Source: an uncultured Holophagaceae bacterium (GTDB taxonomy: Bacteria; Acidobacteriota; Holophagae; Holophagales; Holophagaceae). From it: a stretch of 64,000 nt of DNA. The stretch lies in NCBI GenBank assembly GCA_903857495.1, contig CAIOFF010000035.1, forward strand, positions 124,001-188,000. The letters are read 5' to 3'. A program made the position numbers and the translations under genes. Shown piece by piece: positions 1-64,000 of this stretch; position 1 is the stretch's first letter, and the number at the start of each line of letters is the position of its first letter. Below the pieces are notes generated by a model. That model worked only from the letters and a program-made list of their open reading frames with translations. It searched no databases and was not told where the DNA came from.

Positions 1-454
1 CATAGGCCTGCTCGCGCCCGGTCCGGGGGGTGCCCGAGTAGAGCAGCCGCTGGTTGAGCACCGTGGCGACCTTGCTGAGCACGGCGATGGCGGCGGCGCC
101 GTCCTTCGCCAGGCTGGCCAGGACGGCATCGCGGTCCAGGTCCAGCAGCACCGCCGGGGTGAGGGTGGCGCCCGTGGCGGTGTGGCTGCCCACGGCCAGG
201 AAGGCCTGCTCGCCGGCCACGTCGCCGGGGCCCAGGATGACCACGGGCTCCGGGCCGTCCCCGTTGTCCCGGGTGATCTCCACCCGGCCCTCGGCGATGA
301 CGGTGGCCCCCGTGCGCGCCTCCCCCTGCCGGAAGAGCCCGGTGCCCGCGGCCACCTCGCGCCGGCGGGCGGCGCGGGCGATCAGGCTGAGGTCCGTGTC
401 GGACAGGCCCGAGAAGATCTCGCAGCGGCGGAGGACAGACGTGATCGCATCCAT
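1..454 (-). CDS. Cyclic-nucleotide-binding (CRP/FNR-like) protein, partial
   Basis: This minus-strand frame begins with MDAITSVLRRCEIFSGL and runs off the left edge, so the C-terminus is missing. The visible part is a cNMP-binding beta-roll: an N-terminal 'LRRCEIFSGLSDTDLSLIA' helix region, then 'GTGLFRQGEARTGATVIAEG', 'VVILGPGDVAGEQAFL' and a following helix. This layout is typical of CRP/FNR regulators or of stand-alone sensor domains. Whether a helix-turn-helix follows cannot be seen. The start was chosen because the fold begins there and no in-frame upstream start fits better. The gene is too incomplete to assign a ligand; the domain call is solid, the role is not. Confidence 0.75.
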   Translation of the reverse strand, partial: MDAITSVLRRCEIFSGLSDTDLSLIARAARRREVAAGTGLFRQGEARTGATVIAEGRVEITRDNGDGPEPVVILGPGDVAGEQAFLAVGSHTATGATLTPAVLLDLDRDAVLASLAKDGAAAIAVLSKVATVLNQRLLYSGTPRTGREQAY

Positions 455-569
455 GGACAGCACCTCGGAGCCCGGCACCGGGCAGGGGCCATGGTACTGA
501 GATCACCAGAGAACCCGGTCACGAATGAACCTGGGGGGCGGTTGCCTTTACGATTCGTATACCAGGGGG

Positions 570-1217
570 CTATCGCCCGCTCTTCTTCCAATCCGCCAGG
601 AAGCCCTCGACGCCCTTGTCGGTGAGGGGGTGCTTGAGCATCTGGTCGAAGACCTTGGTGGGGATGGTGGCCACGTGGGCCCCGGCCAGGGCGGACTCGG
701 TGACGTGCCGCGGGCTGCGGATGCTGGCGGCCAGACACTGGGTGTCGAAGCCGTAGTTCTCGAAGATGGCGCAGATCTCGCGGATCAGCTCCATGCCGTC
801 GAGGTTGATGTCATCCAGGCGGCCCACGAAGGGCGACACGTAGGTGGCGCCGGCCTTGGCGGCCATGAGGGCCTGGGTGGAGCTGAAGCAGAGGGTGACG
901 TTGGTGTGGATGCCTTCGGCCGTGAGGGCCTTGCAGGCCTTGAGCCCCTCGGCGATGAGGGGCAGCTTCACCACCACGTTCTTGTGGATCTTGGCCAGCC
1001 GTCGGCCCTCCTCGATCATGCCGGGAGCCTCCAGGCCGATGACCTCGGCGCTGATGGGGCCGTCCACGATGGCGCAGATCTCCGCGATGATCTGCTCGAA
1101 GGGCTTGCCCGTTTCCTTGGCGATGAGGCTGGGGTTCGTGGTGACGCCGTCCAGGATCCCGAGCGCGTTGATGCGCTTGATCTCGTCGATGTTGGCGGTA
1201 TCGATAAAAAAGCGCAT
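570..1217 (-). CDS. tal: Transaldolase (TalC/fructose-6-phosphate aldolase-like, short form)
   Basis: At 215 aa this matches the short class of transaldolases (TalC/FSA-like single-domain TIM barrels), which transfer a dihydroxyacetone unit between sugar phosphates in the non-oxidative pentose phosphate pathway. It opens with [16 protein letters not shown], has the '[12 protein letters not shown]' strand, the Schiff-base lysine in '[11 protein letters not shown]' (about K84), and '[14 protein letters not shown]' near residue 140. A good ribosome-binding site (GGAG) precedes the ATG. Transaldolase and fructose-6-phosphate aldolase activities cannot be told apart reliably by eye; transaldolase is the more common activity in this family. 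The gene stands alone between a CRP-like gene and the divergent thyX. Confidence 0.9.
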
Positions 1218-1312
1218 GGGGACTCCAGTCGGGAATCAGGATACCAGGGGGCGTCGGCCTGGAAGGGGACGGGGCCCTTCCGCCGCGATACCCTGGGACC
1301 CGGAGCCCGCCC

Positions 1313-1993
1313 ATGACGAACCCCGAGATCAAGGTCCTGGACAAAGGCTTTGTGCGCCTCATCGACCACATGGGGTCCGACCTCAGTGTGGTCAACGCGG
1401 CCCGGGTCTCCTTCGGCAAGACCAAGGAGGCCTTCGAGGACTCGGACGCCAAGCTGGTGGACTACCTGGCGGAGCACGAGCACACCTCCCCCTTCCGGCA
1501 CACGGCGCTGACCCTCCACGTGAAGGCGCCGATCTTTGTGTTCCGCCAGTGGATGAAGCACCGGATCGGCAGCGAGTTCAACGAGATCTCCGGGCGGTAC
1601 GTGGAGTTCCCCGAGGACGAATACTTCGTGCCCGCGGCCTTCCGCCGTCAGGCGAAGGTGAACAAGCAGGGCAGCGAGGGCAGCATCGACGAGGCGCACC
1701 GCGAGCGGGCCATGGCCAGCTACCTGGAGAGCTGCCGCGGCGCCGTGGCCCACTACAAGGAGCTGCTGGCCCTGGGGGTCTGCCGCGAGCAGGCCCGCTG
1801 CGTGCTGCCCCTGGGCCTCTACTCGGAGGTCTACTGGACCGTGAGCCTCCAGGCGGTGGCCCACTTCATCCGCCTGCGGGCCGACGGCCATGCCCAGTGG
1901 GAGATCCAGCAGTATGCCGCCGCCGTGCGCCAGCTGGTGGAGCCGCTCTTCCCCGTGGGTCTCAAGGCCCTGCTGGCCTCCGGCAAGGGCTGA
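1313..1993 (+). CDS. thyX: Flavin-dependent thymidylate synthase ThyX
   Basis: A 226-aa protein that methylates dUMP to dTMP using methylenetetrahydrofolate and FAD/NADPH. The ThyX signature region is visible as 'QWMKHRIGSEFNEISGRY', with the usual first Arg of the RHRxxS motif replaced by Lys. Upstream are 'VVNAARVSFGK' and 'HTSPFRHTALTLHV', which are also typical of the family. The C-terminal half carries the 'ARCVLPLGLYSEVYWTVSLQAVAHFIRLR' core that binds nucleotide and flavin. The length is normal for the family. It is divergent from tal and convergent with the DUF5916 gene, only 12 nt away. Confidence 0.95.
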   Translation: MTNPEIKVLDKGFVRLIDHMGSDLSVVNAARVSFGKTKEAFEDSDAKLVDYLAEHEHTSPFRHTALTLHVKAPIFVFRQWMKHRIGSEFNEISGRYVEFPEDEYFVPAAFRRQAKVNKQGSEGSIDEAHRERAMASYLESCRGAVAHYKELLALGVCREQARCVLPLGLYSEVYWTVSLQAVAHFIRLRADGHAQWEIQQYAAAVRQLVEPLFPVGLKALLASGKG

Positions 1994-2005
1994 GCTGGTC
2001 CCGGT

Positions 2006-4444
2006 TCAGCGGAACAGCCAGCTGACCTTGGCCTGGATCACGTCATCCGAGGGCAGGTGCCGGAGGAGGGCCAGGTCTGTATAGGCCGCGAGGCTGGCCC
2101 GGTCGTTGATGAGGTCGTTCGTGCTGGCGCCGTGGGTGAAGACGAGGAAGAAGGTCGAGCCGGGCTGGAACTCCCAGCGGGTGATGAGGTTCACGTTCCA
2201 GGTGCGGTAGCTGAAGGCCGTCTGCGGCGTCGTGCCGGCGGGCTGGTCCGCGGGCAGGCCCGCATCCAGCGTGAGGTCGTTGACGTAGTGCTTCAGGTCG
2301 CGGTAGTTCCAGTTGGCCGCCAGCCACTGGCTCAGCAACTGCAGGGACAGCTGCGGCGTGAAGGCATAGGCCAGCCGCAGGGTCTGGTTCAGCTGGTTCA
2401 GCTGCCGGAGGCCGACGATGGGCGTGGCCACGGGCGTCTCCAGCCACTTCTGCTCGCCCGTCTCGCAGGTCACCACGGTGGACAGCTGGAGCTCCAGGGC
2501 GCTCGTGGGCTTCAGCACCAGGAGCTGGGAGGTGTTGGTGGTCGGCCCGCCCTCGGCCCAGGAGCGGCTGCTGGCTAGGCGGAGGTACCAGGGCCGGTTG
2601 GCCGGGGTGTCGAAGCCCAGGCTGGCGTAGGGCACCGAGGGCCGGGCCAGGTACTTCTTCACAGGGTCGGCGTAGGTTCGTAGCTCCCGGTCATCCTCGA
2701 CGGCCCGGTTCACGCCGGTCCCGGCCCAGATGGAGACAAAGTTGGTGAAGTCCGTCCGCGCAGAGCCGTTGAAGTTGCGCAGAAAGGTTCGTCCCGCCTG
2801 GTCCCGGGCCGCGGTGTGGCTGAAGCCCAGGCTCCAGTTCCGCAGCACCCCCCAGGTCTGGTCCCAGGTGCGGGAGAGCGCCGCGTAGAGGCGCTGGTCA
2901 TCGGAGCGGGCCAGGTAGCCCAGGTCGTTGGGGTTGTAGGTCCGACCCGTGTTGATGGCCTGGGACTCGAAGCTCCAGCCCCCCCGCCACTCCTGGTGGT
3001 AGCGCAGGCGGGCCCGCCAGCCCTGCTCCTGGGCGTCCCGGGGGCCGGCCTGGCTGCGGCTGAGGGTGCCCTCCACCAGCCCGCTCTGGTCGGCGGTCTG
3101 GTAGGCGCCGTCCACGGCGTGGACCTGGGCCAGGCGGCCGCTGAGCCCGCCCTGGTGCATGCCCGAGGCGAACCCGCCCACGTAGCTGCCCCGGTCGTCC
3201 AGCAGCTGCTGGACCCGCAGCACGCCGTAGTTGGTGAGGGGCGAGAGCTCGCGCCTGAAGCGGGCTCCGGAGGCATCCTGGAGCACGGCCTGGGCCGGCT
3301 CCACGCTGGCCCCGAGCAGGCCGACGTTGGTGCCGTTGCTGTATTTGGCGGTGTATTTCGCGGCGGCGGTGATATCGGTGGCGTTGGGGCGGTCCACCAG
3401 GCTCTCCCCGGCGTTCAGGGTGGGGTCCGCCACCCCGCGGCCGATGCGCCGGCTGTAGAAGAGGTCCGGTCCCGCCACGCGGAAGAGGTCCATGCCCTCC
3501 AGGAAGAAGGGTCGCTTCTCCGGGAAGAAGGTCTCCACCGTGCCCAGGTTCAGCACCGCCTGGTCCACCTCCACCTGGCCGAAATCCGGCCGGACGGAGA
3601 GGTCCACCTGGGCGTGGGAGCTGAGTCCCCACCGGGCGTCCACGCCGGGGCGCAAGTCCCCGTGGCGGTCATCGTAGCCGCGGGCGGTCTCGAACTTCCG
3701 CGCGGCGGAGAGGTAGGGGACGACCTCCTGGCGGGGCTGCGGCTCCAGGCCCTCGAGCCCCCGGAGCTCGGGGAAGTGGCTCACGAAGCCGCTCCCGCCG
3801 CGGGGCACCACCATCCAGCGGCTGGACTCGCGGGTGACCCCCTGGTCCACCCGGCCGAAGTTGATGCCCCAGGTCTGGGGGCCCTTGCCCGGCTTGAAGC
3901 GCAGGAGCGACAGGGGGATCTTCAGCTCCGCGGTCCAGCCGTCGGCGTCCACGCTGACCGCGCTCTCCCAGACGCCGTCCCAGCTGGCGTTGTAGGTGGC
4001 GTTGTTGTAGATGATCTGGTCCTTCTGCACCCCCGCGGCGTTCACCTCGAAGACCAGGGCGGTGCGGCGGTCGTGGTTGGAGTCGATGGCCACACTGAAC
4101 CAGTCGCTCAGGCTCTCCTGGTCGCGTCGGTGGAGCCGCTGCACCACCGTGGCCTCGCCGTGGTCCAGGACCCGGTCATGGTGCATCCGGGCGCCGACAT
4201 AGAGGAACCGGGCATCGTAGAGGACGCGGACCTCGGTGCGCTGGAGGGCCGGAACTCCCCGCTGCGGCCACTCCTGGGTGAACTCCGTGGCGACGGGGGC
4301 CCTGGCCCAGGCCGCCTCCTCCAGCCGGCCGTCCAGGCGGATGACCATGGCGGCGGGCAGGGCCTGGAGGCTGGACCCGGGTCCCGTGGCAGCCGGGGCT
4401 GATCCAGAGCTCAGGAGGTAGGGCAGCAGGAAGGCGGCGCGCAT
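2006..4444 (-). CDS. DUF5916 outer-membrane protein with N-terminal CBM9-like domain
   Basis: An 812-aa exported protein. The start is placed at MRAAFLLPYLLSSGSAPA, which gives a short signal peptide; the longer ORF in the track adds 151 residues of antisense composition. Residues around 35-240 look like a carbohydrate-binding-module-9-type beta sandwich ('IRLDGRLEEAAWARAP', 'VRVLYDARFLYVGARM', 'WTAELKIPLSLLRF'). Then comes the DUF5916 hallmark 'FFPEKRPFFLEGMDLF', and the C-terminal half consists of amphipathic strands ending in WLFR, consistent with an outer-membrane beta-barrel. The function of the family is unknown. It is convergent with thyX and divergent from the DUF192 gene. Confidence 0.85.
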   Translation of the reverse strand: MRAAFLLPYLLSSGSAPAATGPGSSLQALPAAMVIRLDGRLEEAAWARAPVATEFTQEWPQRGVPALQRTEVRVLYDARFLYVGARMHHDRVLDHGEATVVQRLHRRDQESLSDWFSVAIDSNHDRRTALVFEVNAAGVQKDQIIYNNATYNASWDGVWESAVSVDADGWTAELKIPLSLLRFKPGKGPQTWGINFGRVDQGVTRESSRWMVVPRGGSGFVSHFPELRGLEGLEPQPRQEVVPYLSAARKFETARGYDDRHGDLRPGVDARWGLSSHAQVDLSVRPDFGQVEVDQAVLNLGTVETFFPEKRPFFLEGMDLFRVAGPDLFYSRRIGRGVADPTLNAGESLVDRPNATDITAAAKYTAKYSNGTNVGLLGASVEPAQAVLQDASGARFRRELSPLTNYGVLRVQQLLDDRGSYVGGFASGMHQGGLSGRLAQVHAVDGAYQTADQSGLVEGTLSRSQAGPRDAQEQGWRARLRYHQEWRGGWSFESQAINTGRTYNPNDLGYLARSDDQRLYAALSRTWDQTWGVLRNWSLGFSHTAARDQAGRTFLRNFNGSARTDFTNFVSIWAGTGVNRAVEDDRELRTYADPVKKYLARPSVPYASLGFDTPANRPWYLRLASSRSWAEGGPTTNTSQLLVLKPTSALELQLSTVVTCETGEQKWLETPVATPIVGLRQLNQLNQTLRLAYAFTPQLSLQLLSQWLAANWNYRDLKHYVNDLTLDAGLPADQPAGTTPQTAFSYRTWNVNLITRWEFQPGSTFFLVFTHGASTNDLINDRASLAAYTDLALLRHLPSDDVIQAKVSWLFR

Positions 4445-4549
4445 GGGACTCCTCGCCCATGGTGCCACACCACGCGAGGTATCATGGAGGCGTGGTCGCA
4501 GCCTTGTGCCCGTTGGCACAGCGCCGATCGTGGGTTTCCGGGAGTCCTC

Positions 4550-5032
4550 ATGCGCATGTTGCTCGCCATCCTCCTCTCCCTGCCGCTGCTGGCCGGGGGC
4601 GGGGGAACCGTCACCTTCAAGCAGACCTCTTTCCTGTCTGAGGTCGCGGCCACAGAGCCGGAAAAGGCGAAGGGCCTGATGTACCGGCAGAGCCTGGCGA
4701 AGGACCGCTGCATGTTCTTCGTCTACCCGGCGGACGGCGACCACGCCATCTGGATGAAGAACTGCCTCATCGCCCTCGACGTGGCCTGGGTCGACGCCGA
4801 GGGCCGGGTGGTGGAGACCGTCGAGCACATACCCCCCTGCAGCCCCATGCGCGGCGACGACTGCCCCAGCTACGGCGGGTCCGTGCCGGCCCGACACTTC
4901 ATCGAGTTCGCTGCGGGGACCTTCAAGCGCCTGGGCCTGAAGAAGGGCGACCGGCTGGGCTGGGAGCTCACCCTCGATGATGGCCGGGTCGTGCGCGGCG
5001 GCGTGCCCGCGGCCAAGGCCAAGAAGAAGTAG
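4550..5032 (+). CDS. Exported DUF192 family protein
   Basis: A 160-aa protein starting at MRMLLAILLSLPLLAGGG behind a GGGAGTCCTC ribosome-binding site; the upstream ATG in the track would bury the signal peptide. The mature part carries the DUF192 fold: 'EPEKAKGLMYRQSLAKDRCMFFVY', 'HAIWMKNCLIALDVAWVDAEGRV' and the late 'ARHFIEFAAGTFKRLGLKKGDRL'. The family is small, usually exported and functionally uncharacterised. The Cys residues around 'HIPPCSPMRGDDCPSYGG' could form a disulfide in the periplasm. It ends in an AKAKKK tail. Its stop codon directly abuts the stop of the convergent phosphoesterase-like gene. Confidence 0.88.
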   Translation: MRMLLAILLSLPLLAGGGGTVTFKQTSFLSEVAATEPEKAKGLMYRQSLAKDRCMFFVYPADGDHAIWMKNCLIALDVAWVDAEGRVVETVEHIPPCSPMRGDDCPSYGGSVPARHFIEFAAGTFKRLGLKKGDRLGWELTLDDGRVVRGGVPAAKAKKK

Positions 5033-5809
5033 CTAGTCTTCCGACCTGCTGCTGTCCTTGCCCTTCCGGGTGGGGCGGGTGAGGGTGCGGAGGTGCTCGG
5101 GGGTGGGTGGCAGCTCCGCCAGATCCACGGCGCTCAGGCGGTCGGCGAGCAGCTTCCAGACCCGGGCCTGGCGGGGCAGGCGCTCGGGCTGGATCACCTC
5201 GAAGCCCTGGGCGTAGCTCACGAAGGGCGGCATCACCAGCGCGAAGCCGGTGTAGAGGAAGGCCGGCAGCCGCAGCCAGTCGGGCTCGCCCTGGGGGCCG
5301 GGGCTGGGCACGGCGAAGAGGGGGTGTACGCCGCCATTGATCCAGAAGCCGTTGGACGGGTCGTGACGGGGATAGACGAAGATGCGGCGGCGGTGCATGA
5401 GGGTGAAGGGGCCCACGCGATGCTGCTCCACGGGCACGATGCCGGTGCCGTCCAGCGCGGGGCCGCTGCTGCGGTCCGGGTGGCCCACCACCTGGATGAC
5501 CTTGCGGCCGCCCCCCTTGAGCTTGCGGAAGATGGTGCGCAGCTCGTCGGCCTCTTCGCCTTCCACGGTGCCCTGGCTGGGCTTCAGGTCCCCCAGGAGG
5601 GCCACCTGCTCGGGGGCGTACTCGTCCAGGAGGCTGAAGACCCGCTCCCAGATCTCCATCTGAGGTGTGGCGGGCATGGGGTCGGGGCGGCGGCGGCGGG
5701 CGGCGCCCAGGCCGAAGAAGAGGTCCGAGAGCACCAGGGTCTTGTGCCGGGGCAGCCACACGGCCCGACGGCTGTCGAGCACCACATCTTCGTTGAGCTG
5801 GACCTGCAC
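5033..5809 (-). CDS. Calcineurin-like metallophosphoesterase family protein (PdeM-like) with eroded metal site
   Basis: A 258-aa protein with the overall layout of PdeM-type phosphoesterases (often linked to ligase-associated DNA repair): an N-terminal beta-hairpin, 'TLVLSDLFFGLG', 'VALLGDLKPSQG', 'VIQVVGHPDRSSG', 'FTLMHRRRIF' and 'WINGGVHPLFAV'. The family expects D-x-H, GDxxH, GNHD and GHxHP. Here they read D-L-F, GDLKPS, GHPD and GGVHP, so several metal ligands are substituted. Either it is a non-catalytic paralogue or it uses a different site. No DNA ligase or helicase partner is nearby. The fold assignment is fairly secure; an enzymatic function is doubtful. Confidence 0.65.
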   Translation of the reverse strand: MQVQLNEDVVLDSRRAVWLPRHKTLVLSDLFFGLGAARRRRPDPMPATPQMEIWERVFSLLDEYAPEQVALLGDLKPSQGTVEGEEADELRTIFRKLKGGGRKVIQVVGHPDRSSGPALDGTGIVPVEQHRVGPFTLMHRRRIFVYPRHDPSNGFWINGGVHPLFAVPSPGPQGEPDWLRLPAFLYTGFALVMPPFVSYAQGFEVIQPERLPRQARVWKLLADRLSAVDLAELPPTPEHLRTLTRPTRKGKDSSRSED

Positions 5810-5931
5810 AGGGGCCTCCGGACCTTCATTTGACCATGAGGAGCCGCCGGCGCGGTCCCTGGTCGCGCCCAGCGGGAATTCCGAAAGACACGCCAGCCCG
5901 CACTGCGCCAGAATCCGGTGAGGGAGACCGC

Positions 5932-6720
5932 ATGGTCCTGGACGCGAACCACCTGCTGGCGGGCCTGGGCACGGGCCTGAGTGGCGGCCTGCTGGCCGGG
6001 CTGTTCGGCGTGGGCGGCGGCCTGGTGATGGTGCCCCTCCTGGGCACGATCCTGGGCCTCGACCAGCACCGGGCGCAGGGCGCCACCCTGGCGGCCATGC
6101 TGCTGCCCACGGGGCTGCCGGCGGTGCTGCAGTACCGCCGGCGCGGGGTGGCCTCCAGCCTGCCGCTGGTGGGCGTGCTGATCCTGGGCTTCCTCTTCGG
6201 CGTCACCGGGGGCTCCCTGGTGGCCAACGGCATCCCCTCCTGGCTGCTGCGCTATGGCTTCGCGGCCTTCCTGCTCTTCCTCGCGGTCCGGACCCATCTG
6301 CGCCGGGAGCTGCCGACGGTGGACCGCGCGGCCGAGCCTCTGGTGGTGCGCGAGGGGCTCTGGGCCCAGGGGCTCCCGATCGGCGCGCTCGCGGGCCTGG
6401 TCTCGGGCCTGACGGGCCTGGGCGGCGCGGTGGTGGTCATCCCCCTGCTGGCCGCGCGGTTCCGCATGACCCAGCACGAGGCGCAGCTGGCCAGCCTCAT
6501 GATGCTGCTGCCGCCCATCGGCCTGCCCGCGGTCTTCATCTACAGCAAGGCCCAGGGCGGCCTGCCCTGGGTGATCATCGGCGGCGTGGCGCTGGGGTTC
6601 GCGGTCGGGGCGCTGGCGGGGGCCAAGGTGGCCACCCGCCTCCCGGGCGGCCGCCTGAAGCAGTTCTTCTCGGTGCTGCTGGTCGCCATGGCGCTGCTGG
6701 TGGCGCTGCGGGGCCGGTGA
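5932..6720 (+). CDS. TSUP family (TauE/SafE) membrane transporter
   Basis: A 262-aa polytopic membrane protein built from two related halves, each beginning with a Gly-rich membrane segment: 'GLFGVGGGLVMVPLLG' near residue 25 and 'GLTGLGGAVVVIPLLA' near residue 165. This internal duplication is the TauE/SafE (sulfite/sulfonate or anion exporter) pattern. About eight hydrophobic segments can be counted. The start at MVLDANHLLAGL follows a GAGGGAG ribosome-binding site; the longer ORF prefix is hydrophilic and arginine-rich. The substrate cannot be read from the sequence. Its stop is one base from the stop of the convergent DUF1501 gene. Confidence 0.88.
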   Translation: MVLDANHLLAGLGTGLSGGLLAGLFGVGGGLVMVPLLGTILGLDQHRAQGATLAAMLLPTGLPAVLQYRRRGVASSLPLVGVLILGFLFGVTGGSLVANGIPSWLLRYGFAAFLLFLAVRTHLRRELPTVDRAAEPLVVREGLWAQGLPIGALAGLVSGLTGLGGAVVVIPLLAARFRMTQHEAQLASLMMLLPPIGLPAVFIYSKAQGGLPWVIIGGVALGFAVGALAGAKVATRLPGGRLKQFFSVLLVAMALLVALRGR

Positions 6721-6721
6721 A

Positions 6722-8062
6722 TCAGAGGAAGCCCAGCCGGGGGTAGGCGCTGCCGAGCAGGGTGTCCGTGGCCGTGGCCGCCTGGCCCAGCCAGCGCTCG
6801 AGCACCGTGGCGTAGAGACTCCGGAAGTCGGTGGTGTATTTCATGTTGCCGTTGGAGTCGAGGCTGGTGAGGTCGGGATAGCCGCCGTAGAGGCCACCCT
6901 TGACAGACTTCCCCACACAGAACGCGAGGCCCGCGGTGCCATGGTCCGTGCCGCCGTTGTTCTCCTGCACCCGCCGCCCGAACTCGCTGTAGGCCAGGAT
7001 CATCACGCGGTCCTGGGCGAGGCCTGCGGTGGTGGTGATGGTGGCCAGGTCGTCGTAGAAGGCCTTGATGGAGCCGCCGAGGGCCCGCTGGAGGTTGGGG
7101 TGGTCCACGGCCTGGTTGCTGTGGGTATCCCAGCCGCTGAGGCGCGAGAAATAGACCTGGGCGGGCAGCCCCGCGGCGATCATCTGGGCAATGAGCTTGA
7201 GCTGGGAGCTGAGGCTGGTGCTGAGGGCCGCGCCGCTCAGCTTCAGCACGGGATAGGTCGCATCGCCCGGGTAGAGCACGGTGGGCGTGCGGGCCGTGAG
7301 GGTGCCGCCCGTCCCGAAGGCCGAGTTGTTCTGGGCGTCGAAGAAGAGCTTGCCGGCCTGGGCCGCCGCGAGGATCCCCGGGTCGGCACTGCTGGTCGAG
7401 AGGGCGGTGCCCCAGCCAGTCTCCAGGGTGGTCGCGTCGGGCACGGTGCTGGTACTGAGCAGGTAGGCGGGGTAGACGTAGCCGCCGGCGCTGGTGATCG
7501 ACACAAAGCTGCGGGTGGCGCCCTTCAGCATCACGGGCAGGTCCGGGGTCACCGTGAGGCCCCGGAGGACATCTCCCGAGGGATTGAAGGCCGTGTCCGC
7601 GAAGCGCCCCAGCCAGCCGTTTCCGGCCGGAACGGCAGCGCCCTGCCCCCACAGATCGATGCAGGTGAAGTGGGAGAGGTTGGGGTTGGGCATGCCGATG
7701 CCCGGGATCCAGGCCACGTGCCCCAGGGCGTGGAGCGCGTCCATGCCCGTGAAGTCCTTGTTCAGGGCCATGCCGCTGCCGAGGTCCGTGAGCAGGGCCG
7801 GGTTCGTGATGCCGAGGGTGGCGCGCTTGGTCTGGTAGACGCCCAGGTTGGCGCCGGCATTGGGCGGCGTCACGTTGAGCCAGTCGTAGCCCCCGTCGAT
7901 GTTCACGATGACGAGGATGGGCGAGGCGGAGGTCGGCGTGGGGGTCGGCGGGGTGCCGCCGCCCGGGCTGGAGCTGGACCCGCCACCGCCGCAGGCGTCG
8001 AGCCCGGCAAGCAGGGCTCCCGTGGCGCCCAGGGTCTGGATGAACTCGCGACGCGTGGTCAT
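6722..8062 (-). CDS. DUF1501 family protein with Tat signal
   Basis: A 446-aa protein starting MTTRREFIQTLGATGALLAG, a twin-arginine signal (TRREF) followed by a hydrophobic stretch and a possible lipobox 'GLDACGGG'. A Ser/Gly/Pro/Thr-rich linker follows. The body resembles the DUF1501 family (sulfatase/alkaline-phosphatase-like fold): 'LVIVNIDGGYDWLNV', 'RLSGWDTHSNQ', 'VMILAYSEFGRRVQENNGGTDHGTAG'. DUF1501 genes usually lie beside DUF1800 genes, as here (11 nt gap), and the two are thought to act together at the cell envelope, but their substrate is unknown. It is the last gene of a three-gene minus-strand operon. Confidence 0.9.
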   Translation of the reverse strand: MTTRREFIQTLGATGALLAGLDACGGGGSSSSPGGGTPPTPTPTSASPILVIVNIDGGYDWLNVTPPNAGANLGVYQTKRATLGITNPALLTDLGSGMALNKDFTGMDALHALGHVAWIPGIGMPNPNLSHFTCIDLWGQGAAVPAGNGWLGRFADTAFNPSGDVLRGLTVTPDLPVMLKGATRSFVSITSAGGYVYPAYLLSTSTVPDATTLETGWGTALSTSSADPGILAAAQAGKLFFDAQNNSAFGTGGTLTARTPTVLYPGDATYPVLKLSGAALSTSLSSQLKLIAQMIAAGLPAQVYFSRLSGWDTHSNQAVDHPNLQRALGGSIKAFYDDLATITTTAGLAQDRVMILAYSEFGRRVQENNGGTDHGTAGLAFCVGKSVKGGLYGGYPDLTSLDSNGNMKYTTDFRSLYATVLERWLGQAATATDTLLGSAYPRLGFL

Positions 8063-8073
8063 GGCGGCCTCCC

Positions 8074-9732
8074 TTAGTAGAGCTGGCCCGAAGGCGAGCA
8101 GAGGATGAGGAAGGCCAATTCCCGGGCCTTGGTCTGGGAGGCTGAGTCCCAGGTGAAGGTCGTGGGCCAGAGGGCCGCAAGCCAGGCGGCGGAGACGCTC
8201 GCCGGGATGGGCGCGGGCTGCAGGAGGGCCGCGAGCCGGTCATAGACGGCCTGGGCCGAGGCCGGGGCCGCGGGGAACCAGTCCGTGGTGACAGAGGTGG
8301 GGAAGAGCGGGTAGGTGGTTCCGTTGTAGGCGCGCGTCTCATTCAGGGCCAGGGCGGCTACCGCCTTGGCCCGATAGCGCATGGTGTTGCTGTTCAGCCA
8401 GGCCGTGTGCTCCTTCCAGCCGTTGGGGCCGGTGGGGTCCAGCAGCTTCATGCCCATCTGGTCGAAGGTGGTGGCACTGTTCGTCACCAGCCGCCAGGCG
8501 GGGTAGCCCTTGGGCGTCTGGGCGCTGCCCGCGGCCAGCGCAGGGCAGAGCATGCGGGTGGCCCGCACCAGCCAGGAGATGGGGCCTTCGACCAGGGCAT
8601 ACCGGCTGGCGGCACTGAAGAAGAACTGGGACTTGAGCAGGGTCTTCAGGATCACGCGGAGGTCGAAGGCGGCTCCCTGGATCAGGGCGGCCACGTCCGT
8701 CTGGTCCTGGGCGGTGTAGCTGGCGGTGACGAAGTGGGTGAGCAGGCGCCTGGCCAGGAACTGGGCGCAGTTGGAGCCCTTCATCGAGAGGATGCTGCGG
8801 ATGGCGTTCTCGCCCTTCGCCCACCCGTTGGCGGTGGTGGTGACATCGAGGGTCTGCCCGAAGAGGCTGATGGTGCTGGTGGCGTGCTGGCTGGAGCTGA
8901 CGGTGGCCGCGCCGCCCCACCAGAGCCGCGTGTCGGGCGCAATGGCGGTGCCATCGTAGACCTTGAACCGGGCGTCGGCCGCGAACTTCTGCCCCGGGTT
9001 CGCGGGGTTCTGGATGTAGTCGGCCTCGGCGAAGGTGTAGCTCCAGCCGCTGAGGGCCCGCGCCAGCTGGGTGATGTCGGCCTGGTTGTAGCCGTTGTCG
9101 GCGCCCAGGCTGTAGAGCTCCATCACCTCGCGGGCGTAGTTCTCGTTGGGGACGTTGGCGCCGGCGGCGTTGTTGAGCACGGAGTCCAGCCAGAGGGACA
9201 TGGCCGGGTCCTTGCTGACGAGCACGAGGAGGTCGTCGAACCTCGCCAGACCCTGGCTCCGGAACAGCTGGATCTGCTTGAGCATCAGGGCGGTGTTGTT
9301 GACCTTGTGCCAGCCGGTGGCGAAGAGGTTGTGCCAGAAGAGCGCCAGGCGCTCCTCGAAGGCGTGGGGGTTGTGCTGCATCCGCCAGGCCAGCAGCGCC
9401 TGGGCGGTGTTCAGGTTGTTCCGCCAGGCCTCGGTGCCCTGGACCAGGAAGGCGTGGGGCGCGGCCACCGCCGCCACGTCCACGCTGCCGGCCACGGCCG
9501 TGTTGGCGCTGACCAGGGGCTCCAGGACCACGTCCGCGGTCGCCAGCGCCGCGTTGAAGGCCGCGGGGTCGTAGGCGGTGCCGGTGCCATCGATCCAGGC
9601 GTCGATGGCTGCGCCCGGCGCCTGGGCCTGGAGGACCGCCGCATCCGCGGGCGTGAGGCCGAAGCCCGCCCGCCGGGCGAAGTGCTGCACATCGGCAAGG
9701 GCCCAGCTGGTGATGGCGGTCAGGTCGGCCAT
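8074..9732 (-). CDS. DUF1800 family protein
   Basis: A 552-aa protein with the DUF1800 features: 'VQHFARRAGFGLTPADAAVL' near the N-terminus, 'WWRNNL'-like 'AWRNNLNTAQALLAWRMQHNPHAFEERLALFWHNLFATG', 'NENYAREVMELYSLGADNGYNQADITQLARALSGW', and 'FLARRLLTHFV'. No signal peptide is apparent, which is common in this family when its DUF1501 partner carries the Tat signal. It lies 9 nt after the lipoprotein gene and 11 nt before DUF1501, so the three are almost certainly co-transcribed. The biochemical role is unknown. Confidence 0.9.
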   Translation of the reverse strand: MADLTAITSWALADVQHFARRAGFGLTPADAAVLQAQAPGAAIDAWIDGTGTAYDPAAFNAALATADVVLEPLVSANTAVAGSVDVAAVAAPHAFLVQGTEAWRNNLNTAQALLAWRMQHNPHAFEERLALFWHNLFATGWHKVNNTALMLKQIQLFRSQGLARFDDLLVLVSKDPAMSLWLDSVLNNAAGANVPNENYAREVMELYSLGADNGYNQADITQLARALSGWSYTFAEADYIQNPANPGQKFAADARFKVYDGTAIAPDTRLWWGGAATVSSSQHATSTISLFGQTLDVTTTANGWAKGENAIRSILSMKGSNCAQFLARRLLTHFVTASYTAQDQTDVAALIQGAAFDLRVILKTLLKSQFFFSAASRYALVEGPISWLVRATRMLCPALAAGSAQTPKGYPAWRLVTNSATTFDQMGMKLLDPTGPNGWKEHTAWLNSNTMRYRAKAVAALALNETRAYNGTTYPLFPTSVTTDWFPAAPASAQAVYDRLAALLQPAPIPASVSAAWLAALWPTTFTWDSASQTKARELAFLILCSPSGQLY

Positions 9733-9741
9733 GGCAGACTC

Positions 9742-10221
9742 CTAGTTGCTGGGGGCGCCAGCGTTGATCCAGGCGGTGAGGGTGTCCACGGACGGCTGGC
9801 AGAGGTTCGGCGCCGCCTGCGGCATGCGGGTGCCGTAGCCCGAGCCGCCCGGCTGGTCCTTGGTGACCTTCTCGAGGATCCAGGAATGGGCGGGGTCGCC
9901 CGGCTTCACCAGCACCCAGCCCTGCCCGGGCGGGGCGTTGGCCGGGACGACATTGACCAGCCGGGCATGGAGCTCGGCCGCAGTGCCCGAATATTGGACG
10001 TGTCCTGTGGGGGAGGTTCCGCCGTGGCAGCTGGTGGCTGCGGCGCCGCAGCTGCCCTGTAGGGCGGGGACGAGGTCCACCGCGAACGAGGGACTGGCCT
10101 TGGCCACCGGAATCGGGCAGGTGGTGGGTGTGGGTGTGGGGGCCGGGGTGGGCGAACTTGACCCACCGCCGCCACAGCCCAAGGGCAGGATCAGGAGGAC
10201 CAGGGAAATCAACGGGCGCAT
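9742..10221 (-). CDS. Small lipoprotein, possible cytochrome c-like haem site, first gene of DUF1800/DUF1501 operon
   Basis: A 159-aa protein starting at MRPLISLVLLILPLGCGGGG, a clear lipoprotein signal with the lipidated Cys in 'LPLGC'; the in-frame upstream start lacks a signal. A Pro/Thr-rich linker follows. The body has 'SFAVDLVPALQGSCGAAATSCHGG', later 'GDPAHSWILEKVT', 'GTRMPQAAPNLCQPSVDTLTAWINAGAPSN'. The end strongly resembles the C-termini of cytochrome c domains in planctomycete-type exported proteins (M-P then 'I..WI.aGAp'). The haem motif would be CX6CH instead of CX2CH, so covalent haem is uncertain. Co-transcribed with DUF1800 and DUF1501. Confidence 0.7.
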   Translation of the reverse strand: MRPLISLVLLILPLGCGGGGSSSPTPAPTPTPTTCPIPVAKASPSFAVDLVPALQGSCGAAATSCHGGTSPTGHVQYSGTAAELHARLVNVVPANAPPGQGWVLVKPGDPAHSWILEKVTKDQPGGSGYGTRMPQAAPNLCQPSVDTLTAWINAGAPSN

Positions 10222-10354
10222 GGGTCTCCTGAGTGCGTAGAACCAGAATGGACCTGCCGCGCGGCAGGTCAAGGTCGCGACAGGTAACTTGTTCGACCCA
10301 AGAGGGCTGCCCGCGGTTGAGAAACCATGCGTTATCCTCGTCCTGGAGGTTGCC

Positions 10355-10702
10355 GTGCCCCTGGATGCCCCGACCCCCCTCTACACGGGGGAGCGACTGC
10401 GAGACCTGATCCTCTGCTACGCGGGGCCCTGGGCCTTCGTGCCCTACATCCGGAACCGGGAGGACAGCGAGCTGCTCTGGCATGCGCGGCAGGGCGTGAT
10501 CCTGGCCTTTGCCGAGTGCGTGGTGGGCCTGGCCATCGTCATCACCGGCCTCTTCCCCATCTTCGGCTGGGTCTTCCTGCGCTTCCTGCTGCCGCTCTGG
10601 CTGCTTTGGTGCCTCGGCATGTCGGTGACCAGCATCCTCCAGGCATCCAAGGGCAAGCGGCACCGGATTCCGGTCCTGCACCAGTTCGTCGAGTATCTCT
10701 GA
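10355..10702 (+). CDS. Small membrane protein, DUF4870-like
   Basis: I place the start at a GTG with a GGAGG box five nt upstream, giving 115 aa. The longer ORF start in the track has no such site. The protein opens 'VPLDAPTPLYTGERLRDLILCYAGPWAFVPYI', then 'ELLWHARQGVILAFAECVVGLAIVI' and 'FLRFLLPLWLLWCLGMSVTSILQA'. The 'WHARQG' element followed by two membrane segments is characteristic of the DUF4870/TM2-like small membrane proteins of unknown function. It is transcribed divergently from the lipoprotein-DUF1800-DUF1501 operon and converges with queA. Confidence 0.65.
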   Translation: MPLDAPTPLYTGERLRDLILCYAGPWAFVPYIRNREDSELLWHARQGVILAFAECVVGLAIVITGLFPIFGWVFLRFLLPLWLLWCLGMSVTSILQASKGKRHRIPVLHQFVEYL

Positions 10703-10707
10703 TCTTT

Positions 10708-10759
10708 GGCGGGTCGCGGAACAGGCGACTGAATGCCCCCTGCGGAGCGGGGACCCGCC
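10708..10759. terminator. Possible stem-loop between convergent genes
   Basis: In the 67-nt gap between the convergent small membrane protein gene and queA, GGCGGGTC is followed 36 nt later by its exact complement GACCCGCC. An inner CCCC/GGGG pairing is possible. There is no T-run on either side, so this is only a weak terminator candidate. Confidence 0.25.
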
Positions 10760-10769
10760 GGGATCCGAA

Positions 10770-11837
10770 TCAGCTAGGGGTGCTCTGGGCGTTCAGCACC
10801 AGCATGGCGTCGCCGTAGCTGAAGAACCGGTACTGCTCCCGCACGGCCTCGGCGTAGGCGGCCTGGGCCAGGTCGAGGCCCAGCAGCGCGGAGACCAGCA
10901 CGAACAGGGTGCTCTCGGGCAGGTGGAAGTTGGTGAGCAGGTGGTCCGCGGTGAGCAGCCGATAGCCCGGGGTGATGAAGAGGCGGGTGGCGCCCTGGCG
11001 CGCCAGGGTGCTGCCATCCCAGGCGCCTTCGAGGGTGCGCAGGGACGTGGTGCCCACGCAGAGTACGGGACGGCTGCGGTCCCGCAGCACCGGCTCCAGG
11101 GCTGCGGCCGTGGCCTCGGGCACCTCGAAGCGCTCCTCGTGCATGGCGTGGTCCTCAAGGCGGTCCGCGGTCATGGGGCGGAAGGTGCCGAGGCCCACGT
11201 GCAGGCGCACGGGCTGCCAGCTGCAGCCCTGCGCCCGCAGCGTGGCGATGAGCTCCGGCGTGAAGTGCAGGCCCGCGGTGGGCGCCGCCACGGCCTCGCC
11301 CTCCCGGGCGGCGAAGACGGTCTGGTAGCGGGTCTCGTCCTCGGCCTCCGCCAGGTGGTCGATGTAGGGCGGCAGGGGCAGGCGGCCGATGCGGTCGATC
11401 TCGTCCCAGTCGAGGCCATGGCCGGACTCGACCTGGACCACGCGGAGGCCCTCGGGCAGGGTATCCAGCACCGTGAGCCGGGCCAGATCCGCGCCGCTGA
11501 CCGGATCCACCACGGTGGCTGCGGCTCCCGGCTTCAGGCGCGCCCCGGGCTTCACCAGAGCCTCGAAGCGGCCCGTGCCCAGGCTCCGCAGCAGCAGGGC
11601 TTCCCCGGCCCCGCCCCCGGCCCGCCGCAGAAAGAGGCGGGCGTGGCGGACGCGGACATCGTTGGGTACGCAGAGGCTGCCGGCGGGGATCAGGCCGGGC
11701 AGGTCGCGGATGGTGCGGTGGGACCAGGCGCCGGTCCGCGCGTCCACCACCAGCAGGCGGGCACCATCCCGGTCCGGCGCGGGATGCTGCGCGATGAGTT
11801 CCGGCGGCAGGTCGAAGTGGAAGTCGGAACGTCTCAT
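10770..11837 (-). CDS. queA: S-adenosylmethionine:tRNA ribosyltransferase-isomerase QueA
   Basis: A 355-aa cytoplasmic enzyme that transfers and isomerises the ribosyl part of SAM onto preQ1 in tRNA to make epoxyqueuosine. It starts MRRSDFHFDLPPELIAQHP, typical for QueA, and contains 'RLLVVDARTGAWSHR', 'LPPYIDHLAEAEDETRYQTVFA', 'AVAAPTAGLHFT' and 'THLHVGLGTF'-like 'VRLHVGLGTFRPM', ending with 'LFITPGYRLLTADHLLTNFHLPESTLFVLVSALLG'. Full length for the family. It lies 10 nt after the ABC transporter gene and is the last gene of the long minus-strand block. Confidence 0.95.
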   Translation of the reverse strand: MRRSDFHFDLPPELIAQHPAPDRDGARLLVVDARTGAWSHRTIRDLPGLIPAGSLCVPNDVRVRHARLFLRRAGGGAGEALLLRSLGTGRFEALVKPGARLKPGAAATVVDPVSGADLARLTVLDTLPEGLRVVQVESGHGLDWDEIDRIGRLPLPPYIDHLAEAEDETRYQTVFAAREGEAVAAPTAGLHFTPELIATLRAQGCSWQPVRLHVGLGTFRPMTADRLEDHAMHEERFEVPEATAAALEPVLRDRSRPVLCVGTTSLRTLEGAWDGSTLARQGATRLFITPGYRLLTADHLLTNFHLPESTLFVLVSALLGLDLAQAAYAEAVREQYRFFSYGDAMLVLNAQSTPS

Positions 11838-11847
11838 CGAGCGGGGA

Positions 11848-13656
11848 TCATCCTTCGGCGAACTGCAGCTTGTGCAGCCGGGCGTACTCGCCCTGACGGG
11901 CCAGCAGGTCCTCGTGGGTGCCGACCTCGACGATGCGACCCTGCTTCATGGCGCAGATGCGGGTGGCGCGCTGGATGGTGCTGAGGCGGTGGGCAATGAC
12001 CAGGGTGGTGCGGTTCTGCATGAGGGTCTCGAGGGCATCCTGGACCGCCCGCTCGCTCTCCGTGTCCAGGGCGCTGGTGGCCTCGTCCAGGATGAGGATG
12101 GGCGGGTCCTGGAGCAGGGCGCGGGCGATCGCCAGGCGCTGGCGCTGGCCGCCGCTGAGGCTGGAGCCGGTCTCGGCCAGGGGCGTGTCGTAGCCCTTGG
12201 GCAGCGCCATGATGAAGTCGTGGGCGTGGGCCTGCTTTGCGGCGGCGACCACGGCCTCGCGGCTGGCCTGCAGGCCGTAGGCGATGTTGTCGTGCACCGT
12301 GTCCATGAAGAGCAGGGTCTCCTGGGTGACGATGCCGATGGTCTTCCGAAGCTCGCGGGGATTGAAGTCCCGGAGGTCGATGCCGTCCAGGGTGATGCGC
12401 CCGGCGGTGGGATCGAAGAAGCGGGGCACCAAGTTCACCAGCGTGGTCTTGCCACCCCCGCTGCCGCCCACCAGGGCCACGGTCTCCCCAGCACGCACAT
12501 CCAGGTCGATGCCACTGAGGACCGCGTGCTTGCCGTCGTAGGTGAACGAAACACCCTCGAAGCGCAGCAGGCCGGGCCGGGCGGGCACGGGTGTGGGATT
12601 CGGATTCTCGGGCAGCTCGGGGTGCCGGTCCAGCATGGTGTAGACGCGGTCCAGGCTGGCGGAGGCCACCTGGATCTCGTTGTTCAGCTTGGTGAGGCGT
12701 CGGAGCGGGTCATAGAGGGCGTAGATGCCCAGGATGTAGGCGAGGAAGTTCTCGGTGGTCAGGGTGCCGGACTTGAAGCGCCCCGAGGCGTAGGCGGCGA
12801 GGCTCGCGAGCAGCAGGCCACCCACCAGCTCCATGATCGGCGTGGACAGGGCCGAGGCCCGGGCGCTCTTCATGCCGAGGCGGTAGAGCTCCTGGTTCTG
12901 CACCTGGAAGCGGCCCACCTCGTAGGACTCCCGGGCGAAGGCCTGGACCACGCGGATGTTGCTGAAGACCTCCTTGAGGCGCTGGAGCAGGCGGCTGGAG
13001 GCCTCCTGGTTCCGGTGGTTCACGCTGCGGATGCGCTGGCTCAGCCGCTTCACCGGGTAGACCACCAGGGGGCCGGCCAGGAACAGGGTGAGGCTCAGCT
13101 GCCAGTCCATGTAGAGCACCGTGGCCAACATGGTGACCGCCACGCAGACTTCTCGTACGGCCTCGGCCAGCTGGTTGCTGGCGATGCCCTGCACGGCGCC
13201 CACGTCGCTGATGCTGCGGGTGATCAGCTCGCCCACTGGGTGTTTCTGGAAGAAGGCGGGCTCCTGGGCGAGGAAGTGGGCGAAGAGTCGCTCGCGGAGG
13301 GCCTGGGTGGCGCGGATGCCGCTGCGCACCATGAGTAGGGTGCCGGAGTAGGTGAACAGCCCCTTCAGGGTGAAGAGGGACACGAGCACCAGGGGCACCA
13401 GCAGGCCGCTGCTGCGCAGGACCGAGGCCTCGGGCAGGCGGGAGAGGGCCCAGGCGCGCAGGTGCTCCAGCTGGACGAAGAGGCCGTGCTGTCCGGCGGG
13501 CAGGACGTGGACCTTGCCGTCATCGAAGACGAACTTGATGGAGGCGATCAGTGCCCCCTGGCACAACCCGGCCATGAGCAGCAAGAGCGAGGCCCCCGCG
13601 ATGGTGGGCGCGTGGGTGCGGAGGTGGTCTCGGAAGAAGCGCAGGAGTCTCGACAT
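11848..13656 (-). CDS. MsbA-like ABC exporter (fused permease and ATPase)
   Basis: A 602-aa half-transporter. The N-terminal ~320 residues hold about six membrane segments of the type I exporter fold with an arginine-rich coupling region; the C-terminal ~240 residues are the ATPase with Walker A 'VALVGGSGGGKTTLVNLVPRFF', signature 'GSSLSGGQRQRLAIARALLQD', Walker B 'PILILDEATSALD' and 'TLVIAHRLSTI'. Length and layout match MsbA lipid A-core flippases, but many type I exporters look alike, so the substrate is uncertain. It is 37 nt downstream of the TPR/HEAT gene and followed by queA. Confidence 0.88.
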   Translation of the reverse strand: MSRLLRFFRDHLRTHAPTIAGASLLLLMAGLCQGALIASIKFVFDDGKVHVLPAGQHGLFVQLEHLRAWALSRLPEASVLRSSGLLVPLVLVSLFTLKGLFTYSGTLLMVRSGIRATQALRERLFAHFLAQEPAFFQKHPVGELITRSISDVGAVQGIASNQLAEAVREVCVAVTMLATVLYMDWQLSLTLFLAGPLVVYPVKRLSQRIRSVNHRNQEASSRLLQRLKEVFSNIRVVQAFARESYEVGRFQVQNQELYRLGMKSARASALSTPIMELVGGLLLASLAAYASGRFKSGTLTTENFLAYILGIYALYDPLRRLTKLNNEIQVASASLDRVYTMLDRHPELPENPNPTPVPARPGLLRFEGVSFTYDGKHAVLSGIDLDVRAGETVALVGGSGGGKTTLVNLVPRFFDPTAGRITLDGIDLRDFNPRELRKTIGIVTQETLLFMDTVHDNIAYGLQASREAVVAAAKQAHAHDFIMALPKGYDTPLAETGSSLSGGQRQRLAIARALLQDPPILILDEATSALDTESERAVQDALETLMQNRTTLVIAHRLSTIQRATRICAMKQGRIVEVGTHEDLLARQGEYARLHKLQFAEG

Positions 13657-13693
13657 GTCTGACTCCAGCTTAGGGCTTCTTCGCGGCTCGCGG

Positions 13694-14506
13694 CTATTCG
13701 ACCGTCACCGTCACGGTGCTCTTGGTGTCGTCCAGGCTGAACAGCTCGGTCCCCTTGGGGGCGTTCAGCGCCTGGTCCATGATCCGGTCCAGGTCGACGC
13801 CCTTGCCCTTGGCCTGGCGCAGCTGCTCGTCCGAGAGGTAGCCGCCCACGGCCCTGGCGAGGCCCAGGGCCAGGCGCACCGTGAGGACGTCGGGCTTGCT
13901 CCGCTCCTTGATGCGCACCACCAGGAAGCGGCCCTGGGCGGGGCCGGCGGCCTGGGGCTGGGCGCCCATGCCGAGAAGGGCCAGGCGGCAGGCCTCGGAG
14001 GAGAGGTTGGCGCTCAGCCCCGCCTGCAGCACCGGCACGGCGCGGCTGTCCCGGCGCTTGGCGAGCTGCAGGGCCGCGGCGATGCGGACCTCTTCGCGCT
14101 CGTCCGCGAGGGCGCTGACCAGCCCCGGGGTCGCGGCGGGGTTGTCCCACTGGCGGATGCCCCAGCACCGCACGCGGTTCAGGCGGGCCTCCTTGCCGAG
14201 CAGGCGCTGGTCGGGGTGCCGGGCCAGGAACTCCGTGTAGGCATCGATGGCCTCGTCCCAGCGCCGGTCCTGCTCCAGGCTGGCGGCCAGCCAGTAGCGC
14301 ACGTCGGCGGCCCTGGTGGTGGCGGGGAACTCTCGGAGCAGGGTGCGGTAGGCCTGGGCCGCCTCGTACCAGCGCTGGGCATAGCGCAGGTCGCGGCCCT
14401 GCTGGAACAGCTGCTCCGCCTGGTGCTCGGGGGCGGCGACGAGTACGGGCTCCGGCGCAGCGACCTCGACCAGGGCCGGCACCGCCAGCAGGAAGACTGG
14501 CATCAT
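13694..14506 (-). CDS. Exported TPR/HEAT-repeat protein, last gene of the ECF sigma cluster
   Basis: A 270-aa protein starting MMPVFLLAVPALVEVAAPEP, a probable signal sequence. Residues about 27-110 form TPR-like helices ('AEQLFQQGRDLRYAQRWYEAAQAYRTLLREFP', 'WDEAIDAYTEFLARHPDQ'). Residues about 125-180 look like HEAT repeats ('TPGLVSALADEREEVRIAAALQLAKRRDSRAVPVLQAGL'). The C-terminus ends in a beta-rich, Lys/Asp-containing stretch. The ATG overlaps the stop of the upstream gene (ATGA), so the genes are translationally coupled. Probably a periplasmic scaffold associated with the sigma/anti-sigma pair; its function is unknown. Confidence 0.7.
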   Translation of the reverse strand: MMPVFLLAVPALVEVAAPEPVLVAAPEHQAEQLFQQGRDLRYAQRWYEAAQAYRTLLREFPATTRAADVRYWLAASLEQDRRWDEAIDAYTEFLARHPDQRLLGKEARLNRVRCWGIRQWDNPAATPGLVSALADEREEVRIAAALQLAKRRDSRAVPVLQAGLSANLSSEACRLALLGMGAQPQAAGPAQGRFLVVRIKERSKPDVLTVRLALGLARAVGGYLSDEQLRQAKGKGVDLDRIMDQALNAPKGTELFSLDDTKSTVTVTVE

Positions 14507-15195
14507 GCGCCGTCTCCCCGGAGGCGGCGTTCCATGCGCTCGGACTCGGTCTCGAGGTTGTGGGCCGCGGCCCACTGGCGCAGGGCCTGGGCCCGCTCTA
14601 CGGGCAGGCAGTTGTCTTCGAAAGCGACCTCGGAGAGCCAGGCGTGGAGGCTGGCGCGGATCACCTCCGCCTCCTGGAGGGGGGCGCCCTGGGCGGCGAG
14701 CTGGTGGCTGGCCTCGAGCAGCGCCACGGCCATCTCGCGCTCCTGGCGGCGGTCCTCCTCGCCCTTCAGGCACAGGTTGGGGTTCTGCTCGAAGTCCTGG
14801 AGGAGGGTGGTGCTCTGCTGGAAGAAGGCGATCCAGGCGCGGTCCTGGGTTCGCTTCTGGGCCAGGGATTCGAGGCGGGCGGTGTCCCGGGCCAGGGTCC
14901 GGATGGACTGGATCCGCTGGACCGTGAAGGCGGCGGGGATGAGGGCCACCAGCAGGACGGCGGCGGCGGCCAGGCTCCAGGAGCGCGTCCAGCGGGCCCG
15001 GGGGACCGGCGCCAGCTCGGCGGCCAGCTCGGGCCCGTGGCTGGTCAGCGCCAGGTGGAGCTCCAGCAGGTTTGCCAGCTCCGCCTGGGCTGCGGGGTCC
15101 TCGGGCCAGAGCTCGGGCTGCTCGAGGAGCTCGAAGAGCCGGGCCTCATCCAGGGGGCTGGAGTCGGAGCGCTGGGGGTCGAGGGGGGCGGTCAT
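14503..15195 (-). CDS. Single-pass membrane protein, probable anti-sigma factor
   Basis: A 230-aa protein, start MTAPLDPQRSDSSPLDEARL, overlapping the sigma gene stop by 4 nt. The first ~65 residues are acidic and helical ('ARLFELLEQPELWPEDPAAQAELANLLELHLAL'). One membrane segment follows ('SWSLAAAAVLLVALIPAAFTV', about residues 70-92), then a ~130-residue helical, probably periplasmic part. Position directly after an ECF sigma gene suggests an anti-sigma factor, but the zinc-binding HxxxCxxC motif of the common anti-sigma domain is absent, so it would be a different class. Family unrecognised. Confidence 0.6.
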   Translation of the reverse strand: MTAPLDPQRSDSSPLDEARLFELLEQPELWPEDPAAQAELANLLELHLALTSHGPELAAELAPVPRARWTRSWSLAAAAVLLVALIPAAFTVQRIQSIRTLARDTARLESLAQKRTQDRAWIAFFQQSTTLLQDFEQNPNLCLKGEEDRRQEREMAVALLEASHQLAAQGAPLQEAEVIRASLHAWLSEVAFEDNCLPVERAQALRQWAAAHNLETESERMERRLRGDGA

Positions 15196-15782
15196 GGCTG
15201 GGGTCCAAGGTTCTTGCGGAGTTTCTGGAGGCTCTGGAACAGGGTGGCTTTCACGGTCCCCTCGGCGCACCCGAGCTCCTGGGCGATCTTTTTCACGGGG
15301 TGTTCGTGCACGTAGTAGGCGGTCACCATGGCCCGCTGGCGGGGGGTCAGGCCCTCCAGGGCTCCGCGCAGGGCCTGTAGTCGCCGACTTTGGTCCACGG
15401 ATTCCCAGGGTGAAGCCTGGTGGGGATCGGGTGCGTCAAAGGTCTCGGGAGGGGATACCTCTCGACCTCTTCTACGCAGGTGGTCCGTCGCCGCATTAGC
15501 CGCCAATGTAAAAAGCCAGGCAGCCACCGGTCGACCCTCTTCAAACCGTTGACAATGCTGGAGGCACTTAAGAAAAACCTCCTGGGCCAGCTCCTGCACG
15601 ACCCCGGCCTCGCCCTGGAGCCGCCGGTGCAGGAAGGCGAACAGGGGGCGCTCGAACCGGGCCATGAGGTGGGCGAGGGCCTCCTCCCGGCCGGCCTTCA
15701 GCTGGGCCATCCAGTATTCGGGGGTCGGCTCCTCCGGCGCGGTGAAGCCGCCGCCCGGGGAGAGGGAGAGCGCCGCACTCAT
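15192..15782 (-). CDS. ECF-type RNA polymerase sigma factor
   Basis: A 196-aa sigma-70 family protein. Region 2 is seen as 'HLMARFERPLFAFLHRRL', 'ELAQEVFLKCLQHCQRFEEGRPVAAWLFTLAANAATDHLRRR'; region 4 as 'LTPRQRAMVTAYYVHEHPVKKIAQELGCAEGTVKATLFQSLQKLRKNL'. Length and the lack of regions 1 and 3 fit an ECF factor. The start MSAALSLSPGGG overlaps the stop of the upstream lipoprotein gene by 4 nt, and its own stop overlaps the next ATG in the same way, so lipoprotein, sigma, putative anti-sigma and TPR/HEAT protein form one coupled operon. Confidence 0.93.
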   Translation of the reverse strand: MSAALSLSPGGGFTAPEEPTPEYWMAQLKAGREEALAHLMARFERPLFAFLHRRLQGEAGVVQELAQEVFLKCLQHCQRFEEGRPVAAWLFTLAANAATDHLRRRGREVSPPETFDAPDPHQASPWESVDQSRRLQALRGALEGLTPRQRAMVTAYYVHEHPVKKIAQELGCAEGTVKATLFQSLQKLRKNLGPQP

Positions 15783-16789
15783 GCCTTGGGGCCCCGGCTC
15801 AGGGTCGGGAACGTGAGCCCGGACTGGCCCAGCTTCTCCATCACCAGCTTGAGCTGTTCGGCCGTGAGGCTGCAGCGCAGGCCCACCCGCCGCTTCTCTT
15901 GCAGCAGCTCCGGGGTCGAGCCGGGCGTGGACTGCACGGCGTTGGCGGCGGCCACCAGACGCTGGAGCCACGGTGTCACCTGGTTGATGCCCTCGGGGGT
16001 GCCCGCCAGGGCCAGCTCGAAGTGCAGGGGCTGGCCCGGCTCGGTCGCCGGGGTGATGCCCCAGAAGAGGGCCTTCACCCCCTGGGGCAGGTCCTTCATG
16101 ACACTGCCTTCGAGGTTCTGGCGCAGGGTTCCCAGCAGGGCCTCGGGCTGGATGAAGCCCTGGAAGGGTGCGCGGGGGCTGATCCACTCCGCCGCCAGCG
16201 CCGCGTCCGGCTGGGAGCTGAGGTCTTCCTTGGCGGCCATGCGGGTCAGGGACTCCAAGGCGCCGATCCAGATCTGGCCCTTCTCGTCGCTGGCGGCCCG
16301 GATGTGGGCCTTGGTGCCCTGGGTCTCGAAGTCGAGGATGACGTGCAGGGGCCAGTCCCGGCCCTGGAGGCGGAGGCTACCCTCCTGGGGGAAGGACTCG
16401 GATAGGGCGGCCACCAAGGCGGCGGGATCCTTGAATTGGTTGAGCTGGATCACGACGTGCTCAAGTCCCTTCTGGATACTCCTCTCTCCCGGCTGGGGCG
16501 CTCCGACGACATGGAAGGTCACCCGGCCCGTCTCGGTGCGGGGGTTGATATGCGCCTTCTGCAGGAAGAGTTCCAGCGCCCGCTCGACCATGGGGTCGCG
16601 GGTGAGGAGACCCTGGACCTCCTTGTGGGTCAGGACCCAGCCGGCCTCGCCGCTGAAGGCGAGGACGCTGTCGGCAGGCGCGGACTGCACCCATCCCGGC
16701 ACCCGCGCCTTGGGTCGGCAGGAGCTGGCGAAGGGCAGGCAGACCAGAGCCACCGCGGCGGGGATCAGCATGACTGCGGGGGGTCGCAT
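15779..16789 (-). CDS. Lipoprotein of unknown function, first gene of ECF sigma operon
   Basis: A 336-aa protein with a lipoprotein signal (MRPPAVMLIPAAVALVCLPFASSC, lipidation at the Cys). The mature part has alternating beta and helical stretches: 'PADSVLAFSGEAGWVLTHKEVQGLLTRD', 'TFHVVGAPQPGERSIQKGLEHVVIQLNQFKDPAALVAAL', 'FQGFIQPEALLGTLRQ', 'VKALFWGITPATEPGQPLHFELAL'. I do not recognise the family; the layout is reminiscent of substrate-free lipoproteins that evaluate residues of a pathway ('efficiency' DUF3352-like), but this is speculation. It overlaps the sigma gene by 4 nt, so it may be a regulator or target of that sigma factor. Confidence 0.7.
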   Translation of the reverse strand: MRPPAVMLIPAAVALVCLPFASSCRPKARVPGWVQSAPADSVLAFSGEAGWVLTHKEVQGLLTRDPMVERALELFLQKAHINPRTETGRVTFHVVGAPQPGERSIQKGLEHVVIQLNQFKDPAALVAALSESFPQEGSLRLQGRDWPLHVILDFETQGTKAHIRAASDEKGQIWIGALESLTRMAAKEDLSSQPDAALAAEWISPRAPFQGFIQPEALLGTLRQNLEGSVMKDLPQGVKALFWGITPATEPGQPLHFELALAGTPEGINQVTPWLQRLVAAANAVQSTPGSTPELLQEKRRVGLRCSLTAEQLKLVMEKLGQSGLTFPTLSRGPKA

Positions 16790-16820
16790 GGGGGCTCCTG
16801 GAGGGGCTACGCAGGGGCGG

Positions 16821-16826
16821 ACTATA
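16821..16826 (-). promoter_or_regulatory. Candidate -10 element upstream of the lipoprotein/ECF sigma operon
   Basis: In the 49-nt gap upstream of the lipoprotein gene, the minus strand reads AAACATATAGTCCGCC, giving a TATAGT hexamer 31 nt before the ATG in a locally AT-rich stretch of a very GC-rich region. No convincing -35 element was found at the standard distance, so a sigma-70 assignment is tentative and an alternative sigma factor is possible. Confidence 0.3.
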
Positions 16827-16838
16827 TGTTTATTCCCA

Positions 16839-18623
16839 TCAACCCATGGCCCGGAGGGCGGCGGGCAGGTGGGGGCTGCGCAGGATCTGCTGCTGTTCCG
16901 CCTCGGAGAGCAGGCCCCAGATCCGGAGGGCTGATTCCCGGGGGGTCTTGGGGTTCAGCAGCAGCTCGGACATGATCGCGGCGTGGGCCATGAGCACCGG
17001 GTGCCCCGCGAGCTGGCCGAGCACGCTGCGCGGGGTGAGCTTGTTCCGCGCCAGGCGCAGCAGGATGCCCGGATCCAGCTGACGGTCGGCCACCATCCGG
17101 AGGAGGGTCTCCTCGTCCTGCAGCACCTCCTGGGGCAGGTGGCGCATGAGCTCCCCGCCGGAGGTGCGCAGGGCCGTGATGCGGTCGGCCACGGACATGG
17201 CCTGGTAGAGCGAGCGGAGCGTCTCGAGGGCCCGCCGCTTGACCTCCAGGTGCAGCACCCGGGGATCCCGCAGGACCTCGATGATGGCCTTGCTGCCGGC
17301 CAGCCGACCGAGGAGGCGGAGGGCCGAGGCTTCGGCGAGGCCGGGGTGGTGGACCAGGGCCTCGGCCACCAGGGGATCCTCGGACCAGGCCTGGTGCGCA
17401 GCCACGACTTCAGCGCGCTCCCGGGAGAAGGCCGGGAGGGTGGAGGCCAGCAGCCGCGGCGTCAGGGCCGGGTTCTCCAGGGCGAGCCGGAAGACCTGGG
17501 GATCGGGGTCCTTCAGCACCTGGCTGATCTGCTCTTCCTGGGTGGCCTGGGTGGCGAGGAAGACGCGCTCCTCCAGCGTGGCCCAGCGGCCCTCTTCACC
17601 CCGCTCGGGCAGCGCGGAGGCAAGGCCCGAGCGCTGCCGCTGGAGGCGGTCGTAGAAGTACTTCACGATGCGGAGGAGGTGCGGTGCGTGGCGCTTCGCC
17701 CAGAAGGTGATGAACTGGTATTCGCCCTCATCCAGCTGGGTGAACAGGCTCACGATCCGCCGGAGGCTGGAAGGATCCTTGGCGCCCAACTCCAGGACCG
17801 CCACCAGGTGCTGGGAGAGGGCCGCCCGTCGGCTCAGGTCGCCCGGACAGCCAGGGGCTTCCAGGATGTGCTGTCGCACGGGGTCCCGGAAGTACCAGCG
17901 GGCCTCGGCGTAGATCTCCTCGAAGAAGGCCGCCTCGTCAGACTGGGCCAGGGCCTGGCAGATCAGGTCCTCGGACACCAGCGGGTTCTGGAGCGCCGCC
18001 TGGCGGAGCTCTGTGTCTGCGTCCACCAGGAAGGTGAGCAGCTCATCGGGCTGAGCCGTCTGCCGCGCCTGGTCGAGCCGCCGGGGGCGGTCGAGTTCCC
18101 TGGCCATCAGCTGGTCCGGCAGAGGGGCTGGCAGGGCCGCCAGGGCCGCCCAGTCAGGAGACTCGGATGGCAGCGCCGGCAGCTCCTGGGTGGTCCCCGT
18201 GGCGGTGACGGTCTTGGCCAGCTGCTTGGCGAGGAGCTTGGCGACGGGCTTCAGGCCGGCGTTGAGCTGGGAGTAGAGGGTCTTCACCGACTCGGCGCGC
18301 TCGGCCTTTTCCTCGGCGGGAGCCTTGTCCATCTCCCGCATCTGGTCGAAGAGGGACACGACCATTTCCAGGTCGCGGCGGATCGCTTCGGGGGTGGCCT
18401 CATTCTCGGCCACACCCAGGAGGATGGGCCAGTGCGCCAGCCAGTGGGGGGTGCGGGCCATGACCGTGAGCAGCCGGGGCGAGGCCAGGGTGCGCGCCAG
18501 CCCTTCGAGCATGTGGATCTGGCTTTCGGAGGGGAGCTGCGAGCGCACCAGGGCCAGGTGCCTGAAGTGGACCCTCTCTGACTCGCCAAGGGACTCCAGG
18601 AACTCGGATTCCCGTGTGCTCAC
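16839..18623 (-). CDS. Large helical-repeat (HEAT/LRV-like) cytoplasmic protein
   Basis: About 594 aa from a GTG start (VSTRESEFLESLGESERVHF) that has GGAGGGG just upstream; the ATG in the track lies inside the previous gene. No signal peptide or membrane segment. The sequence is almost wholly helical with repeated units of the form 'D.dp.vr.aal.Np..t..ll' ('VDADTELRQAALQNPLVSEDLICQAL', 'LKDPDPQVFRLALENPALTPRLLAS', 'EDPLVAEALVHHPGLAEASAL'). This resembles leucine-rich-variant/HEAT scaffolds. A probable coiled region lies near residues 90-150. Function unknown; it follows the HisA-like gene by 13 nt and is likely co-transcribed with the kinase-rnc-HisA-like genes. Confidence 0.72.
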   Translation of the reverse strand: MSTRESEFLESLGESERVHFRHLALVRSQLPSESQIHMLEGLARTLASPRLLTVMARTPHWLAHWPILLGVAENEATPEAIRRDLEMVVSLFDQMREMDKAPAEEKAERAESVKTLYSQLNAGLKPVAKLLAKQLAKTVTATGTTQELPALPSESPDWAALAALPAPLPDQLMARELDRPRRLDQARQTAQPDELLTFLVDADTELRQAALQNPLVSEDLICQALAQSDEAAFFEEIYAEARWYFRDPVRQHILEAPGCPGDLSRRAALSQHLVAVLELGAKDPSSLRRIVSLFTQLDEGEYQFITFWAKRHAPHLLRIVKYFYDRLQRQRSGLASALPERGEEGRWATLEERVFLATQATQEEQISQVLKDPDPQVFRLALENPALTPRLLASTLPAFSRERAEVVAAHQAWSEDPLVAEALVHHPGLAEASALRLLGRLAGSKAIIEVLRDPRVLHLEVKRRALETLRSLYQAMSVADRITALRTSGGELMRHLPQEVLQDEETLLRMVADRQLDPGILLRLARNKLTPRSVLGQLAGHPVLMAHAAIMSELLLNPKTPRESALRIWGLLSEAEQQQILRSPHLPAALRAMG

Positions 18624-18636
18624 GGCCCCTCCCGGA

Positions 18637-19353
18637 TCAGGCGCAGGTGGCCTGGAGGAAGGCGAGGAGCCGGGGATCCTGCCGGAACAGCACCGCATCC
18701 ACCAGCCCGCCCTTGAGGCTTGGGTGGGTGGCCAGCGTGTCCAGGTGGGCGGGAAGGGTGAGGCTGCCGCCCATGATCAGGGGTAGGCTTGTCGCAGCAG
18801 CCAGCTCGTCCGCGGTCTGGAAGTCCGGCAGCGCGTCGGCATCTTCGGGAAGATCCACGAAGAGCAGGCGGCGGAAGCCGTAGGCCTTGGCCCGCTGGGC
18901 CAGCTCCAGGGCGCTCATGGGGGTGGTGTCCACCCAGCCGGAGCGATGGACCTTGCCTCCCCGGGCGTCGATGGCGGCGACCAGGTTGTTCTGGAACCGG
19001 GCCATGAGCTGCTCGGAGACCATGGGGGACTTGTGGAGGATGGTGCCGGCCACCAGCCAGCTGGCGCCGAGGTCGAGGAAGAACTGGGCCTGATCGGAGC
19101 TGCGGATGCCGCCCGCGACCTGGAGGCAGACCTTCCGGTCCCGCGTCCGGCAGCGCTTGAGGACCTGGCCGATGATGTCGCGGTTGTTGCCCTTGCCCAG
19201 GGCCGCATCGACATCCACCAGCGCCAGACGGCTGGCGCCCTCGTCGATGAGCCGGTCAGCCAGCTCCTGCGGACTCTCCATGCAGGACGCTGCCGCCCTG
19301 GCGGTGGAGACGACACGGCCGTTCTGGAGGTTCAAGGTAGGGTAGATCTTCAA
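18637..19353 (-). CDS. HisA/HisF-family TIM barrel, catalytic residues altered
   Basis: A 238-aa (beta/alpha)8 protein related to phosphoribosylformimino-AICAR-ribotide isomerase (HisA). It starts with TTG (AAGGTGA box nearby). Family features: 'YPTLNLQNGRVVS', 'RLALVDVDAALGKGNN', 'VCLQVAGGIRSSDQAQFFLDLGASWLVAGT', 'LVAAIDARGGKVHRSGW'. Aligned by eye with HisA, the first catalytic Asp (IPAIDL) is Asn 8, the second Asp is kept (D129), and the 'TDIxxDG' Thr is replaced ('LFVDLPEDADALPDF'). No other his gene is nearby. Probably a paralogue with a different or lost activity, not the histidine pathway enzyme. It sits between rnc and the helical-repeat gene. Confidence 0.7.
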   Translation of the reverse strand: MKIYPTLNLQNGRVVSTARAAASCMESPQELADRLIDEGASRLALVDVDAALGKGNNRDIIGQVLKRCRTRDRKVCLQVAGGIRSSDQAQFFLDLGASWLVAGTILHKSPMVSEQLMARFQNNLVAAIDARGGKVHRSGWVDTTPMSALELAQRAKAYGFRRLLFVDLPEDADALPDFQTADELAAATSLPLIMGGSLTLPAHLDTLATHPSLKGGLVDAVLFRQDPRLLAFLQATCA

Positions 19354-19393
19354 GCGCTCACCTTGGGCGACAGGCCAATGGGAGTGTAACGCA

Positions 19394-20104
19394 TCAGGAG
19401 GGGGACCGCGCCGCGATCAAGTCCAGCAGCTTTCGGGCGGCGTCGCTTTCGGCCCGCTTGCGGGTCAGCCCCTCGGCCTCGGCCGCGAGCTCCCCGATGG
19501 AGGCCCGCATGGTGAAGCGGGGTGCGTGGCCGGGTCCAGCCTGCCCCGCCTGCACATAGACCGGTGCGGCGAGGCCGAGCCGGGCGGCGGTTTCCTGGAG
19601 GTGGGTCTTGGGGTCCCGCTGGGTCAGGGTGTCCGCCCTGGAGGCCCGGACGCCATCCAGGAAGCGCGCCTCGACCAGCATTTTGACGGTGGTATCGGCA
19701 TCTGCACCTGCGGCATGGGCATCGAGGTAGATGGCCGCGAGCAGAGCCTCCAGGGCGTCTGCCAGGGGCTTGGAACCCATGGCTGGGGCCTTGCGCGGGT
19801 GGGAAGCGCTCAGGAGCTTGTCCAGGCCCAGGTCCAGGGCCCAGGCCGAAAGTGACTCGGTGCAGACCAGCAGGCCCCGGAGCTTGCTCATGGGGCCCTC
19901 CTGCCAGTCCGGGTGGGCTTCGAAGAGGATCCGGGCCATGGTGAAGTTGAGCAGGGCGTCCCCGAGGAACTCCATGCGCTGGTTGTCCTGCCCCTTGGTG
20001 GCCGAGGCATGGGTCAGCGCCTCCACCAGGAAGGCGCGGTTGGAGAAGGTGTAGGCCAGGCGGGTCTCGAGAGCGTCCGGGCCGCTGGTCTGCCTGGCGC
20101 GCAT
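19394..20104 (-). CDS. rnc: Ribonuclease III
   Basis: A 236-aa double-strand RNA endonuclease (rRNA processing, mRNA decay). The nuclease domain has 'EALTHASATKGQDNQRMEFLGDALLNFTMARILF' and 'PLADALEALLAAIYLDA', keeping the key acidic pairs (E and D of MEFLGD, D and E of DALEA). The first Glu of the usual NERLEFLGD is Gln, a mild deviation. The C-terminal dsRNA-binding domain is visible ('DPKTHLQETAARLGLAAPVYV', 'RFTMRASIGELAAEAEGLTRKRAESDAARKLLDLI'). Its ATG shares one base with the kinase stop (TGATG), so it is translationally coupled to the kinase gene. Confidence 0.93.
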   Translation of the reverse strand: MRARQTSGPDALETRLAYTFSNRAFLVEALTHASATKGQDNQRMEFLGDALLNFTMARILFEAHPDWQEGPMSKLRGLLVCTESLSAWALDLGLDKLLSASHPRKAPAMGSKPLADALEALLAAIYLDAHAAGADADTTVKMLVEARFLDGVRASRADTLTQRDPKTHLQETAARLGLAAPVYVQAGQAGPGHAPRFTMRASIGELAAEAEGLTRKRAESDAARKLLDLIAARSPS

Positions 20105-21750
20105 CAGTCCCCGAGGTCGGAAGGCAGCTTCCCGCTGAGCCGGGCCTGATTGAGCACGGACCTGAAGCGGGCGTTGCGGGAGGCCATCTGGGACAGGATC
20201 CCCAGGCGGCGGGCCTGGTGGAGTTCCTGGTTGAACTCGGCCTGGCGGCCCTGGTCATAGAGGACCACCGCCAGCCAGGCGTGGGCGTTGATGTTGGTGG
20301 GGTCAGCCTTCAGGGCCTGGCGGAACCCGTGGATGGCCTTTTCGGGCTGGCTGTCCGCCAGCTGGATGGCCTCACTGAGGGAGACATTGCCGAGGTTGAG
20401 GCGCTCGTGGACCTCCAGCTTGTTGAGCTTTTCCGGCTGATAGAGCTCCGGCTGCTCGATGGCCTTGGTCCCTGGGGCGGGCTTCGGCCTCGCGGACGCC
20501 GGTTCAGGCCGGAGTTCGGGAATGGGCTCCATCTTCACTGCCACGGGGGGATCCACCATGGTGGGGCCCGGCGGCACCGGCGCGGGGACGGGCGAGGTCC
20601 CCGGGTTCCGGGGAGCGGGGACCGTGCCCTGCTGGGGGGCAGACGTGGAGGCCGGTATGGGCTCGGGGCTGGCCGGGGCTCCGGGGAGCGGCGCCCGGTC
20701 CCGGAGCATCCACCAGGAGCCGGCACCGCCGCCGACAAGCAGCAGAGCGGCCAGGCCCACCCACAGACCCTTGTTGCCAGAGCCGGGGGCTGTGGCGGGG
20801 CGTGGGGCAACTTCGACGGGGGGTGGTGCGGGAACCTGCGGGGTGGCCGCGGACGTGGGTGGGGGCGCGGTCTGCAGGGTGGGGGCTGAGGCCTGCAGGC
20901 GGGCCGTTGCGTCTTCGATTTGGCCCATCCAGGAGGGATCCTTGGCCGCACGGAGCGCCTTGGCGAGGTCTTCTGCCGTCTGGAAGCGCTCATCCGGGTT
21001 CTTGCAGAGGGAGCGGTCCAGCACGGACCGGATCGCCGGGCTGATGCCGTGCAGCTGCTCGAGGTCGATGGGGTCTGGCGGCTCGTTCACAATCTTGTAG
21101 AGCACCGTGGGGGTCGTGTCGCCCGAGAAGGGCTTCCGGCCGCTCAGACCCTCGTAGAGCATCACGCCTACGGCGAAGAGGTCACTGCGGGGGTCGGGCT
21201 TGCCTGTGCGGATGTATTCGGGCGCCATGTAGCTCACGGTGCCCATCACCATGCCCGTGGCGGTCATGTCCGAGTTGCTGATCTTCGCGACGCCGAAGTC
21301 CATGACCTTGGCGTGGAGGCGTTTTCCATCCTGCTGCACCCGCACGTTGGTGGGCTTGATGTCCCGGTGCACGATGTGCTGCCGGTGGGCGAAACCCAGC
21401 CCGTCGCAGACCTGGGCCAGCACTTCCAGGATCTCCGAGCGGGTGAGGGACTGCTCCCGGAGCAGGTCCTCGAGGTCATGCCCCTTCACGAACTCCATGG
21501 CGATGTAGAGGACGCCCTGGTCCTCGCCGAACTCGTAGATGGTCACGAGATTGGGGTGGTTCAGCACCCCTGCGGCACGGGCCTCCCGGGCGAAGCGTTC
21601 CTTGGCATCACCGCCCTGGGCCGCAGCGGGAAGAATGGTCTTGATGGCCACCTCGCGTCCGATGGAAGGGTCGATGCCGAGGTAGACCTCCCCCATGGCG
21701 CCGTTGCCGAGCACCCGCCTGATTTCGAATTTTCCAAGCTTCTCGAACAT
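20104..21750 (-). CDS. Membrane Ser/Thr protein kinase with C-terminal TPR region
   Basis: A 548-aa Hanks-type kinase; start MFEKLGKFEIRRVLGNG with a GAGAGGG box (the longer ORF prefix is dropped). Kinase motifs: glycine loop 'LGNGAMGEVY', lysine in 'VAIK' (K37), 'HRDIKPTN' (D130), 'DFG' (D151), 'GTVSYMAPE'. A Pro/Ala-rich linker leads to one membrane segment ('GLWVGLAALLLVGGGAGSWWML', about 345-366). A second Pro-rich stretch follows, then a TPR-like region ('AIHGFRQALKADPTNINAHAWLAVVLYDQGRQ'). So an external or periplasmic TPR segment is tied to a cytoplasmic kinase. First gene of the block containing rnc; divergent from the DUF4388 gene. Confidence 0.92.
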   Translation of the reverse strand: MFEKLGKFEIRRVLGNGAMGEVYLGIDPSIGREVAIKTILPAAAQGGDAKERFAREARAAGVLNHPNLVTIYEFGEDQGVLYIAMEFVKGHDLEDLLREQSLTRSEILEVLAQVCDGLGFAHRQHIVHRDIKPTNVRVQQDGKRLHAKVMDFGVAKISNSDMTATGMVMGTVSYMAPEYIRTGKPDPRSDLFAVGVMLYEGLSGRKPFSGDTTPTVLYKIVNEPPDPIDLEQLHGISPAIRSVLDRSLCKNPDERFQTAEDLAKALRAAKDPSWMGQIEDATARLQASAPTLQTAPPPTSAATPQVPAPPPVEVAPRPATAPGSGNKGLWVGLAALLLVGGGAGSWWMLRDRAPLPGAPASPEPIPASTSAPQQGTVPAPRNPGTSPVPAPVPPGPTMVDPPVAVKMEPIPELRPEPASARPKPAPGTKAIEQPELYQPEKLNKLEVHERLNLGNVSLSEAIQLADSQPEKAIHGFRQALKADPTNINAHAWLAVVLYDQGRQAEFNQELHQARRLGILSQMASRNARFRSVLNQARLSGKLPSDLGD

Positions 21751-21908
21751 CGAAGCCCTCTCTGGGCGGTGGCAAGGACAGGGAGACAGCATAGGTCCAG
21801 ACGCCTCTGGGACCAAGATGATTGGATTATCCCGACAAGAGAATCGGCTGCCTGGGTCTGGCATCCTGGCCTGGAACGTGCAAACTAGGTAGCACTCCCG
21901 GAGCCTAA

Positions 21909-23345
21909 GTGCCCGAAGTCCGTCCGCGCCATTTCCTGCCGGCCCTAATGGGGTCCCTCCTCCAGCAGCAGGCGGCGGGGGAGCTGGTGCTGGAGCAGAA
22001 TGATGGAACTCGGCGGCTCCACTGGAGGAACGGTCGGCTGCACCACCTGCGCAGTGATGCGGTGGGCGAGCAGTTCGGGAACTTCCTGATCCGCCGGGGC
22101 GTGCTGGACATGGCCTCCCTGAAGGAGCTGCTGGCCGATGGCGAGGGCTCGCGGGTCGGGGATCGCGTCGTGCAGTGGGGCCTCCTGACGACCACCGAGC
22201 GGGACGAACAGCTCCACGAGCTGCTGGGCTCGGTCCTCCTCCATGCCATGGAGCACCCGATCCTCCACATGACCTGGCTGCCGGCCGCCCCCGGCGAAGG
22301 GATCGCCATGGAGCACCAGTTCCAGCTGAATCACCGTCGGCTGGTCTGGGACACCTTCCAGAGCGCGCAGATCGACCGGGAGCTGATCGAGATGTTCCGC
22401 AGCGAGCCCGACTGGCGCTGGCAGGCCTGCCCCGATCTCCTGGAGTCGCTGAGCGATCTGCCCCTCACGCCCTCTCTCGCCTACGCTCTGACCCTGTTTG
22501 GCACGGAGCCCCTGGGCTGCAACACCATCGCGGCCCTGGCGGGCCTGCCCCAGGAGGAGGCCGCCCGGCTGGTGGCCACTCTCTGGGCCTTGGGCGGGCT
22601 CAGCCTGGTGAGTGGCGCCCTGCCCCTCGTGCCCCGAGAGCCGCCGGCGTCGCCGCCGCCCGCTGTGATCGAACCGCCACCCGTGCTCATCCCACCGCCT
22701 GTGCCCGTGCCCGAGGTGGAGGCAGAGGACGAGCTCGAGCCGGAGCCTGAGTTCCTGGTCGATCCCGAGCCGGAACCGGAGCCGCTGCTGCTGGCTCAGG
22801 AAGATCTGCTGCCCCCCGCGCCGGCCCTGGCGTTCCCGCCCCTGGCTCTGGAGGCGCTGGTGCCCCAGCCGACACCACCGTCCGTGGAGGAAGGGTCCAT
22901 GACCCCCCATGAGCGTGCCCGCCGACTGCTCGTCAAGGCCAAGTCCTATGTGATGCAAGAGCGCACCAGCGAGGCCATCCGGGCCCTGGAGCAGGCGATC
23001 AAGCTGGATGGAGAGTCCCCGGCGGCGTTCGAGTCCTGGCTGCTGCTCGGGCGCCTGCGCATCAGCAACCCGGCCTGGTCCACCCGCGCCATCGAGGCCC
23101 TCCAGGTGGCCTCCCGCCTCAACCCCCGCTCCGCAGAGCCCTGGGCCCTCATGGGCGACCTCTACCACCGCAAGGGCTTCCGGGCCAACGCCCAGGGCTG
23201 CATTCGCCGGGCACTGGAGCTCGATCCCTCGGTGGCGGTACCCGCCGGCTGGTCCCGGCCGGAGCCTGCCGAGCCCGCTGCCCGCGAGGGTAAGGGCGGC
23301 CTGATGGGCAAGCTCCGGGGCATGTTCGGTCGGGAAAAGGAATAG
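21909..23345 (+). CDS. DUF4388 (PATAN)-TPR protein
   Basis: A 478-aa cytoplasmic protein starting with GTG. The N-terminal ~150 residues are a DUF4388 domain ('LPALMGSLLQQQAAGELVLEQNDGTRRLHWRNGRLHHLRSDAVGEQFGNFLIRRGVLD'), a fold seen in proteins linked to two-component and gliding systems. A middle helical part is followed by a long Pro/Glu-rich linker (about residues 235-325), then TPR units ('ARRLLVKAKSYVMQERTSEAIRALEQAIKLD', 'PWALMGDLYHRKGFRANAQGCIRRALELDP'). It is divergent from the Ser/Thr kinase with about 158 nt between the starts, and may share its regulation or be a substrate. This is inference from position. Confidence 0.8.
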   Translation: MPEVRPRHFLPALMGSLLQQQAAGELVLEQNDGTRRLHWRNGRLHHLRSDAVGEQFGNFLIRRGVLDMASLKELLADGEGSRVGDRVVQWGLLTTTERDEQLHELLGSVLLHAMEHPILHMTWLPAAPGEGIAMEHQFQLNHRRLVWDTFQSAQIDRELIEMFRSEPDWRWQACPDLLESLSDLPLTPSLAYALTLFGTEPLGCNTIAALAGLPQEEAARLVATLWALGGLSLVSGALPLVPREPPASPPPAVIEPPPVLIPPPVPVPEVEAEDELEPEPEFLVDPEPEPEPLLLAQEDLLPPAPALAFPPLALEALVPQPTPPSVEEGSMTPHERARRLLVKAKSYVMQERTSEAIRALEQAIKLDGESPAAFESWLLLGRLRISNPAWSTRAIEALQVASRLNPRSAEPWALMGDLYHRKGFRANAQGCIRRALELDPSVAVPAGWSRPEPAEPAAREGKGGLMGKLRGMFGREKE

Positions 23346-23415
23346 CCCATCGGAGGCATGGACACGAGGCCGATCATGCCGTCGCGAAAGTTGCCCTGAG
23401 GCCGCGGTGCAAGGT

Positions 23416-24042
<627 letters not shown>

Positions 24043-24270
24043 GGGGTACCTCGGCATCGGATTCATCAAGTGTCGCGCACTGCGGGGTCTCGAACAGCGG
24101 AAAAGAATGAGCACTCGGCGAGGCGGTAGCGTCAAAAAAAATGAAGATTTTTTGTTTTTTGCTGTTGACCTCATCCAGATCGCTGGTTTCATGTTGAATC
24201 AGAGGGATATTGGCCAACCATCTTCCGCATAGGGCCAGCAGTGAGGTATCTGAGATTTGGAGCGTGGTAA
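24043..24270. promoter_or_regulatory. AT-rich intergenic region between divergent upp and the IGPS-like gene
   Basis: This 228-nt gap is markedly AT-rich against its surroundings. It includes CAAAAAAAATGAAGATTTTTTG, an A/T inverted repeat, followed by another T-run and a TTGACC hexamer. It must hold the promoters of both divergent genes, but I could not fix -10/-35 pairs with confidence. The A/T tracts could bend the DNA or bind a nucleoid protein, which would be notable next to a gene for a histone-like tail. Confidence 0.4.
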
Positions 24271-27080
<2,810 letters not shown>

Positions 27081-27093
27081 GAGACTTCCCGGC

Positions 27094-27396
27094 ATGAACG
27101 CCAACTGGCTCCTGAAGTCCTCCACCCTGTGGGGCGTCCTCGGAGTCTCGGGATTCCTGTCACTCATGGCGATGTTCTTCTCCCAGGGGGGCATCCCCGA
27201 GCTGAACCGGCGGGAGGCCGAGCTGGCCTCGGCCCGGGCCCGTCTGGTGGAGCTCAACCACCGCAACCGCGAGCTGCTGGATGAGGTCCAGCGGCTCGCG
27301 GCGAAGGACCCCGAACTGATGGAGGCGCTGGCCCGCCGGCAGGGTTATGCCCGCAAGGGGGAGACCGTCTACACCTTCCGGAATCGCGAGCGCTAG
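27094..27396 (+). CDS. ftsB: FtsB/DivIC-family septum formation initiator
   Basis: A 100-aa bitopic protein: a short cytoplasmic N-terminus, one membrane segment ('LWGVLGVSGFLSLMAMFFS', about 12-30), and a coiled coil ('ELNRREAELASARARLVELNHRNRELLDEVQRLA'). This, plus its position right after eno, fits FtsB, a partner of FtsL and FtsQ in the divisome. The start follows TAGGAGA. The longer ORF prefix belongs to the eno shadow frame. Confidence 0.88.
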   Translation: MNANWLLKSSTLWGVLGVSGFLSLMAMFFSQGGIPELNRREAELASARARLVELNHRNRELLDEVQRLAAKDPELMEALARRQGYARKGETVYTFRNRER

Positions 27397-27397
27397 C

Positions 27398-28237
27398 TTG
27401 GATCTCTGGCTGGCGGCCGCGTCGGGGAATCGTTTCGGCTACCTCTGGGCGGAAGAGGGTAAAGATTGCCCTGGAGCAAGCTACGCTCGAGCGCTGTGCC
27501 CAAAGGGGACGGGATTCGGTTTAGATGGCCTTTTTTTGATGCAAACACCCGGAACAGGGTCCTGGACCTTGGACCACTGGGATGCCGATGGTTCCAAGTC
27601 CTTTTGTTCCAACGGAAGCAGAGCCGCAATATGCCTCCAGGGGGCTCCCGAGGGCGGCCTGATCGAGGCCATCTCCAACGGCGAGCACATCCTGCTTCGT
27701 CGTGTCGGTGACGAGGTCGGCATCCGCATGCCCGAGGGTGCGGGCTTCGGCTTGTGCGAGGTGCCGATGCCGATGCCGCAGTCCGCGGGCTTCGGCTGGA
27801 TCGGCAATCCGCAGCTGGTGGTGCGCGTACCCTCGGTGGCCACACTCGACCTCGCCGCGTTCGCGCCGCCCCTTCGGCACCACACGGCGATCCCCGGCGG
27901 AACCAACGTGAACGTCGTCGAGGTGATCGCACCCGGCGAGGCGAGGATCCGCTCCTGGGAGCGCGGCGTGGAAGGCGAGACCTTGTGCTGCGGCACCGGA
28001 TGCGCGGTCGCCGCGGCCTGGCTGGCGCGCACCGAAGGCCTCGCTGGATGGCGCCTCCACACTGCCGGCGGCGAGGTGGTGACGGTCACGCTGGAGCTGG
28101 ACGCCAAGGGCGCCTGGCGGGAGCTGTGGCTCACTGGCCCCGTCCGCGACCTCGGTGTGGTGCATCCAGATCCCTCGCCGCTGCTGCGCTTGAGCGAGCA
28201 GCCGGCGCCCTCTTCGCCGTGGAACCCAACCTGCTAG
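27398..28237 (+). CDS. dapF: Diaminopimelate epimerase-like protein
   Basis: About 279 aa from a TTG immediately after the ftsB stop; the ATG 51 nt upstream overlaps ftsB and is less likely. DapF converts LL- to meso-diaminopimelate for lysine and peptidoglycan synthesis. The two active-site cysteines seem present: 'SFCSNGSRAA' (about C70, usual CGNGxR) and 'LCCGTGCAVAAAW'. Also 'GGTNVNVVEV' and 'RIRSWERGVEGET' match the family. It is divergent: the N-terminal 'MHGLGNDF' region reads 'LAAASGNRFGYL'. The first ~220 nt are less GC-rich than the rest of the gene. Assignment good, exact start uncertain. Confidence 0.75.
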   Translation: MDLWLAAASGNRFGYLWAEEGKDCPGASYARALCPKGTGFGLDGLFLMQTPGTGSWTLDHWDADGSKSFCSNGSRAAICLQGAPEGGLIEAISNGEHILLRRVGDEVGIRMPEGAGFGLCEVPMPMPQSAGFGWIGNPQLVVRVPSVATLDLAAFAPPLRHHTAIPGGTNVNVVEVIAPGEARIRSWERGVEGETLCCGTGCAVAAAWLARTEGLAGWRLHTAGGEVVTVTLELDAKGAWRELWLTGPVRDLGVVHPDPSPLLRLSEQPAPSSPWNPTC

Positions 28238-28314
28238 ACTGGTATGTTCCACACCCGAAGGGATTCCGAGATGCTTGGTTCGACGAGCGCCTGCGCGATG
28301 TTGAGGGCGGCCTG

Positions 28315-29094
28315 ATGCGCGCCCGGGTGGTGGCTCTGGCGAACCAAAAGGGCGGCGTTGGGAAGACCACGACGGCTATCAACCTGGCGGCCTCCCTCGC
28401 GATGATGGAGAAGATGGTCCTGCTGGTGGACTTCGATCCCCAGGGCCACAGCACCACGGGCCTGGGCTTCGCCAAGCCCGATCACCGCGCCGGCTCCTAC
28501 GCCCTCATGAAGGGTGCGCCGGCGGAGGCGCTGCTCCTCAGCACGGAGGTGCCGATGCTGCAGGTGCTCCCGGCGGGCAAGGATCTCGCACAGCTGGAGT
28601 TCGAGCTCTTCGAGATGCCCCAGCTCCAGGTGCTCAAGCAGGCCCTCGCGCCGCTCATCCATCGCTTCGACTACATCCTCATCGATCCGCCCCCCAGCCT
28701 CGGCATGATCACCCTCAACGCCCTCACGGCCTCGGACGAGGTCATCGTGCCCATGCCCTGCGAGTTCTTCGCCCTGGATGGTCTGGCGGAGCTGACCGAG
28801 ACCCTGCGCCGCATCCAGGCCGGTCCGAACCCTCGGCTCAAGCTGGGCGGCATCCTGCTCACCATGGCGGAGGAGCGCACCAACCTCGGCGCCGCGGTGG
28901 CCAGAGAGGTGCGCCACGCCTTCCCGGGCAAGGTCTTCGAGACCATGATCCCCCGGAACATCCGCCTGGCCGAAGCGCCCAGCCACGGCAAGCCGGTGGC
29001 CTTCTACGATCTGCGCTCGAAGGGCGCCCAGGCCTACCTCGCCCTTGCGAGAGAGTGGGTGGGCCAGGAGACACTGGCCAGGAGGGAAGCTTGA
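28315..29094 (+). CDS. parA: ParA/Soj chromosome-partitioning ATPase
   Basis: A 259-aa Walker-type ATPase that moves the ParB-origin complex. Start MRARVVALANQKGGVGKTTTAINLAA contains the deviant Walker A motif (KGGVGKTT). Also 'LLVDFDPQGHSTTGLG', 'YILIDPPPSLGMITLNALTASDEVIVPMPCEFFALDGLAEL' and 'GGILLTMAEERTNL'. The start has a GAGGG box; the longer ORF prefix is read through the end of dapF. The stop shares one base with the parB ATG (TGATG). Confidence 0.97.
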   Translation: MRARVVALANQKGGVGKTTTAINLAASLAMMEKMVLLVDFDPQGHSTTGLGFAKPDHRAGSYALMKGAPAEALLLSTEVPMLQVLPAGKDLAQLEFELFEMPQLQVLKQALAPLIHRFDYILIDPPPSLGMITLNALTASDEVIVPMPCEFFALDGLAELTETLRRIQAGPNPRLKLGGILLTMAEERTNLGAAVAREVRHAFPGKVFETMIPRNIRLAEAPSHGKPVAFYDLRSKGAQAYLALAREWVGQETLARREA

Positions 29095-29960
29095 TGATCC
29101 CGTTGAAGCGTCCGGCCCTGGGCCGGGGACTGACCTCGCTCATGAGCCAGATGGCGCCCGAGGACTCCCCCCAGCGGGAGCTGCCGCTCGGCAGCCTGCT
29201 GCCCAACCGGGCCCAGCCTCGCACCAACTTCGATGAGACCGCCCTGGACGAGTTGGCGGAGAGTCTCAAGCAGCACGGCATGGTGCAGCCCATCGTGGTC
29301 CGCAAGGTCGGCGAGCAGTTCGAGATCATCGCCGGCGAGCGCCGCTGGCGGGCGGCCCGCAAGGCCGGTCTTGCCATGGTCCCCGTGGTGATCAAGGAAG
29401 TCCCGGATGACCAGCTGCTGGAGATCGCCCTGGTGGAGAACATCCAGCGCCAGGAGCTGAATCCCATCGAAGAGGCCACCGCCTACTGGCAGCTGGGCGA
29501 GCACCTCCGTCTCACCCAGGAGCAGGTGGCGGACCGGGTCGGCAAGTCCCGCCCCCAGGTGGCCAACACCCTCCGCCTGCTGCGGCTCCCCGCCGAGCTG
29601 AAGCAGGATGTGGCCAAGGGACGACTCAGCACCGGCCACGCCAAGGTACTGCTGGGCGTCGCCGACCTGCGGCTCCAGGAGCAGCTGGCCCACGAAGTGG
29701 TGGCGCAGCAGCTGAGTGTCCGGGCGCTCGAGGCCCGCATCCAGCACCTCCAGAAGCTGGCCCGACCCAAGACCCGGAAACGGCATCCCCAGGACATCTT
29801 CATCAAGGCCGCCGCCGAGGAGCTCACCCAGTCCTGGGGCACCCACGTCGAGATCAAGTCCAAGGGCAAGTCCGGCACTCTGGTGATGCACTTCGGCAGC
29901 GAGGCCGAGCTCGACCGTCTCTTCGAGGCGCTCAAGTCCGGTCCGGCCAAGCGCCGCTAG
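29094..29960 (+). CDS. parB: ParB/Spo0J chromosome-partitioning protein
   Basis: A 288-aa DNA-binding CTP-switch protein that loads at parS sites. Residues 1-15 'MIPLKRPALGRGLTSLM' form the usual ParA-stimulating N-terminal tail. Then 'LPNRAQPRTNFDETALDELAESLKQHGMVQPIVV', 'QFEIIAGERRWRAARKAGL' (the GERRxRA CTP-binding motif), 'ALVENIQRQELNPIEEATAYWQL', and a helix-turn-helix around 'LTQEQVADRVGKSRPQVANTLRLLRLP'. The C-terminal ~70 residues are the dimerisation region. Translationally coupled to parA. Confidence 0.97.
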   Translation: MIPLKRPALGRGLTSLMSQMAPEDSPQRELPLGSLLPNRAQPRTNFDETALDELAESLKQHGMVQPIVVRKVGEQFEIIAGERRWRAARKAGLAMVPVVIKEVPDDQLLEIALVENIQRQELNPIEEATAYWQLGEHLRLTQEQVADRVGKSRPQVANTLRLLRLPAELKQDVAKGRLSTGHAKVLLGVADLRLQEQLAHEVVAQQLSVRALEARIQHLQKLARPKTRKRHPQDIFIKAAAEELTQSWGTHVEIKSKGKSGTLVMHFGSEAELDRLFEALKSGPAKRR

Positions 29961-29992
29961 GACCCGTTCCACGTCACCGGTAGGAGTCCGCC

Positions 29993-30847
29993 ATGTCGTC
30001 CTGGTTCGTCAAGAAGCGCCTGCAGAAGACCGCCGTCGAAGAGAAGACCGTCCGGGTCCCCGAGGGCCTGTGGATCAAGTGTGAGGCCTGCAAGGAGCTC
30101 ATCTACCGCAAGGAGCTGGTCAACACCCACAACGTCTGCCCCAAGTGCGGCTACCACTTCCGCATCGGTGTGGAGGAGCGCCTCGAGAACCTCATGGACG
30201 CCGGCTGGACCGAGCTGTTTGGGGAGCTGCGCAGCGCCGACCCCCTGGGCTTCGTGGCCATCAAGAGCTATAAGGACCAGCTGAAGAAGCTGGAACAGGA
30301 CGGCCAGACCGAGGATGCCGCGATCGTGGTGGAGGGCACCCTCTCGGGCCACCCCGTGGTAACCGCCATCATGAACTTCGACTTCCTGGCGGCCAGCATG
30401 GGGAGCGTCGTGGGCGAGAAGCTGCGCCTGGGTGCCGAGCGGGCCATCGAGAAGCAGTGCGCCTACCTCATTGTCAGCTGCAGCGGCGGCGCCCGCATGC
30501 AGGAGGGCACCCTCTCCCTCATGCAGATGGCCAAGGTGAGCGCGGCCCTGGCCAAGGTCGAGCGGGCGGGCCTGCCCTACCTCAGCATCCTGACCGATCC
30601 CACCACCGGGGGCGTCAGCGCCAGCTACGCCATGCTGGGCGATCTCAACATCGCCGAGCCCAAGGCCCTCATCGGCTTCGCCGGTCCCCGCGTCATCGAG
30701 CAGACCATCAAGCAGAGCCTCCCCGAAGGCTTCCAGCGGTCCGAGTTCCTGCAGGCGCACGGCATGGTGGACAAGGTCGTGAACCGGGACCACCTGAAGG
30801 ACTTCATCGCCGCCTGTCTGGCGTGGATGATGCCGTCGACCACCTGA
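29993..30847 (+). CDS. accD: Acetyl-CoA carboxylase carboxyltransferase subunit beta
   Basis: A 284-aa subunit of the enzyme that makes malonyl-CoA. N-terminal zinc ribbon 'KCEACKELIYRKELVNTHNVCPKCGYHF' (four Cys), then the crotonase-like carboxyltransferase fold with 'VTAIMNFDFLAASMGSVVGEKL', 'LIVSCSGGARMQEGTLSLMQMAK' and 'TDPTTGGVSASYAMLGDLNIAEPKALIGFAGPRVIEQT'. Full length for AccD. Followed 13 nt later by folC, a frequent pairing in bacteria. The alpha subunit accA is not in the window. Confidence 0.97.
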   Translation: MSSWFVKKRLQKTAVEEKTVRVPEGLWIKCEACKELIYRKELVNTHNVCPKCGYHFRIGVEERLENLMDAGWTELFGELRSADPLGFVAIKSYKDQLKKLEQDGQTEDAAIVVEGTLSGHPVVTAIMNFDFLAASMGSVVGEKLRLGAERAIEKQCAYLIVSCSGGARMQEGTLSLMQMAKVSAALAKVERAGLPYLSILTDPTTGGVSASYAMLGDLNIAEPKALIGFAGPRVIEQTIKQSLPEGFQRSEFLQAHGMVDKVVNRDHLKDFIAACLAWMMPSTT

Positions 30848-30860
30848 ACAGCGGCTCCCG

Positions 30861-32090
30861 GTGATCGGCGCGTTCCAGCCCAGCCACATCCCGCGCCTCC
30901 AGGAGCGGGGGCACCTCGGCATCAAGTGCGGACTGGAGAACATCCGCGCGCTGCTGGGCGGGCTCGGCCATCCGGAGGCGGGGTTCCCCGTCATTCTCAT
31001 CGCCGGGACCAACGGCAAGGGCAGCACCGGCGCCTTCCTGGCCCACATGCTCCGGGCTGCAGGCCTGATCGTGGGCTGGACCACCTCGCCCCACCTCACG
31101 GAGGTCACTGAGCGCATCTGGGTGGACGGCCAGCCCATCGGTACCGGTGCGCTGGACCTGCTGCTGGGGGAGGCCTTCGAGACCGAGGTTCGGCTGGGCC
31201 TGCAGGCCACCTACTTCGAGCTCATGATCACGGCGGCCCTGTCGGCGTTCCGCATGACCGGTGTGGAGGTGGCCATCCTGGAGGTGGGCATGGGCGGCCG
31301 CTGGGACGCGACCAACGGCACGGACCCCATCCTCACGATCGTCACCACCATCGGCCTCGATCACCAGGAGTACTTGGGCGACACCCGCGAGGCCATCGCC
31401 CGGGAGAAGCTCTGCACGGCCCGGGACGGCCGCCCGCTTGTGCTGGGGCCCTCGCTGGATCCGGACTGGATCCGTCCCCTGCTGCCCACCTCGCCCGTGC
31501 TGCATCCGGCGCCGCGGCTCGGTCCTGCCGACATCCGCTGGGACCACTCCCGGGTGGCCGGCAGGCACGTGGCGCTACCGGGCCTCCACCAGCTGGACAA
31601 CCTGGCCACGGCCTTCGAGGCGGTGCGGCAGCTCCAGGCGCTGGGGTTCCCTATCCCCGAGGAGCGCCTCTGGCCCGGGGTGGCAGCCACCCACTGGCCG
31701 GGCCGGCTCTGGAAGGTGCCCACGCTCTCCGGCGTGTGGATGGACGGCGCCCACAATCCCGAGGGAGCCCGGGCCCTGGCAGACCATGCCCTTGCCTGCG
31801 GGGTCCGGCCCCATCTCTTTTTCGGCGCCATGGGGGACAAGGATCTGGCGGGTGTGGCCCAGGAGCTGAAGCGCATGCGGCCCCTGTCGGTCACCTTTAT
31901 CCAGGGCGACGCGCCCCGCTATGCCAAGGCGGCCCCGCTGCGGGAGGCCTGGGGCCTGGAGGCGCCGCTGCTCAGCATCCGGGAAGCCGCTGCCCAGCTG
32001 CGAGCGTCGTCGGACGCGCCGCGGCTGGTGTCGGGGTCGCTCTATCTGCTGGGGGACCTCCTCCGGGAGCTGGGCATTCAGCCCTTCTAG
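30861..32090 (+). CDS. folC: Folylpolyglutamate synthase/dihydrofolate synthase
   Basis: A 409-aa Mur-ligase-family enzyme that adds glutamate to folates (and often to dihydropteroate). GTG start. It shows 'PVILIAGTNGKGSTGAFLAHMLRAAG' (P-loop), 'WTTSPHLTEVTERIWVDG', 'VAILEVGMGGRWDATNGTDPILTIVTTIGLDHQEYLGDTREAIAREK', and in the C-terminal domain 'GVWMDGAHNPEGARALADH' and 'LFFGAMGDKDLAGVAQEL'. Full length. It follows accD closely. Confidence 0.95.
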   Translation: MIGAFQPSHIPRLQERGHLGIKCGLENIRALLGGLGHPEAGFPVILIAGTNGKGSTGAFLAHMLRAAGLIVGWTTSPHLTEVTERIWVDGQPIGTGALDLLLGEAFETEVRLGLQATYFELMITAALSAFRMTGVEVAILEVGMGGRWDATNGTDPILTIVTTIGLDHQEYLGDTREAIAREKLCTARDGRPLVLGPSLDPDWIRPLLPTSPVLHPAPRLGPADIRWDHSRVAGRHVALPGLHQLDNLATAFEAVRQLQALGFPIPEERLWPGVAATHWPGRLWKVPTLSGVWMDGAHNPEGARALADHALACGVRPHLFFGAMGDKDLAGVAQELKRMRPLSVTFIQGDAPRYAKAAPLREAWGLEAPLLSIREAAAQLRASSDAPRLVSGSLYLLGDLLRELGIQPF

Positions 32091-32145
32091 GGAGCGGAGC
32101 CGCCAACTCCTAAGTCTTGGCCCCGGCCCTGCCGATAAGCCCCCC

Positions 32146-32811
32146 ATGCGGTGGTTTCTGCTCAGCCTTGGTCTCGCCGGACTCCTCGGAGCCCAGGTGC
32201 CCCTCCACATCGCTGCGGTGGAGCGCCGGGGCCCGCCGCCCTACGAGGTCGCGGACCGGATCTACGGTGTGGAGGGGGACCACGAGGGGCTCCGCGTGGG
32301 CGATCGGCTGCTCGTGAAGCGGGCCGACGCGGCGGTGATCCTGGGGCACCTCCGGGTGATCGAGAGCCGGCCCGGCCGCGCCAACGCGCTGTTCGAGCCC
32401 CTGGAAGCGAGCTACCCCATGAAGGGGGACCTGGTCCTGCGGTCGGAGCTGCGGCGCCTGCCCGCGGGGTCCACCCTGGATCCCGCGCCCCTGGTGTCGC
32501 TGCCCAAGCCGAAGGCCAGCGCGGAGCCGCCCCCCCGGGAAGGCTTGCTCTTCTTCCTGCCCGGCCGCTCGGACCTCAGCATCGGGGGTGTGCGGAAGCT
32601 GGAGACCTGGGTCGAGTCCTGGGGCGTCGGAGGACGCTGGGCGGTGCAGGTGCCCGCGACCAAGGGGATCAAGCCCGAGCTGCAGAAGCTGCGGGCCGAG
32701 TCCCTCCAGGCTGCCCTGCGGGCCCTGGGCATCGAGCTGGTGGCCGTGGAAACGGGCCTGCGGACCGCCGAGGGTCTCAACCACCCCACCTGGGTTCGCC
32801 ACTGGGACTGA
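32146..32811 (+). CDS. Exported protein with a degenerate OmpA-like C-terminus
   Basis: A 221-aa protein with a short signal peptide (MRWFLLSLGLAGLLGAQ). The first ~110 residues look like a beta-rich domain ('VEGDHEGLRVGDRLLVKRADAAVILGHLRVIES'). The C-terminal part, 'FFLPGRSDLSIGGVRKLETWVESW ... PELQKLRAESLQAALRALGIEL', follows the pattern of OmpA-family peptidoglycan-binding domains but without the clear NxxL..RA core residues and the GHTD motif. Role unknown; possibly envelope-associated. It lies 55 nt after folC and 55 nt before the DUF1573-like gene. Confidence 0.65.
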   Translation: MRWFLLSLGLAGLLGAQVPLHIAAVERRGPPPYEVADRIYGVEGDHEGLRVGDRLLVKRADAAVILGHLRVIESRPGRANALFEPLEASYPMKGDLVLRSELRRLPAGSTLDPAPLVSLPKPKASAEPPPREGLLFFLPGRSDLSIGGVRKLETWVESWGVGGRWAVQVPATKGIKPELQKLRAESLQAALRALGIELVAVETGLRTAEGLNHPTWVRHWD

Positions 32812-32866
32812 CCGCTGCGCAGGCGGCGCCGATTCGCCGCACACTGGAGACTCTCCGGGAACTGCC

Positions 32867-33892
32867 ATGCTCCTCCTGACCGCCCTGCTCCTGCTGCAAG
32901 AGCCGACTCCAGCCTTGAAGCCCGAGGCGGCTCCTCCGGCGCGCATCGAGCTGACCACACCCTTCCCGGCGCACCTCGGCAGTGTGGGTCCCCGGGAGGT
33001 GCGGGAAGCTGTCTTCGGAATCAAGAGCGTGCACGACCGCCCCTTCCGGTTCCGGGTGCTGGATCTCTCCCTGGGCGTGAGCCTGGACCCGGCCCAGCTC
33101 GCGGCACCCCTGCAGCCCGGGGAGGTCCGCATGGTGCGACTGCAGGTGGCCACGGAAGGCATGGAGGGCCCGGTGAAGGGAGCGGTGCGCCTGGGCACCG
33201 ACGACCCGGCCCAGCCCACCTACATCCTGCGCTACGACGTGGAGGTGCGCCCCGAGGTGAGCGTGGACAGCCTCCGCAAGAGCTTCGGCGAAGTGGCTCG
33301 GCATGAGCGCCCCGAGGCCCGCTACCGGTTCACCCGGGAGGGCGGCGAGCCCCTCAAGCTGGTGCTGGCCAGCGCCGTGCCCGCCTACCTCGACTTCGAG
33401 CTGCTCCATGAGGGCGCCAGCGCCGAGCTGCGGGTTCGGCTGCGGCCCGAGCGACTGGCGCCCGGCATGACCGCAGGGCTGGAGGTCCTGAAGGTGGCCA
33501 CCAATGGTCCCCGGCAGCCGCTGTTCACCCTCTACCTTGACTGGCGCCTCACGACGGCGGTGGTGCCCTCGCCCTCGCGGCTGGTGTTCGGCGACCGGAA
33601 GACCACGCGCCTGGAACTCGATCTGACCGCCCGCGACGGTAAGCCCTTCCGGATCCTCAAGACCACGATCGAAGGGAAGGGCTTCCGGGTCCTTGACGCC
33701 CCCGGTCCCGAGGCCCTCCAGCATCGGCTGCGGATCCAGCGCACTGGAACCACGGCAGAGGCTATGCTGATCCTCCAGTGCTCCAGCATGGATGAACCCC
33801 TGCGGGTGCCCCTGAGGTTCCTGGATCCCGAGGCCCGTCCGGCCACGGTGACCCCGCCGCCCGATCCGCTCGACGAACATCCCCACCATTAA
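32867..33892 (+). CDS. Exported DUF1573-like protein
   Basis: A 341-aa protein starting MLLLTALLLLQEPTPALKPEA, a short hydrophobic signal. The mature part consists of repeated immunoglobulin-like beta domains: 'FPAHLGSVGPREVREAVFGIKSVHDRPFRFRVLDLSLG', 'LQPGEVRMVRLQVATEGMEGPVKGAVRLGTDDPAQPTYILRYDVEV', and later 'PSRLVFGDRKTTRLELDLTARDGKPFRILKTTIEGKGFRV'. The first matches the DUF1573 pattern (loss of a common Cys-rich feature); these proteins are exported and functionally uncharacterised. The start follows 'CCGGGAACTGCC'. Confidence 0.65.
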   Translation: MLLLTALLLLQEPTPALKPEAAPPARIELTTPFPAHLGSVGPREVREAVFGIKSVHDRPFRFRVLDLSLGVSLDPAQLAAPLQPGEVRMVRLQVATEGMEGPVKGAVRLGTDDPAQPTYILRYDVEVRPEVSVDSLRKSFGEVARHERPEARYRFTREGGEPLKLVLASAVPAYLDFELLHEGASAELRVRLRPERLAPGMTAGLEVLKVATNGPRQPLFTLYLDWRLTTAVVPSPSRLVFGDRKTTRLELDLTARDGKPFRILKTTIEGKGFRVLDAPGPEALQHRLRIQRTGTTAEAMLILQCSSMDEPLRVPLRFLDPEARPATVTPPPDPLDEHPHH

Positions 33893-33928
33893 TAAGATGG
33901 TGGCCGCCCGCTCCCCCTGGAGGGACCC

Positions 33929-34840
33929 ATGGTCCTGATCGCCATCCTGCTCCTGCTCGTCGCCGGCATCGCCTGGCGCATGAAGACCAAGCTGGGCTTC
34001 CCGCTCTCGGCGCGACTCATCGTGGTCCAGTGGGTGACCCTGGCCCTGGGGCTGGTGGCCCTCCTCGCGTCCATGGCCGTGATCATCCCCCCGGGCCAGG
34101 CGGGGGTGGTGGTGCTCTTCGGCACCGTCCGGGCGCAGGTGCTGCCCGCGGGCCTGCACTTCATCAACCCCTTCTCCCAGGTGGTGGAGATGGAGGTCCG
34201 CACCCGCAACTACACCATGTCGGGCATCGCTGATGAGGGTCAGAAGAAGGGCGACGACTCCATCCCGGTGATCACGTCGGACGGCCTCACCGTCAAGCTG
34301 GACGCCACCGTCTTCTACCACCTGGACCAGGAGCGCTGCCCGAAGATCTACGAGAAGATCGGCACCGACGTGGAAGGCCAGATCCTCCGCAGCCAGATCC
34401 GCACCTCCCTGCGGGACGCCGCTGCGGGCCTGTCGGCCACGGAGCTCTACACCACCCACCGCATGGGCTTCGTGGAGAACGTCACCAAGACCCTCACCAC
34501 GGCCTTCAAGGAGCGGGGCATCGTGATGGAGCAGGTGCTGCTGCGCAACGTGCTGCTGCCCGACCAGATCACCAAGGCCATCAACGACAAGATCGCCGCG
34601 GACCAGGACGCCCAGAAGATGGCCTTCGTGCTGCAGAAGGAGAAGCAGGAGGCCGAGCGCAAGCGCATCGAGGCGGAAGGTCAGGCCAAGGCCCAGCAGA
34701 TCGTCAGCCAGAGCCTCACGCCCCAGATCATCGAGTACCAGCGCATCCAGGCCCTGCGGGACATCGGCGCCAAGGGCAACCTCATCATCACCCCCATGGG
34801 CGGCGCCACCCCCATGATCCAGGTGCCCGCCCGGAAGTGA
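33929..34840 (+). CDS. Prohibitin/SPFH-domain membrane protein
   Basis: A 303-aa protein. Two N-terminal hydrophobic segments ('MVLIAILLLLVAGIAW', 'VQWVTLALGLVALLASMAVII') are followed by the SPFH domain: 'IPPGQAGVVVLFGTVRAQVLPAGLHFINPFSQVVEMEVRTRNYTMSG', 'VITSDGLTVKLDATVFYHLD', 'RDAAAGLSATELYTTHRMGFVENVTKTLTTAF' and a coiled coil ('QKEKQEAERKRIEAEGQAKAQQIV'). This is the prohibitin/HflK-like class that forms membrane ring assemblies. Its stop is directly adjacent to the stop of the convergent protease gene. Confidence 0.9.
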   Translation: MVLIAILLLLVAGIAWRMKTKLGFPLSARLIVVQWVTLALGLVALLASMAVIIPPGQAGVVVLFGTVRAQVLPAGLHFINPFSQVVEMEVRTRNYTMSGIADEGQKKGDDSIPVITSDGLTVKLDATVFYHLDQERCPKIYEKIGTDVEGQILRSQIRTSLRDAAAGLSATELYTTHRMGFVENVTKTLTTAFKERGIVMEQVLLRNVLLPDQITKAINDKIAADQDAQKMAFVLQKEKQEAERKRIEAEGQAKAQQIVSQSLTPQIIEYQRIQALRDIGAKGNLIITPMGGATPMIQVPARK

Positions 34841-36040
34841 TCAGAGCGTAGGGAGGACCGGCCTGTCCGCCTTCTCTTTGGCGGGTGTGCCGGTCTTCTT
34901 CTTTAAATTCAAGGTCACTTTGATCAACTGATCCCCCCGTTGCACGTCGAAGACCACTTCGTCGGCGGGGGGTTCGAGCTCCAGCATGGCCATGAACTGG
35001 CCTTCGTTCTCGATGGCACGGCCCTGGTAGCCCAGCAGGATGTCGCCGAGCTGCTTGACCTTGCCTGTTTCATCTAGGTCCAGGGGGCGCAGGCCCGCCC
35101 GGCCCGCCGGGGAATCGGGTGCCACGGTGATCACCAGCAGCCCCTGCTTGAGGCCGAACTTCTGCTGGGCCACGGAGGCCGCCAGCACCTCGAAGCCCAT
35201 CCGGGGCGGCTCCAGCCTGCCCCGGGCGATGAGCTGGGGCACGATGTGGTTAAGGGTGTCGACGGGGATGGCGAACCCGACGCCCACAGACCCTTCGCCC
35301 TTGGTGGCCATGATGGCTGTGTTCATGCCGACGAGGCGGCCGCCGCTGTCCAGGAGGGGGCCCCCGGAGTTGCCCGGGTTCACAGCGGCGTCCGTCTGGA
35401 TGGCGTTCAGGATGCGGGTGTTGTAGCCCGTGTCGATCTCGCGGTCCTTGGCCGAGATGACCCCCCGGCTGAGGGAGTGGTCCAAGCCGAAGGGGTTGCC
35501 GATGGCGATGACAGTCTGGCCCACCTGGATCGTCTTGCTGTGCCCGAGGGGGATGGGCGGCATGGCGCCAAGGGGCGCGAAGACCTGGAGCACGGCAATG
35601 TCGTAGGCGAAGCTGGAGCCGATGACCCGGCCTTTGTAGGTCTTGCCGTCCGAGAGCGTGACTTCCGCTTCCTCTACCTCGCCGAGCCGCTTGCCGCCTT
35701 CCTCCACGGTGATGATGTGGTGGTTGGTGACCACGTGGCCCCACTCGTCCCAGACAAAGCCGGTGCCCCGGGCCGTGGGGATCTTGGTCTCATCCATGGT
35801 CCGCAGGTCCCGCACCGGGGCGACGGCCGACACGAACACCACGCTGGCCTTGGCCTCCTTGAAGCGGCGGATGGTGTTCCGCTCCTCGGCGCTGAGGGGT
35901 GCCGCCGGCGCGACCTTGCGCGGCCTGGCGTGGGCCCGGAAGCGCTGGATGGTGGCCTCCTCCGTGGGGGCCGGGGGCTTGGGCGGGGTCTGGGCGGCGA
36001 GGGCGAGGGCGGTCAAGGCAAGCAGGGTGGCGCGGATCAT
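34841..36040 (-). CDS. Trypsin-like serine protease with PDZ domain (DegP/HtrA-like)
   Basis: A 399-aa exported protease, start MIRATLLALTALALAAQTPP (signal peptide). The catalytic triad is visible: His in 'HVVTNHHIITV', Asp in 'SFAYDIAVLQVF', Ser in 'DAAVNPGNSGGPLLD'. The loop 'GNPFGLDHSLSRGVISAKDR' and 'GVGFAIPVDTLNHIVPQL' are standard for HtrA proteins. The C-terminal ~100 residues form a PDZ domain ('GLLVITVAPDSPAGRAGLRPLD', 'GDILLGYQGRAIENEGQFMAML'). Between the signal and protease is a basic linker. Divergent from the TPR gene with 55 nt between starts. Confidence 0.92.
   Translation of the reverse strand: MIRATLLALTALALAAQTPPKPPAPTEEATIQRFRAHARPRKVAPAAPLSAEERNTIRRFKEAKASVVFVSAVAPVRDLRTMDETKIPTARGTGFVWDEWGHVVTNHHIITVEEGGKRLGEVEEAEVTLSDGKTYKGRVIGSSFAYDIAVLQVFAPLGAMPPIPLGHSKTIQVGQTVIAIGNPFGLDHSLSRGVISAKDREIDTGYNTRILNAIQTDAAVNPGNSGGPLLDSGGRLVGMNTAIMATKGEGSVGVGFAIPVDTLNHIVPQLIARGRLEPPRMGFEVLAASVAQQKFGLKQGLLVITVAPDSPAGRAGLRPLDLDETGKVKQLGDILLGYQGRAIENEGQFMAMLELEPPADEVVFDVQRGDQLIKVTLNLKKKTGTPAKEKADRPVLPTL
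34856..34910 (+). terminator. Candidate terminator of the SPFH gene lying inside the degP-like 3' coding end
   Basis: Plus strand: GACCGGC ... TCCGCC, an 8-nt loop, then GGCGGG ... GCCGGTC, followed by TTCTTCTTTAAATTC. The outer 7-bp and inner 5-bp stems are separated by a small internal loop, and the T-rich tail is in the right place for termination of the plus-strand SPFH gene that ends 15 nt earlier. On the other strand the same bases encode the Lys-rich end of the protease. Confidence 0.45.
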
Positions 36041-36095
36041 GGGGGCTCCCAGGATGATTATGGTGCCACGGGGGGATGCTCTATCCTGGGAGGCG

Positions 36096-37613
36096 ATGTC
36101 CCGGCCACTTCCCCGCCCCTCGCGTACGGCCCTCCTTCTGGGAGTCGCCTTCCTGCTCCTGCTGGTGGGGGGGATCGGGCTGGCCTGGATGCTGGCCCGC
36201 CAGGGGGTCCGTTCGCCCCTCAGGGTGGTGCTGGTCACCACCTCCGCAGCCGCCACGGTGCCCACGCTGGAGACAGGTCAGGGCCGGGCCATCGGCGCCC
36301 TGGTCCAGGAGCACCTGGAATACTACGGCGGCTTCGCGGTGACCAGTGTGACGGAGGTGCCCGCCGACCTGGAGCTCCTGCGGGGGCAGCGGCACACCCT
36401 GCTCCTTCAGCTCGAGCCCCGGCGTCAGGGGCAGAACCTTGAGCTCTCCTACCGGTATGTGTGGGGACGGCAGCTCGAGAAGGGGAAGGCGCCGGGCTGG
36501 GTGGTCCACCCGGCCACGGCGCTCCCGCCTGCCGAGGCCTTCGAGACCTTGCTTCGGGAGTTCCCCCGGGCCGTCAAGGTCCCGTCGACCCTCCTGGCCC
36601 CCCGCGCTCCGGGCTTGTTCTGGGACATGGTCCAGGCGGCAGCCTGGCGGCTGCGGAACCAGAACCTGGACCAGGCCATGGCGCTCGCCGAGCAGGGCAC
36701 CCGCCAGGAACCCGCCTGCGCCGGCACCTGGATCCTGCTGGGCAACCTCCGCTACCGGTGGACCCTCGACCGGCCCGGGAGCTTCCGCGCCGAGCAGTCT
36801 GAGACGGAATCCCTGCTGCAGCGGGGTCTGGTCCTGGCACCTGGACATCCCCGGGCGGCCTTCCTGCTCTCCCTGCTCCGGTCGGACAGCGGCAACCAGC
36901 GGGAGGCCCTGGACCTGCTGCTCCAGGCGCGCCGCAAGCAGCCCTACAACCCCACCCTGCTGACGGGCATCGCCTACGCGGCACGGGGCGCGGGCCTGCT
37001 GCCCCTGGCCCGCCGGGCCATGGACCTGCGCGATGAGCTGGCCTTCGCCCGGCTTGCCCCTCAGGCCGTGGACATCACCTGCCTCTACACCGGGGAGATC
37101 GCGCGCTTCGAGGCCAGCCTCCAGGAGCAGCCGGGCCACCTGCGCAGCACCTCCGGGGTGCTGCCCTTCTATCGGGGCTACCTGGCCCTGGTGCGGGGTG
37201 ACCGGGAGCTGGCCCATCAGGAGTTCCGGACGGCCTCGACCCTGGCCCACGGCTATCCGAACATCCTGCGCCTGAGCGAGATCTATGACCTCATCCTCGA
37301 GGGCCGGAAGGAGGATGCCTGGAAGAAGCTCCGGGAGTACGACCAGGAGCGCATCGGCATGCGCGAGCCCGACGGCGAGTTCACCATCCGGCTCGCGGAG
37401 GCCTATGCCTTGATCGGGGATCGGGCCAGTGCCATGGAGATGGCCACCCGGGCCTTCGCGCGCGGGTTTGGCTGCACGGAGTGGTACGAACGCAGCCCCA
37501 TGCTGGAGCCGCTGCGGGGGCTGCCGAAGTGGCGCGCCCTGATCCAGCACCTGCGGGAACGGCAGAGCCTCATGGAGGACCGTTTCCCGGTGGGTCTGCT
37601 GGAGGAGAACTGA
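36096..37613 (+). CDS. Membrane-anchored TPR protein
   Basis: A 505-aa protein starting MSRPLPRPSRTALLLGVAFLLLLVGGIGLAWML, a single N-terminal membrane anchor (GGGAGG box before the ATG). Residues about 40-170 look like a compact alpha/beta domain ('RGQRHTLLLQLEPRRQGQNLELSYRYVWGRQL') that recalls serine/threonine-kinase-linked FlgO- or TolB-type helper domains, not a clear match. The rest is TPR-like: 'LDQAMALAEQGTRQEPACAGTWILLGNLRY', 'REALDLLLQARRKQPYNPTLLTGIAYAARG', 'AYALIGDRASAMEMATRAFARGFG'. Function unknown; probably a periplasmic scaffold. Confidence 0.7.
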   Translation: MSRPLPRPSRTALLLGVAFLLLLVGGIGLAWMLARQGVRSPLRVVLVTTSAAATVPTLETGQGRAIGALVQEHLEYYGGFAVTSVTEVPADLELLRGQRHTLLLQLEPRRQGQNLELSYRYVWGRQLEKGKAPGWVVHPATALPPAEAFETLLREFPRAVKVPSTLLAPRAPGLFWDMVQAAAWRLRNQNLDQAMALAEQGTRQEPACAGTWILLGNLRYRWTLDRPGSFRAEQSETESLLQRGLVLAPGHPRAAFLLSLLRSDSGNQREALDLLLQARRKQPYNPTLLTGIAYAARGAGLLPLARRAMDLRDELAFARLAPQAVDITCLYTGEIARFEASLQEQPGHLRSTSGVLPFYRGYLALVRGDRELAHQEFRTASTLAHGYPNILRLSEIYDLILEGRKEDAWKKLREYDQERIGMREPDGEFTIRLAEAYALIGDRASAMEMATRAFARGFGCTEWYERSPMLEPLRGLPKWRALIQHLRERQSLMEDRFPVGLLEEN

Positions 37614-37714
37614 CTTCAGGGCATTGTCAGGCGCTCTGAAACTCCAATGAACAGAAGCTCATACCGGAGCCGATGGCCGTTAGACTAGGGGTTCGTCCGA
37701 TAAGGGGGGAATCC

Positions 37715-40700
37715 ATGCCCACGCCTGCCGTACCCGAGCTCGAGTCTCTCCCCCGGGAGGGCTATGTCCCGAAGCACAAGGTGCGCTTCGTCACCGCCGC
37801 CAGCCTCTTCGACGGCCACGACGCCAGCATCAACATCATGCGGCGCATCCTGCAGGCCACCGGCTGCGAGGTGATCCACCTGGGTCACAACCGCGCCGTT
37901 CAGGACATCGTCGACACCGCCATCCAGGAAGATGCCCAGGGCATCGCCCTCTCTAGCTACCAGGGCGGCCACGTGGAGTACTTCAAGTACATGGTGGACC
38001 TGCTGCGCGAGCGTGGCGCCGGGCACATCCAGATCTTCGGCGGCGGCGGCGGCGTCATCTCCCCCGAGGAGATCCAGGAGCTGCAGGCCTACGGCGTCGC
38101 GCGGATCTATAGCCCCGAGGACGGCCGCCACATGGGCCTCCAGGGCATGATCGACGACATGGTGCAGCGCTGCGACGTGGATCCCCGGACCACCCCCGAG
38201 TTCCACACCCTGGCCCGGCGGATCACCCAGATCGAGCTCGGCGAGGCCGTGGCCACGCCCCCGAGTCAGCCCGCCCGGACCATCCCGGTCCTCGGCATCA
38301 CCGGCACCGGCGGCGCCGGCAAGTCTTCGCTCATCGACGAGCTGCTGCGCCGCTTCCTGGTGGACTTCCCGGACATGCAGGTGGCGGTGCTCAGCGTGGA
38401 CCCCTCCAAGCGCAAGACCGGCGGCGCCCTGCTGGGTGACCGCATCCGCATGAACACCCTCTACCATCCGGAGCTGCGGGACCGCGTGTTCATGCGCAGC
38501 CTCGCCACCCGCAGCGCCGCCCACCGGGCGACCAGCGAGGCCCTGACCGCCAGCATCCTGGCCGCCAAGGACGCGGGCCACGACCTAGTGATCGTGGAAA
38601 CCGCGGGCATCGGCCAGAGCGACAGCGAGATCGCGGACCTGGTGGATCTGGCCATGTATGTGATGACGCCGGAATACGGCGCTGCCAGCCAGCTCGAGAA
38701 GATCGACATGCTGGACTTCGCCGACGTGGTGGTGCTGAACAAGGCCGACAAGCGCGGCGCCGAGGATGCCCTGCGTGACGTGCGTAAGCAGTACCAGCGG
38801 GCCCACAAGCGCTTCTCTGAGCCCGCCGACGAGATGCCCGTCTATGCCACCTGCGCCAGCCAGTTCAACGACCCCGCCACCAACTGGCTCTTCGTGAACC
38901 TGGTGAAGGCCATCGCCACCAAGACCGGCGTGGACTGGGTGCCCCGGCTCGAGGCCGCACCCGGCAACCCCCGCCGCTCGGCCATCATCCCCCCGGAGCG
39001 GGTGCGCTATCTGGCCGAGATCGCCGACACCGTGCAGGGCTACAAGGCCTGGGCCCGTCGGCAGGCTGAGACCGCCGAGCTGTGCCACGCCCTCTGGGCC
39101 AGCCTCCGCGCCCTGGGCGACAAGGTGCCGGCCGCCGGAGCCTTCTATGACGCCATCCACCTCCTGGAGCCCGGCGAGGGCGACCAGGGGGCCGCCATCC
39201 TCCTGCTCCGCCAGCGCTACCAGGAGCACCTGGGCGAGCTGCACGGCGAGAGCCGCCGCCTCATCCACGACTGGGCCGAGGTCAAGCGCAGCTACACCGA
39301 GCCCGAGAACGTCTACGTGGTGCGCGGCCGCGAGATCCGCACGGCGAACTACACGGCGTCCCTTAGTGGCTCCATGATCCCCAAGGTGGCCCTGCCGTCC
39401 TACTCGGGTTGGGGCGAGCTGCTGCGCTGGCAGCTGCTGGAGAACCTGCCCGGCTTCTTCCCCTACGTGGCGGGCGTCTTCGAGTACAAGCGCGTCGGCG
39501 AAGACCCGACCCGCATGTTCGCCGGCGAGGGCACCCCCGAGCGGACCAACAAGCGGTTCCATTTCGTGAGCAAGGGCCAGCCCGCCGTGCGCCTCAGCAC
39601 CGCCTTCGATAGCGTGACCCTCTATGGCGAGGATCCCCACGTCCGCCCCGACATCTTTGGCAAGATCGGCAACAGTGGCGTGTCTGTCTGCACGGTGGAT
39701 GACGCGAAGAAGCTCTACTCGGGCTTCGACCTGCTCTGTCCCACCTCCAGCGTCAGCATGACCGTCAACGGCCCCGCCCCCACGGTGCTGGCCTTCTTCC
39801 TGAACGCCGCCATCGACCAGCGCGCCGAGGTCTGGCTGGCCGAGCACGGCCAGCTGGCCGAAGCCCAGGCCAAGATCGATGCCAAGTATGCGGCCAAGGG
39901 CATGACCCGGCCCTGCTACGGGGAGACCCTTCCCGAGGGGAACCTCGGCCTCGGCCTGGCCCTGTTGGGTGCCACCGCCGATGAAGTGCTGCCGCCGGAC
40001 GTCTATGCCCGCCTGCGCATGGAGGCCCTCCAGACCGTGCGCGGCACGGTGCAGGCCGACATCCTCAAGGAGGACCAGGCCCAGAACACCTGCATCTTCA
40101 GCACCGAGTTCAGCCTGAAGGTCATGGGCGACATCCAGTCCACCTTCATCGAGGAGAAGATCCGCAACTTCTACTCCGTGAGCATCAGCGGCTACCACAT
40201 CGCCGAGGCCGGCGCGAACCCCATCAGCCAGCTGGCCTTCACGCTGGCCAACGGCTTCACCTTCGTCGAGTACTACCTCTCCCGGGGCATGCACATCGAC
40301 GACTTCGCGCCGAACCTCAGCTTTTTCTTCAGCAACGGCCTCGACGCGGAATACAGCGTCATCGGCCGCGTGGCGCGCCGCATCTGGGCCATCGCCATGA
40401 AGGAGAAGTACGGCGCCAACGACCGCAGCCAGAAACTGAAGTACCACATCCAGACCAGCGGCCGCTCCCTGCATGCCCAGGAGATCGACTTCAACGACAT
40501 CCGCACGACCCTGCAGGCCCTCTACGCCATCTATGACAACTGCAACAGCCTGCACACCAACGCCTACGACGAGGCCATCACCACGCCGACCGAAGAGAGC
40601 GTGCGCCGAGCCATCGCCATCCAGCTCATCATCAACCGCGAGCTGGGCCAGGCGAAGAACGAGAACCCGCAGCAGGGCGCCTTCCTCATCGAGCAGCTCA

Positions 40701-41137
40701 CGGAGCTGGTGGAGGAGGCCGTGCTGGCCGAGTTCCGCCGCATCTCCGACCGCGGCGGCGTGCTGGGCGCCATGGAGACCATGTACCAGCGCGGCAAGAT
40801 CCAGGAAGAGTCCATGCACTACGAGCACCTCAAGCACAGTGGGGAGCTGCCCATCGTCGGCGTGAACACCTTCCTGAATCCCCAGCCCCCCGAGCTGGGC
40901 GCGCCGGAGCTGATCCGCAGCACCGAGGCGGAGAAGCAGCAGCAGATCGACAACCTGGCCGCCTTCCACGCCCGGAATGCCGATGTGGCCCCCGCCGCCC
41001 TCCTGCGCCTCAAGGAAGTGGCCCGCGCCGGTGGCAACCTCTTCGAGGAGTTGCTGAACGCTGCCAAGGTCTGCAGCCTCGGCCAGATAAGCCAGGCCCT
41101 CTACGAAGTGGGCGGGCAGTACCGGAGAAACATGTAA
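37715..41137 (+). CDS. icmF: Fused isobutyryl-CoA mutase IcmF
   Basis: A 1140-aa adenosylcobalamin enzyme that interconverts isobutyryl-CoA and butyryl-CoA (or close homologues). Order: B12-binding domain (about 22-160; '[31 protein letters not shown]', '[10 protein letters not shown]', '[11 protein letters not shown]'), MeaB-type G-protein chaperone (Walker A '[20 protein letters not shown]' near residue 195, '[15 protein letters not shown]'), linker, then the mutase barrel (from about 555; '[25 protein letters not shown]', '[30 protein letters not shown]', '[33 protein letters not shown]'). The domain order is diagnostic of IcmF. Ribosome-binding site AAGGGGGGA; no cobalamin riboswitch in the 101-nt upstream gap. 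Confidence 0.95.
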
Positions 41138-41139
41138 GC

Positions 41140-41213
41140 GACCGTCGGGTGGCGGAGTGGAGGGCTTCAAGCCCTCCACAAAGCCGGGACCCGACGCGGA
41201 GCTTATGCCACGA
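41140..41213. repeat. REP-like palindromic unit 1
   Basis: First of two adjacent 74-nt units. It contains an inner palindrome, GTGGAGGGCTT then C then AAGCCCTCCAC, and an outer pairing CGTCGGGT/ACCCGACG. The unit could form a two-level hairpin. It starts only two bases after the icmF stop and has no ORF of its own. Confidence 0.85.
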
Positions 41214-41287
41214 GACCGTCGGGTGGCGGAGTGGAGGGCTTGAAGCCCTCCACAAAGCCGGGACCCGACGCGGAGCTTATGCCACGC
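41214..41287. repeat. REP-like palindromic unit 2
   Basis: Direct copy of the preceding unit, differing at only two positions: the central base of the inner palindrome (C to G) and the last base. Head-to-tail arrangement with no spacer. The near-identity suggests recent tandem duplication or an active mechanism that homogenises such elements. Confidence 0.85.
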
Positions 41288-41335
41288 ACGCCGCCCGGTG
41301 AACCTCGACCCTCCCCGGCGTATCATGTACCCCGT

Positions 41336-42178
41336 ATGTTCCGCCCCGCCCTGATCCTTCCCTTGGCCGCCCTGACGCTCCTCGCCGGGTCGCCGAGGTC
41401 TGCCGCGAAGCCCGGTGCTGCCACCTATCTCTATACCTACTACGACAAGCAGGGCGGGCTGATCATCAACAACCTGCCGCCCAGCTACATGAAGGGCCAG
41501 GGTCTGGTGCTCAAGAGTGTCGGCGTGGGCAAGGTCCGCCTCGCGGTGACCCCCGCCGAGATGGCCAAGGCCCTCCGAAGCCCAGAGCTCATCGCCCTGG
41601 TGGACGAGATCTCGTCGGTGGAAGGCGTGGACACCCACCTGGCCCGGGCCATCATCCAGGCCGAGAGCGCCTTCAACTACCGGGCCCGCTCCCGGGCCGG
41701 GGCCCTGGGCCTCATGCAGCTCATGCCCTCCACGGCCCAGCGCTTCGGGGTCCTGGATCCCTTCGATCCCCGCCAGAACATCAACGGCGGCGTGAAATAC
41801 CTGAAGTGGCTGCACACTTACTACGAGGGGGACCTCACCAAGGTGGTGGCGGCCTACAACGCCGGTGAGGGCGCCGTGAACCGGCACAAGGGGATCCCCC
41901 CCTTCCGTGAGACCCAGGCCTACGTGCCCCGGGTGCTGGACCTCTACCGCCGCAAGGCCGTGCAGCCGGATCCCAAGCTGGCAGGCAGCATGGCCCTCCT
42001 GCAGAAGGGCCGGGGCGGCTTCAAGGTAGATGACGAGAAGGCCGTACCCGAGCCGACCCCCCAGCAGCAGGCCGCCAGCCGGATCTACCAGTGGACCGAC
42101 GCCAATGGCCGCATTCAGATCAGCGACCAGCCCCCGCCCAAGGGTACCCCCGGCGTGAAACCCTACGGGGCGCCCTGA
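41336..42178 (+). CDS. Lytic transglycosylase (SLT family) with C-terminal DUF4124-like segment
   Basis: A 280-aa exported muramidase, start MFRPALILPLAALTLLAGSPRSAA. The SLT domain runs about 95-215: catalytic Glu in 'HLARAIIQAESAFNYRARSRAGALGLMQLMPSTAQRFGVLDPFDPRQNINGGVKYLKWL' (E of QAES) and 'KVVAAYNAGEGAVNRHKGIPPFRETQAYVPRVLDLY'. Two short 'YLYTYYDKQGGLIINNLPP' and 'RIYQWTDANGRIQISDQPP' segments flank it; these are DUF4124-type repeats. It cleaves peptidoglycan glycan strands. A TATCAT hexamer lies nine nt before the start codon. Confidence 0.92.
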   Translation: MFRPALILPLAALTLLAGSPRSAAKPGAATYLYTYYDKQGGLIINNLPPSYMKGQGLVLKSVGVGKVRLAVTPAEMAKALRSPELIALVDEISSVEGVDTHLARAIIQAESAFNYRARSRAGALGLMQLMPSTAQRFGVLDPFDPRQNINGGVKYLKWLHTYYEGDLTKVVAAYNAGEGAVNRHKGIPPFRETQAYVPRVLDLYRRKAVQPDPKLAGSMALLQKGRGGFKVDDEKAVPEPTPQQQAASRIYQWTDANGRIQISDQPPPKGTPGVKPYGAP

Positions 42179-42179
42179 G

Positions 42180-42560
42180 TCAGCTCTCGCTGGGTTTCTG
42201 CTTCAGGTCTGTGAGATAGGCCTGGAGGGCATCCTGGGAGGCCTGGAAGCAGGTCTCCAGCCGGGCATCCAGGTCTGGGCCCGCATCGGCGGAGCCGTCC
42301 CGGCCCAGGGCCTCGAGGTCCGCGGCCAGGTAGCGCAAGGCCTTCGCGCCGAGGGCTCCGGCACCGCCCTTCAGGGCGTGGGCCGCGCGGGAGAGCTCTT
42401 CGGCGTCGCCCTTGGTGGCGGCGGTGAGGATGTCCTGGATGCGGCGCGGGGTGTCATCCCGGAAGATCTCTAGCATCTCTTCGAGGAGCGTGTGGCCGCC
42501 GTCATCCAGTTCCACCAGATTCTGGAGGGTGGTGAGGTCCAGCAGATCCGAGGGTGACAT
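42180..42560 (-). CDS. Histidine phosphotransfer (HPt) domain protein
   Basis: A 126-aa single-domain protein with start MSPSDLLDLTTLQNLVELDDGG and a GGAGTCTCCC box. The phospho-accepting His lies in 'LSRAAHALKGGAGALGAKALRYLAADLEALGR', the classical HPt motif. It would relay phosphate between a hybrid kinase and a response regulator. No kinase is adjacent; the nearest two-component genes are about 2.4 kb away and of LytS/LytTR type, which do not usually need an HPt. Its stop is two bases past that of the convergent transglycosylase gene. Confidence 0.88.
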   Translation of the reverse strand: MSPSDLLDLTTLQNLVELDDGGHTLLEEMLEIFRDDTPRRIQDILTAATKGDAEELSRAAHALKGGAGALGAKALRYLAADLEALGRDGSADAGPDLDARLETCFQASQDALQAYLTDLKQKPSES

Positions 42561-42630
42561 GGGAGACTCCTGCCCCCCATGCTGAGGCAGGCAGGTCCAT
42601 TCGTCCAACAGGATGCAGTAGGCTGGGATC

Positions 42631-43104
42631 ATGGACGCGACCCACCCGATGACTCCCGCAGAGACAGCCCTCTCCCTCCTGTTCCGGAAACTGCACCCGC
42701 ACCTTGAAGATGCGGCCCATGCCCTGGCCTCCGGGGCGCCCCGGCGGGACCTGGAGCGCCTGCACTTGAAACTCCTGACGGCGCGGCTCAAGACCGTCGA
42801 GGTGCTGGGGGCGGCCGCGGAAGGTCTTTCCGAGGAAGACCCCCTCGAAGAGCTCCTCGAGACCCTGTCCGCCAACCTCACCCCCGTGGGCGAGAGCTAC
42901 CGGCAGAGTCTGGTGCTCACCCAGCTCTGCCTGGAGGACGCTCCCGCTGAGCTGCTGCCCCACGTGCCCGAGGGCGCCGTGACGGGGTCCTCCTGGGGAC
43001 CGCGCATGACGGCCTTCCTGGCCCGGCTGGAAGCGCCGGGATTCCAGGCCCACCAGCGCTGGGAGGGGATCCCCGAAGACATCGGCGAGACCGAGGAAGA
43101 GTAG
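42631..43104 (+). CDS. Hypothetical helical protein
   Basis: A 157-aa protein, start MDATHPMTPAETALSLLF, divergent from the HPt gene with 70 nt between starts. Mostly helical and acidic at the C-terminus ('EGIPEDIGETEEE'). No signal peptide, membrane segment or recognised domain. The first half ('LEDAAHALASGAPRRDLERLHLKLLTARLKTVEVLGAAAEGL') could form a helical bundle. Coding is supported by codon position bias and a clean frame, but the function is unknown. Confidence 0.6.
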   Translation: MDATHPMTPAETALSLLFRKLHPHLEDAAHALASGAPRRDLERLHLKLLTARLKTVEVLGAAAEGLSEEDPLEELLETLSANLTPVGESYRQSLVLTQLCLEDAPAELLPHVPEGAVTGSSWGPRMTAFLARLEAPGFQAHQRWEGIPEDIGETEEE

Positions 43105-43270
43105 TCGGGCTTTTTTCTAGACGTTTCGGCCTAGTTGGTTTCGCGAGCCCAAGGCCCCTTGAACTGCGCACTGCCTGGGCGGAAGGTTAATATGGGAAAC
43201 CACCCATCCGCGTCTCGTTGAGTCCCCCAGGCCTAGCCTGCACCCGTTTCAGCCTCGATCGGGAGTCCCC

Positions 43271-44251
43271 ATGCGTCCCTTCCTCTTTGCGCTAGCAGTC
43301 AGCACCCTGCTCCTCGGCCAGGGGGTCGTCCAGTACGCCCCCAAGGTGGACCCCAACCTGCCCCCCTACGTCGGCGGCCAGGCGGTGGACGCCACCATCG
43401 AGGTCATCGGGTCCGATTCCCTGACCGATGTCTGGGAGGAGTGGAAGACCGCCTTCCTGGCGGTGCAGCCCAAGGCCCGGTTCAAGGTCACCCAGACCCT
43501 GTCCACCATCTCCGTGAAGGCGCTGATGGACGGCACGGTCCCCCTTATCCACCTGCCCCGGGAGCTTTCCCCGGCCGAGTACCAGGCTTTCGAGAAGAAA
43601 TACGGCTATCCGCCTACGAAGCTGGTGGTCTGCTTTGATGCCTTCATCGTGTTCGTCAACAAGGGGAATCCGATTAAGGAGATCGGCATGGACCAGCTGG
43701 ACGCGGCCTATTCCACCACCCACCTTGCGGGCTACCGCAAGGACCTGCCGGTGGAGACTTGGGGGGATCTGGGTGTGCGGGGGGACTATGCGGCCCGGCC
43801 CATCCATCCCTACATGCGAGCCGAAGGCACCGCCGCCCGGGGTACCCTCCGGGAGTTGCTACTCCTGAAGGGCCAATACAAGCCAAGCGTGAAGGACACC
43901 CTGGACTGGCCAGGCATCACGGAAGGGGTCATGACGGACGCCTCGGGCATCGGCATCGCCACCCTGGCCAACTGGCTCGTCCATGTGAAGGTGCTGCCCG
44001 TGGCGCCACTGCAGACCAAGGAGGCCGTGTCCCCCAACCAGGAGAATGTCGTGACGGGCCGCTATCCCCTGGCGCGGACCTACTACTTCTACCTCAATCG
44101 CGAGCCCGGGAAGGCCCTGCCGGGGCCCCTCCTGGAGTTCCTGCACTTCCTCTACTCGCGGGAGGGACAGGCCGCGGTGACCCAGGCGTCCATCTACCCA
44201 CTGCCCGCCGACATCGCCCAGATCTACCGCAAGCGCCTCCGGAGCAACTGA
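43271..44251 (+). CDS. PstS-like periplasmic substrate-binding protein
   Basis: A 326-aa protein with signal peptide MRPFLFALAVSTLLLGQG. It resembles phosphate-binding PstS proteins: 'ATIEVIGSDSLTDVWEEWKTAFLAVQP', 'LPRELSPAEYQAFEKKYGYPPTKLVVCFDAFIVFVNKGNPI', 'ASGIGIATLANWLVHVKVLPVA', 'YPLARTYYFYLNREPGKALPGPLLEFLHFLYSREGQAAV'. No pst ABC transporter genes are next to it, so it may be an orphan binder or a sensor. The usual 'GSS/GSG' phosphate loop appears as 'IGSDSLTD'. Good ribosome-binding site (GGGAGTCCCC). Confidence 0.85.
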   Translation: MRPFLFALAVSTLLLGQGVVQYAPKVDPNLPPYVGGQAVDATIEVIGSDSLTDVWEEWKTAFLAVQPKARFKVTQTLSTISVKALMDGTVPLIHLPRELSPAEYQAFEKKYGYPPTKLVVCFDAFIVFVNKGNPIKEIGMDQLDAAYSTTHLAGYRKDLPVETWGDLGVRGDYAARPIHPYMRAEGTAARGTLRELLLLKGQYKPSVKDTLDWPGITEGVMTDASGIGIATLANWLVHVKVLPVAPLQTKEAVSPNQENVVTGRYPLARTYYFYLNREPGKALPGPLLEFLHFLYSREGQAAVTQASIYPLPADIAQIYRKRLRSN

Positions 44252-44278
44252 GCCCGCCGGGAGCCCCAGGGAAGGGCC

Positions 44279-44331
44279 GCCATTCGTCCCCCTGCGGCTG
44301 TCATTCGATGCCCCGCAGGTGTCATCCATCG
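44279..44331 (+). promoter_or_regulatory. Three direct repeats at a 21-nt period, candidate LytTR operator
   Basis: CATTCG occurs at 44281 and 44302 and CATCCA at 44323, each preceded by (G/T)(C/T) to give 'GTCATTCG'-like units spaced exactly 21 nt. Direct imperfect repeats about 21 nt apart are the binding arrangement of LytTR response regulators. The array is 78 nt upstream of the first gene of an operon that encodes one (46117-46833). Confidence 0.5.
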
Positions 44332-44408
44332 AGCCGGGTGCACCAAGCCCTGCGAAGGGGTATCTCCTGGTGTGGACGGACAGCCCGCCCCTCACCCAGG
44401 AGTCACCC

Positions 44409-44960
44409 ATGAGCACCCACCCCCTTCGCCTTGCCGCCCTCACCGTGGCCATGCTGGCCATCGGCGTTTCCCTTTCAGCCCAGGGCCGTGGCCCCGGTGC
44501 CCCCGGCCGTGGTCCCGGCGCCCAGCAGGGTCCCGGCCTCCGGGGTCTGAACCTCACCGAGGACCAGCAGACCAAGGTGAAGGCCATCCATGAGCGCCAC
44601 CAGGCCGCCATCAAGGCCAAGGGCGAGGCCGCCCAGGCCGCCCACGAAGCCATGCGCACCGCCATGGCGGATGCCGCCACCGACGCCAAGGCCCTGCGGA
44701 CCCTGCACGACAAGGCCTCTGCCGCCCAGTTCGAGATGATGCTCGAGCACCGGGCCGTGCAGCAGGAGATCCTGCCCCTCCTGACCGCGGAGCAGAAGGC
44801 CAAGTTCCAGAAGGGCCCCATGGGCATGGGCCCCGGCGGCGAGCGCGGCATGGGCCCCGGTCAGGGCAAGGGGCCTCGTGGCAGAGGCGGCATGGGCATG
44901 GGGCGCGGCCCCGGGGGCCCCGGCATGATGGGCCCCGACTGCCCCCCCGCGAAGCCCTGA
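44409..44960 (+). CDS. LTXXQ (Spy/CpxP-like) periplasmic protein with Met/Gly/Pro-rich tail
   Basis: A 183-aa exported protein, start MSTHPLRLAALTVAMLAIGVSLSAQ (signal peptide). The centre has the two LTXXQ motifs, 'GLNLTEDQQTKVKAIHERHQAAIKAK' (about 48) and 'ILPLLTAEQKAKFQKG' (about 125), in a helical hairpin as in Spy and CpxP. The tail (about 137-180) is 'MGMGPGG', 'GMGPGQGKGPRGRGG', 'MGMGRGPGGPGMMGPDC', with seven Met and one Cys, a composition typical of Cu(I)-binding periplasmic regions. The N-terminal stretch after the signal is Gly/Pro/Arg-rich. First gene of the operon with the LytS/LytTR pair; 23 nt to the next gene. Confidence 0.85.
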   Translation: MSTHPLRLAALTVAMLAIGVSLSAQGRGPGAPGRGPGAQQGPGLRGLNLTEDQQTKVKAIHERHQAAIKAKGEAAQAAHEAMRTAMADAATDAKALRTLHDKASAAQFEMMLEHRAVQQEILPLLTAEQKAKFQKGPMGMGPGGERGMGPGQGKGPRGRGGMGMGRGPGGPGMMGPDCPPAKP

Positions 44961-44983
44961 CGAGCCCGGTATCCTGACAGTCC

Positions 44984-46120
44984 ATGCGCGCTTCTGCGGT
45001 CCTGCACACCACCTTCCAGCAGCTGCGGCGCCCCCGAACCTGGGGCGCTGCACTGCTGTTCGGCTTGGTCTGGAACGGCGCCAGGGTGCTCCTGGGCGGC
45101 CCCGAGCCCGGCCCGGTCGAGGCTCTGGTGCCGGTCCTCTGGGTGGCCCTCTTCATGGTGCTGGTGCCGCTGCCCTGGCAGTGGACCGGCGATGACGCAC
45201 CCATGGCCAGCGTGCTGCGCGGGGCCGCCCAGGCCCTGCCCTGGATGGCCGCGCTGACCCTGGGCATTCTGCTGCTCCTGGGCTCGGCCGCACCCCAGGT
45301 GCTGCCCGGCCGGGGCATGGTGCCCGGGATGGGGCCAGGCATGGGTCCGGGCATGAGCATGATGGAGCGCAGCCCGATGCACCGGGGCCTGCGCCCGCCC
45401 CCGGAGGAGGCCCGCTGGCTGGCGATCCACCCCCGGCTCTGGCTGCTGGGCCTGGCGCACTTCTCCTTCGGGCTGTTGCTGGGCTGGGTCCTCGCAGGCC
45501 GTGAGCGGGCCGAGCTGCAGGCGGCCGCCGCGCAGCAGGCGGCGGACGAGGCCAGGGCCCGGGCCCTCCAGGGCCAGATGAATCCCCACGTGCTGTTCAA
45601 TGCCATCAGCGCCCTCACGGAGCTGGTGCGCGAAGACCCAGTGGCGGCAGAGCGCGCCCTGGTCTGCCTGTCGGACCTGCTGCGCGCCCTGCTGGAGCAC
45701 GGGTCGCGCCTGCGGGCGCCTCTGGGCGACGAGCGGCGCCTGGTGGAGCACCACCTGGCCCTGGAGCGGCTCCGTCTGGGGCACCGCCTCCGGGAGAGCT
45801 GGGACTGGCCCGAGGCTCTCGATGCGCTGGAGATCCCGCCTTTGATGGTGCAGCCCCTGGTAGAGAACGCCCTCAAGCACGGCGTCTCCTTGGCCGTGGG
45901 CGGCGGCAGCCTGGATGTGCGCATCACCCGGGAGGCCAACCTGCTCCGGGTGCGCGTCGCCAACACCGGGCCGGCCCCGGCGCCGGGCGAGGGCACCGGC
46001 ATCGGCCTGAAGAATCTGCGCGAGCGGCTGCGACTGCAGGGCGCCCCGGCGGACGCGTTGCAGCTCACCCGCGAGGGCGACTGGACCATCGCCGAGCTGA
46101 AGCTCGAGGTGCTCGCATGA
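44984..46120 (+). CDS. LytS-like sensor histidine kinase with Met-rich periplasmic loop
   Basis: A 378-aa kinase of the His_kinase (PF06580) type. About four membrane segments (roughly 21-37, 45-63, 86-102, 152-171). The loop before the last one, about 108-135, reads 'GRGMVPGMGPGMGPGM' followed by 'SMMERSPMHRG' with seven Met and a His; with the N-terminus inside, this loop is periplasmic. The kinase core has 'QGQMNPHVLFNAISALTELVRED' (His 202), 'PPLMVQPLVENALKHG' and 'GTGIGLKNLRERLRLQ'. The Met-rich loop echoes the tail of the preceding LTXXQ protein. Its stop overlaps the regulator start by 4 nt. Confidence 0.9.
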   Translation: MRASAVLHTTFQQLRRPRTWGAALLFGLVWNGARVLLGGPEPGPVEALVPVLWVALFMVLVPLPWQWTGDDAPMASVLRGAAQALPWMAALTLGILLLLGSAAPQVLPGRGMVPGMGPGMGPGMSMMERSPMHRGLRPPPEEARWLAIHPRLWLLGLAHFSFGLLLGWVLAGRERAELQAAAAQQAADEARARALQGQMNPHVLFNAISALTELVREDPVAAERALVCLSDLLRALLEHGSRLRAPLGDERRLVEHHLALERLRLGHRLRESWDWPEALDALEIPPLMVQPLVENALKHGVSLAVGGGSLDVRITREANLLRVRVANTGPAPAPGEGTGIGLKNLRERLRLQGAPADALQLTREGDWTIAELKLEVLA

Positions 46121-46833
46121 GCAGCTCGGCCCTGCGCGTGCTGGTGGCCGAGGATGAGCCCTTCAACCTGCGACGGCTGACGCGGCTGCTGCGCGAGGCG
46201 GGCTGCGAGGTGGTGGCGGAGCTGGAGGACGGCCCGTCGGTGCTGGCGTGGCTGGCCCAGGGCGAGCCCGTGGACGCGCTGTTCCTCGACATCCAGATGC
46301 CTGGGCTCACGGGTCTGGACCTGGCGGCCGAGCTGGCCCACGAGATTCCCGTGGTGTTCGTCACGGCCTACGCCGAGCACGCCGTGCGGGCCTTCGAGCA
46401 GGCCGCCACGGACTACCTGCTGAAGCCCGTCACCGCCGAGCGACTGGCGGCCACCCTGCAGCGCCTGCGCGCCCCGGCCCAGCGCGACCCGGCCCGGCCC
46501 ACGGGGCCCTTCCGCGTTCCTGTGAAGGCGGGCGAGGGGCTGGTGCTGGTGGACCTGGCGAAGATCACCCACTTCAGCTTCGAGGACGGCGCCGTGTGGG
46601 CCTTCCTGGGCGAGCCCCTGCGCACCACCTGGAAGACCCTGGCCGAGGCCGAGCAGGCCCTGGGGGACCGCGTCGTGCGCGGCCACCGCCACCTGCTGAT
46701 CCGCCCCGAGGCCGTGGTGGGCCTGCGCGCCGGCGAGTCCGGCCGCCTCCTCGTGCGCCTCAGCGGCAACGTCGAGCTCGAAGTCAGCCGTGGCGCCGCG
46801 CCCGCCTTCAAGGCGAGGCTCGGGCTCGCGTAG
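46117..46833 (+). CDS. LytTR-family response regulator
   Basis: A 238-aa regulator. Receiver domain with the phospho-Asp in 'DALFLDIQMPGLTGLDLAAEL' (about D58), acidic pair in 'VLVAEDEPFN' and Lys in 'DYLLKPVTAERL'. The C-terminal ~100 residues are a LytTR DNA-binding domain ('FRVPVKAGEGLVLVDLAKITHFSFEDGAVWAFLGEPLRTTWKTLAEAEQAL', 'FVRGHRHLLIRPEAVVGL'-type 'VVRGHRHLLIRPEAVVGLRAGESGRLLVRLSGNVELEVSR'). Coupled to the kinase gene by an ATGA overlap. It probably binds direct repeats near its own operon. Confidence 0.95.
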   Translation: MSSSALRVLVAEDEPFNLRRLTRLLREAGCEVVAELEDGPSVLAWLAQGEPVDALFLDIQMPGLTGLDLAAELAHEIPVVFVTAYAEHAVRAFEQAATDYLLKPVTAERLAATLQRLRAPAQRDPARPTGPFRVPVKAGEGLVLVDLAKITHFSFEDGAVWAFLGEPLRTTWKTLAEAEQALGDRVVRGHRHLLIRPEAVVGLRAGESGRLLVRLSGNVELEVSRGAAPAFKARLGLA

Positions 46834-46842
46834 CGCGGGCTT

Positions 46843-47217
46843 CTACACTTCCGCGATGAGCTCGATCTCGACCTTTGCGCCGCGGGGGAGGGCTGCCACC
46901 TGGACGGTGCTGCGGGCGGGCTTGGCGGTGCCGAGGGCCTGTTCGTAGACGGCATTGAAGGCGGCGAAGTCGCCCAGGTCCGTGAGGAAGACCGTGGTCT
47001 TCACCACGCGGTCCCAGCTGGTGCTGGCGGCGGCGAGGACGGCGCTGAGGTTCTTCAGCACCTGCTCGGTCTGGGCCTCGATGGGACCCGTGACCATCTC
47101 CATGGTCTCGGGGACCAGGGGGATCTGGCCGGCGGTGAAGAGGTGGTTGCCCGAGATCTTGGCCTGGCTGTAGGGGCCGATGGCGGCAGGGGCGGCGGGG
47201 GTCGAAATCGTGCGCAT
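46843..47217 (-). CDS. ridA: RidA-family enamine/imine deaminase
   Basis: A 124-aa protein, start MRTISTPAAPAAIGPYSQAK; the nine-residue upstream extension is unlikely. RidA hydrolyses reactive enamines/imines made by PLP enzymes. Features: 'IGPYSQAKISGNHLFTAGQIPLVPETMEMV', 'EAQTEQVLKNLSAVLAAASTSWDRVVKTTVFLTDLGDFAAFNAVYEQ', and the terminal 'ARSTVQVAALPRGAKVEIELIAEV' with the conserved Arg. Convergent with the LytTR gene, downstream of the SWIM gene on the same strand. Confidence 0.95.
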   Translation of the reverse strand: MRTISTPAAPAAIGPYSQAKISGNHLFTAGQIPLVPETMEMVTGPIEAQTEQVLKNLSAVLAAASTSWDRVVKTTVFLTDLGDFAAFNAVYEQALGTAKPARSTVQVAALPRGAKVEIELIAEV

Positions 47218-47292
47218 GGAAAACTCCAGGAAACGGCAAGCCAATAACCATAACCCAGAAAGCCAGGGCAGGGGGTCAGACCAAGCCTTTGG

Positions 47293-48267
47293 TCAGTGCT
47301 TCTTGCCCCAGCGGCGCTTCTTATGGCGCCAGTTGCGGCCGGGCTTGGGGGCGGGCTGAAGGGGGGCGTCGAAGGGCGAGGCCGGCTGTTCCAGCTCGGG
47401 CTCGCCATCGCTGTCACCGTCGTCCATGCGCCGCGGCCCTTCCTCGATCTGCTGCTGCACCCACTGGGCCGTGCGGTGCATGAGCGCCGCGAGGCAGAGG
47501 CTGGTCTCGATGCGGGCATAGGGCAGGGGGCCGAGCTGGGTGAACACCGAGGGATCCGGCGGGATCACGCGCGGAATGACGACCTCGGGCAGCGGCATGG
47601 GCAGCGCGTCGTAGGCCTCTTCCGGCAGGTGCCGCCAGGGTTCTGGCTGGGCCTGCTCCTGCTTGAGCAGATCCGCCACGGTCAGCCGCTTCTTGGGGGG
47701 CCGGCCGCGCTTCTTGGGGGCGGCCACGGCGGCGGCGTCCAGAGCGGTCTGGAGGGCCTTGAGGACCTCACCGCGGCTCTTGCCGCGCAGGTCGAAGAGC
47801 AGCCAAGGATCGCGGTCCAGGGCCTCGGCCATGACGTAGCACACAGCGGCCACGTGCTTGCAGGGGTTGGCCCAGTCCGGGCAGTCGCAGTGGGTCTGCA
47901 GCTCCTTGGGCACGCGGGGATAGAGGCTGGCGCCCGCCTCGCGAAAGGTCTCGTCCAGACCCTGGGGCATCTCGCCCGCCAGCAGCGAGGCCACGAAGCG
48001 GCTCTCCAGGGCGATGCGGTCGAGGGCCTTCTGCCACTGGGCGGGAGTCAGGGCGGGCAGGCCCAGGGTCACGTTGTAGGTCTTGCGGCCGTGGACCCGG
48101 GCCTGGATCTCGCCCGGCTGCACGCCGAAGTGGGAGACATGGCCATCCTCGGCGTACTTCTTCCCGCGGGGCAGGCGGTTCTCGTAGTCGTCCCCGAGCT
48201 TCTCGAGGCCCTGGATCCAGAGGCGGCCCCACCAGGTGGCGCCGAAGCGGTCGGCGTGGCTCATCAT
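47293..48267 (-). CDS. SWIM zinc-finger protein, partner of the SNF2 helicase
   Basis: A 324-aa protein. N-terminus 'MMSHADRFGATWWGRLWIQGLEKLGDDYENRLPRGKKYAEDGHVSHFGVQPGEIQARVHG' is typical of the bacterial SWIM family. The zinc-binding SWIM motif is 'THCDCPDWANPCKHVAAVCY' (CxC...CxH), near residue 135. The rest is helical, with basic KKRGRPPKKR (an AT-hook-like GRP core) and a KKRRWGKKH C-terminus. It starts within the last codon of the helicase gene (4-nt overlap), so the two are translated together. Likely a nucleic-acid-binding cofactor of the helicase; the cellular role is unknown. Confidence 0.88.
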   Translation of the reverse strand: MMSHADRFGATWWGRLWIQGLEKLGDDYENRLPRGKKYAEDGHVSHFGVQPGEIQARVHGRKTYNVTLGLPALTPAQWQKALDRIALESRFVASLLAGEMPQGLDETFREAGASLYPRVPKELQTHCDCPDWANPCKHVAAVCYVMAEALDRDPWLLFDLRGKSRGEVLKALQTALDAAAVAAPKKRGRPPKKRLTVADLLKQEQAQPEPWRHLPEEAYDALPMPLPEVVIPRVIPPDPSVFTQLGPLPYARIETSLCLAALMHRTAQWVQQQIEEGPRRMDDGDSDGEPELEQPASPFDAPLQPAPKPGRNWRHKKRRWGKKH

Positions 48268-51200
48268 GGCGCCACCTCCTTCGCGGTGCGCCGCACGGGC
48301 TTGGGGGCGGCTTCCTCGCCGTTGCCTTCATCCGGGTCCAGCAGCTCGGCGTTGGGGTCCAGCGCCACCAGCTGGCGCAGGGCGTCGTCGTCCAGCTCGG
48401 TGAGCCAGCCCTCGCCCGAGCCGACCACGCGGTCCGCGAGGTCGCGCTTGGACTCCAGCAGGGCGTCGATCTTCTCTTCCAGGGTGCCGATGGTGACCAG
48501 CTTGTGGACCTGCACGTTCTTGGTCTGGCCGATGCGGTAGGTGCGGTCCGTGGCCTGGTCCTCCACGGCGGGGTTCCACCAGCGGTCGAAGTGGAAGACA
48601 TGGGTGGCGGCCGTGAGGTTCAGGCCGACGCCGCCCGCCTTGAGGCTGAGCAGCAGCACCGGGGCGGCGTCAGCGTCCTCCTGGAAGGTGCGCACCATCT
48701 CGTCGCGGCCCTCGCGGCTGGTGCCGCCGTGCAGGAAGGGCGGCTCGAAGCCCAGGGCCTCCTGGAGGTGCACCTGCAGCCGGTCGCCCATCTCCTTGAA
48801 CTGGGTGAAGACCAGGGCGCGCTCGCCGGCCTCCACGACCTCCTCGAGCATCTCGGTGAGGCGGTCCAGCTTGCCGCTGCGGCCGCGGTAGGGGCCCTGC
48901 TGCTTGAGGAACTGGCTGGGGTGGTTGCAGATCTGCTTGAGGTGCGTGAGCAGGGCCAGGATGCGGCCGCGGCGCTCGATGCCGGTGGCCGCGTCCAGCT
49001 CCTCGTCCATCTTCTCGACGCGGTACTGGTAGAGCTCGGCCTGCTCGCGGCTGAGGGTGGTGTACACCTTCATCTCGTGCTTCTCGGGCAGGTCCTGGAT
49101 GATGCTCTTGTCGCTCTTCAGGCGGCGCAGGATGAAGGGGCCGATGCGCTGGCGCAGCAGGTTGGCGGCGTCGGGATCGCGGTACTTCTCGATGGGCGTG
49201 GCGAACTGCTCCTTGAACTGGGACTCGCTGCCCAGGTAGCCAGGTAGCCCGGCGCTCATGATGGCCCAGAGCTCGGTCAGGCGGTTCTCGATGGGCGTGC
49301 CCGTGAGGGCCAGGCGGAAGCTGCCGCGCAGCTTGCGGATGGCCTTGGCCTGGGCCGAGCCCGCATTCTTGATGGCTTGGGCCTCGTCCACGACGATCAT
49401 GCCCCAGTGCCGCTTGGCGAAGGTCTCCTCCTCGCGGCGCACCACGCCGTAGGTGGTGAGCACCAGGGTGTGGGGCTTGAAGGTGGCGGGCAGGCGGTCC
49501 CGGTTGTTCCCGTGGTGCACGAAGACCGGCAGGCTGGGGGCGAACTTGGCCAGCTCCCGCTCCCAGTTGCCCAGCAGCGAGGTGGGGCAGACCAGCAGCG
49601 TGGCCGGGCCGTCCTTGGGCTTCTGGGTCTGCCGGTGCAGCAGCAGGGCCAGCACCTCGATGGTCTTGCCGAGGCCCATGTCGTCCGCGAGGATGCCGCC
49701 GAGGCCCAGGCGGCACAGGCCTTCCAGCCAGGCCAGGCCGCGCAGCTGGTAGGGGCGCAGCTGGCCCTGGAAGCTGGCGGGCTGGGTGATGGGCTTGTCC
49801 GGCAGGATCTTCAGATCTTCCAGCGCCGCGCCGAAGTCCCCGGCGACCTCCACCTCGATGGCTTCACTGACGCCGGGGATGCTGGCGGTGCCCGTGAGGG
49901 CGGCGGCCAGGGCCTCGCCCTTGCTCATGCTGCCGAAGCCCGCGCCGCGGCTGGCCTGGATCACGGAGCTGATCTGCTTGAGGGTCTCGGGATCCAGGGC
50001 CACCCACTTGCCCTTCCAGGCCACCAGCGGGTGCTTGAGGCTGGCCATCTGGGCGAAGTCCTCCACGCTCAGGGCGTCGTCGCCGAGCATGAGCGACCAG
50101 TCGGCGCTGACGCTGCCTTCGAGGCCGGCCTGGGCCAGGGGGGTGGCCTCGGCCACGTCGCGAGCGCCCAGGCGCACCTTGGCGCGCAGCCGCTTGGCGC
50201 CGCCGAAGTCAGCCAGAGCCTCGGGGATGTGGACCAGGAAGCCGGCTTCCTTCAGCTGGGCCGCGCCGCGGGTCAGGAAGCCCCAGGCCTCCGTGGGCCG
50301 CAGGACCAGGTCCTCGGGCTTCTGGCCAGAGAGGGCCCGCTCCAGGGCGGGGAAGAAGGGCACAGCCCGGGCCAGGCCCCGCAGCAGCGACTGGCGGGCC
50401 TGCAGCACGTCGGGTTCTGTGGAGGGCTCCCAGAGCTTGGCCACGCCGATGTCGGCCCCGGCCTCGGTCTCCAGGCCCACCTTGAGGATCCAGCCCACCT
50501 CGGCGAGGCGGTCGGCGTCCTGGACGGTCTGGCTGAGGGCGGGCACTGGCGGCGCCTCCAGGCGCAGGCTCGGCCGCAGCCACTGGGGCCGCGCGCCCTC
50601 GCTCCACTGGTCCAGCTGCTCGCCCAGGGTGCGCTCGGTGATGCCGGTGGTGGGGAACTCCGGCAGCTGGTGGGAGAGGGCCACCATGATGCGCTCGTCC
50701 CAGGGCAGCCGGTCCCGCTTGTGGCCGCGCAGACGGTGGATGAGGCCCAGGCGCGGGTCATCCCCGGCCCGGAGGCCCCCGGCCACGAAGCGCATGATGA
50801 AGTCGGCGCCATCTTCCAGGAAGGCGGTCAGCACCTGGTCCGCGGCCGGCGGCAGGGCCAGGTCATCCTCGATGTCGAAGGCGTCCAGCTCCCCCAGGGG
50901 CACGGTCTTGGTGAAGGCCCAGAGGTCGGCCTCGGGGAAGGCCAGGGCGGCCGGCGGCATGGCTTCCGCCAGCTCCCGCAGGATGGCGCGGTCCGAGGGG
51001 CTGGTGAGGCTCACGCCCCAGCGGGCCTTCCAGGGGGTGCCGGTGGTGTCCAGCTGGGGCAGCAGGGCGCCGCGGACCACCAGGGACTGGAGCAGGCGCA
51101 GGGCCGTGGCCCAGTAGCGCAGGGTCGGGCCGGCGTTGCCGGGCCGCAGGGCCAGGGAGGAGAGCCAGGGGTAGGCCCGCTGCCAGCGGAGGGGCAGGGT

Positions 51201-51389
51201 GTGCATCTCCACCAGGGAGCCGTCGGCCACGAAGAGCTGGGCCTTGGCCGGGGTGAGCCGCTCCCGGCCCTGGAGCTCGCCGGGGATCGTCCGCAGGGCC
51301 CGGAGCCACTCGGCAGGTTCCACCGCCTCGGGCATGCAGAGCAGGAAACCCCGGTCTTGGGGCCGATACTGGAGGAAGGGATTCAGCAT
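48264..51389 (-). CDS. SNF2-family DEAD/DEAH helicase with large N-terminal domain
   Basis: A 1041-aa protein. The C-terminal ~500 residues form the Swi2/Snf2 ATPase: 'LRGLAWLEGLCRLGLGGILADDMGLGKTIEVLALLLH' (Walker A about 565), 'VVDEAQAIKNAGSAQAKAIRKLRG' (DEAQ), 'LTGTPIENRLTELWAIMSAGLPGYLGS', 'ALVFTQFKEMGDRLQVHL', 'LLLSLKAGGVGLNLTAATHVFHFDRWWNPAVEDQATDRTYRIGQTKNV'. The N-terminal half is the domain often found before bacterial SNF2 helicases. It probably remodels DNA-protein complexes or acts in repair. The start is ATG at 51389, divergent from rpiB with 44 nt between starts. Confidence 0.93.
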   Translation of the reverse strand: MLNPFLQYRPQDRGFLLCMPEAVEPAEWLRALRTIPGELQGRERLTPAKAQLFVADGSLVEMHTLPLRWQRAYPWLSSLALRPGNAGPTLRYWATALRLLQSLVVRGALLPQLDTTGTPWKARWGVSLTSPSDRAILRELAEAMPPAALAFPEADLWAFTKTVPLGELDAFDIEDDLALPPAADQVLTAFLEDGADFIMRFVAGGLRAGDDPRLGLIHRLRGHKRDRLPWDERIMVALSHQLPEFPTTGITERTLGEQLDQWSEGARPQWLRPSLRLEAPPVPALSQTVQDADRLAEVGWILKVGLETEAGADIGVAKLWEPSTEPDVLQARQSLLRGLARAVPFFPALERALSGQKPEDLVLRPTEAWGFLTRGAAQLKEAGFLVHIPEALADFGGAKRLRAKVRLGARDVAEATPLAQAGLEGSVSADWSLMLGDDALSVEDFAQMASLKHPLVAWKGKWVALDPETLKQISSVIQASRGAGFGSMSKGEALAAALTGTASIPGVSEAIEVEVAGDFGAALEDLKILPDKPITQPASFQGQLRPYQLRGLAWLEGLCRLGLGGILADDMGLGKTIEVLALLLHRQTQKPKDGPATLLVCPTSLLGNWERELAKFAPSLPVFVHHGNNRDRLPATFKPHTLVLTTYGVVRREEETFAKRHWGMIVVDEAQAIKNAGSAQAKAIRKLRGSFRLALTGTPIENRLTELWAIMSAGLPGYLGSESQFKEQFATPIEKYRDPDAANLLRQRIGPFILRRLKSDKSIIQDLPEKHEMKVYTTLSREQAELYQYRVEKMDEELDAATGIERRGRILALLTHLKQICNHPSQFLKQQGPYRGRSGKLDRLTEMLEEVVEAGERALVFTQFKEMGDRLQVHLQEALGFEPPFLHGGTSREGRDEMVRTFQEDADAAPVLLLSLKAGGVGLNLTAATHVFHFDRWWNPAVEDQATDRTYRIGQTKNVQVHKLVTIGTLEEKIDALLESKRDLADRVVGSGEGWLTELDDDALRQLVALDPNAELLDPDEGNGEEAAPKPVRRTAKEVAP

Positions 51390-51433
51390 GGCGCCCCGCT
51401 GCGGCGGTAGGCTGAGAGCCGGGGGGCGGAGCG

Positions 51434-51868
51434 ATGCGACTTGGATTTGCTAGCGATCATGCTGGATTCGACCTGAAGGAGCGGCTCAAGGGCTGGGCGC
51501 GGGAACACGGTCATGAGGTGGTGGATTTCGGCACGGACGGCTCGGCCTCGGTGGACTATCCGGATTTCGCGCACCGCGCGGCAGAGGGCAGGGATCAGTG
51601 GGAGCGCCTGGTGTTGGTCTGCGGATCCGGCATCGGCATCAGCATCGCGGCCAACCGCCATGCTGGCATCCGCTGCGCGCTGGTGACCTCCCCCGAGCAC
51701 GCGGCACTGGCTCGGCAGCACAATGACGCAAACGCCATCGCTTTCGGCCAGCGGCTAACGGATCCGCTCAATGCAGAATCCTACCTGAAAATCTTCCTGG
51801 ATACACCTTTTGAAGGTGGCCGGCACCAGGGGCGGGTCGACAAGATCGAGTGGAAAGGCTGCTGCTGA
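51434..51868 (+). CDS. rpiB: Ribose-5-phosphate isomerase B
   Basis: A 144-aa LacA/RpiB-family isomerase of the pentose phosphate pathway. Start MRLGFASDHAGFDLKERLKG contains the 'DHAG' substrate-binding motif. The active-site Cys is in 'LVLVCGSGIGISIAANRHAGIRCALV', and 'ARQHNDANAIAFGQRLTD' is the conserved HNDAN region. Full length. The stop shares one base with the rph start (TGATG), so rpiB, rph and the patatin gene are a coupled operon. Confidence 0.95.
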   Translation: MRLGFASDHAGFDLKERLKGWAREHGHEVVDFGTDGSASVDYPDFAHRAAEGRDQWERLVLVCGSGIGISIAANRHAGIRCALVTSPEHAALARQHNDANAIAFGQRLTDPLNAESYLKIFLDTPFEGGRHQGRVDKIEWKGCC

Positions 51869-52584
51869 TGCGCGGAACCGAGGAATTACGCCTCCTGACC
51901 CTGGAAAAGAGCGTGCAATTGCACGCCTCCGGTTCCTGCCTGGTGAAGCTGGGCCGGACCCACGTCCTCTGCGCCGCCAGCCTGGAGGAGCGGGTGCCCG
52001 GCTGGATGAAGGGGCGGGGCCAGGGCTGGCTCACCGCCGAATACGGGATGCTGCCCGCCGCCACCCACACGCGGTCGGATCGCGAGGCGGCCCGGGGCAA
52101 GCAGCAGGGGCGCACCGTGGAGATCCAGCGGCTCATCGGCCGCAGCCTGCGCCAGGCCGTGGACCTGGGTGCCCTGGGTGAGCGCACCCTCACCGTGGAC
52201 TGCGACGTGCTCAATGCCGATGGCGGGACCCGCTGCGCGGCCATCACGGGTGCCTGGGTGGCCGTGGCGCTTGCGCTGCGGGGCCAGGGGCTGGAGGGCG
52301 CCCTGGTGCGCCAGGTGGCCGCCGTGAGCGCCGGGATCGTGGAGGCCGGCGAGGGTCGGCACGGGCTCGTGTTGGATCTGGAATACGAGGAGGACCACCT
52401 GGCCGCCGTGGACTGCAACCTGGTGGCGGCGCGCCTCCAGGGGGGCGGCGAGCTGGAGCTGGTGGAGCTGCAGGGCACCGGTGAAGGCCGGTCCTTCACC
52501 CGCGCCGAGGCGGCGGGGCTCATGGACCTGGGCCTGGCGGGCTGCGCAGCGCTCATGGAGGCGCAGCGGATCGCCCTCGCATGA
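51868..52584 (+). CDS. rph: Ribonuclease PH
   Basis: A 238-aa phosphorolytic 3'-exoribonuclease that trims tRNA precursors. Start MRGTEELRLLTLEKSVQLHASGSCLVKLGRTHVLCAASLEE. Typical RNase PH parts: 'GWLTAEYGMLPAATHTRSDREAARGKQQGRTVEIQRLIGRSLRQAVDL', 'TLTVDCDVLNADGGTRCAAITGAWVAVALAL' and 'VDCNLVAARLQGG'-type C-terminus. Length normal. It is preceded by rpiB with a one-base overlap and followed by the patatin gene with a four-base overlap. Confidence 0.95.
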   Translation: MRGTEELRLLTLEKSVQLHASGSCLVKLGRTHVLCAASLEERVPGWMKGRGQGWLTAEYGMLPAATHTRSDREAARGKQQGRTVEIQRLIGRSLRQAVDLGALGERTLTVDCDVLNADGGTRCAAITGAWVAVALALRGQGLEGALVRQVAAVSAGIVEAGEGRHGLVLDLEYEEDHLAAVDCNLVAARLQGGGELELVELQGTGEGRSFTRAEAAGLMDLGLAGCAALMEAQRIALA

Positions 52585-55316
52585 GAGCCCTGCTGCTGGC
52601 AGCGGCCCTGCCCGCCCTGTTGGCGGGTCAGGGCACGCCAGCAGCAGCACCAGACAAGCCGGCGGCGCCCCGGCGCATCGAGGTCACCCTCCAGCCCCCG
52701 GACATGGTGTTCCGGTTCCTGCCCCGGGTGGTCATCCCGGGCATGCCCCGGGTGGCGGTGGCCCTGAGCGGTGGCGGCGCCCGGGGCCTGGCGCACATCG
52801 GGGTCCTCCAGCGCCTGGAGGAAGTGGGCTATCCCCTGGACAGCCTCACGGGCACCAGCGCCGGGGCCCTCGTGGGGGCCCTCTACGCCAGCGGGTTCTC
52901 CGGGCGCGAGGTGGAAGATCTCTTCAGCCGTCTGGACCTCACCCGCGCCTTCCTCGAGCCCCTCTGGCGGAACCCCGGCGAGACACTGGAAGAACAGGAA
53001 GACCGCAGCGCCCCCTTCCTCTCCGTCGAGCGCCACGAGGGCCGCCTGAGCCTGGCCCAGGGCCTCCGCAGCGGGGTGGAGGTGCAGCACACGCTGCAGG
53101 GCCTGCTGGCGCGAGGTGCTTACTTCTCCGGCGGGGACTTCAACCGGCTCCAGCGTCCCCTGCGCGTGCTGGCCACCAACCTGGAGACGGGCCAGGGCCG
53201 GGTCTTCGACCGCGGCGACCTGGTGGAGGCTGTGCGCGCCTCCATGTCCATTCCCGGCGGCTTCCGGCCCGTGGTGATCGAGGGGCAGCAGTATGTGGAC
53301 GGCGCCCTGGTGGAGAACCTGCCCGTGACCACGGCCAAGGAGGCCTTCCACCCGGACCTGGTCATCGGCATCGACACCAGCGCGCCGCTGGAGCGGCGGC
53401 CCTCCACGAGCATCTTCTCGGTGGCGGCCCGCAGCCTGGACCTGGTGGTGGAGCGGCGCCAGTGGGAGAGCCGCGCCGCGGCGGACTTCCTCATCCGCCC
53501 CGAGATCAAGGACGTGCCCTTCCTGGAATACGGGGTTCATGGGTCCAAGCTGGTGCGGCAGGGCCGGGAGGCCTTCGAGGCCCGGCGGGATGCCCTGGAC
53601 CACCTGCTTCGCACCCACCTTGACCAGGAGCGGCTGGACATCTCCCGGGTGGCTGTGGATGTTCCAAGCGGCCTCAAGTCGCGAGTGGCGGTGATCCTGG
53701 CGGAGGCGCTGCAGTCCGGCAAGGATGGCATCCGCGTCCAGGACGCCCAGATCCTGCTGCAGCAGATCCTGGTCCACGGCCAGGCCCAGGAAGCCTGGAT
53801 CACCGTGGATGGCGACCGGGTGCTCACGGTCCACCTGCGGCCCTTCCCGGCGGTGTCGGCGGTGGAGACCGCGGTGCCGGAGGCCTGGCGCCCGTATGTC
53901 CTGGAGCTGGCGGAGACTGCGATTCCGGCGGGAGAGCCCTTCAACCCCGAGTCCTTCGGTCGGCTCATGGCCCAGGTGGTCTACCAGTGCCTCATGGAGG
54001 GCCAGCCCCTCATGGACGCGCGAGGCTCCCGCTTCGATGCCGCCACCGGGCAGGTCCACATCGTCCTCCGGGAGCCCCTGGTGACGAAGGTCGAGGTGCG
54101 GACCCCCCCGGGCACCTCGCTGGACGAGGCCCAGCTCCTGGGGCTGCTTGGGCCGCTGCAGGGCCGCCCCTTCCGGCCCACCCTGCTTCAGACCCGCATC
54201 GCCTTGGCGGAGCACCGGCTCCACCTTGCGGAGCTGCGCTATCAGGTCCGGCCCGAGGGCATTGATGCCCTGACCATCACCCTGGTACCGGTGCCCCAGC
54301 AGCAGGAGCGCCTTGACCTCTCTGTGGGCTACGAGTCCATCCTGGGAGGCACCCTGGGACTGGCCTACCGAGCCCTGGACCTGGGCTTCAAGGGCACGGA
54401 GCTGGAGCTGAGCGGCATCCGGAACCGGCTGCAGGAGCAGGCTGCCCTGAGCCTGCGCAGCCCCTTTGGCTTCTCGCCGGGCACCGGCATCGAGTTCGAT
54501 GCGAGCTACTGGCAGCAGCGCCTGGACGTGCCGCTCTACTGGCGGACCCCGGCGCTGCCCGGCAACGGGCTGGATGCCCGCATCAGTGCCTCCGACCTGA
54601 TGGTGAAGACCTACTTCCGCTTCAGCAACCTGGGCACGGGCAAGGTGAGCCTGGACCTGAGCCGACGCGACGCGGCCTACCGGGAGGACGGCCAGCGGGC
54701 CACACAGACCCAGGACGCGTTCTTCCTGTCAGGCGAGTGGGACAACTTCGACCGGCGCACCCTCCCGCGGGAGGGGCTCCTGGTTCGCGCCCGGTTCGGG
54801 GCGGGCCACGCCCATGCGGGGCAGTTGCCGGCCACCGACTTCCTGCAGAGCTACTTCCGGGCCCGGGGCCTCACGACCTTCGGCGACCTCGTGGGGGCGG
54901 ACCTGGACGTGGAGTGGGGCCAGGGCCGGAACCTGCCCCTGGACCGCTGGTGGGTGATCGGCGGGCCTTCCTTTGTCGTCGGCTCCCGGTCCATGGGCTT
55001 CATGGTCCCGAACTTCGCTGCGCTCCGCTTCGGCATCCCGTTCCGCTTCTACCTGGGCCTGGGCCTCACGGTGGAGCTGGCCCCCCGCTTCGACCTCGCC
55101 TGGGTGTCCCAGAGCCGCTCGGCCCTGCTGGACGGCAGCGCCTCCCCCCGGGGCCAGGGGGCGGGACTCGTGCTCCGCACCGCCCTATCCAACTTCTACG
55201 TGGAGCTGGCCTACGGCTTCCTCAAGCTGCACACCCCCCAGGAGAGCGCCCGGACCGTGGGCAGCTTCAACTTCCTGATCGGCACGCAGCCCTTCGACCT
55301 CTGGAAGCGTCACTGA
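52581..55316 (+). CDS. PlpD-like patatin phospholipase with POTRA and outer-membrane beta-barrel
   Basis: A 911-aa protein, start MRALLLAAALPALLAGQ (signal peptide). Patatin domain about 55-350: oxyanion 'SGGGARGLAHIGVLQRL', nucleophile 'GTSAGALVGALY' (Ser 93), catalytic Asp in 'YVDGALVENLPV' (about D240). Then POTRA-like segments ('VEVRTPPGTSLDEAQLLGLLGPLQGRPF') and a C-terminal barrel ('LDLSVGYESILGGTLGLAYRALDLGFKGTELELSGI' ... 'NFLIGTQPFDLWKRH'). This order is that of PlpD, a type Vd autotransporter, though longer than the Pseudomonas protein. Predicted to act on phospholipids at or outside the outer membrane. Its start overlaps rph by 4 nt. Confidence 0.9.
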   Translation: MRALLLAAALPALLAGQGTPAAAPDKPAAPRRIEVTLQPPDMVFRFLPRVVIPGMPRVAVALSGGGARGLAHIGVLQRLEEVGYPLDSLTGTSAGALVGALYASGFSGREVEDLFSRLDLTRAFLEPLWRNPGETLEEQEDRSAPFLSVERHEGRLSLAQGLRSGVEVQHTLQGLLARGAYFSGGDFNRLQRPLRVLATNLETGQGRVFDRGDLVEAVRASMSIPGGFRPVVIEGQQYVDGALVENLPVTTAKEAFHPDLVIGIDTSAPLERRPSTSIFSVAARSLDLVVERRQWESRAAADFLIRPEIKDVPFLEYGVHGSKLVRQGREAFEARRDALDHLLRTHLDQERLDISRVAVDVPSGLKSRVAVILAEALQSGKDGIRVQDAQILLQQILVHGQAQEAWITVDGDRVLTVHLRPFPAVSAVETAVPEAWRPYVLELAETAIPAGEPFNPESFGRLMAQVVYQCLMEGQPLMDARGSRFDAATGQVHIVLREPLVTKVEVRTPPGTSLDEAQLLGLLGPLQGRPFRPTLLQTRIALAEHRLHLAELRYQVRPEGIDALTITLVPVPQQQERLDLSVGYESILGGTLGLAYRALDLGFKGTELELSGIRNRLQEQAALSLRSPFGFSPGTGIEFDASYWQQRLDVPLYWRTPALPGNGLDARISASDLMVKTYFRFSNLGTGKVSLDLSRRDAAYREDGQRATQTQDAFFLSGEWDNFDRRTLPREGLLVRARFGAGHAHAGQLPATDFLQSYFRARGLTTFGDLVGADLDVEWGQGRNLPLDRWWVIGGPSFVVGSRSMGFMVPNFAALRFGIPFRFYLGLGLTVELAPRFDLAWVSQSRSALLDGSASPRGQGAGLVLRTALSNFYVELAYGFLKLHTPQESARTVGSFNFLIGTQPFDLWKRH

Positions 55317-55360
55317 TACCCTGAAGGTCTGTTTTCCATCGCTCTTTGCCCGAGGCTGCC

Positions 55361-56722
55361 ATGCGCTACCTGCCCTCTTCCCCTGTTGAGGATCAAGCCC
55401 TCCTGGACGCCATCGGCGTTCCCGCCGCAGAGTCATTGCTGGCGGGCATTCCCGAAGCCCTCCGGCTCGGTCGCGAGCTGGACCTGCCCGAGGGAGGCTC
55501 CGAGCAGGAGGTGGCCTGGCAGATGATGGGACAGGCCAACCGGAACATGCGCTTCTGCGCCCAGTTCCTCGGCGCCGGCGCCTACGACCACTTCGTGCCC
55601 TCGGCCATCGACGCGCTCATCAGCCGCCAGGAGTGGTTCACGGCCTACACGCCCTACCAGCCCGAGATCAGCCAGGGCACCCTGCAGCATATCTTCGAGT
55701 ACCAGACGCTGATCTGCGATCTCACGGGCCTGGAGGTCACCAACGCCAGCCTCTACGACGGCGGCACCGCCTGTGTGGAGGCGGCGCTCATGGCCGTGCG
55801 CGTGGCCAAGAAGCGCAGCACCGTGCTGGTGAGCCGGGGCCTGCACCCGATGTACCGCGAGGTGCTCAAGACCAACTTCGCGCCCCACGACGACCTGCAT
55901 CTGGTGGAAGTGGGCCTGAAGGACGGCGTCACGGACCTGGCAGACCTGGCCGCCAAGCTGAACGGCGACGTGGCCGCGGTGCTGGTGGGCTATCCCAACT
56001 TCCTGGGCGCCGTGGAGGACCTCACGGCCCTGGCGGCTCCCATCCACGCCGCGGGCGCCCTGCTGGTGAGCGTCACCCAGGAGGCCTTCGCCTTCGGCTG
56101 GTTCGAGGCTCCGGGCAGGGCGGGTGCGGACATGGCCTGCGGCGAGGCCATGAGCCTGGGCAACAAGCCCAACTTCGGCGGGCCCTTCCTGGGCTTCCTC
56201 GCCGTGAAGGATGCCCACAAGCGCGAGATCCCCGGCCGCGTGGTCGGCCAGACGAAGGACCTGGAGGGGCGCACCGGCTACGTGCTGACCCTGACGGCCC
56301 GCGAGCAGCACATCCGCCGCGACAAGGCCACCAGCAACATCTGCTCGAACCAGGGCCTGGTGGCCCTGCGCGCCAACATCTTCATGCACCTGGCCGGGCC
56401 TGCGGGCCTGACGGGACTCGCAGAGCTGAACGCCGCCAAGGCCCAGCACCTGCGGGAACGGCTGCTGGAGCTGCCGGATCTGGAGCCGGTCTTCGACCAG
56501 CCCTTCTTCAACGAGTTCGTGCTGCGCTACCAGGGCGACTACGCCGCGCTGGAGGCGGCCTGCCTGAAGGAGAGCCTGCTGCCGGGGCTGGACCTGGGCC
56601 GCTTCTATCCCGAATATCAGGGCTGCATCCTGTGGTGCGCCACGGAGCTGCACACCCGCCAGATGATCGAGAGCCTCGTCGAGATCCTCGCCCGCGTCCC
56701 TGTCCTTGCCGAGGAGGTGTGA
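55361..56722 (+). CDS. gcvPA: Glycine dehydrogenase (decarboxylating) subunit 1
   Basis: A 453-aa half of the P-protein of the glycine cleavage system, in species with a split GcvP. Start MRYLPSSPVEDQALLDAIGV behind a GAGG box; the annotated longer start is only five residues earlier (TTG) and less likely. Features: 'NMRFCAQFLGAGAYDHFVPSAIDALISRQEWFTAYTPYQPEISQGTLQHIFEYQTLICDLTGLEVTNASLYDGGTACVEAALMAVRV', 'AVLVGYPNFLGAVEDL' and 'NICSNQGLVALRANIFMHLAGPAG'. It forms the alpha2beta2 enzyme with GcvPB. Confidence 0.96.
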   Translation: MRYLPSSPVEDQALLDAIGVPAAESLLAGIPEALRLGRELDLPEGGSEQEVAWQMMGQANRNMRFCAQFLGAGAYDHFVPSAIDALISRQEWFTAYTPYQPEISQGTLQHIFEYQTLICDLTGLEVTNASLYDGGTACVEAALMAVRVAKKRSTVLVSRGLHPMYREVLKTNFAPHDDLHLVEVGLKDGVTDLADLAAKLNGDVAAVLVGYPNFLGAVEDLTALAAPIHAAGALLVSVTQEAFAFGWFEAPGRAGADMACGEAMSLGNKPNFGGPFLGFLAVKDAHKREIPGRVVGQTKDLEGRTGYVLTLTAREQHIRRDKATSNICSNQGLVALRANIFMHLAGPAGLTGLAELNAAKAQHLRERLLELPDLEPVFDQPFFNEFVLRYQGDYAALEAACLKESLLPGLDLGRFYPEYQGCILWCATELHTRQMIESLVEILARVPVLAEEV

Positions 56723-56724
56723 CC

Positions 56725-58254
56725 ATGTTCCTGCGCCAGCGCGAACCCCTCTCCTTCGAGCGCTCGGTCCCCGGCAAGCGGGGCATGGACCTGCCGAAAG
56801 CGGACGTGCCCGCCGCCCGCGACACCCGCCCCGCCCACCTGAAGCGCAGCGGCTTCGCGGCCCTGCCCGAGCTGAGCGAGGTGGAAGTCATCCGCCACTT
56901 CACACGGCTTTCGAAGTGGAACTACGGCGTGGACGATGGCATCTACCCTCTGGGCTCCTGCACCATGAAGCACAACCCCCGGCTGAATGAGAAGGTCGCG
57001 GGCCTGCCCGGCTTCACGGACAGCCACCCCATGGCGCCCGATGCTCTGGTCCAGGGCAACCTGGAGCTGATCTACGACCTGCAGGCGTGGCTGCAGGAGA
57101 TCACGGGCCTGCCCGGCGTCACCCTGCAGCCCAGCGCCGGTGCCGCCGGCGAGCTCACGGGCGTGATGCTCATCCGCGCCTACCACGTGAGCCGGGGCGC
57201 CAAGCGCCGCGTCATCCTCATTCCCGATAGCGGTCACGGCACCAATCCCGCCACCGCCGCCATGGCGGGCTATGAGGTGGTGGAGCTGCCCTCGCTGCCG
57301 GATGGCACCATCGCTTTCGACGATGTCACCGATCCCGCCAGCGGCAAGACCCGCAAGGGCCTGCGGACGCTGGTGGCGGAGCTGGGTCCCGAGATCGCGG
57401 GGGCCATGATCACCAACCCCAACACCGTGGGCGTCTTCGAGTACCGCTTCAAGGAAGTCAGCGACCTCTTGCACAGCGTCGATGCGCTGGTCTACATGGA
57501 CGGCGCCAACATGAACGCCCTGGTGGGCGTGGCGCGGCCCGGCGACTTCGGCGTGGACGTCATGCACCTGAACCTGCACAAGACCTTCTCGACGCCCCAC
57601 GGCGGCGGGGGCCCCGGCGCGGGCCCGGTCTGCTGCGCGGAGCGCCTCATGCCCTTCCTGCCGGTGCCCGTGGTGGTCCGCGACACCGTGAAGGTGGGCG
57701 AGGGCGAAGTGCCCCGGCACACCTACCGCTGGGACTGGGACCGCCCGGAGAGCATCGGCAAGGTGCACACGTTCTATGGCAACTTCGGGATCCTGGTGCG
57801 GGCCATGACCTACTGCCTGAGCCATGGCTCCGATGGCCTGAAGGCCGCGACCCTGCGCGCCATCGTGAACGCCAACTACATCCGCGTCCGGCTCAAGGGG
57901 GCCTACTCGCTGCACATCGACTCGCCCAGTCTGCACGAGGTGGTCTTCAGCGACACGCTGCAGGCCAAGCACGATGTGCACACCCTGGACATCGCCAAGC
58001 GCCTCATCGACCACGGCTACCACCCGCCGACGATCTACTTCCCGCTCATCGTGCCCGGCGCGCTGATGATCGAGCCCACCGAGAGCGAAGGAAAGGACGA
58101 GCTGGACGCCTTCTGCGACACCATGCTGCAGATCGCCAGGGAGGCCGAGGAGAACCCGGACCTGCTGCACCAGGCGCCCGTGCTGGCGCCCCTGCGCCGC
58201 CTCGACGAGACCACCGCCGCCCGCAAGCCCGTGCTGCGATGGACGAAGCCCTAG
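56725..58254 (+). CDS. gcvPB: Glycine dehydrogenase (decarboxylating) subunit 2
   Basis: A 509-aa PLP-carrying half of the glycine cleavage P-protein. Start MFLRQREPLSFERSVPGKRG behind GAGGAGGTG, two bases after the gcvPA stop; the long ORF in the track is a read-through of another frame. The PLP lysine is in 'VMHLNLHKTFSTPHGGGGPGAGPV'. Also 'KWNYGVDDGIYPLGSCTMKHNPRLNE', 'LQPSAGAAGELTGVMLIRAYH' and 'IPDSGHGTNPATAAMAGY'. The gcvT and gcvH genes are not in this window. It ends at a strong bidirectional terminator. Confidence 0.97.
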   Translation: MFLRQREPLSFERSVPGKRGMDLPKADVPAARDTRPAHLKRSGFAALPELSEVEVIRHFTRLSKWNYGVDDGIYPLGSCTMKHNPRLNEKVAGLPGFTDSHPMAPDALVQGNLELIYDLQAWLQEITGLPGVTLQPSAGAAGELTGVMLIRAYHVSRGAKRRVILIPDSGHGTNPATAAMAGYEVVELPSLPDGTIAFDDVTDPASGKTRKGLRTLVAELGPEIAGAMITNPNTVGVFEYRFKEVSDLLHSVDALVYMDGANMNALVGVARPGDFGVDVMHLNLHKTFSTPHGGGGPGAGPVCCAERLMPFLPVPVVVRDTVKVGEGEVPRHTYRWDWDRPESIGKVHTFYGNFGILVRAMTYCLSHGSDGLKAATLRAIVNANYIRVRLKGAYSLHIDSPSLHEVVFSDTLQAKHDVHTLDIAKRLIDHGYHPPTIYFPLIVPGALMIEPTESEGKDELDAFCDTMLQIAREAEENPDLLHQAPVLAPLRRLDETTAARKPVLRWTKP

Positions 58255-58271
58255 GCAGTCGCTTTCAGTCC

Positions 58272-58311
58272 AGACAAAAAGAAGCGGGGTCGCCCCCGCT
58301 TCTTTTTGTCT
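58272..58311. terminator. Perfect 18-bp bidirectional terminator between gcvPB and the multicopper oxidase
   Basis: AGACAAAAAGAAGCGGGG, loop TCGC, then the exact complement CCCCGCTTCTTTTTGTCT. The A-run and T-run at the ends of the stem let it terminate both convergent genes. The core GAAGCGGGGT/CCCCCGCTTC is shared with the terminator at 62717-62746. Confidence 0.95.
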
Positions 58312-58330
58312 GCTCGCCTGGCCCTTGGGG

Positions 58331-60571
58331 CTACTTCACCACCATGGTCCGCATCATGTCGTGCTCTTCGTGCTCGAGGATGTGGCAGTGCCAGACGTAC
58401 TCGTGGCCGCCGGTGCGGGGGCTGACGGGGATCTTGAAGGGTACTTGGGGCAGGTTGAACTGCATGATCACCGTGGTGACCTCGCCCGGGTGCATCTTGA
58501 CCGTCTCCTTCCAGCCCACCTCAGTGGCTTCGGGACCGCGCGCGGGGTAGGCAGGGTTGTAGACCGGGACCGCGGGCGTGCCGAGGGGCGTGGCCATGTA
58601 GGCGACGGTGTCGAAGGCCTGGCGGGAGAGGATCTGGGCATTGGCCAGGTGGAAGTGGATCGGGTGGGTGTCCCCGGTGAGGTTGGCGATCTGCCAGACC
58701 TCGGTGCCGCCGCTGACGGGCGTCTCGGTGGCGAGGGAGCCGGCCAGATCCTTGGGGTCGTAGTAGGGGCGGCCGAAGTCCCCGGTGGGGCCAGCTACGT
58801 TGGTGCCGAGCATCTGGATGAGGCGGTTGTTGAGGTCGACGGCTTCGTTCAGGGTCAGCTGGCGGACCACGATGCCCTTGCGGGTGGGGATGGGCAGGGG
58901 CGCGGTGGTGATGGCGTTCCAGCTCAGCTTGCTGACGACAGTGGAGGCCACCGGGCCAGCCAGTGGCAGGTCCATCAGGGAGTTGGAGTCCCCGGCCAGG
59001 GGCGTGGCGGGGATGAGCTTCGAGGGCAGGTCCTTGGCCATGGTCTTGACGTCCAGCTTGACCTCGAAGCGCATGAGGATGGAGGTGTCACCGATGCCAA
59101 GCGCGTTGGGGTAGTCGTTCTCAGGAGCGCCGTTGGGGTAGGGCCCGGGGGCATTGTTGTAGAGGATGTAATTCTTGCCGCCCTTCCCGTTGAGGTCGAG
59201 CACCAGGTCCAGGCGCTCGGCCGGGGCGACGATCAGGCTGCCGCCGGGGGCCGCGGGGTTCACATAGCGTCCGCCGCCGGCATCCGTCAAGGTGATCAGA
59301 TTGGCCTGAGGTACGCTCACCGGGTGAGCCAGGAAGCCGCCCTCGGTACCGATGACGGTCCAGGCGGGGCCGGGCTTGGTGAAGTCCGGCTGGCCGGAGC
59401 CGTTGTCTTCGTAGAGGGCCAGGTTCAGCACCCGGGCATTGCAGGCGTTGAGAACGCGGAGGCGGTAGCGGCGTGGATCCACGGTGGCCTTGGGGTAGGC
59501 GGCGCCGTTGACCAGCATGGTGTCGCCGAAGGCCTCGGGCACCACGGACACGGAGGGAGATGTGCTGGTGTTCCAGCGGTTCGGATCGTACTCGTAGGGG
59601 TACCAGAGGTCCCCGCGGCCCTGGGCGGAGCCCGGGAAGGGGAGGGCGGTCGGGTCGCTGGGTCCGCTGCCGTTCTGGAAGATCTTGTCCTGGAAGATCA
59701 GGGGCAGCTCGCGGCCACCGTTTTCAACGAAGGCGGGCAGCCCGAAGTCACGCACCAGGGTGGACTCGTAGTAGTCCCGGAGGATGTAGGCAGAGGCCAC
59801 GCCGGCATAGGCGTTCAGGCGGGTGATGCCCATGGCGTGGTCGTGGTACCACATCAGGCGGGCGCTCTGGTTGTTGGGGTAGTAGTACTCGGCCTCGTTC
59901 ACCGGCACGGTCTTCGCCGCAGTCTCCAGGGGGCGCAGCACCGCGTTCTGCACGAAGCTGACCCCCTTGTTGCCGATGCGGTCAAAGAAGGCGAAGGGGC
60001 CGCCGTCGCTGAACCAGGGCACCAGCCCGCCGTGGAGGTGGGTACTGGTGCGGTTCTGGGTCACGCTTGGGTCCGAGCCCTGGATGCTGGTGTCCACAGG
60101 AAGGATGTGCTTGTCGGGCAGGTTGTTGCGGAAGGTGATCTGGGTGGGGACCCCCTTCTGGGCGATGATGATGCCGCCGAGGTGCTTCTGCGGCACCAGG
60201 GCGCCCGCGGCCACGCCCAGGGCCAGGGTGGGGTTGTAGCCCCAGAGCGTGGTGGGCGGCAGGCTCGGGTGCAGCTGGTCCTTGAACTGGTTGATCTCGA
60301 TGGTGTAGTGGCTGGCGGTGAGGGTGCTGCCCGTGAAGCGGCGGGTGCCGTCCGGCTGCGCCACAGGGATCAGCCCCGGAGCCCGGAGCTCGGTCATGAA
60401 CTTGGTGAGCACCGGGCTGGACTGCCAGGTGGACGGGGGCGGGGGCGCGTAGGCGCCCTGCGCCTTGAGGCTCTGACCCGAGGCCAGCAGGAGGGCCGCC
60501 AGGCCGAGGAAGGGAAGCCCGGACCGGAAGGGCCGGGAGAAGAGGGCAGGCTGAGACAGGTTGTTATTCAT
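58331..60571 (-). CDS. Multicopper oxidase (CotA/bilirubin-oxidase-like), copy 1
   Basis: A 746-aa exported oxidase, start MNNNLSQPALFSRPFRSGLPFLGLAALLLASGQSLKAQ (long signal peptide). The four copper-binding motifs are present: 'TSTHLHGGL', 'LMWYHDHAMGITRLN', 'DTHPIHFHLAN' and 'HEYVWHCHILEHEEHDMM'. They form the T1 and T2/T3 sites that couple substrate oxidation to oxygen reduction. The length is more than most laccases, with extra insertions in the middle domain. A close paralogue begins at 62773; the last ~60 residues of both are almost identical. Possible metal, phenol or copper-detoxification role. Confidence 0.93.
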   Translation of the reverse strand: MNNNLSQPALFSRPFRSGLPFLGLAALLLASGQSLKAQGAYAPPPPSTWQSSPVLTKFMTELRAPGLIPVAQPDGTRRFTGSTLTASHYTIEINQFKDQLHPSLPPTTLWGYNPTLALGVAAGALVPQKHLGGIIIAQKGVPTQITFRNNLPDKHILPVDTSIQGSDPSVTQNRTSTHLHGGLVPWFSDGGPFAFFDRIGNKGVSFVQNAVLRPLETAAKTVPVNEAEYYYPNNQSARLMWYHDHAMGITRLNAYAGVASAYILRDYYESTLVRDFGLPAFVENGGRELPLIFQDKIFQNGSGPSDPTALPFPGSAQGRGDLWYPYEYDPNRWNTSTSPSVSVVPEAFGDTMLVNGAAYPKATVDPRRYRLRVLNACNARVLNLALYEDNGSGQPDFTKPGPAWTVIGTEGGFLAHPVSVPQANLITLTDAGGGRYVNPAAPGGSLIVAPAERLDLVLDLNGKGGKNYILYNNAPGPYPNGAPENDYPNALGIGDTSILMRFEVKLDVKTMAKDLPSKLIPATPLAGDSNSLMDLPLAGPVASTVVSKLSWNAITTAPLPIPTRKGIVVRQLTLNEAVDLNNRLIQMLGTNVAGPTGDFGRPYYDPKDLAGSLATETPVSGGTEVWQIANLTGDTHPIHFHLANAQILSRQAFDTVAYMATPLGTPAVPVYNPAYPARGPEATEVGWKETVKMHPGEVTTVIMQFNLPQVPFKIPVSPRTGGHEYVWHCHILEHEEHDMMRTMVVK

Positions 60572-60935
60572 GGGGTGAAACTCCAGGATGACAAACGTTG
60601 AGCAGCGGGGACCCCGCAGCGGGCAAACCAGGTAGATCTAAAAGCCTATGGATAGATAGGTGTTTAAACAATTAGTAGTACTCCGTAAGTAGTACTACGT
60701 GCTGGAATGGTTGGGTCTGTGCTGATGCCATGAGCGCTGGAATCCAACGGGCTCATAAAGTCTATTTATGCGAGTTGTTTGGAACATGACCCAGAGATCG
60801 GGGAATCTGCCCGCGTGAAGTCGGCCTCAGCGGGCCGAGCCGGTGGTGAGCTCCCGGATGCCCCTTCTCTCTCGGCCAAATGAAGCTGGGCCAGACCCCC
60901 GTCTGGCGGGAGAATGGTGGGTTCCCGGAGCTCCC
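60572..60935. promoter_or_regulatory. 364-nt divergent intergenic region with AT-rich palindromes
   Basis: Between the divergent oxidase and M2-peptidase genes, bases about 60635-60700 are strikingly AT-rich. They contain the perfect palindrome TGTTTAAACA (60661-60670) and an 8-bp inverted repeat GTAGTACT/AGTACTAC spaced by 8 nt (60675-60698), overlapping a direct repeat AGTAGTACT at a 14-nt step. For the oxidase, TTGTTT and TAGGCT on the minus strand are 17 nt apart and could be a -35/-10 pair. No gene is visible in the rest of the gap. Confidence 0.5.
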
Positions 60936-62702
60936 ATGCGCCTCCTTCCCGCCCTGATCCTCGGCGTGCCCCTCCTGGCCCAGATGACCGCGCCCCTGCA
61001 GGACCGCGCCGACCGCTTCCTGAAGGTCGTGAACGCGGGCTACCAGTCCCTCTACACCGTGGCCTCCGAGGCCACCTGGGCCGCCTCCACGGATGTAAAG
61101 CCAGAGAACGACGCCGCCGCTGAGTGGGCGGGCCGGGCCGCCGCGGCCTTCAACGGCAACCCGGCGCTCATCACCGAGGCCCGGGAGCTGCTGGCGCACC
61201 GGAAGGAGCTCAAGGACCTCACCGTGCGGCAGCTGGAGCGAGTGCTGCTCAACGCCGCCGAGGGTCCCATGACCAATCCCCGGCTGGTGGCCGACCGCGT
61301 CGCGGCGGAGACTGCCCAGGCCAGCCGCATGAACGGATACGTCTGGAAGCTGGATGGCCAGCCCCTCTCCGCGAACCGCATCGACGAGCTCCTGGCCAAG
61401 AGCGGCGACCTAGCAGAGCGGCGCCGCGTGTGGGAGGTCTCCAAGGAGAGCGGCCCCGTGCTGAAGGATGGCCTGCTGCGGTTGCGCGACCTGCGGAACA
61501 GCTGCGCCCGGGAGCTGGGCTACCCCGACTACTTCGCGCTGCAGGTGGCCAAGTACGGCCTCAGCACCGACGAGATGATGGCCTTCAACCGCAAGTTCCT
61601 GGCGGAGCTGAAGCCCCTCTACCTCCAGCTGCACACCTGGGTGAAGTACGAGATGGCGAAGAAATACGGCCAGCCCGTGCCCAAGGCCATCCCCGCGCAC
61701 TGGATCAACAACCGCTGGAGCCAGAACTGGACCGGCTTCGTGCAGGCCGTGGACTTCGACCCCTACTTCAAGGGCTGGCAGCCCGAGCGGGTCGTCAAGA
61801 CCGCCGAGGCCTTCTACACGGGACTCGGCTTCGCGCCCCTGCCGGCCTCCTTCTGGGCCAAGTCCGACCTCTATCCCGTGAAGCCGGGCGAGACCCGCAA
61901 GAAGAACAGCCATGCCTCCTGCTGGCACCTGGACCTGGACACCGACATTCGCTCGCTCATGAGTGTGGAGCCCAATGCCCAGTGGTTCGAGACGGTCCAC
62001 CACGAGCTGGGCCACGGCTACTACTTCATGAGCTACACGAACGAGCGCGTGCCGCCCCTGCTGCGGGACGGCGCCAACCCCAGCTTCCACGAGGGCGTGG
62101 GCGAGCTCATCGCTCTGGCCACCCGCCAGATCCCGTATCTCAAGTCCGCGGGCGTGCTGCCCACCGACTACAAGGTGGATGAGATGCAGGTGCTGCTGAA
62201 CGACGCCCTGGAAGTGGCGATCCCCTTCATGTTCTGGGCCTGCGGCACCATGCCTGAGTGGGAGGCGGACTTCTACGCCAAGGGCATGCCCGCCGCTGAG
62301 ATGAATGCCCGCTGGTGGCGGCAGGTGCGGGACCTGCAGGGTGTGGAGCCTCCGGCCCCGCGCGGGGAGCAGTTCTGCGACGCCCCCACCAAGACCCACA
62401 TCAACGACAATCCCGCCTACTACTACAGCTACGGCTGGGCCACGGTCTTCAAGTTCCAGCTGCACGACCACATCGCCCGGAAGCTCCTGCACCAGGATCC
62501 CCGCAGCACCAACTACGCCGGCCACAAGGAGGTGGGCGCCTTCCTGAAACAGATCCTGGCCAAGGGCGCCACCGAGGACTGGCGCACGGTGCTGAAGGAC
62601 GCCACGGGCGAGGACCTCTCCACCCGCGCCATGACGGACTACTTCAAGCCCCTCATGGCCTGGCTCGAAACGCAGAACAAGGGCCGCCAGATCGGCTGGT
62701 GA
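60936..62702 (+). CDS. M2-family peptidyl-dipeptidase (angiotensin-converting-enzyme-like)
   Basis: A 588-aa exported zinc metallopeptidase, start MRLLPALILGVPLLAQM (signal peptide); the longer ORF start would add a hydrophilic prefix. Zinc site: 'WFETVHHELGHGYYFMSYTNE' (HExxH about 355) and the third ligand in 'NPSFHEGVGELIALAT'. Other M2 features: 'LQVAKYGLSTDEMMAFNRKFLAELKPLYLQLHTWVKYEMAKKYGQPVPKAIPAHWINNRWSQNW', 'FYAKGMPAAEMNARWW' and 'NPAYYYSYGWATVFKFQLHDHIA'. It removes C-terminal dipeptides. It lies between two oxidase paralogues, divergent from the first and convergent with the second. Confidence 0.93.
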   Translation: MRLLPALILGVPLLAQMTAPLQDRADRFLKVVNAGYQSLYTVASEATWAASTDVKPENDAAAEWAGRAAAAFNGNPALITEARELLAHRKELKDLTVRQLERVLLNAAEGPMTNPRLVADRVAAETAQASRMNGYVWKLDGQPLSANRIDELLAKSGDLAERRRVWEVSKESGPVLKDGLLRLRDLRNSCARELGYPDYFALQVAKYGLSTDEMMAFNRKFLAELKPLYLQLHTWVKYEMAKKYGQPVPKAIPAHWINNRWSQNWTGFVQAVDFDPYFKGWQPERVVKTAEAFYTGLGFAPLPASFWAKSDLYPVKPGETRKKNSHASCWHLDLDTDIRSLMSVEPNAQWFETVHHELGHGYYFMSYTNERVPPLLRDGANPSFHEGVGELIALATRQIPYLKSAGVLPTDYKVDEMQVLLNDALEVAIPFMFWACGTMPEWEADFYAKGMPAAEMNARWWRQVRDLQGVEPPAPRGEQFCDAPTKTHINDNPAYYYSYGWATVFKFQLHDHIARKLLHQDPRSTNYAGHKEVGAFLKQILAKGATEDWRTVLKDATGEDLSTRAMTDYFKPLMAWLETQNKGRQIGW

Positions 62703-62716
62703 GCGGGCGCTGAAAC

Positions 62717-62746
62717 GCAGGAAGCGGGGTCACCCCCGCTTCCTGC
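62717..62746. terminator. 13-bp terminator hairpin between the M2 peptidase and the second oxidase
   Basis: GCAGGAAGCGGGG, loop TCAC, then the complement CCCCGCTTCCTGC. The core matches that of the terminator at 58272-58311, as expected if the oxidase genes and their 3' flanks were duplicated together. It has no long T-run. Confidence 0.75.
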
Positions 62747-62772
62747 TTGCCACGTACAGCCCTTGGGCCGGG

Positions 62773-64000
62773 TCACTGCACCACGAGGGTGCGCATCATG
62801 TCGTGCTCTTCGTGCTCGAGGATGTGGCAGTGCCACACGTACTCGTGGCCGCCGGTGCGGGGGCTGACGGGGATCTTGAAGGGCACCTTGGGCAGGTTGA
62901 ACTGCATGATCACGGTCGTGACCTCACCGGGATGCATCTTGATGGTCTCCTTCCAGCCGAGCTCGGTCGCCTCGGGGCCCCGGGCCGGAATGGTCGGGTA
63001 GTAGGTCGGAACCGCGGGCGAACCGGCTGCGGTGTTCGCATAGGCCACGGTGTCAAACACCCGCCGGGACAGGATCTGGGCATTGGCGAGATGGATATGG
63101 ATCGGGTGCGTGTCACCCGTCAGGTTGGCAATCTCCCAGACCTCGGTCGCACCCGCTGCAGGGGTCTCGGTGGCCTCGGAGAGCGGGAGATCTGCAGGAT
63201 CAAAGTAGGGCCTGGAGAAATCTCCCGCTTTTGGCGCCACGTTGGTTCCGAGCATCTGGATCAGGCGGCCGCTGGCGTCGAAGCCCTCGTTGAGCGTCAG
63301 GTGGCGCACGGTGACCCCCTTGCGGGTCGGAATGGGCAGGGGGGCGGTGGTGGCCGTAAGCCAAGTCAGGAACGGCGTGGGCATGGCGGCCAGATGACCT
63401 GCCAGGGGCGGATCGATCTTGGCATCAGGGTTGCCAGCCATGGGCATGAAGGGCGTGAGCAGCCACGGGGTGTCATTGGGAATGGCCTTGCTGTCCGCCT
63501 TGACCTCGAAGCGCATGAGGACCGACGTATCCCCGATTCCGGCGGCATTGGGATAGTCGTTGGTGAAGGCGCCGTTGGGGTAAGGGGCTGGGGCATCGTT
63601 GTAGAGGATGTACTTCTTGCCAGCCTTGCCGTTGAAGTCCACCACCAGGTCGAAACGCTCGCCGGTCGCCACGATCAGACTCCCGCCCGGGGCGGCCGGA
63701 TCGACATATCGACCCGCCAAGGGATCCACAAAGGTGGTCAGAGGCGCCGAGGGCACGTTCACGGGTCTGGCGAGGAACCCACCCTCGGTGCCGATCACCG
63801 TCCAGTGCGGACCAGGCTTCTTGAAGTTCGGCTGACCATGGCCATTGTCCTCATAGAGCTGAAGGTTGAGGACCCGGGCCTGACAGGCGTTGAGGACCCG
63901 GAAGCGGTAGCGCCGGGGATCCACAGTGGCCTTGGGGAAGGCTGCACCGTTGACCAGCATGGTGTCGCCGAAGGCCTCGGCCACGACGGAGGTGGGAGGC
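62773..64000 (-). CDS. Multicopper oxidase copy 2, partial (N-terminus beyond window)
   Basis: The C-terminal ~409 residues of a paralogue of the oxidase at 58331-60571. The frame stays open to the right edge, and the GTG in the track at 63984 is an internal Val codon (VAEAFGDTMLVNG), so the gene is truncated by the window. Visible copper motifs: 'DTHPIHIHLAN' and 'HEYVWHCHILEHEEHDMM'. The N-terminal HLHG and HDH motifs would lie outside. Most sequence blocks align with copy 1; divergence is greatest in the linker around 'DTPWLLTPFMPMAGNPDAKI'. The 3' ends are close even at DNA level. Confidence 0.93.
   Translation of the reverse strand, partial: PPTSVVAEAFGDTMLVNGAAFPKATVDPRRYRFRVLNACQARVLNLQLYEDNGHGQPNFKKPGPHWTVIGTEGGFLARPVNVPSAPLTTFVDPLAGRYVDPAAPGGSLIVATGERFDLVVDFNGKAGKKYILYNDAPAPYPNGAFTNDYPNAAGIGDTSVLMRFEVKADSKAIPNDTPWLLTPFMPMAGNPDAKIDPPLAGHLAAMPTPFLTWLTATTAPLPIPTRKGVTVRHLTLNEGFDASGRLIQMLGTNVAPKAGDFSRPYFDPADLPLSEATETPAAGATEVWEIANLTGDTHPIHIHLANAQILSRRVFDTVAYANTAAGSPAVPTYYPTIPARGPEATELGWKETIKMHPGEVTTVIMQFNLPKVPFKIPVSPRTGGHEYVWHCHILEHEEHDMMRTLVVQ

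Follow-up and report, generated by a model that had tools for sequence, protein, structure and literature searches.

A conserved LTXXQ, LytS-type kinase and LytTR regulator operon in Holophagaceae, probably an autoregulated envelope-stress module

Two adjacent genes in a genome of the Geothrix group (Holophagaceae, Acidobacteriota) code for proteins with similar segments of unusual composition, rich in Met, Gly and Pro, and this raises the question of what the two have in common. We have analyzed a stretch of 64 kb (the window from here on) in which the first gene codes for an exported LTXXQ protein of Spy/CpxP fold (44409–44960, plus strand, 183 aa), the second for a LytS-type sensor histidine kinase (44984–46120, plus strand, 378 aa) and a third for a response regulator with receiver and LytTR DNA-binding domains (46117–46833, plus strand, 238 aa) that shares 4 bp (ATGA) with the kinase gene. 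A sequence-only reading had recognized the three genes, all confirmed here, and had proposed that they form a sensing module in which both proteins share a ligand, most simply Cu(I) or Ag(I), or contact each other directly.

The first protein is a member of the LTXXQ/CpxP/Spy family by its profile matches (PF07813, 43.5 bits, and PF13801, both above cut-offs), its two LTxxQ motifs (LTEDQ and LTAEQ), a signal peptide at about residues 1–24 (N-terminal sequence MSTHPLRLAALTVAMLAIGVSLSAQ) and a predicted structure that is a confident helical hairpin. The best fold matches were CpxP, Spy and CnrX (probability ~1, no E-value below 0.001), and a sequence-profile search gave Spy and CpxP as well. The C-terminal tail (residues 132–183; 44802–44957, plus strand) is predicted to be disordered (pLDDT ~45–53) and contains seven Met, the same number that had been claimed for it. 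We rejected that such tails are generic to LTXXQ proteins after examining a sample of about 30 LTXXQ loci from Acidobacteriota, Geothrix paralogues included: just one of them, the Geothrix orthologue (L178), combined a GMGPG-type tail and a nearby LytS-type kinase, and the other LTXXQ protein encoded in the genome of the window (L002) is without a tail of this type.

The kinase matched His_kinase (PF06580, 58 bits) and HATPase_c. The NPHxLFN, N and G boxes are present, with the phospho-acceptor His located in NPHVLFN, and H202, N295 and the glycines are invariant in the alignment. Together with the receiver Asp and the LytTR domain of the regulator, this places the pair in the LytS/LytTR families. 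No NCBIfam model was matched by the kinase. For the regulator the nearest named one was BtsR, with a score below the cut-off, while TIGR01387 matched the receiver domain only (39.5 vs. a cut-off of 279.2). The 5TMR-LYT sensor domain of classical LytS was not detected in the profile search, which returned just the two domains mentioned. The AlphaFold model has four N-terminal transmembrane helices (residues 17–36, 44–60, 77–101 and from 150 onwards), the last of them continuing into the dimerisation and ATPase domains, and between helices 3 and 4 the residues 101–147 have pLDDT values below 50. This loop, delimited by hydropathy, alignment and pLDDT (residues 102–148; 45287–45427, plus strand), contains seven Met, and its core motif GMVPGMGPGMGPGMSMM occupies residues 111–127 (45314–45364). 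The ATPase domain has to be in the cytoplasm, and as helix 4 connects it with the loop, the latter would be extracytoplasmic; the predicted four-helix topology therefore supports the periplasmic location that had been claimed and not a cytoplasmic one. The disorder of the loop implies a kinase without a folded extracytoplasmic sensor.

How unusual these segments are was judged in the window and in related loci totalling 327 kb, by scanning open frames of at least 100 aa for stretches of 40 residues with at least 5 Met and at least 45% Gly+Pro. The window gave a single match, the LTXXQ tail, and the kinase loop narrowly failed the threshold (17 Gly+Pro vs. 18 needed). In the related loci, all the sense-strand matches were within the LTXXQ or the kinase gene, and the remaining ones were antisense frames over the same DNA. 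Chance or a genome-wide style of composition was rejected because the sense-frame stretches are confined to these two genes; the shared composition is real, and other parts of these loci seldom have such segments. A recent duplication of DNA from one gene to the other was also rejected, since synonymous codons differ within the repeats of tail and loop (GGC/GGG/GGT, CCC/CCA/CCG), so that no single DNA repeat accounts for both.

The gene arrangement is well conserved. The LTXXQ gene precedes the kinase gene by 11–37 bp in 30/30 Geothrix loci, in which the regulator gene, where readable, overlaps the kinase gene, usually by 4 bp. The LTXXQ-kinase pair was found in 13 further loci (12 from other genera or paralogous copies, plus L085), and the complete triplet recurs in other Holophagaceae. 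In L085 (QVQF01000139.1), a contig titled Methylococcales, a clear Geothrix-type triplet (kinase identity 66%) is probably a binning error. Among 396 Acidobacteriota genomes sampled, the sensor region of the kinase was detected in 36, all of them Holophagaceae, and in none outside this family.

Upstream of the LTXXQ gene there are three direct repeats of consensus CTGYCATTCG, a new feature that is apparently unique in the genome: CCGCCATTCG at 44277, CTGTCATTCG at 44298 and GTGTCATCCA at 44319, spaced by exactly 21 bp. We consider them a putative LytTR operator (44277–44328, plus strand), as direct repeats about 21 bp apart correspond to the layout of published LytTR sites, i.e., repeats of 9–11 nt separated by 11–13 nt (PMC4847170); triple repeats are described for CoxC/RcoM (PMC11347149). 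In 26 Geothrix loci, the self-similarity of this region had its only peak at lag 21 (17.1/26 vs. ~11 at other lags), and 15 loci outside the Geothrix set, analyzed separately, gave 15.0 vs. ~11. Over the 41 loci, the mean at lag 21 was 16.3/26 vs. 11.6 for dinucleotide shuffles, the largest mean of a shuffled replicate being 12.2. The repeats are conserved in most of these loci, with weak triplets in L102, L103 and L113. Further downstream, a box TATCTCCTGGTGTGGACGG (44362–44384, plus strand), near-invariant across the main Geothrix clade, may by its position be a -10 region or transcript start. Just past this putative promoter, at 44375–44395 and in the orthologues, a near-palindromic GGACGGATGATCCGTCC-type sequence is well conserved in the genus; it may be an operator, a hairpin or an element of the 5' UTR.

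No second operator site was found in the own genome at up to 2 mismatches to the first pattern. Over the genus, the exact matches to a refined pattern were all at this locus (9/9), as were 14/15 of those with a single mismatch; a 25-mer at 2 mismatches, identical in many genomes, probably belongs to conserved coding DNA. As the pattern was built from these same loci, what is informative is that sites are absent elsewhere. A larger regulon was thus rejected on the pattern search of the own genome and the genus, in which degenerate sites could be missed, and the regulator most probably acts on its own operon and hardly anything else; both this and the operator function are deduced from pattern and conservation. 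That the three genes are a module, as had been proposed, is supported by the operon order, the short intergenic gap, the kinase/regulator overlap, the conserved putative operator and the extracytoplasmic loop.

The Met content is far less constant. Over 43 homologous pairs, the number of Met varied from 0 to 10 in the loop and from 0 to 9 in the tail. At least 4 Met were found in both segments in 19 pairs, in neither in 13, in the loop only in 8 and in the tail only in 3; among the Met-poor ones, L012 has 1 Met in the loop and 2 in the tail. The expectation that Met-rich segments co-occur in homologous triplets is therefore largely contradicted, with 11/43 pairs discordant and 13/43 Met-poor in both. 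The alignments show that the invariant residues in the repeats of loop and tail are Gly; Met is invariant nowhere, and no conserved Met or His that could act as metal ligand appears in the loop. The loops of close relatives differ in length by PGMG-like units, and distant LTXXQ-kinase pairs have Pro/Arg-rich segments instead.

Using independent contrasts (PIC) on a maximum-likelihood tree built without the repeats, with about 40 tests run, Met of loop and tail covaried (r = 0.42 for fractions, p = 0.010; r = 0.45 for counts, p = 0.005), and Met of the N-terminal linker of the LTXXQ protein, used as control, did not (r = -0.04 with the loop). However, Met of the LTXXQ core also covaried with that of the loop (r = 0.55), so that the proposed coupling of loop and tail has evidence on both sides and the covariation of Met counts is suggestive only. 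Arg covaried too (r = 0.39), and His, Pro and Gly gave no significance after phylogenetic correction. Enrichment of His in both segments is striking in two related loci (L022 and L029), and its covariation was discarded as a signal because it was lost upon correction.

Much of this variation could be neutral, i.e., disordered segments would drift to Gly/Pro repeats in GC-rich genomes, Met would track the repeat copy number and its counts would shift without shared ligand or contact. The PGMG-like steps in loop length, the conservation of Gly and not of Met, the Pro/Arg-rich distant pairs and a covariation that is modest given the many traits tested are all as expected from drift. Yet drift does not easily account for the limitation of such stretches to two genes in 327 kb, for the survival of the Met pair, stated beforehand, after phylogenetic correction while the linker control showed no correlation, or for the scarcity of loop Met in paralogous kinases with other partners. 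We consider this explanation a serious one, although rather less than probable.

These paralogous kinases are informative in their own right. At L128 (2477–3352) and L130 (653–1585) a YaiO-type beta-barrel gene precedes a paralogous kinase with a short GRGG-type loop, and similar genes are found in L127 and L131. At L119 (2878–3351, minus strand) a paralogous LytS-type kinase is preceded by an exported EF-hand protein in which three or more EF-hand repeats are present, an arrangement that may be a calcium-linked variant of this design. The LTXXQ gene can also be downstream (L121, L123) or divergent (L126). The loops of these kinases have no Met in most cases and up to 3 (L125), and Met-rich loops were seen only with an LTXXQ gene directly upstream; these kinases being related, the association is close to one evolutionary contrast. 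The finding of different loops beside different exported partners suggests that loops are partner-specific. As a tentative extension, one four-helix LytS-type kinase may have diversified in Holophagaceae by association with various exported partners encoded in the operon, the loop co-evolving with the partner, and loop and LTXXQ tail being a docking pair of like composition or sharing a ligand. This would make a sensor programmed by its partner and lacking a folded sensor domain, an idea that we consider doubtful.

We have also looked for evidence of the metal proposed as ligand. A module for sensing Cu(I)/Ag(I) would have a Met-rich loop and tail binding the soft metal, the tail as a buffer and the loop triggering the kinase. 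The seven Met in each segment, their covariation, not shared by the N-linker, the His enrichment of L022 and L029 in both segments, and the PF13801 match ('heavy-metal resistance') are in its favor. So are two paralogous multicopper oxidase genes on the minus strand of the window (58334–60571 and 62776–63960), 11–18 kb downstream, with a matching pair in the close relative G045, but such genes are missing within 20 kb in 5/6 other Geothrix genomes checked. The window neighbours are a PstS-like protein, a transglycosylase, an Hpt protein, an L-PSP/RidA protein and an SNF2 helicase, with no metal transporter among those tested. Also in favor, one distant locus of other Holophagaceae (L106, genome G066) has a CusRS-like two-component pair (3674–5000) divergent from the LTXXQ triplet and another is ~5 kb from NosL genes. 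Both segments of L106 are metal-like in appearance, with 8 Met and 4 His in the loop and Cys, Met and His in the tail. A consistent copper or metal-efflux neighbour was found neither beside the operon in the window nor in the other flanks checked, six of Geothrix (20 kb each) and several of Holophagaceae. Besides, operon and operator persist in the discordant and Met-poor pairs, Met is invariant in neither segment, His covariation is not significant once corrected and Met of the LTXXQ core covaries with the loop too. A literature search gave no match combining LTXXQ, methionine-rich and copper, nor Geothrix and LytTR. The data do not support Cu(I)/Ag(I) as a conserved ligand and, as a general explanation, metal sensing seems unlikely; it may apply to the Met-rich lineages, but not as the conserved function on this evidence.

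Met clusters could also be targets of reversible oxidation, the kinase sensing oxidants and the LTXXQ protein protecting damaged envelope proteins. The location of the clusters in disordered, exposed segments and the Spy-type chaperone fold agree with this, but Met is not conserved, no methionine sulfoxide reductase was seen among the annotated neighbour genes and positive evidence was not found. We regard oxidant sensing as very improbable.

The conserved operon, the exported Spy-fold protein, the kinase without folded sensor and the operator-like repeats are best explained together by an autoregulated envelope-stress module with a logic similar to CpxP-CpxAR and ZraP-ZraSR, which we think is the probable function. 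The phosphorylated regulator would bind the three repeats and induce the operon that encodes it. The LTXXQ protein would be the output, a chaperone or buffer that deals with damaged proteins or with ligands in the periplasm, and, by analogy with CpxP/CpxA and ZraP/ZraS, also a feedback signal acting on the kinase through loop and membrane helices, i.e., induced by its own kinase and probably restraining it. The Gly/Pro-rich loop and tail would serve as flexible docking or receiving segments, with a Met content that is variable and lineage-specific and not a conserved sensing chemistry. The contact between LTXXQ protein and kinase is conjectural, and the kinase could instead sense through its membrane helices. 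Envelope stress responses of Acidobacteriota are little studied. In a kinase without folded sensor domain, the control by an exported protein via a disordered loop is a directly testable question, and the putative operator provides an easy reporter for finding the inducer.

The sequence-only reading knew of no described system of this exact design, and this may hold for the families of kinase and regulator, but the logic is shared with two known systems. ZraP is reportedly a repressor of ZraSR. Like here, that system has an exported LTXXQ-family protein, a kinase and a regulator in one locus, and a regulon that is essentially the module itself, the direct targets of ZraR being zraP, zraSR and mgtA (PMC7657598). 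However, ZraR is sigma-54-dependent (NtrC-type) and the LTXXQ tail found in the window is without His. In the Cpx system the regulator CpxR is of OmpR type, and the periplasmic domain of the kinase CpxA is folded. The likeness to it resides in the protein fold and in a small exported protein that is induced by its own regulator and feeds back on the kinase, as CpxAR is inhibited by CpxP (PMC9219993); in the operon described here the kinase has a disordered loop only and the regulon is apparently self-limited. As the kinase and the regulator, with its LytTR output domain and not an NtrC- or OmpR-type one, are of the LytS/LytTR families, the module would work like these systems without being a member of either. 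The comparison with CnrX/NccX is at the level of the helical-hairpin fold, and CnrX works with CnrY/CnrH (ECF sigma), not with a two-component kinase. CusS/CopS/SilS share periplasmic sensing by a kinase, with Met involvement proposed, but belong to another kinase family; TIGR01386 was unmatched here, CusCFBA/CopA neighbours were not found, and the pair corresponds neither to cztS_silS_copS kinases nor to cztR_silR_copR regulators. The BtsSR and YpdAB kind of LytS/LytTR systems has in common the PF06580 kinase, the receiver-LytTR regulator and a direct-repeat operator with 21-bp spacing, the YpdB repeat GGCATTTCAT resembling the half-site found here, and differs in that here the 5TM LYT sensor domain is undetected and an LTXXQ partner gene is within the operon. 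With LytS/LytTR parts, this module seems to have arrived independently at the feedback logic of CpxP and ZraP.
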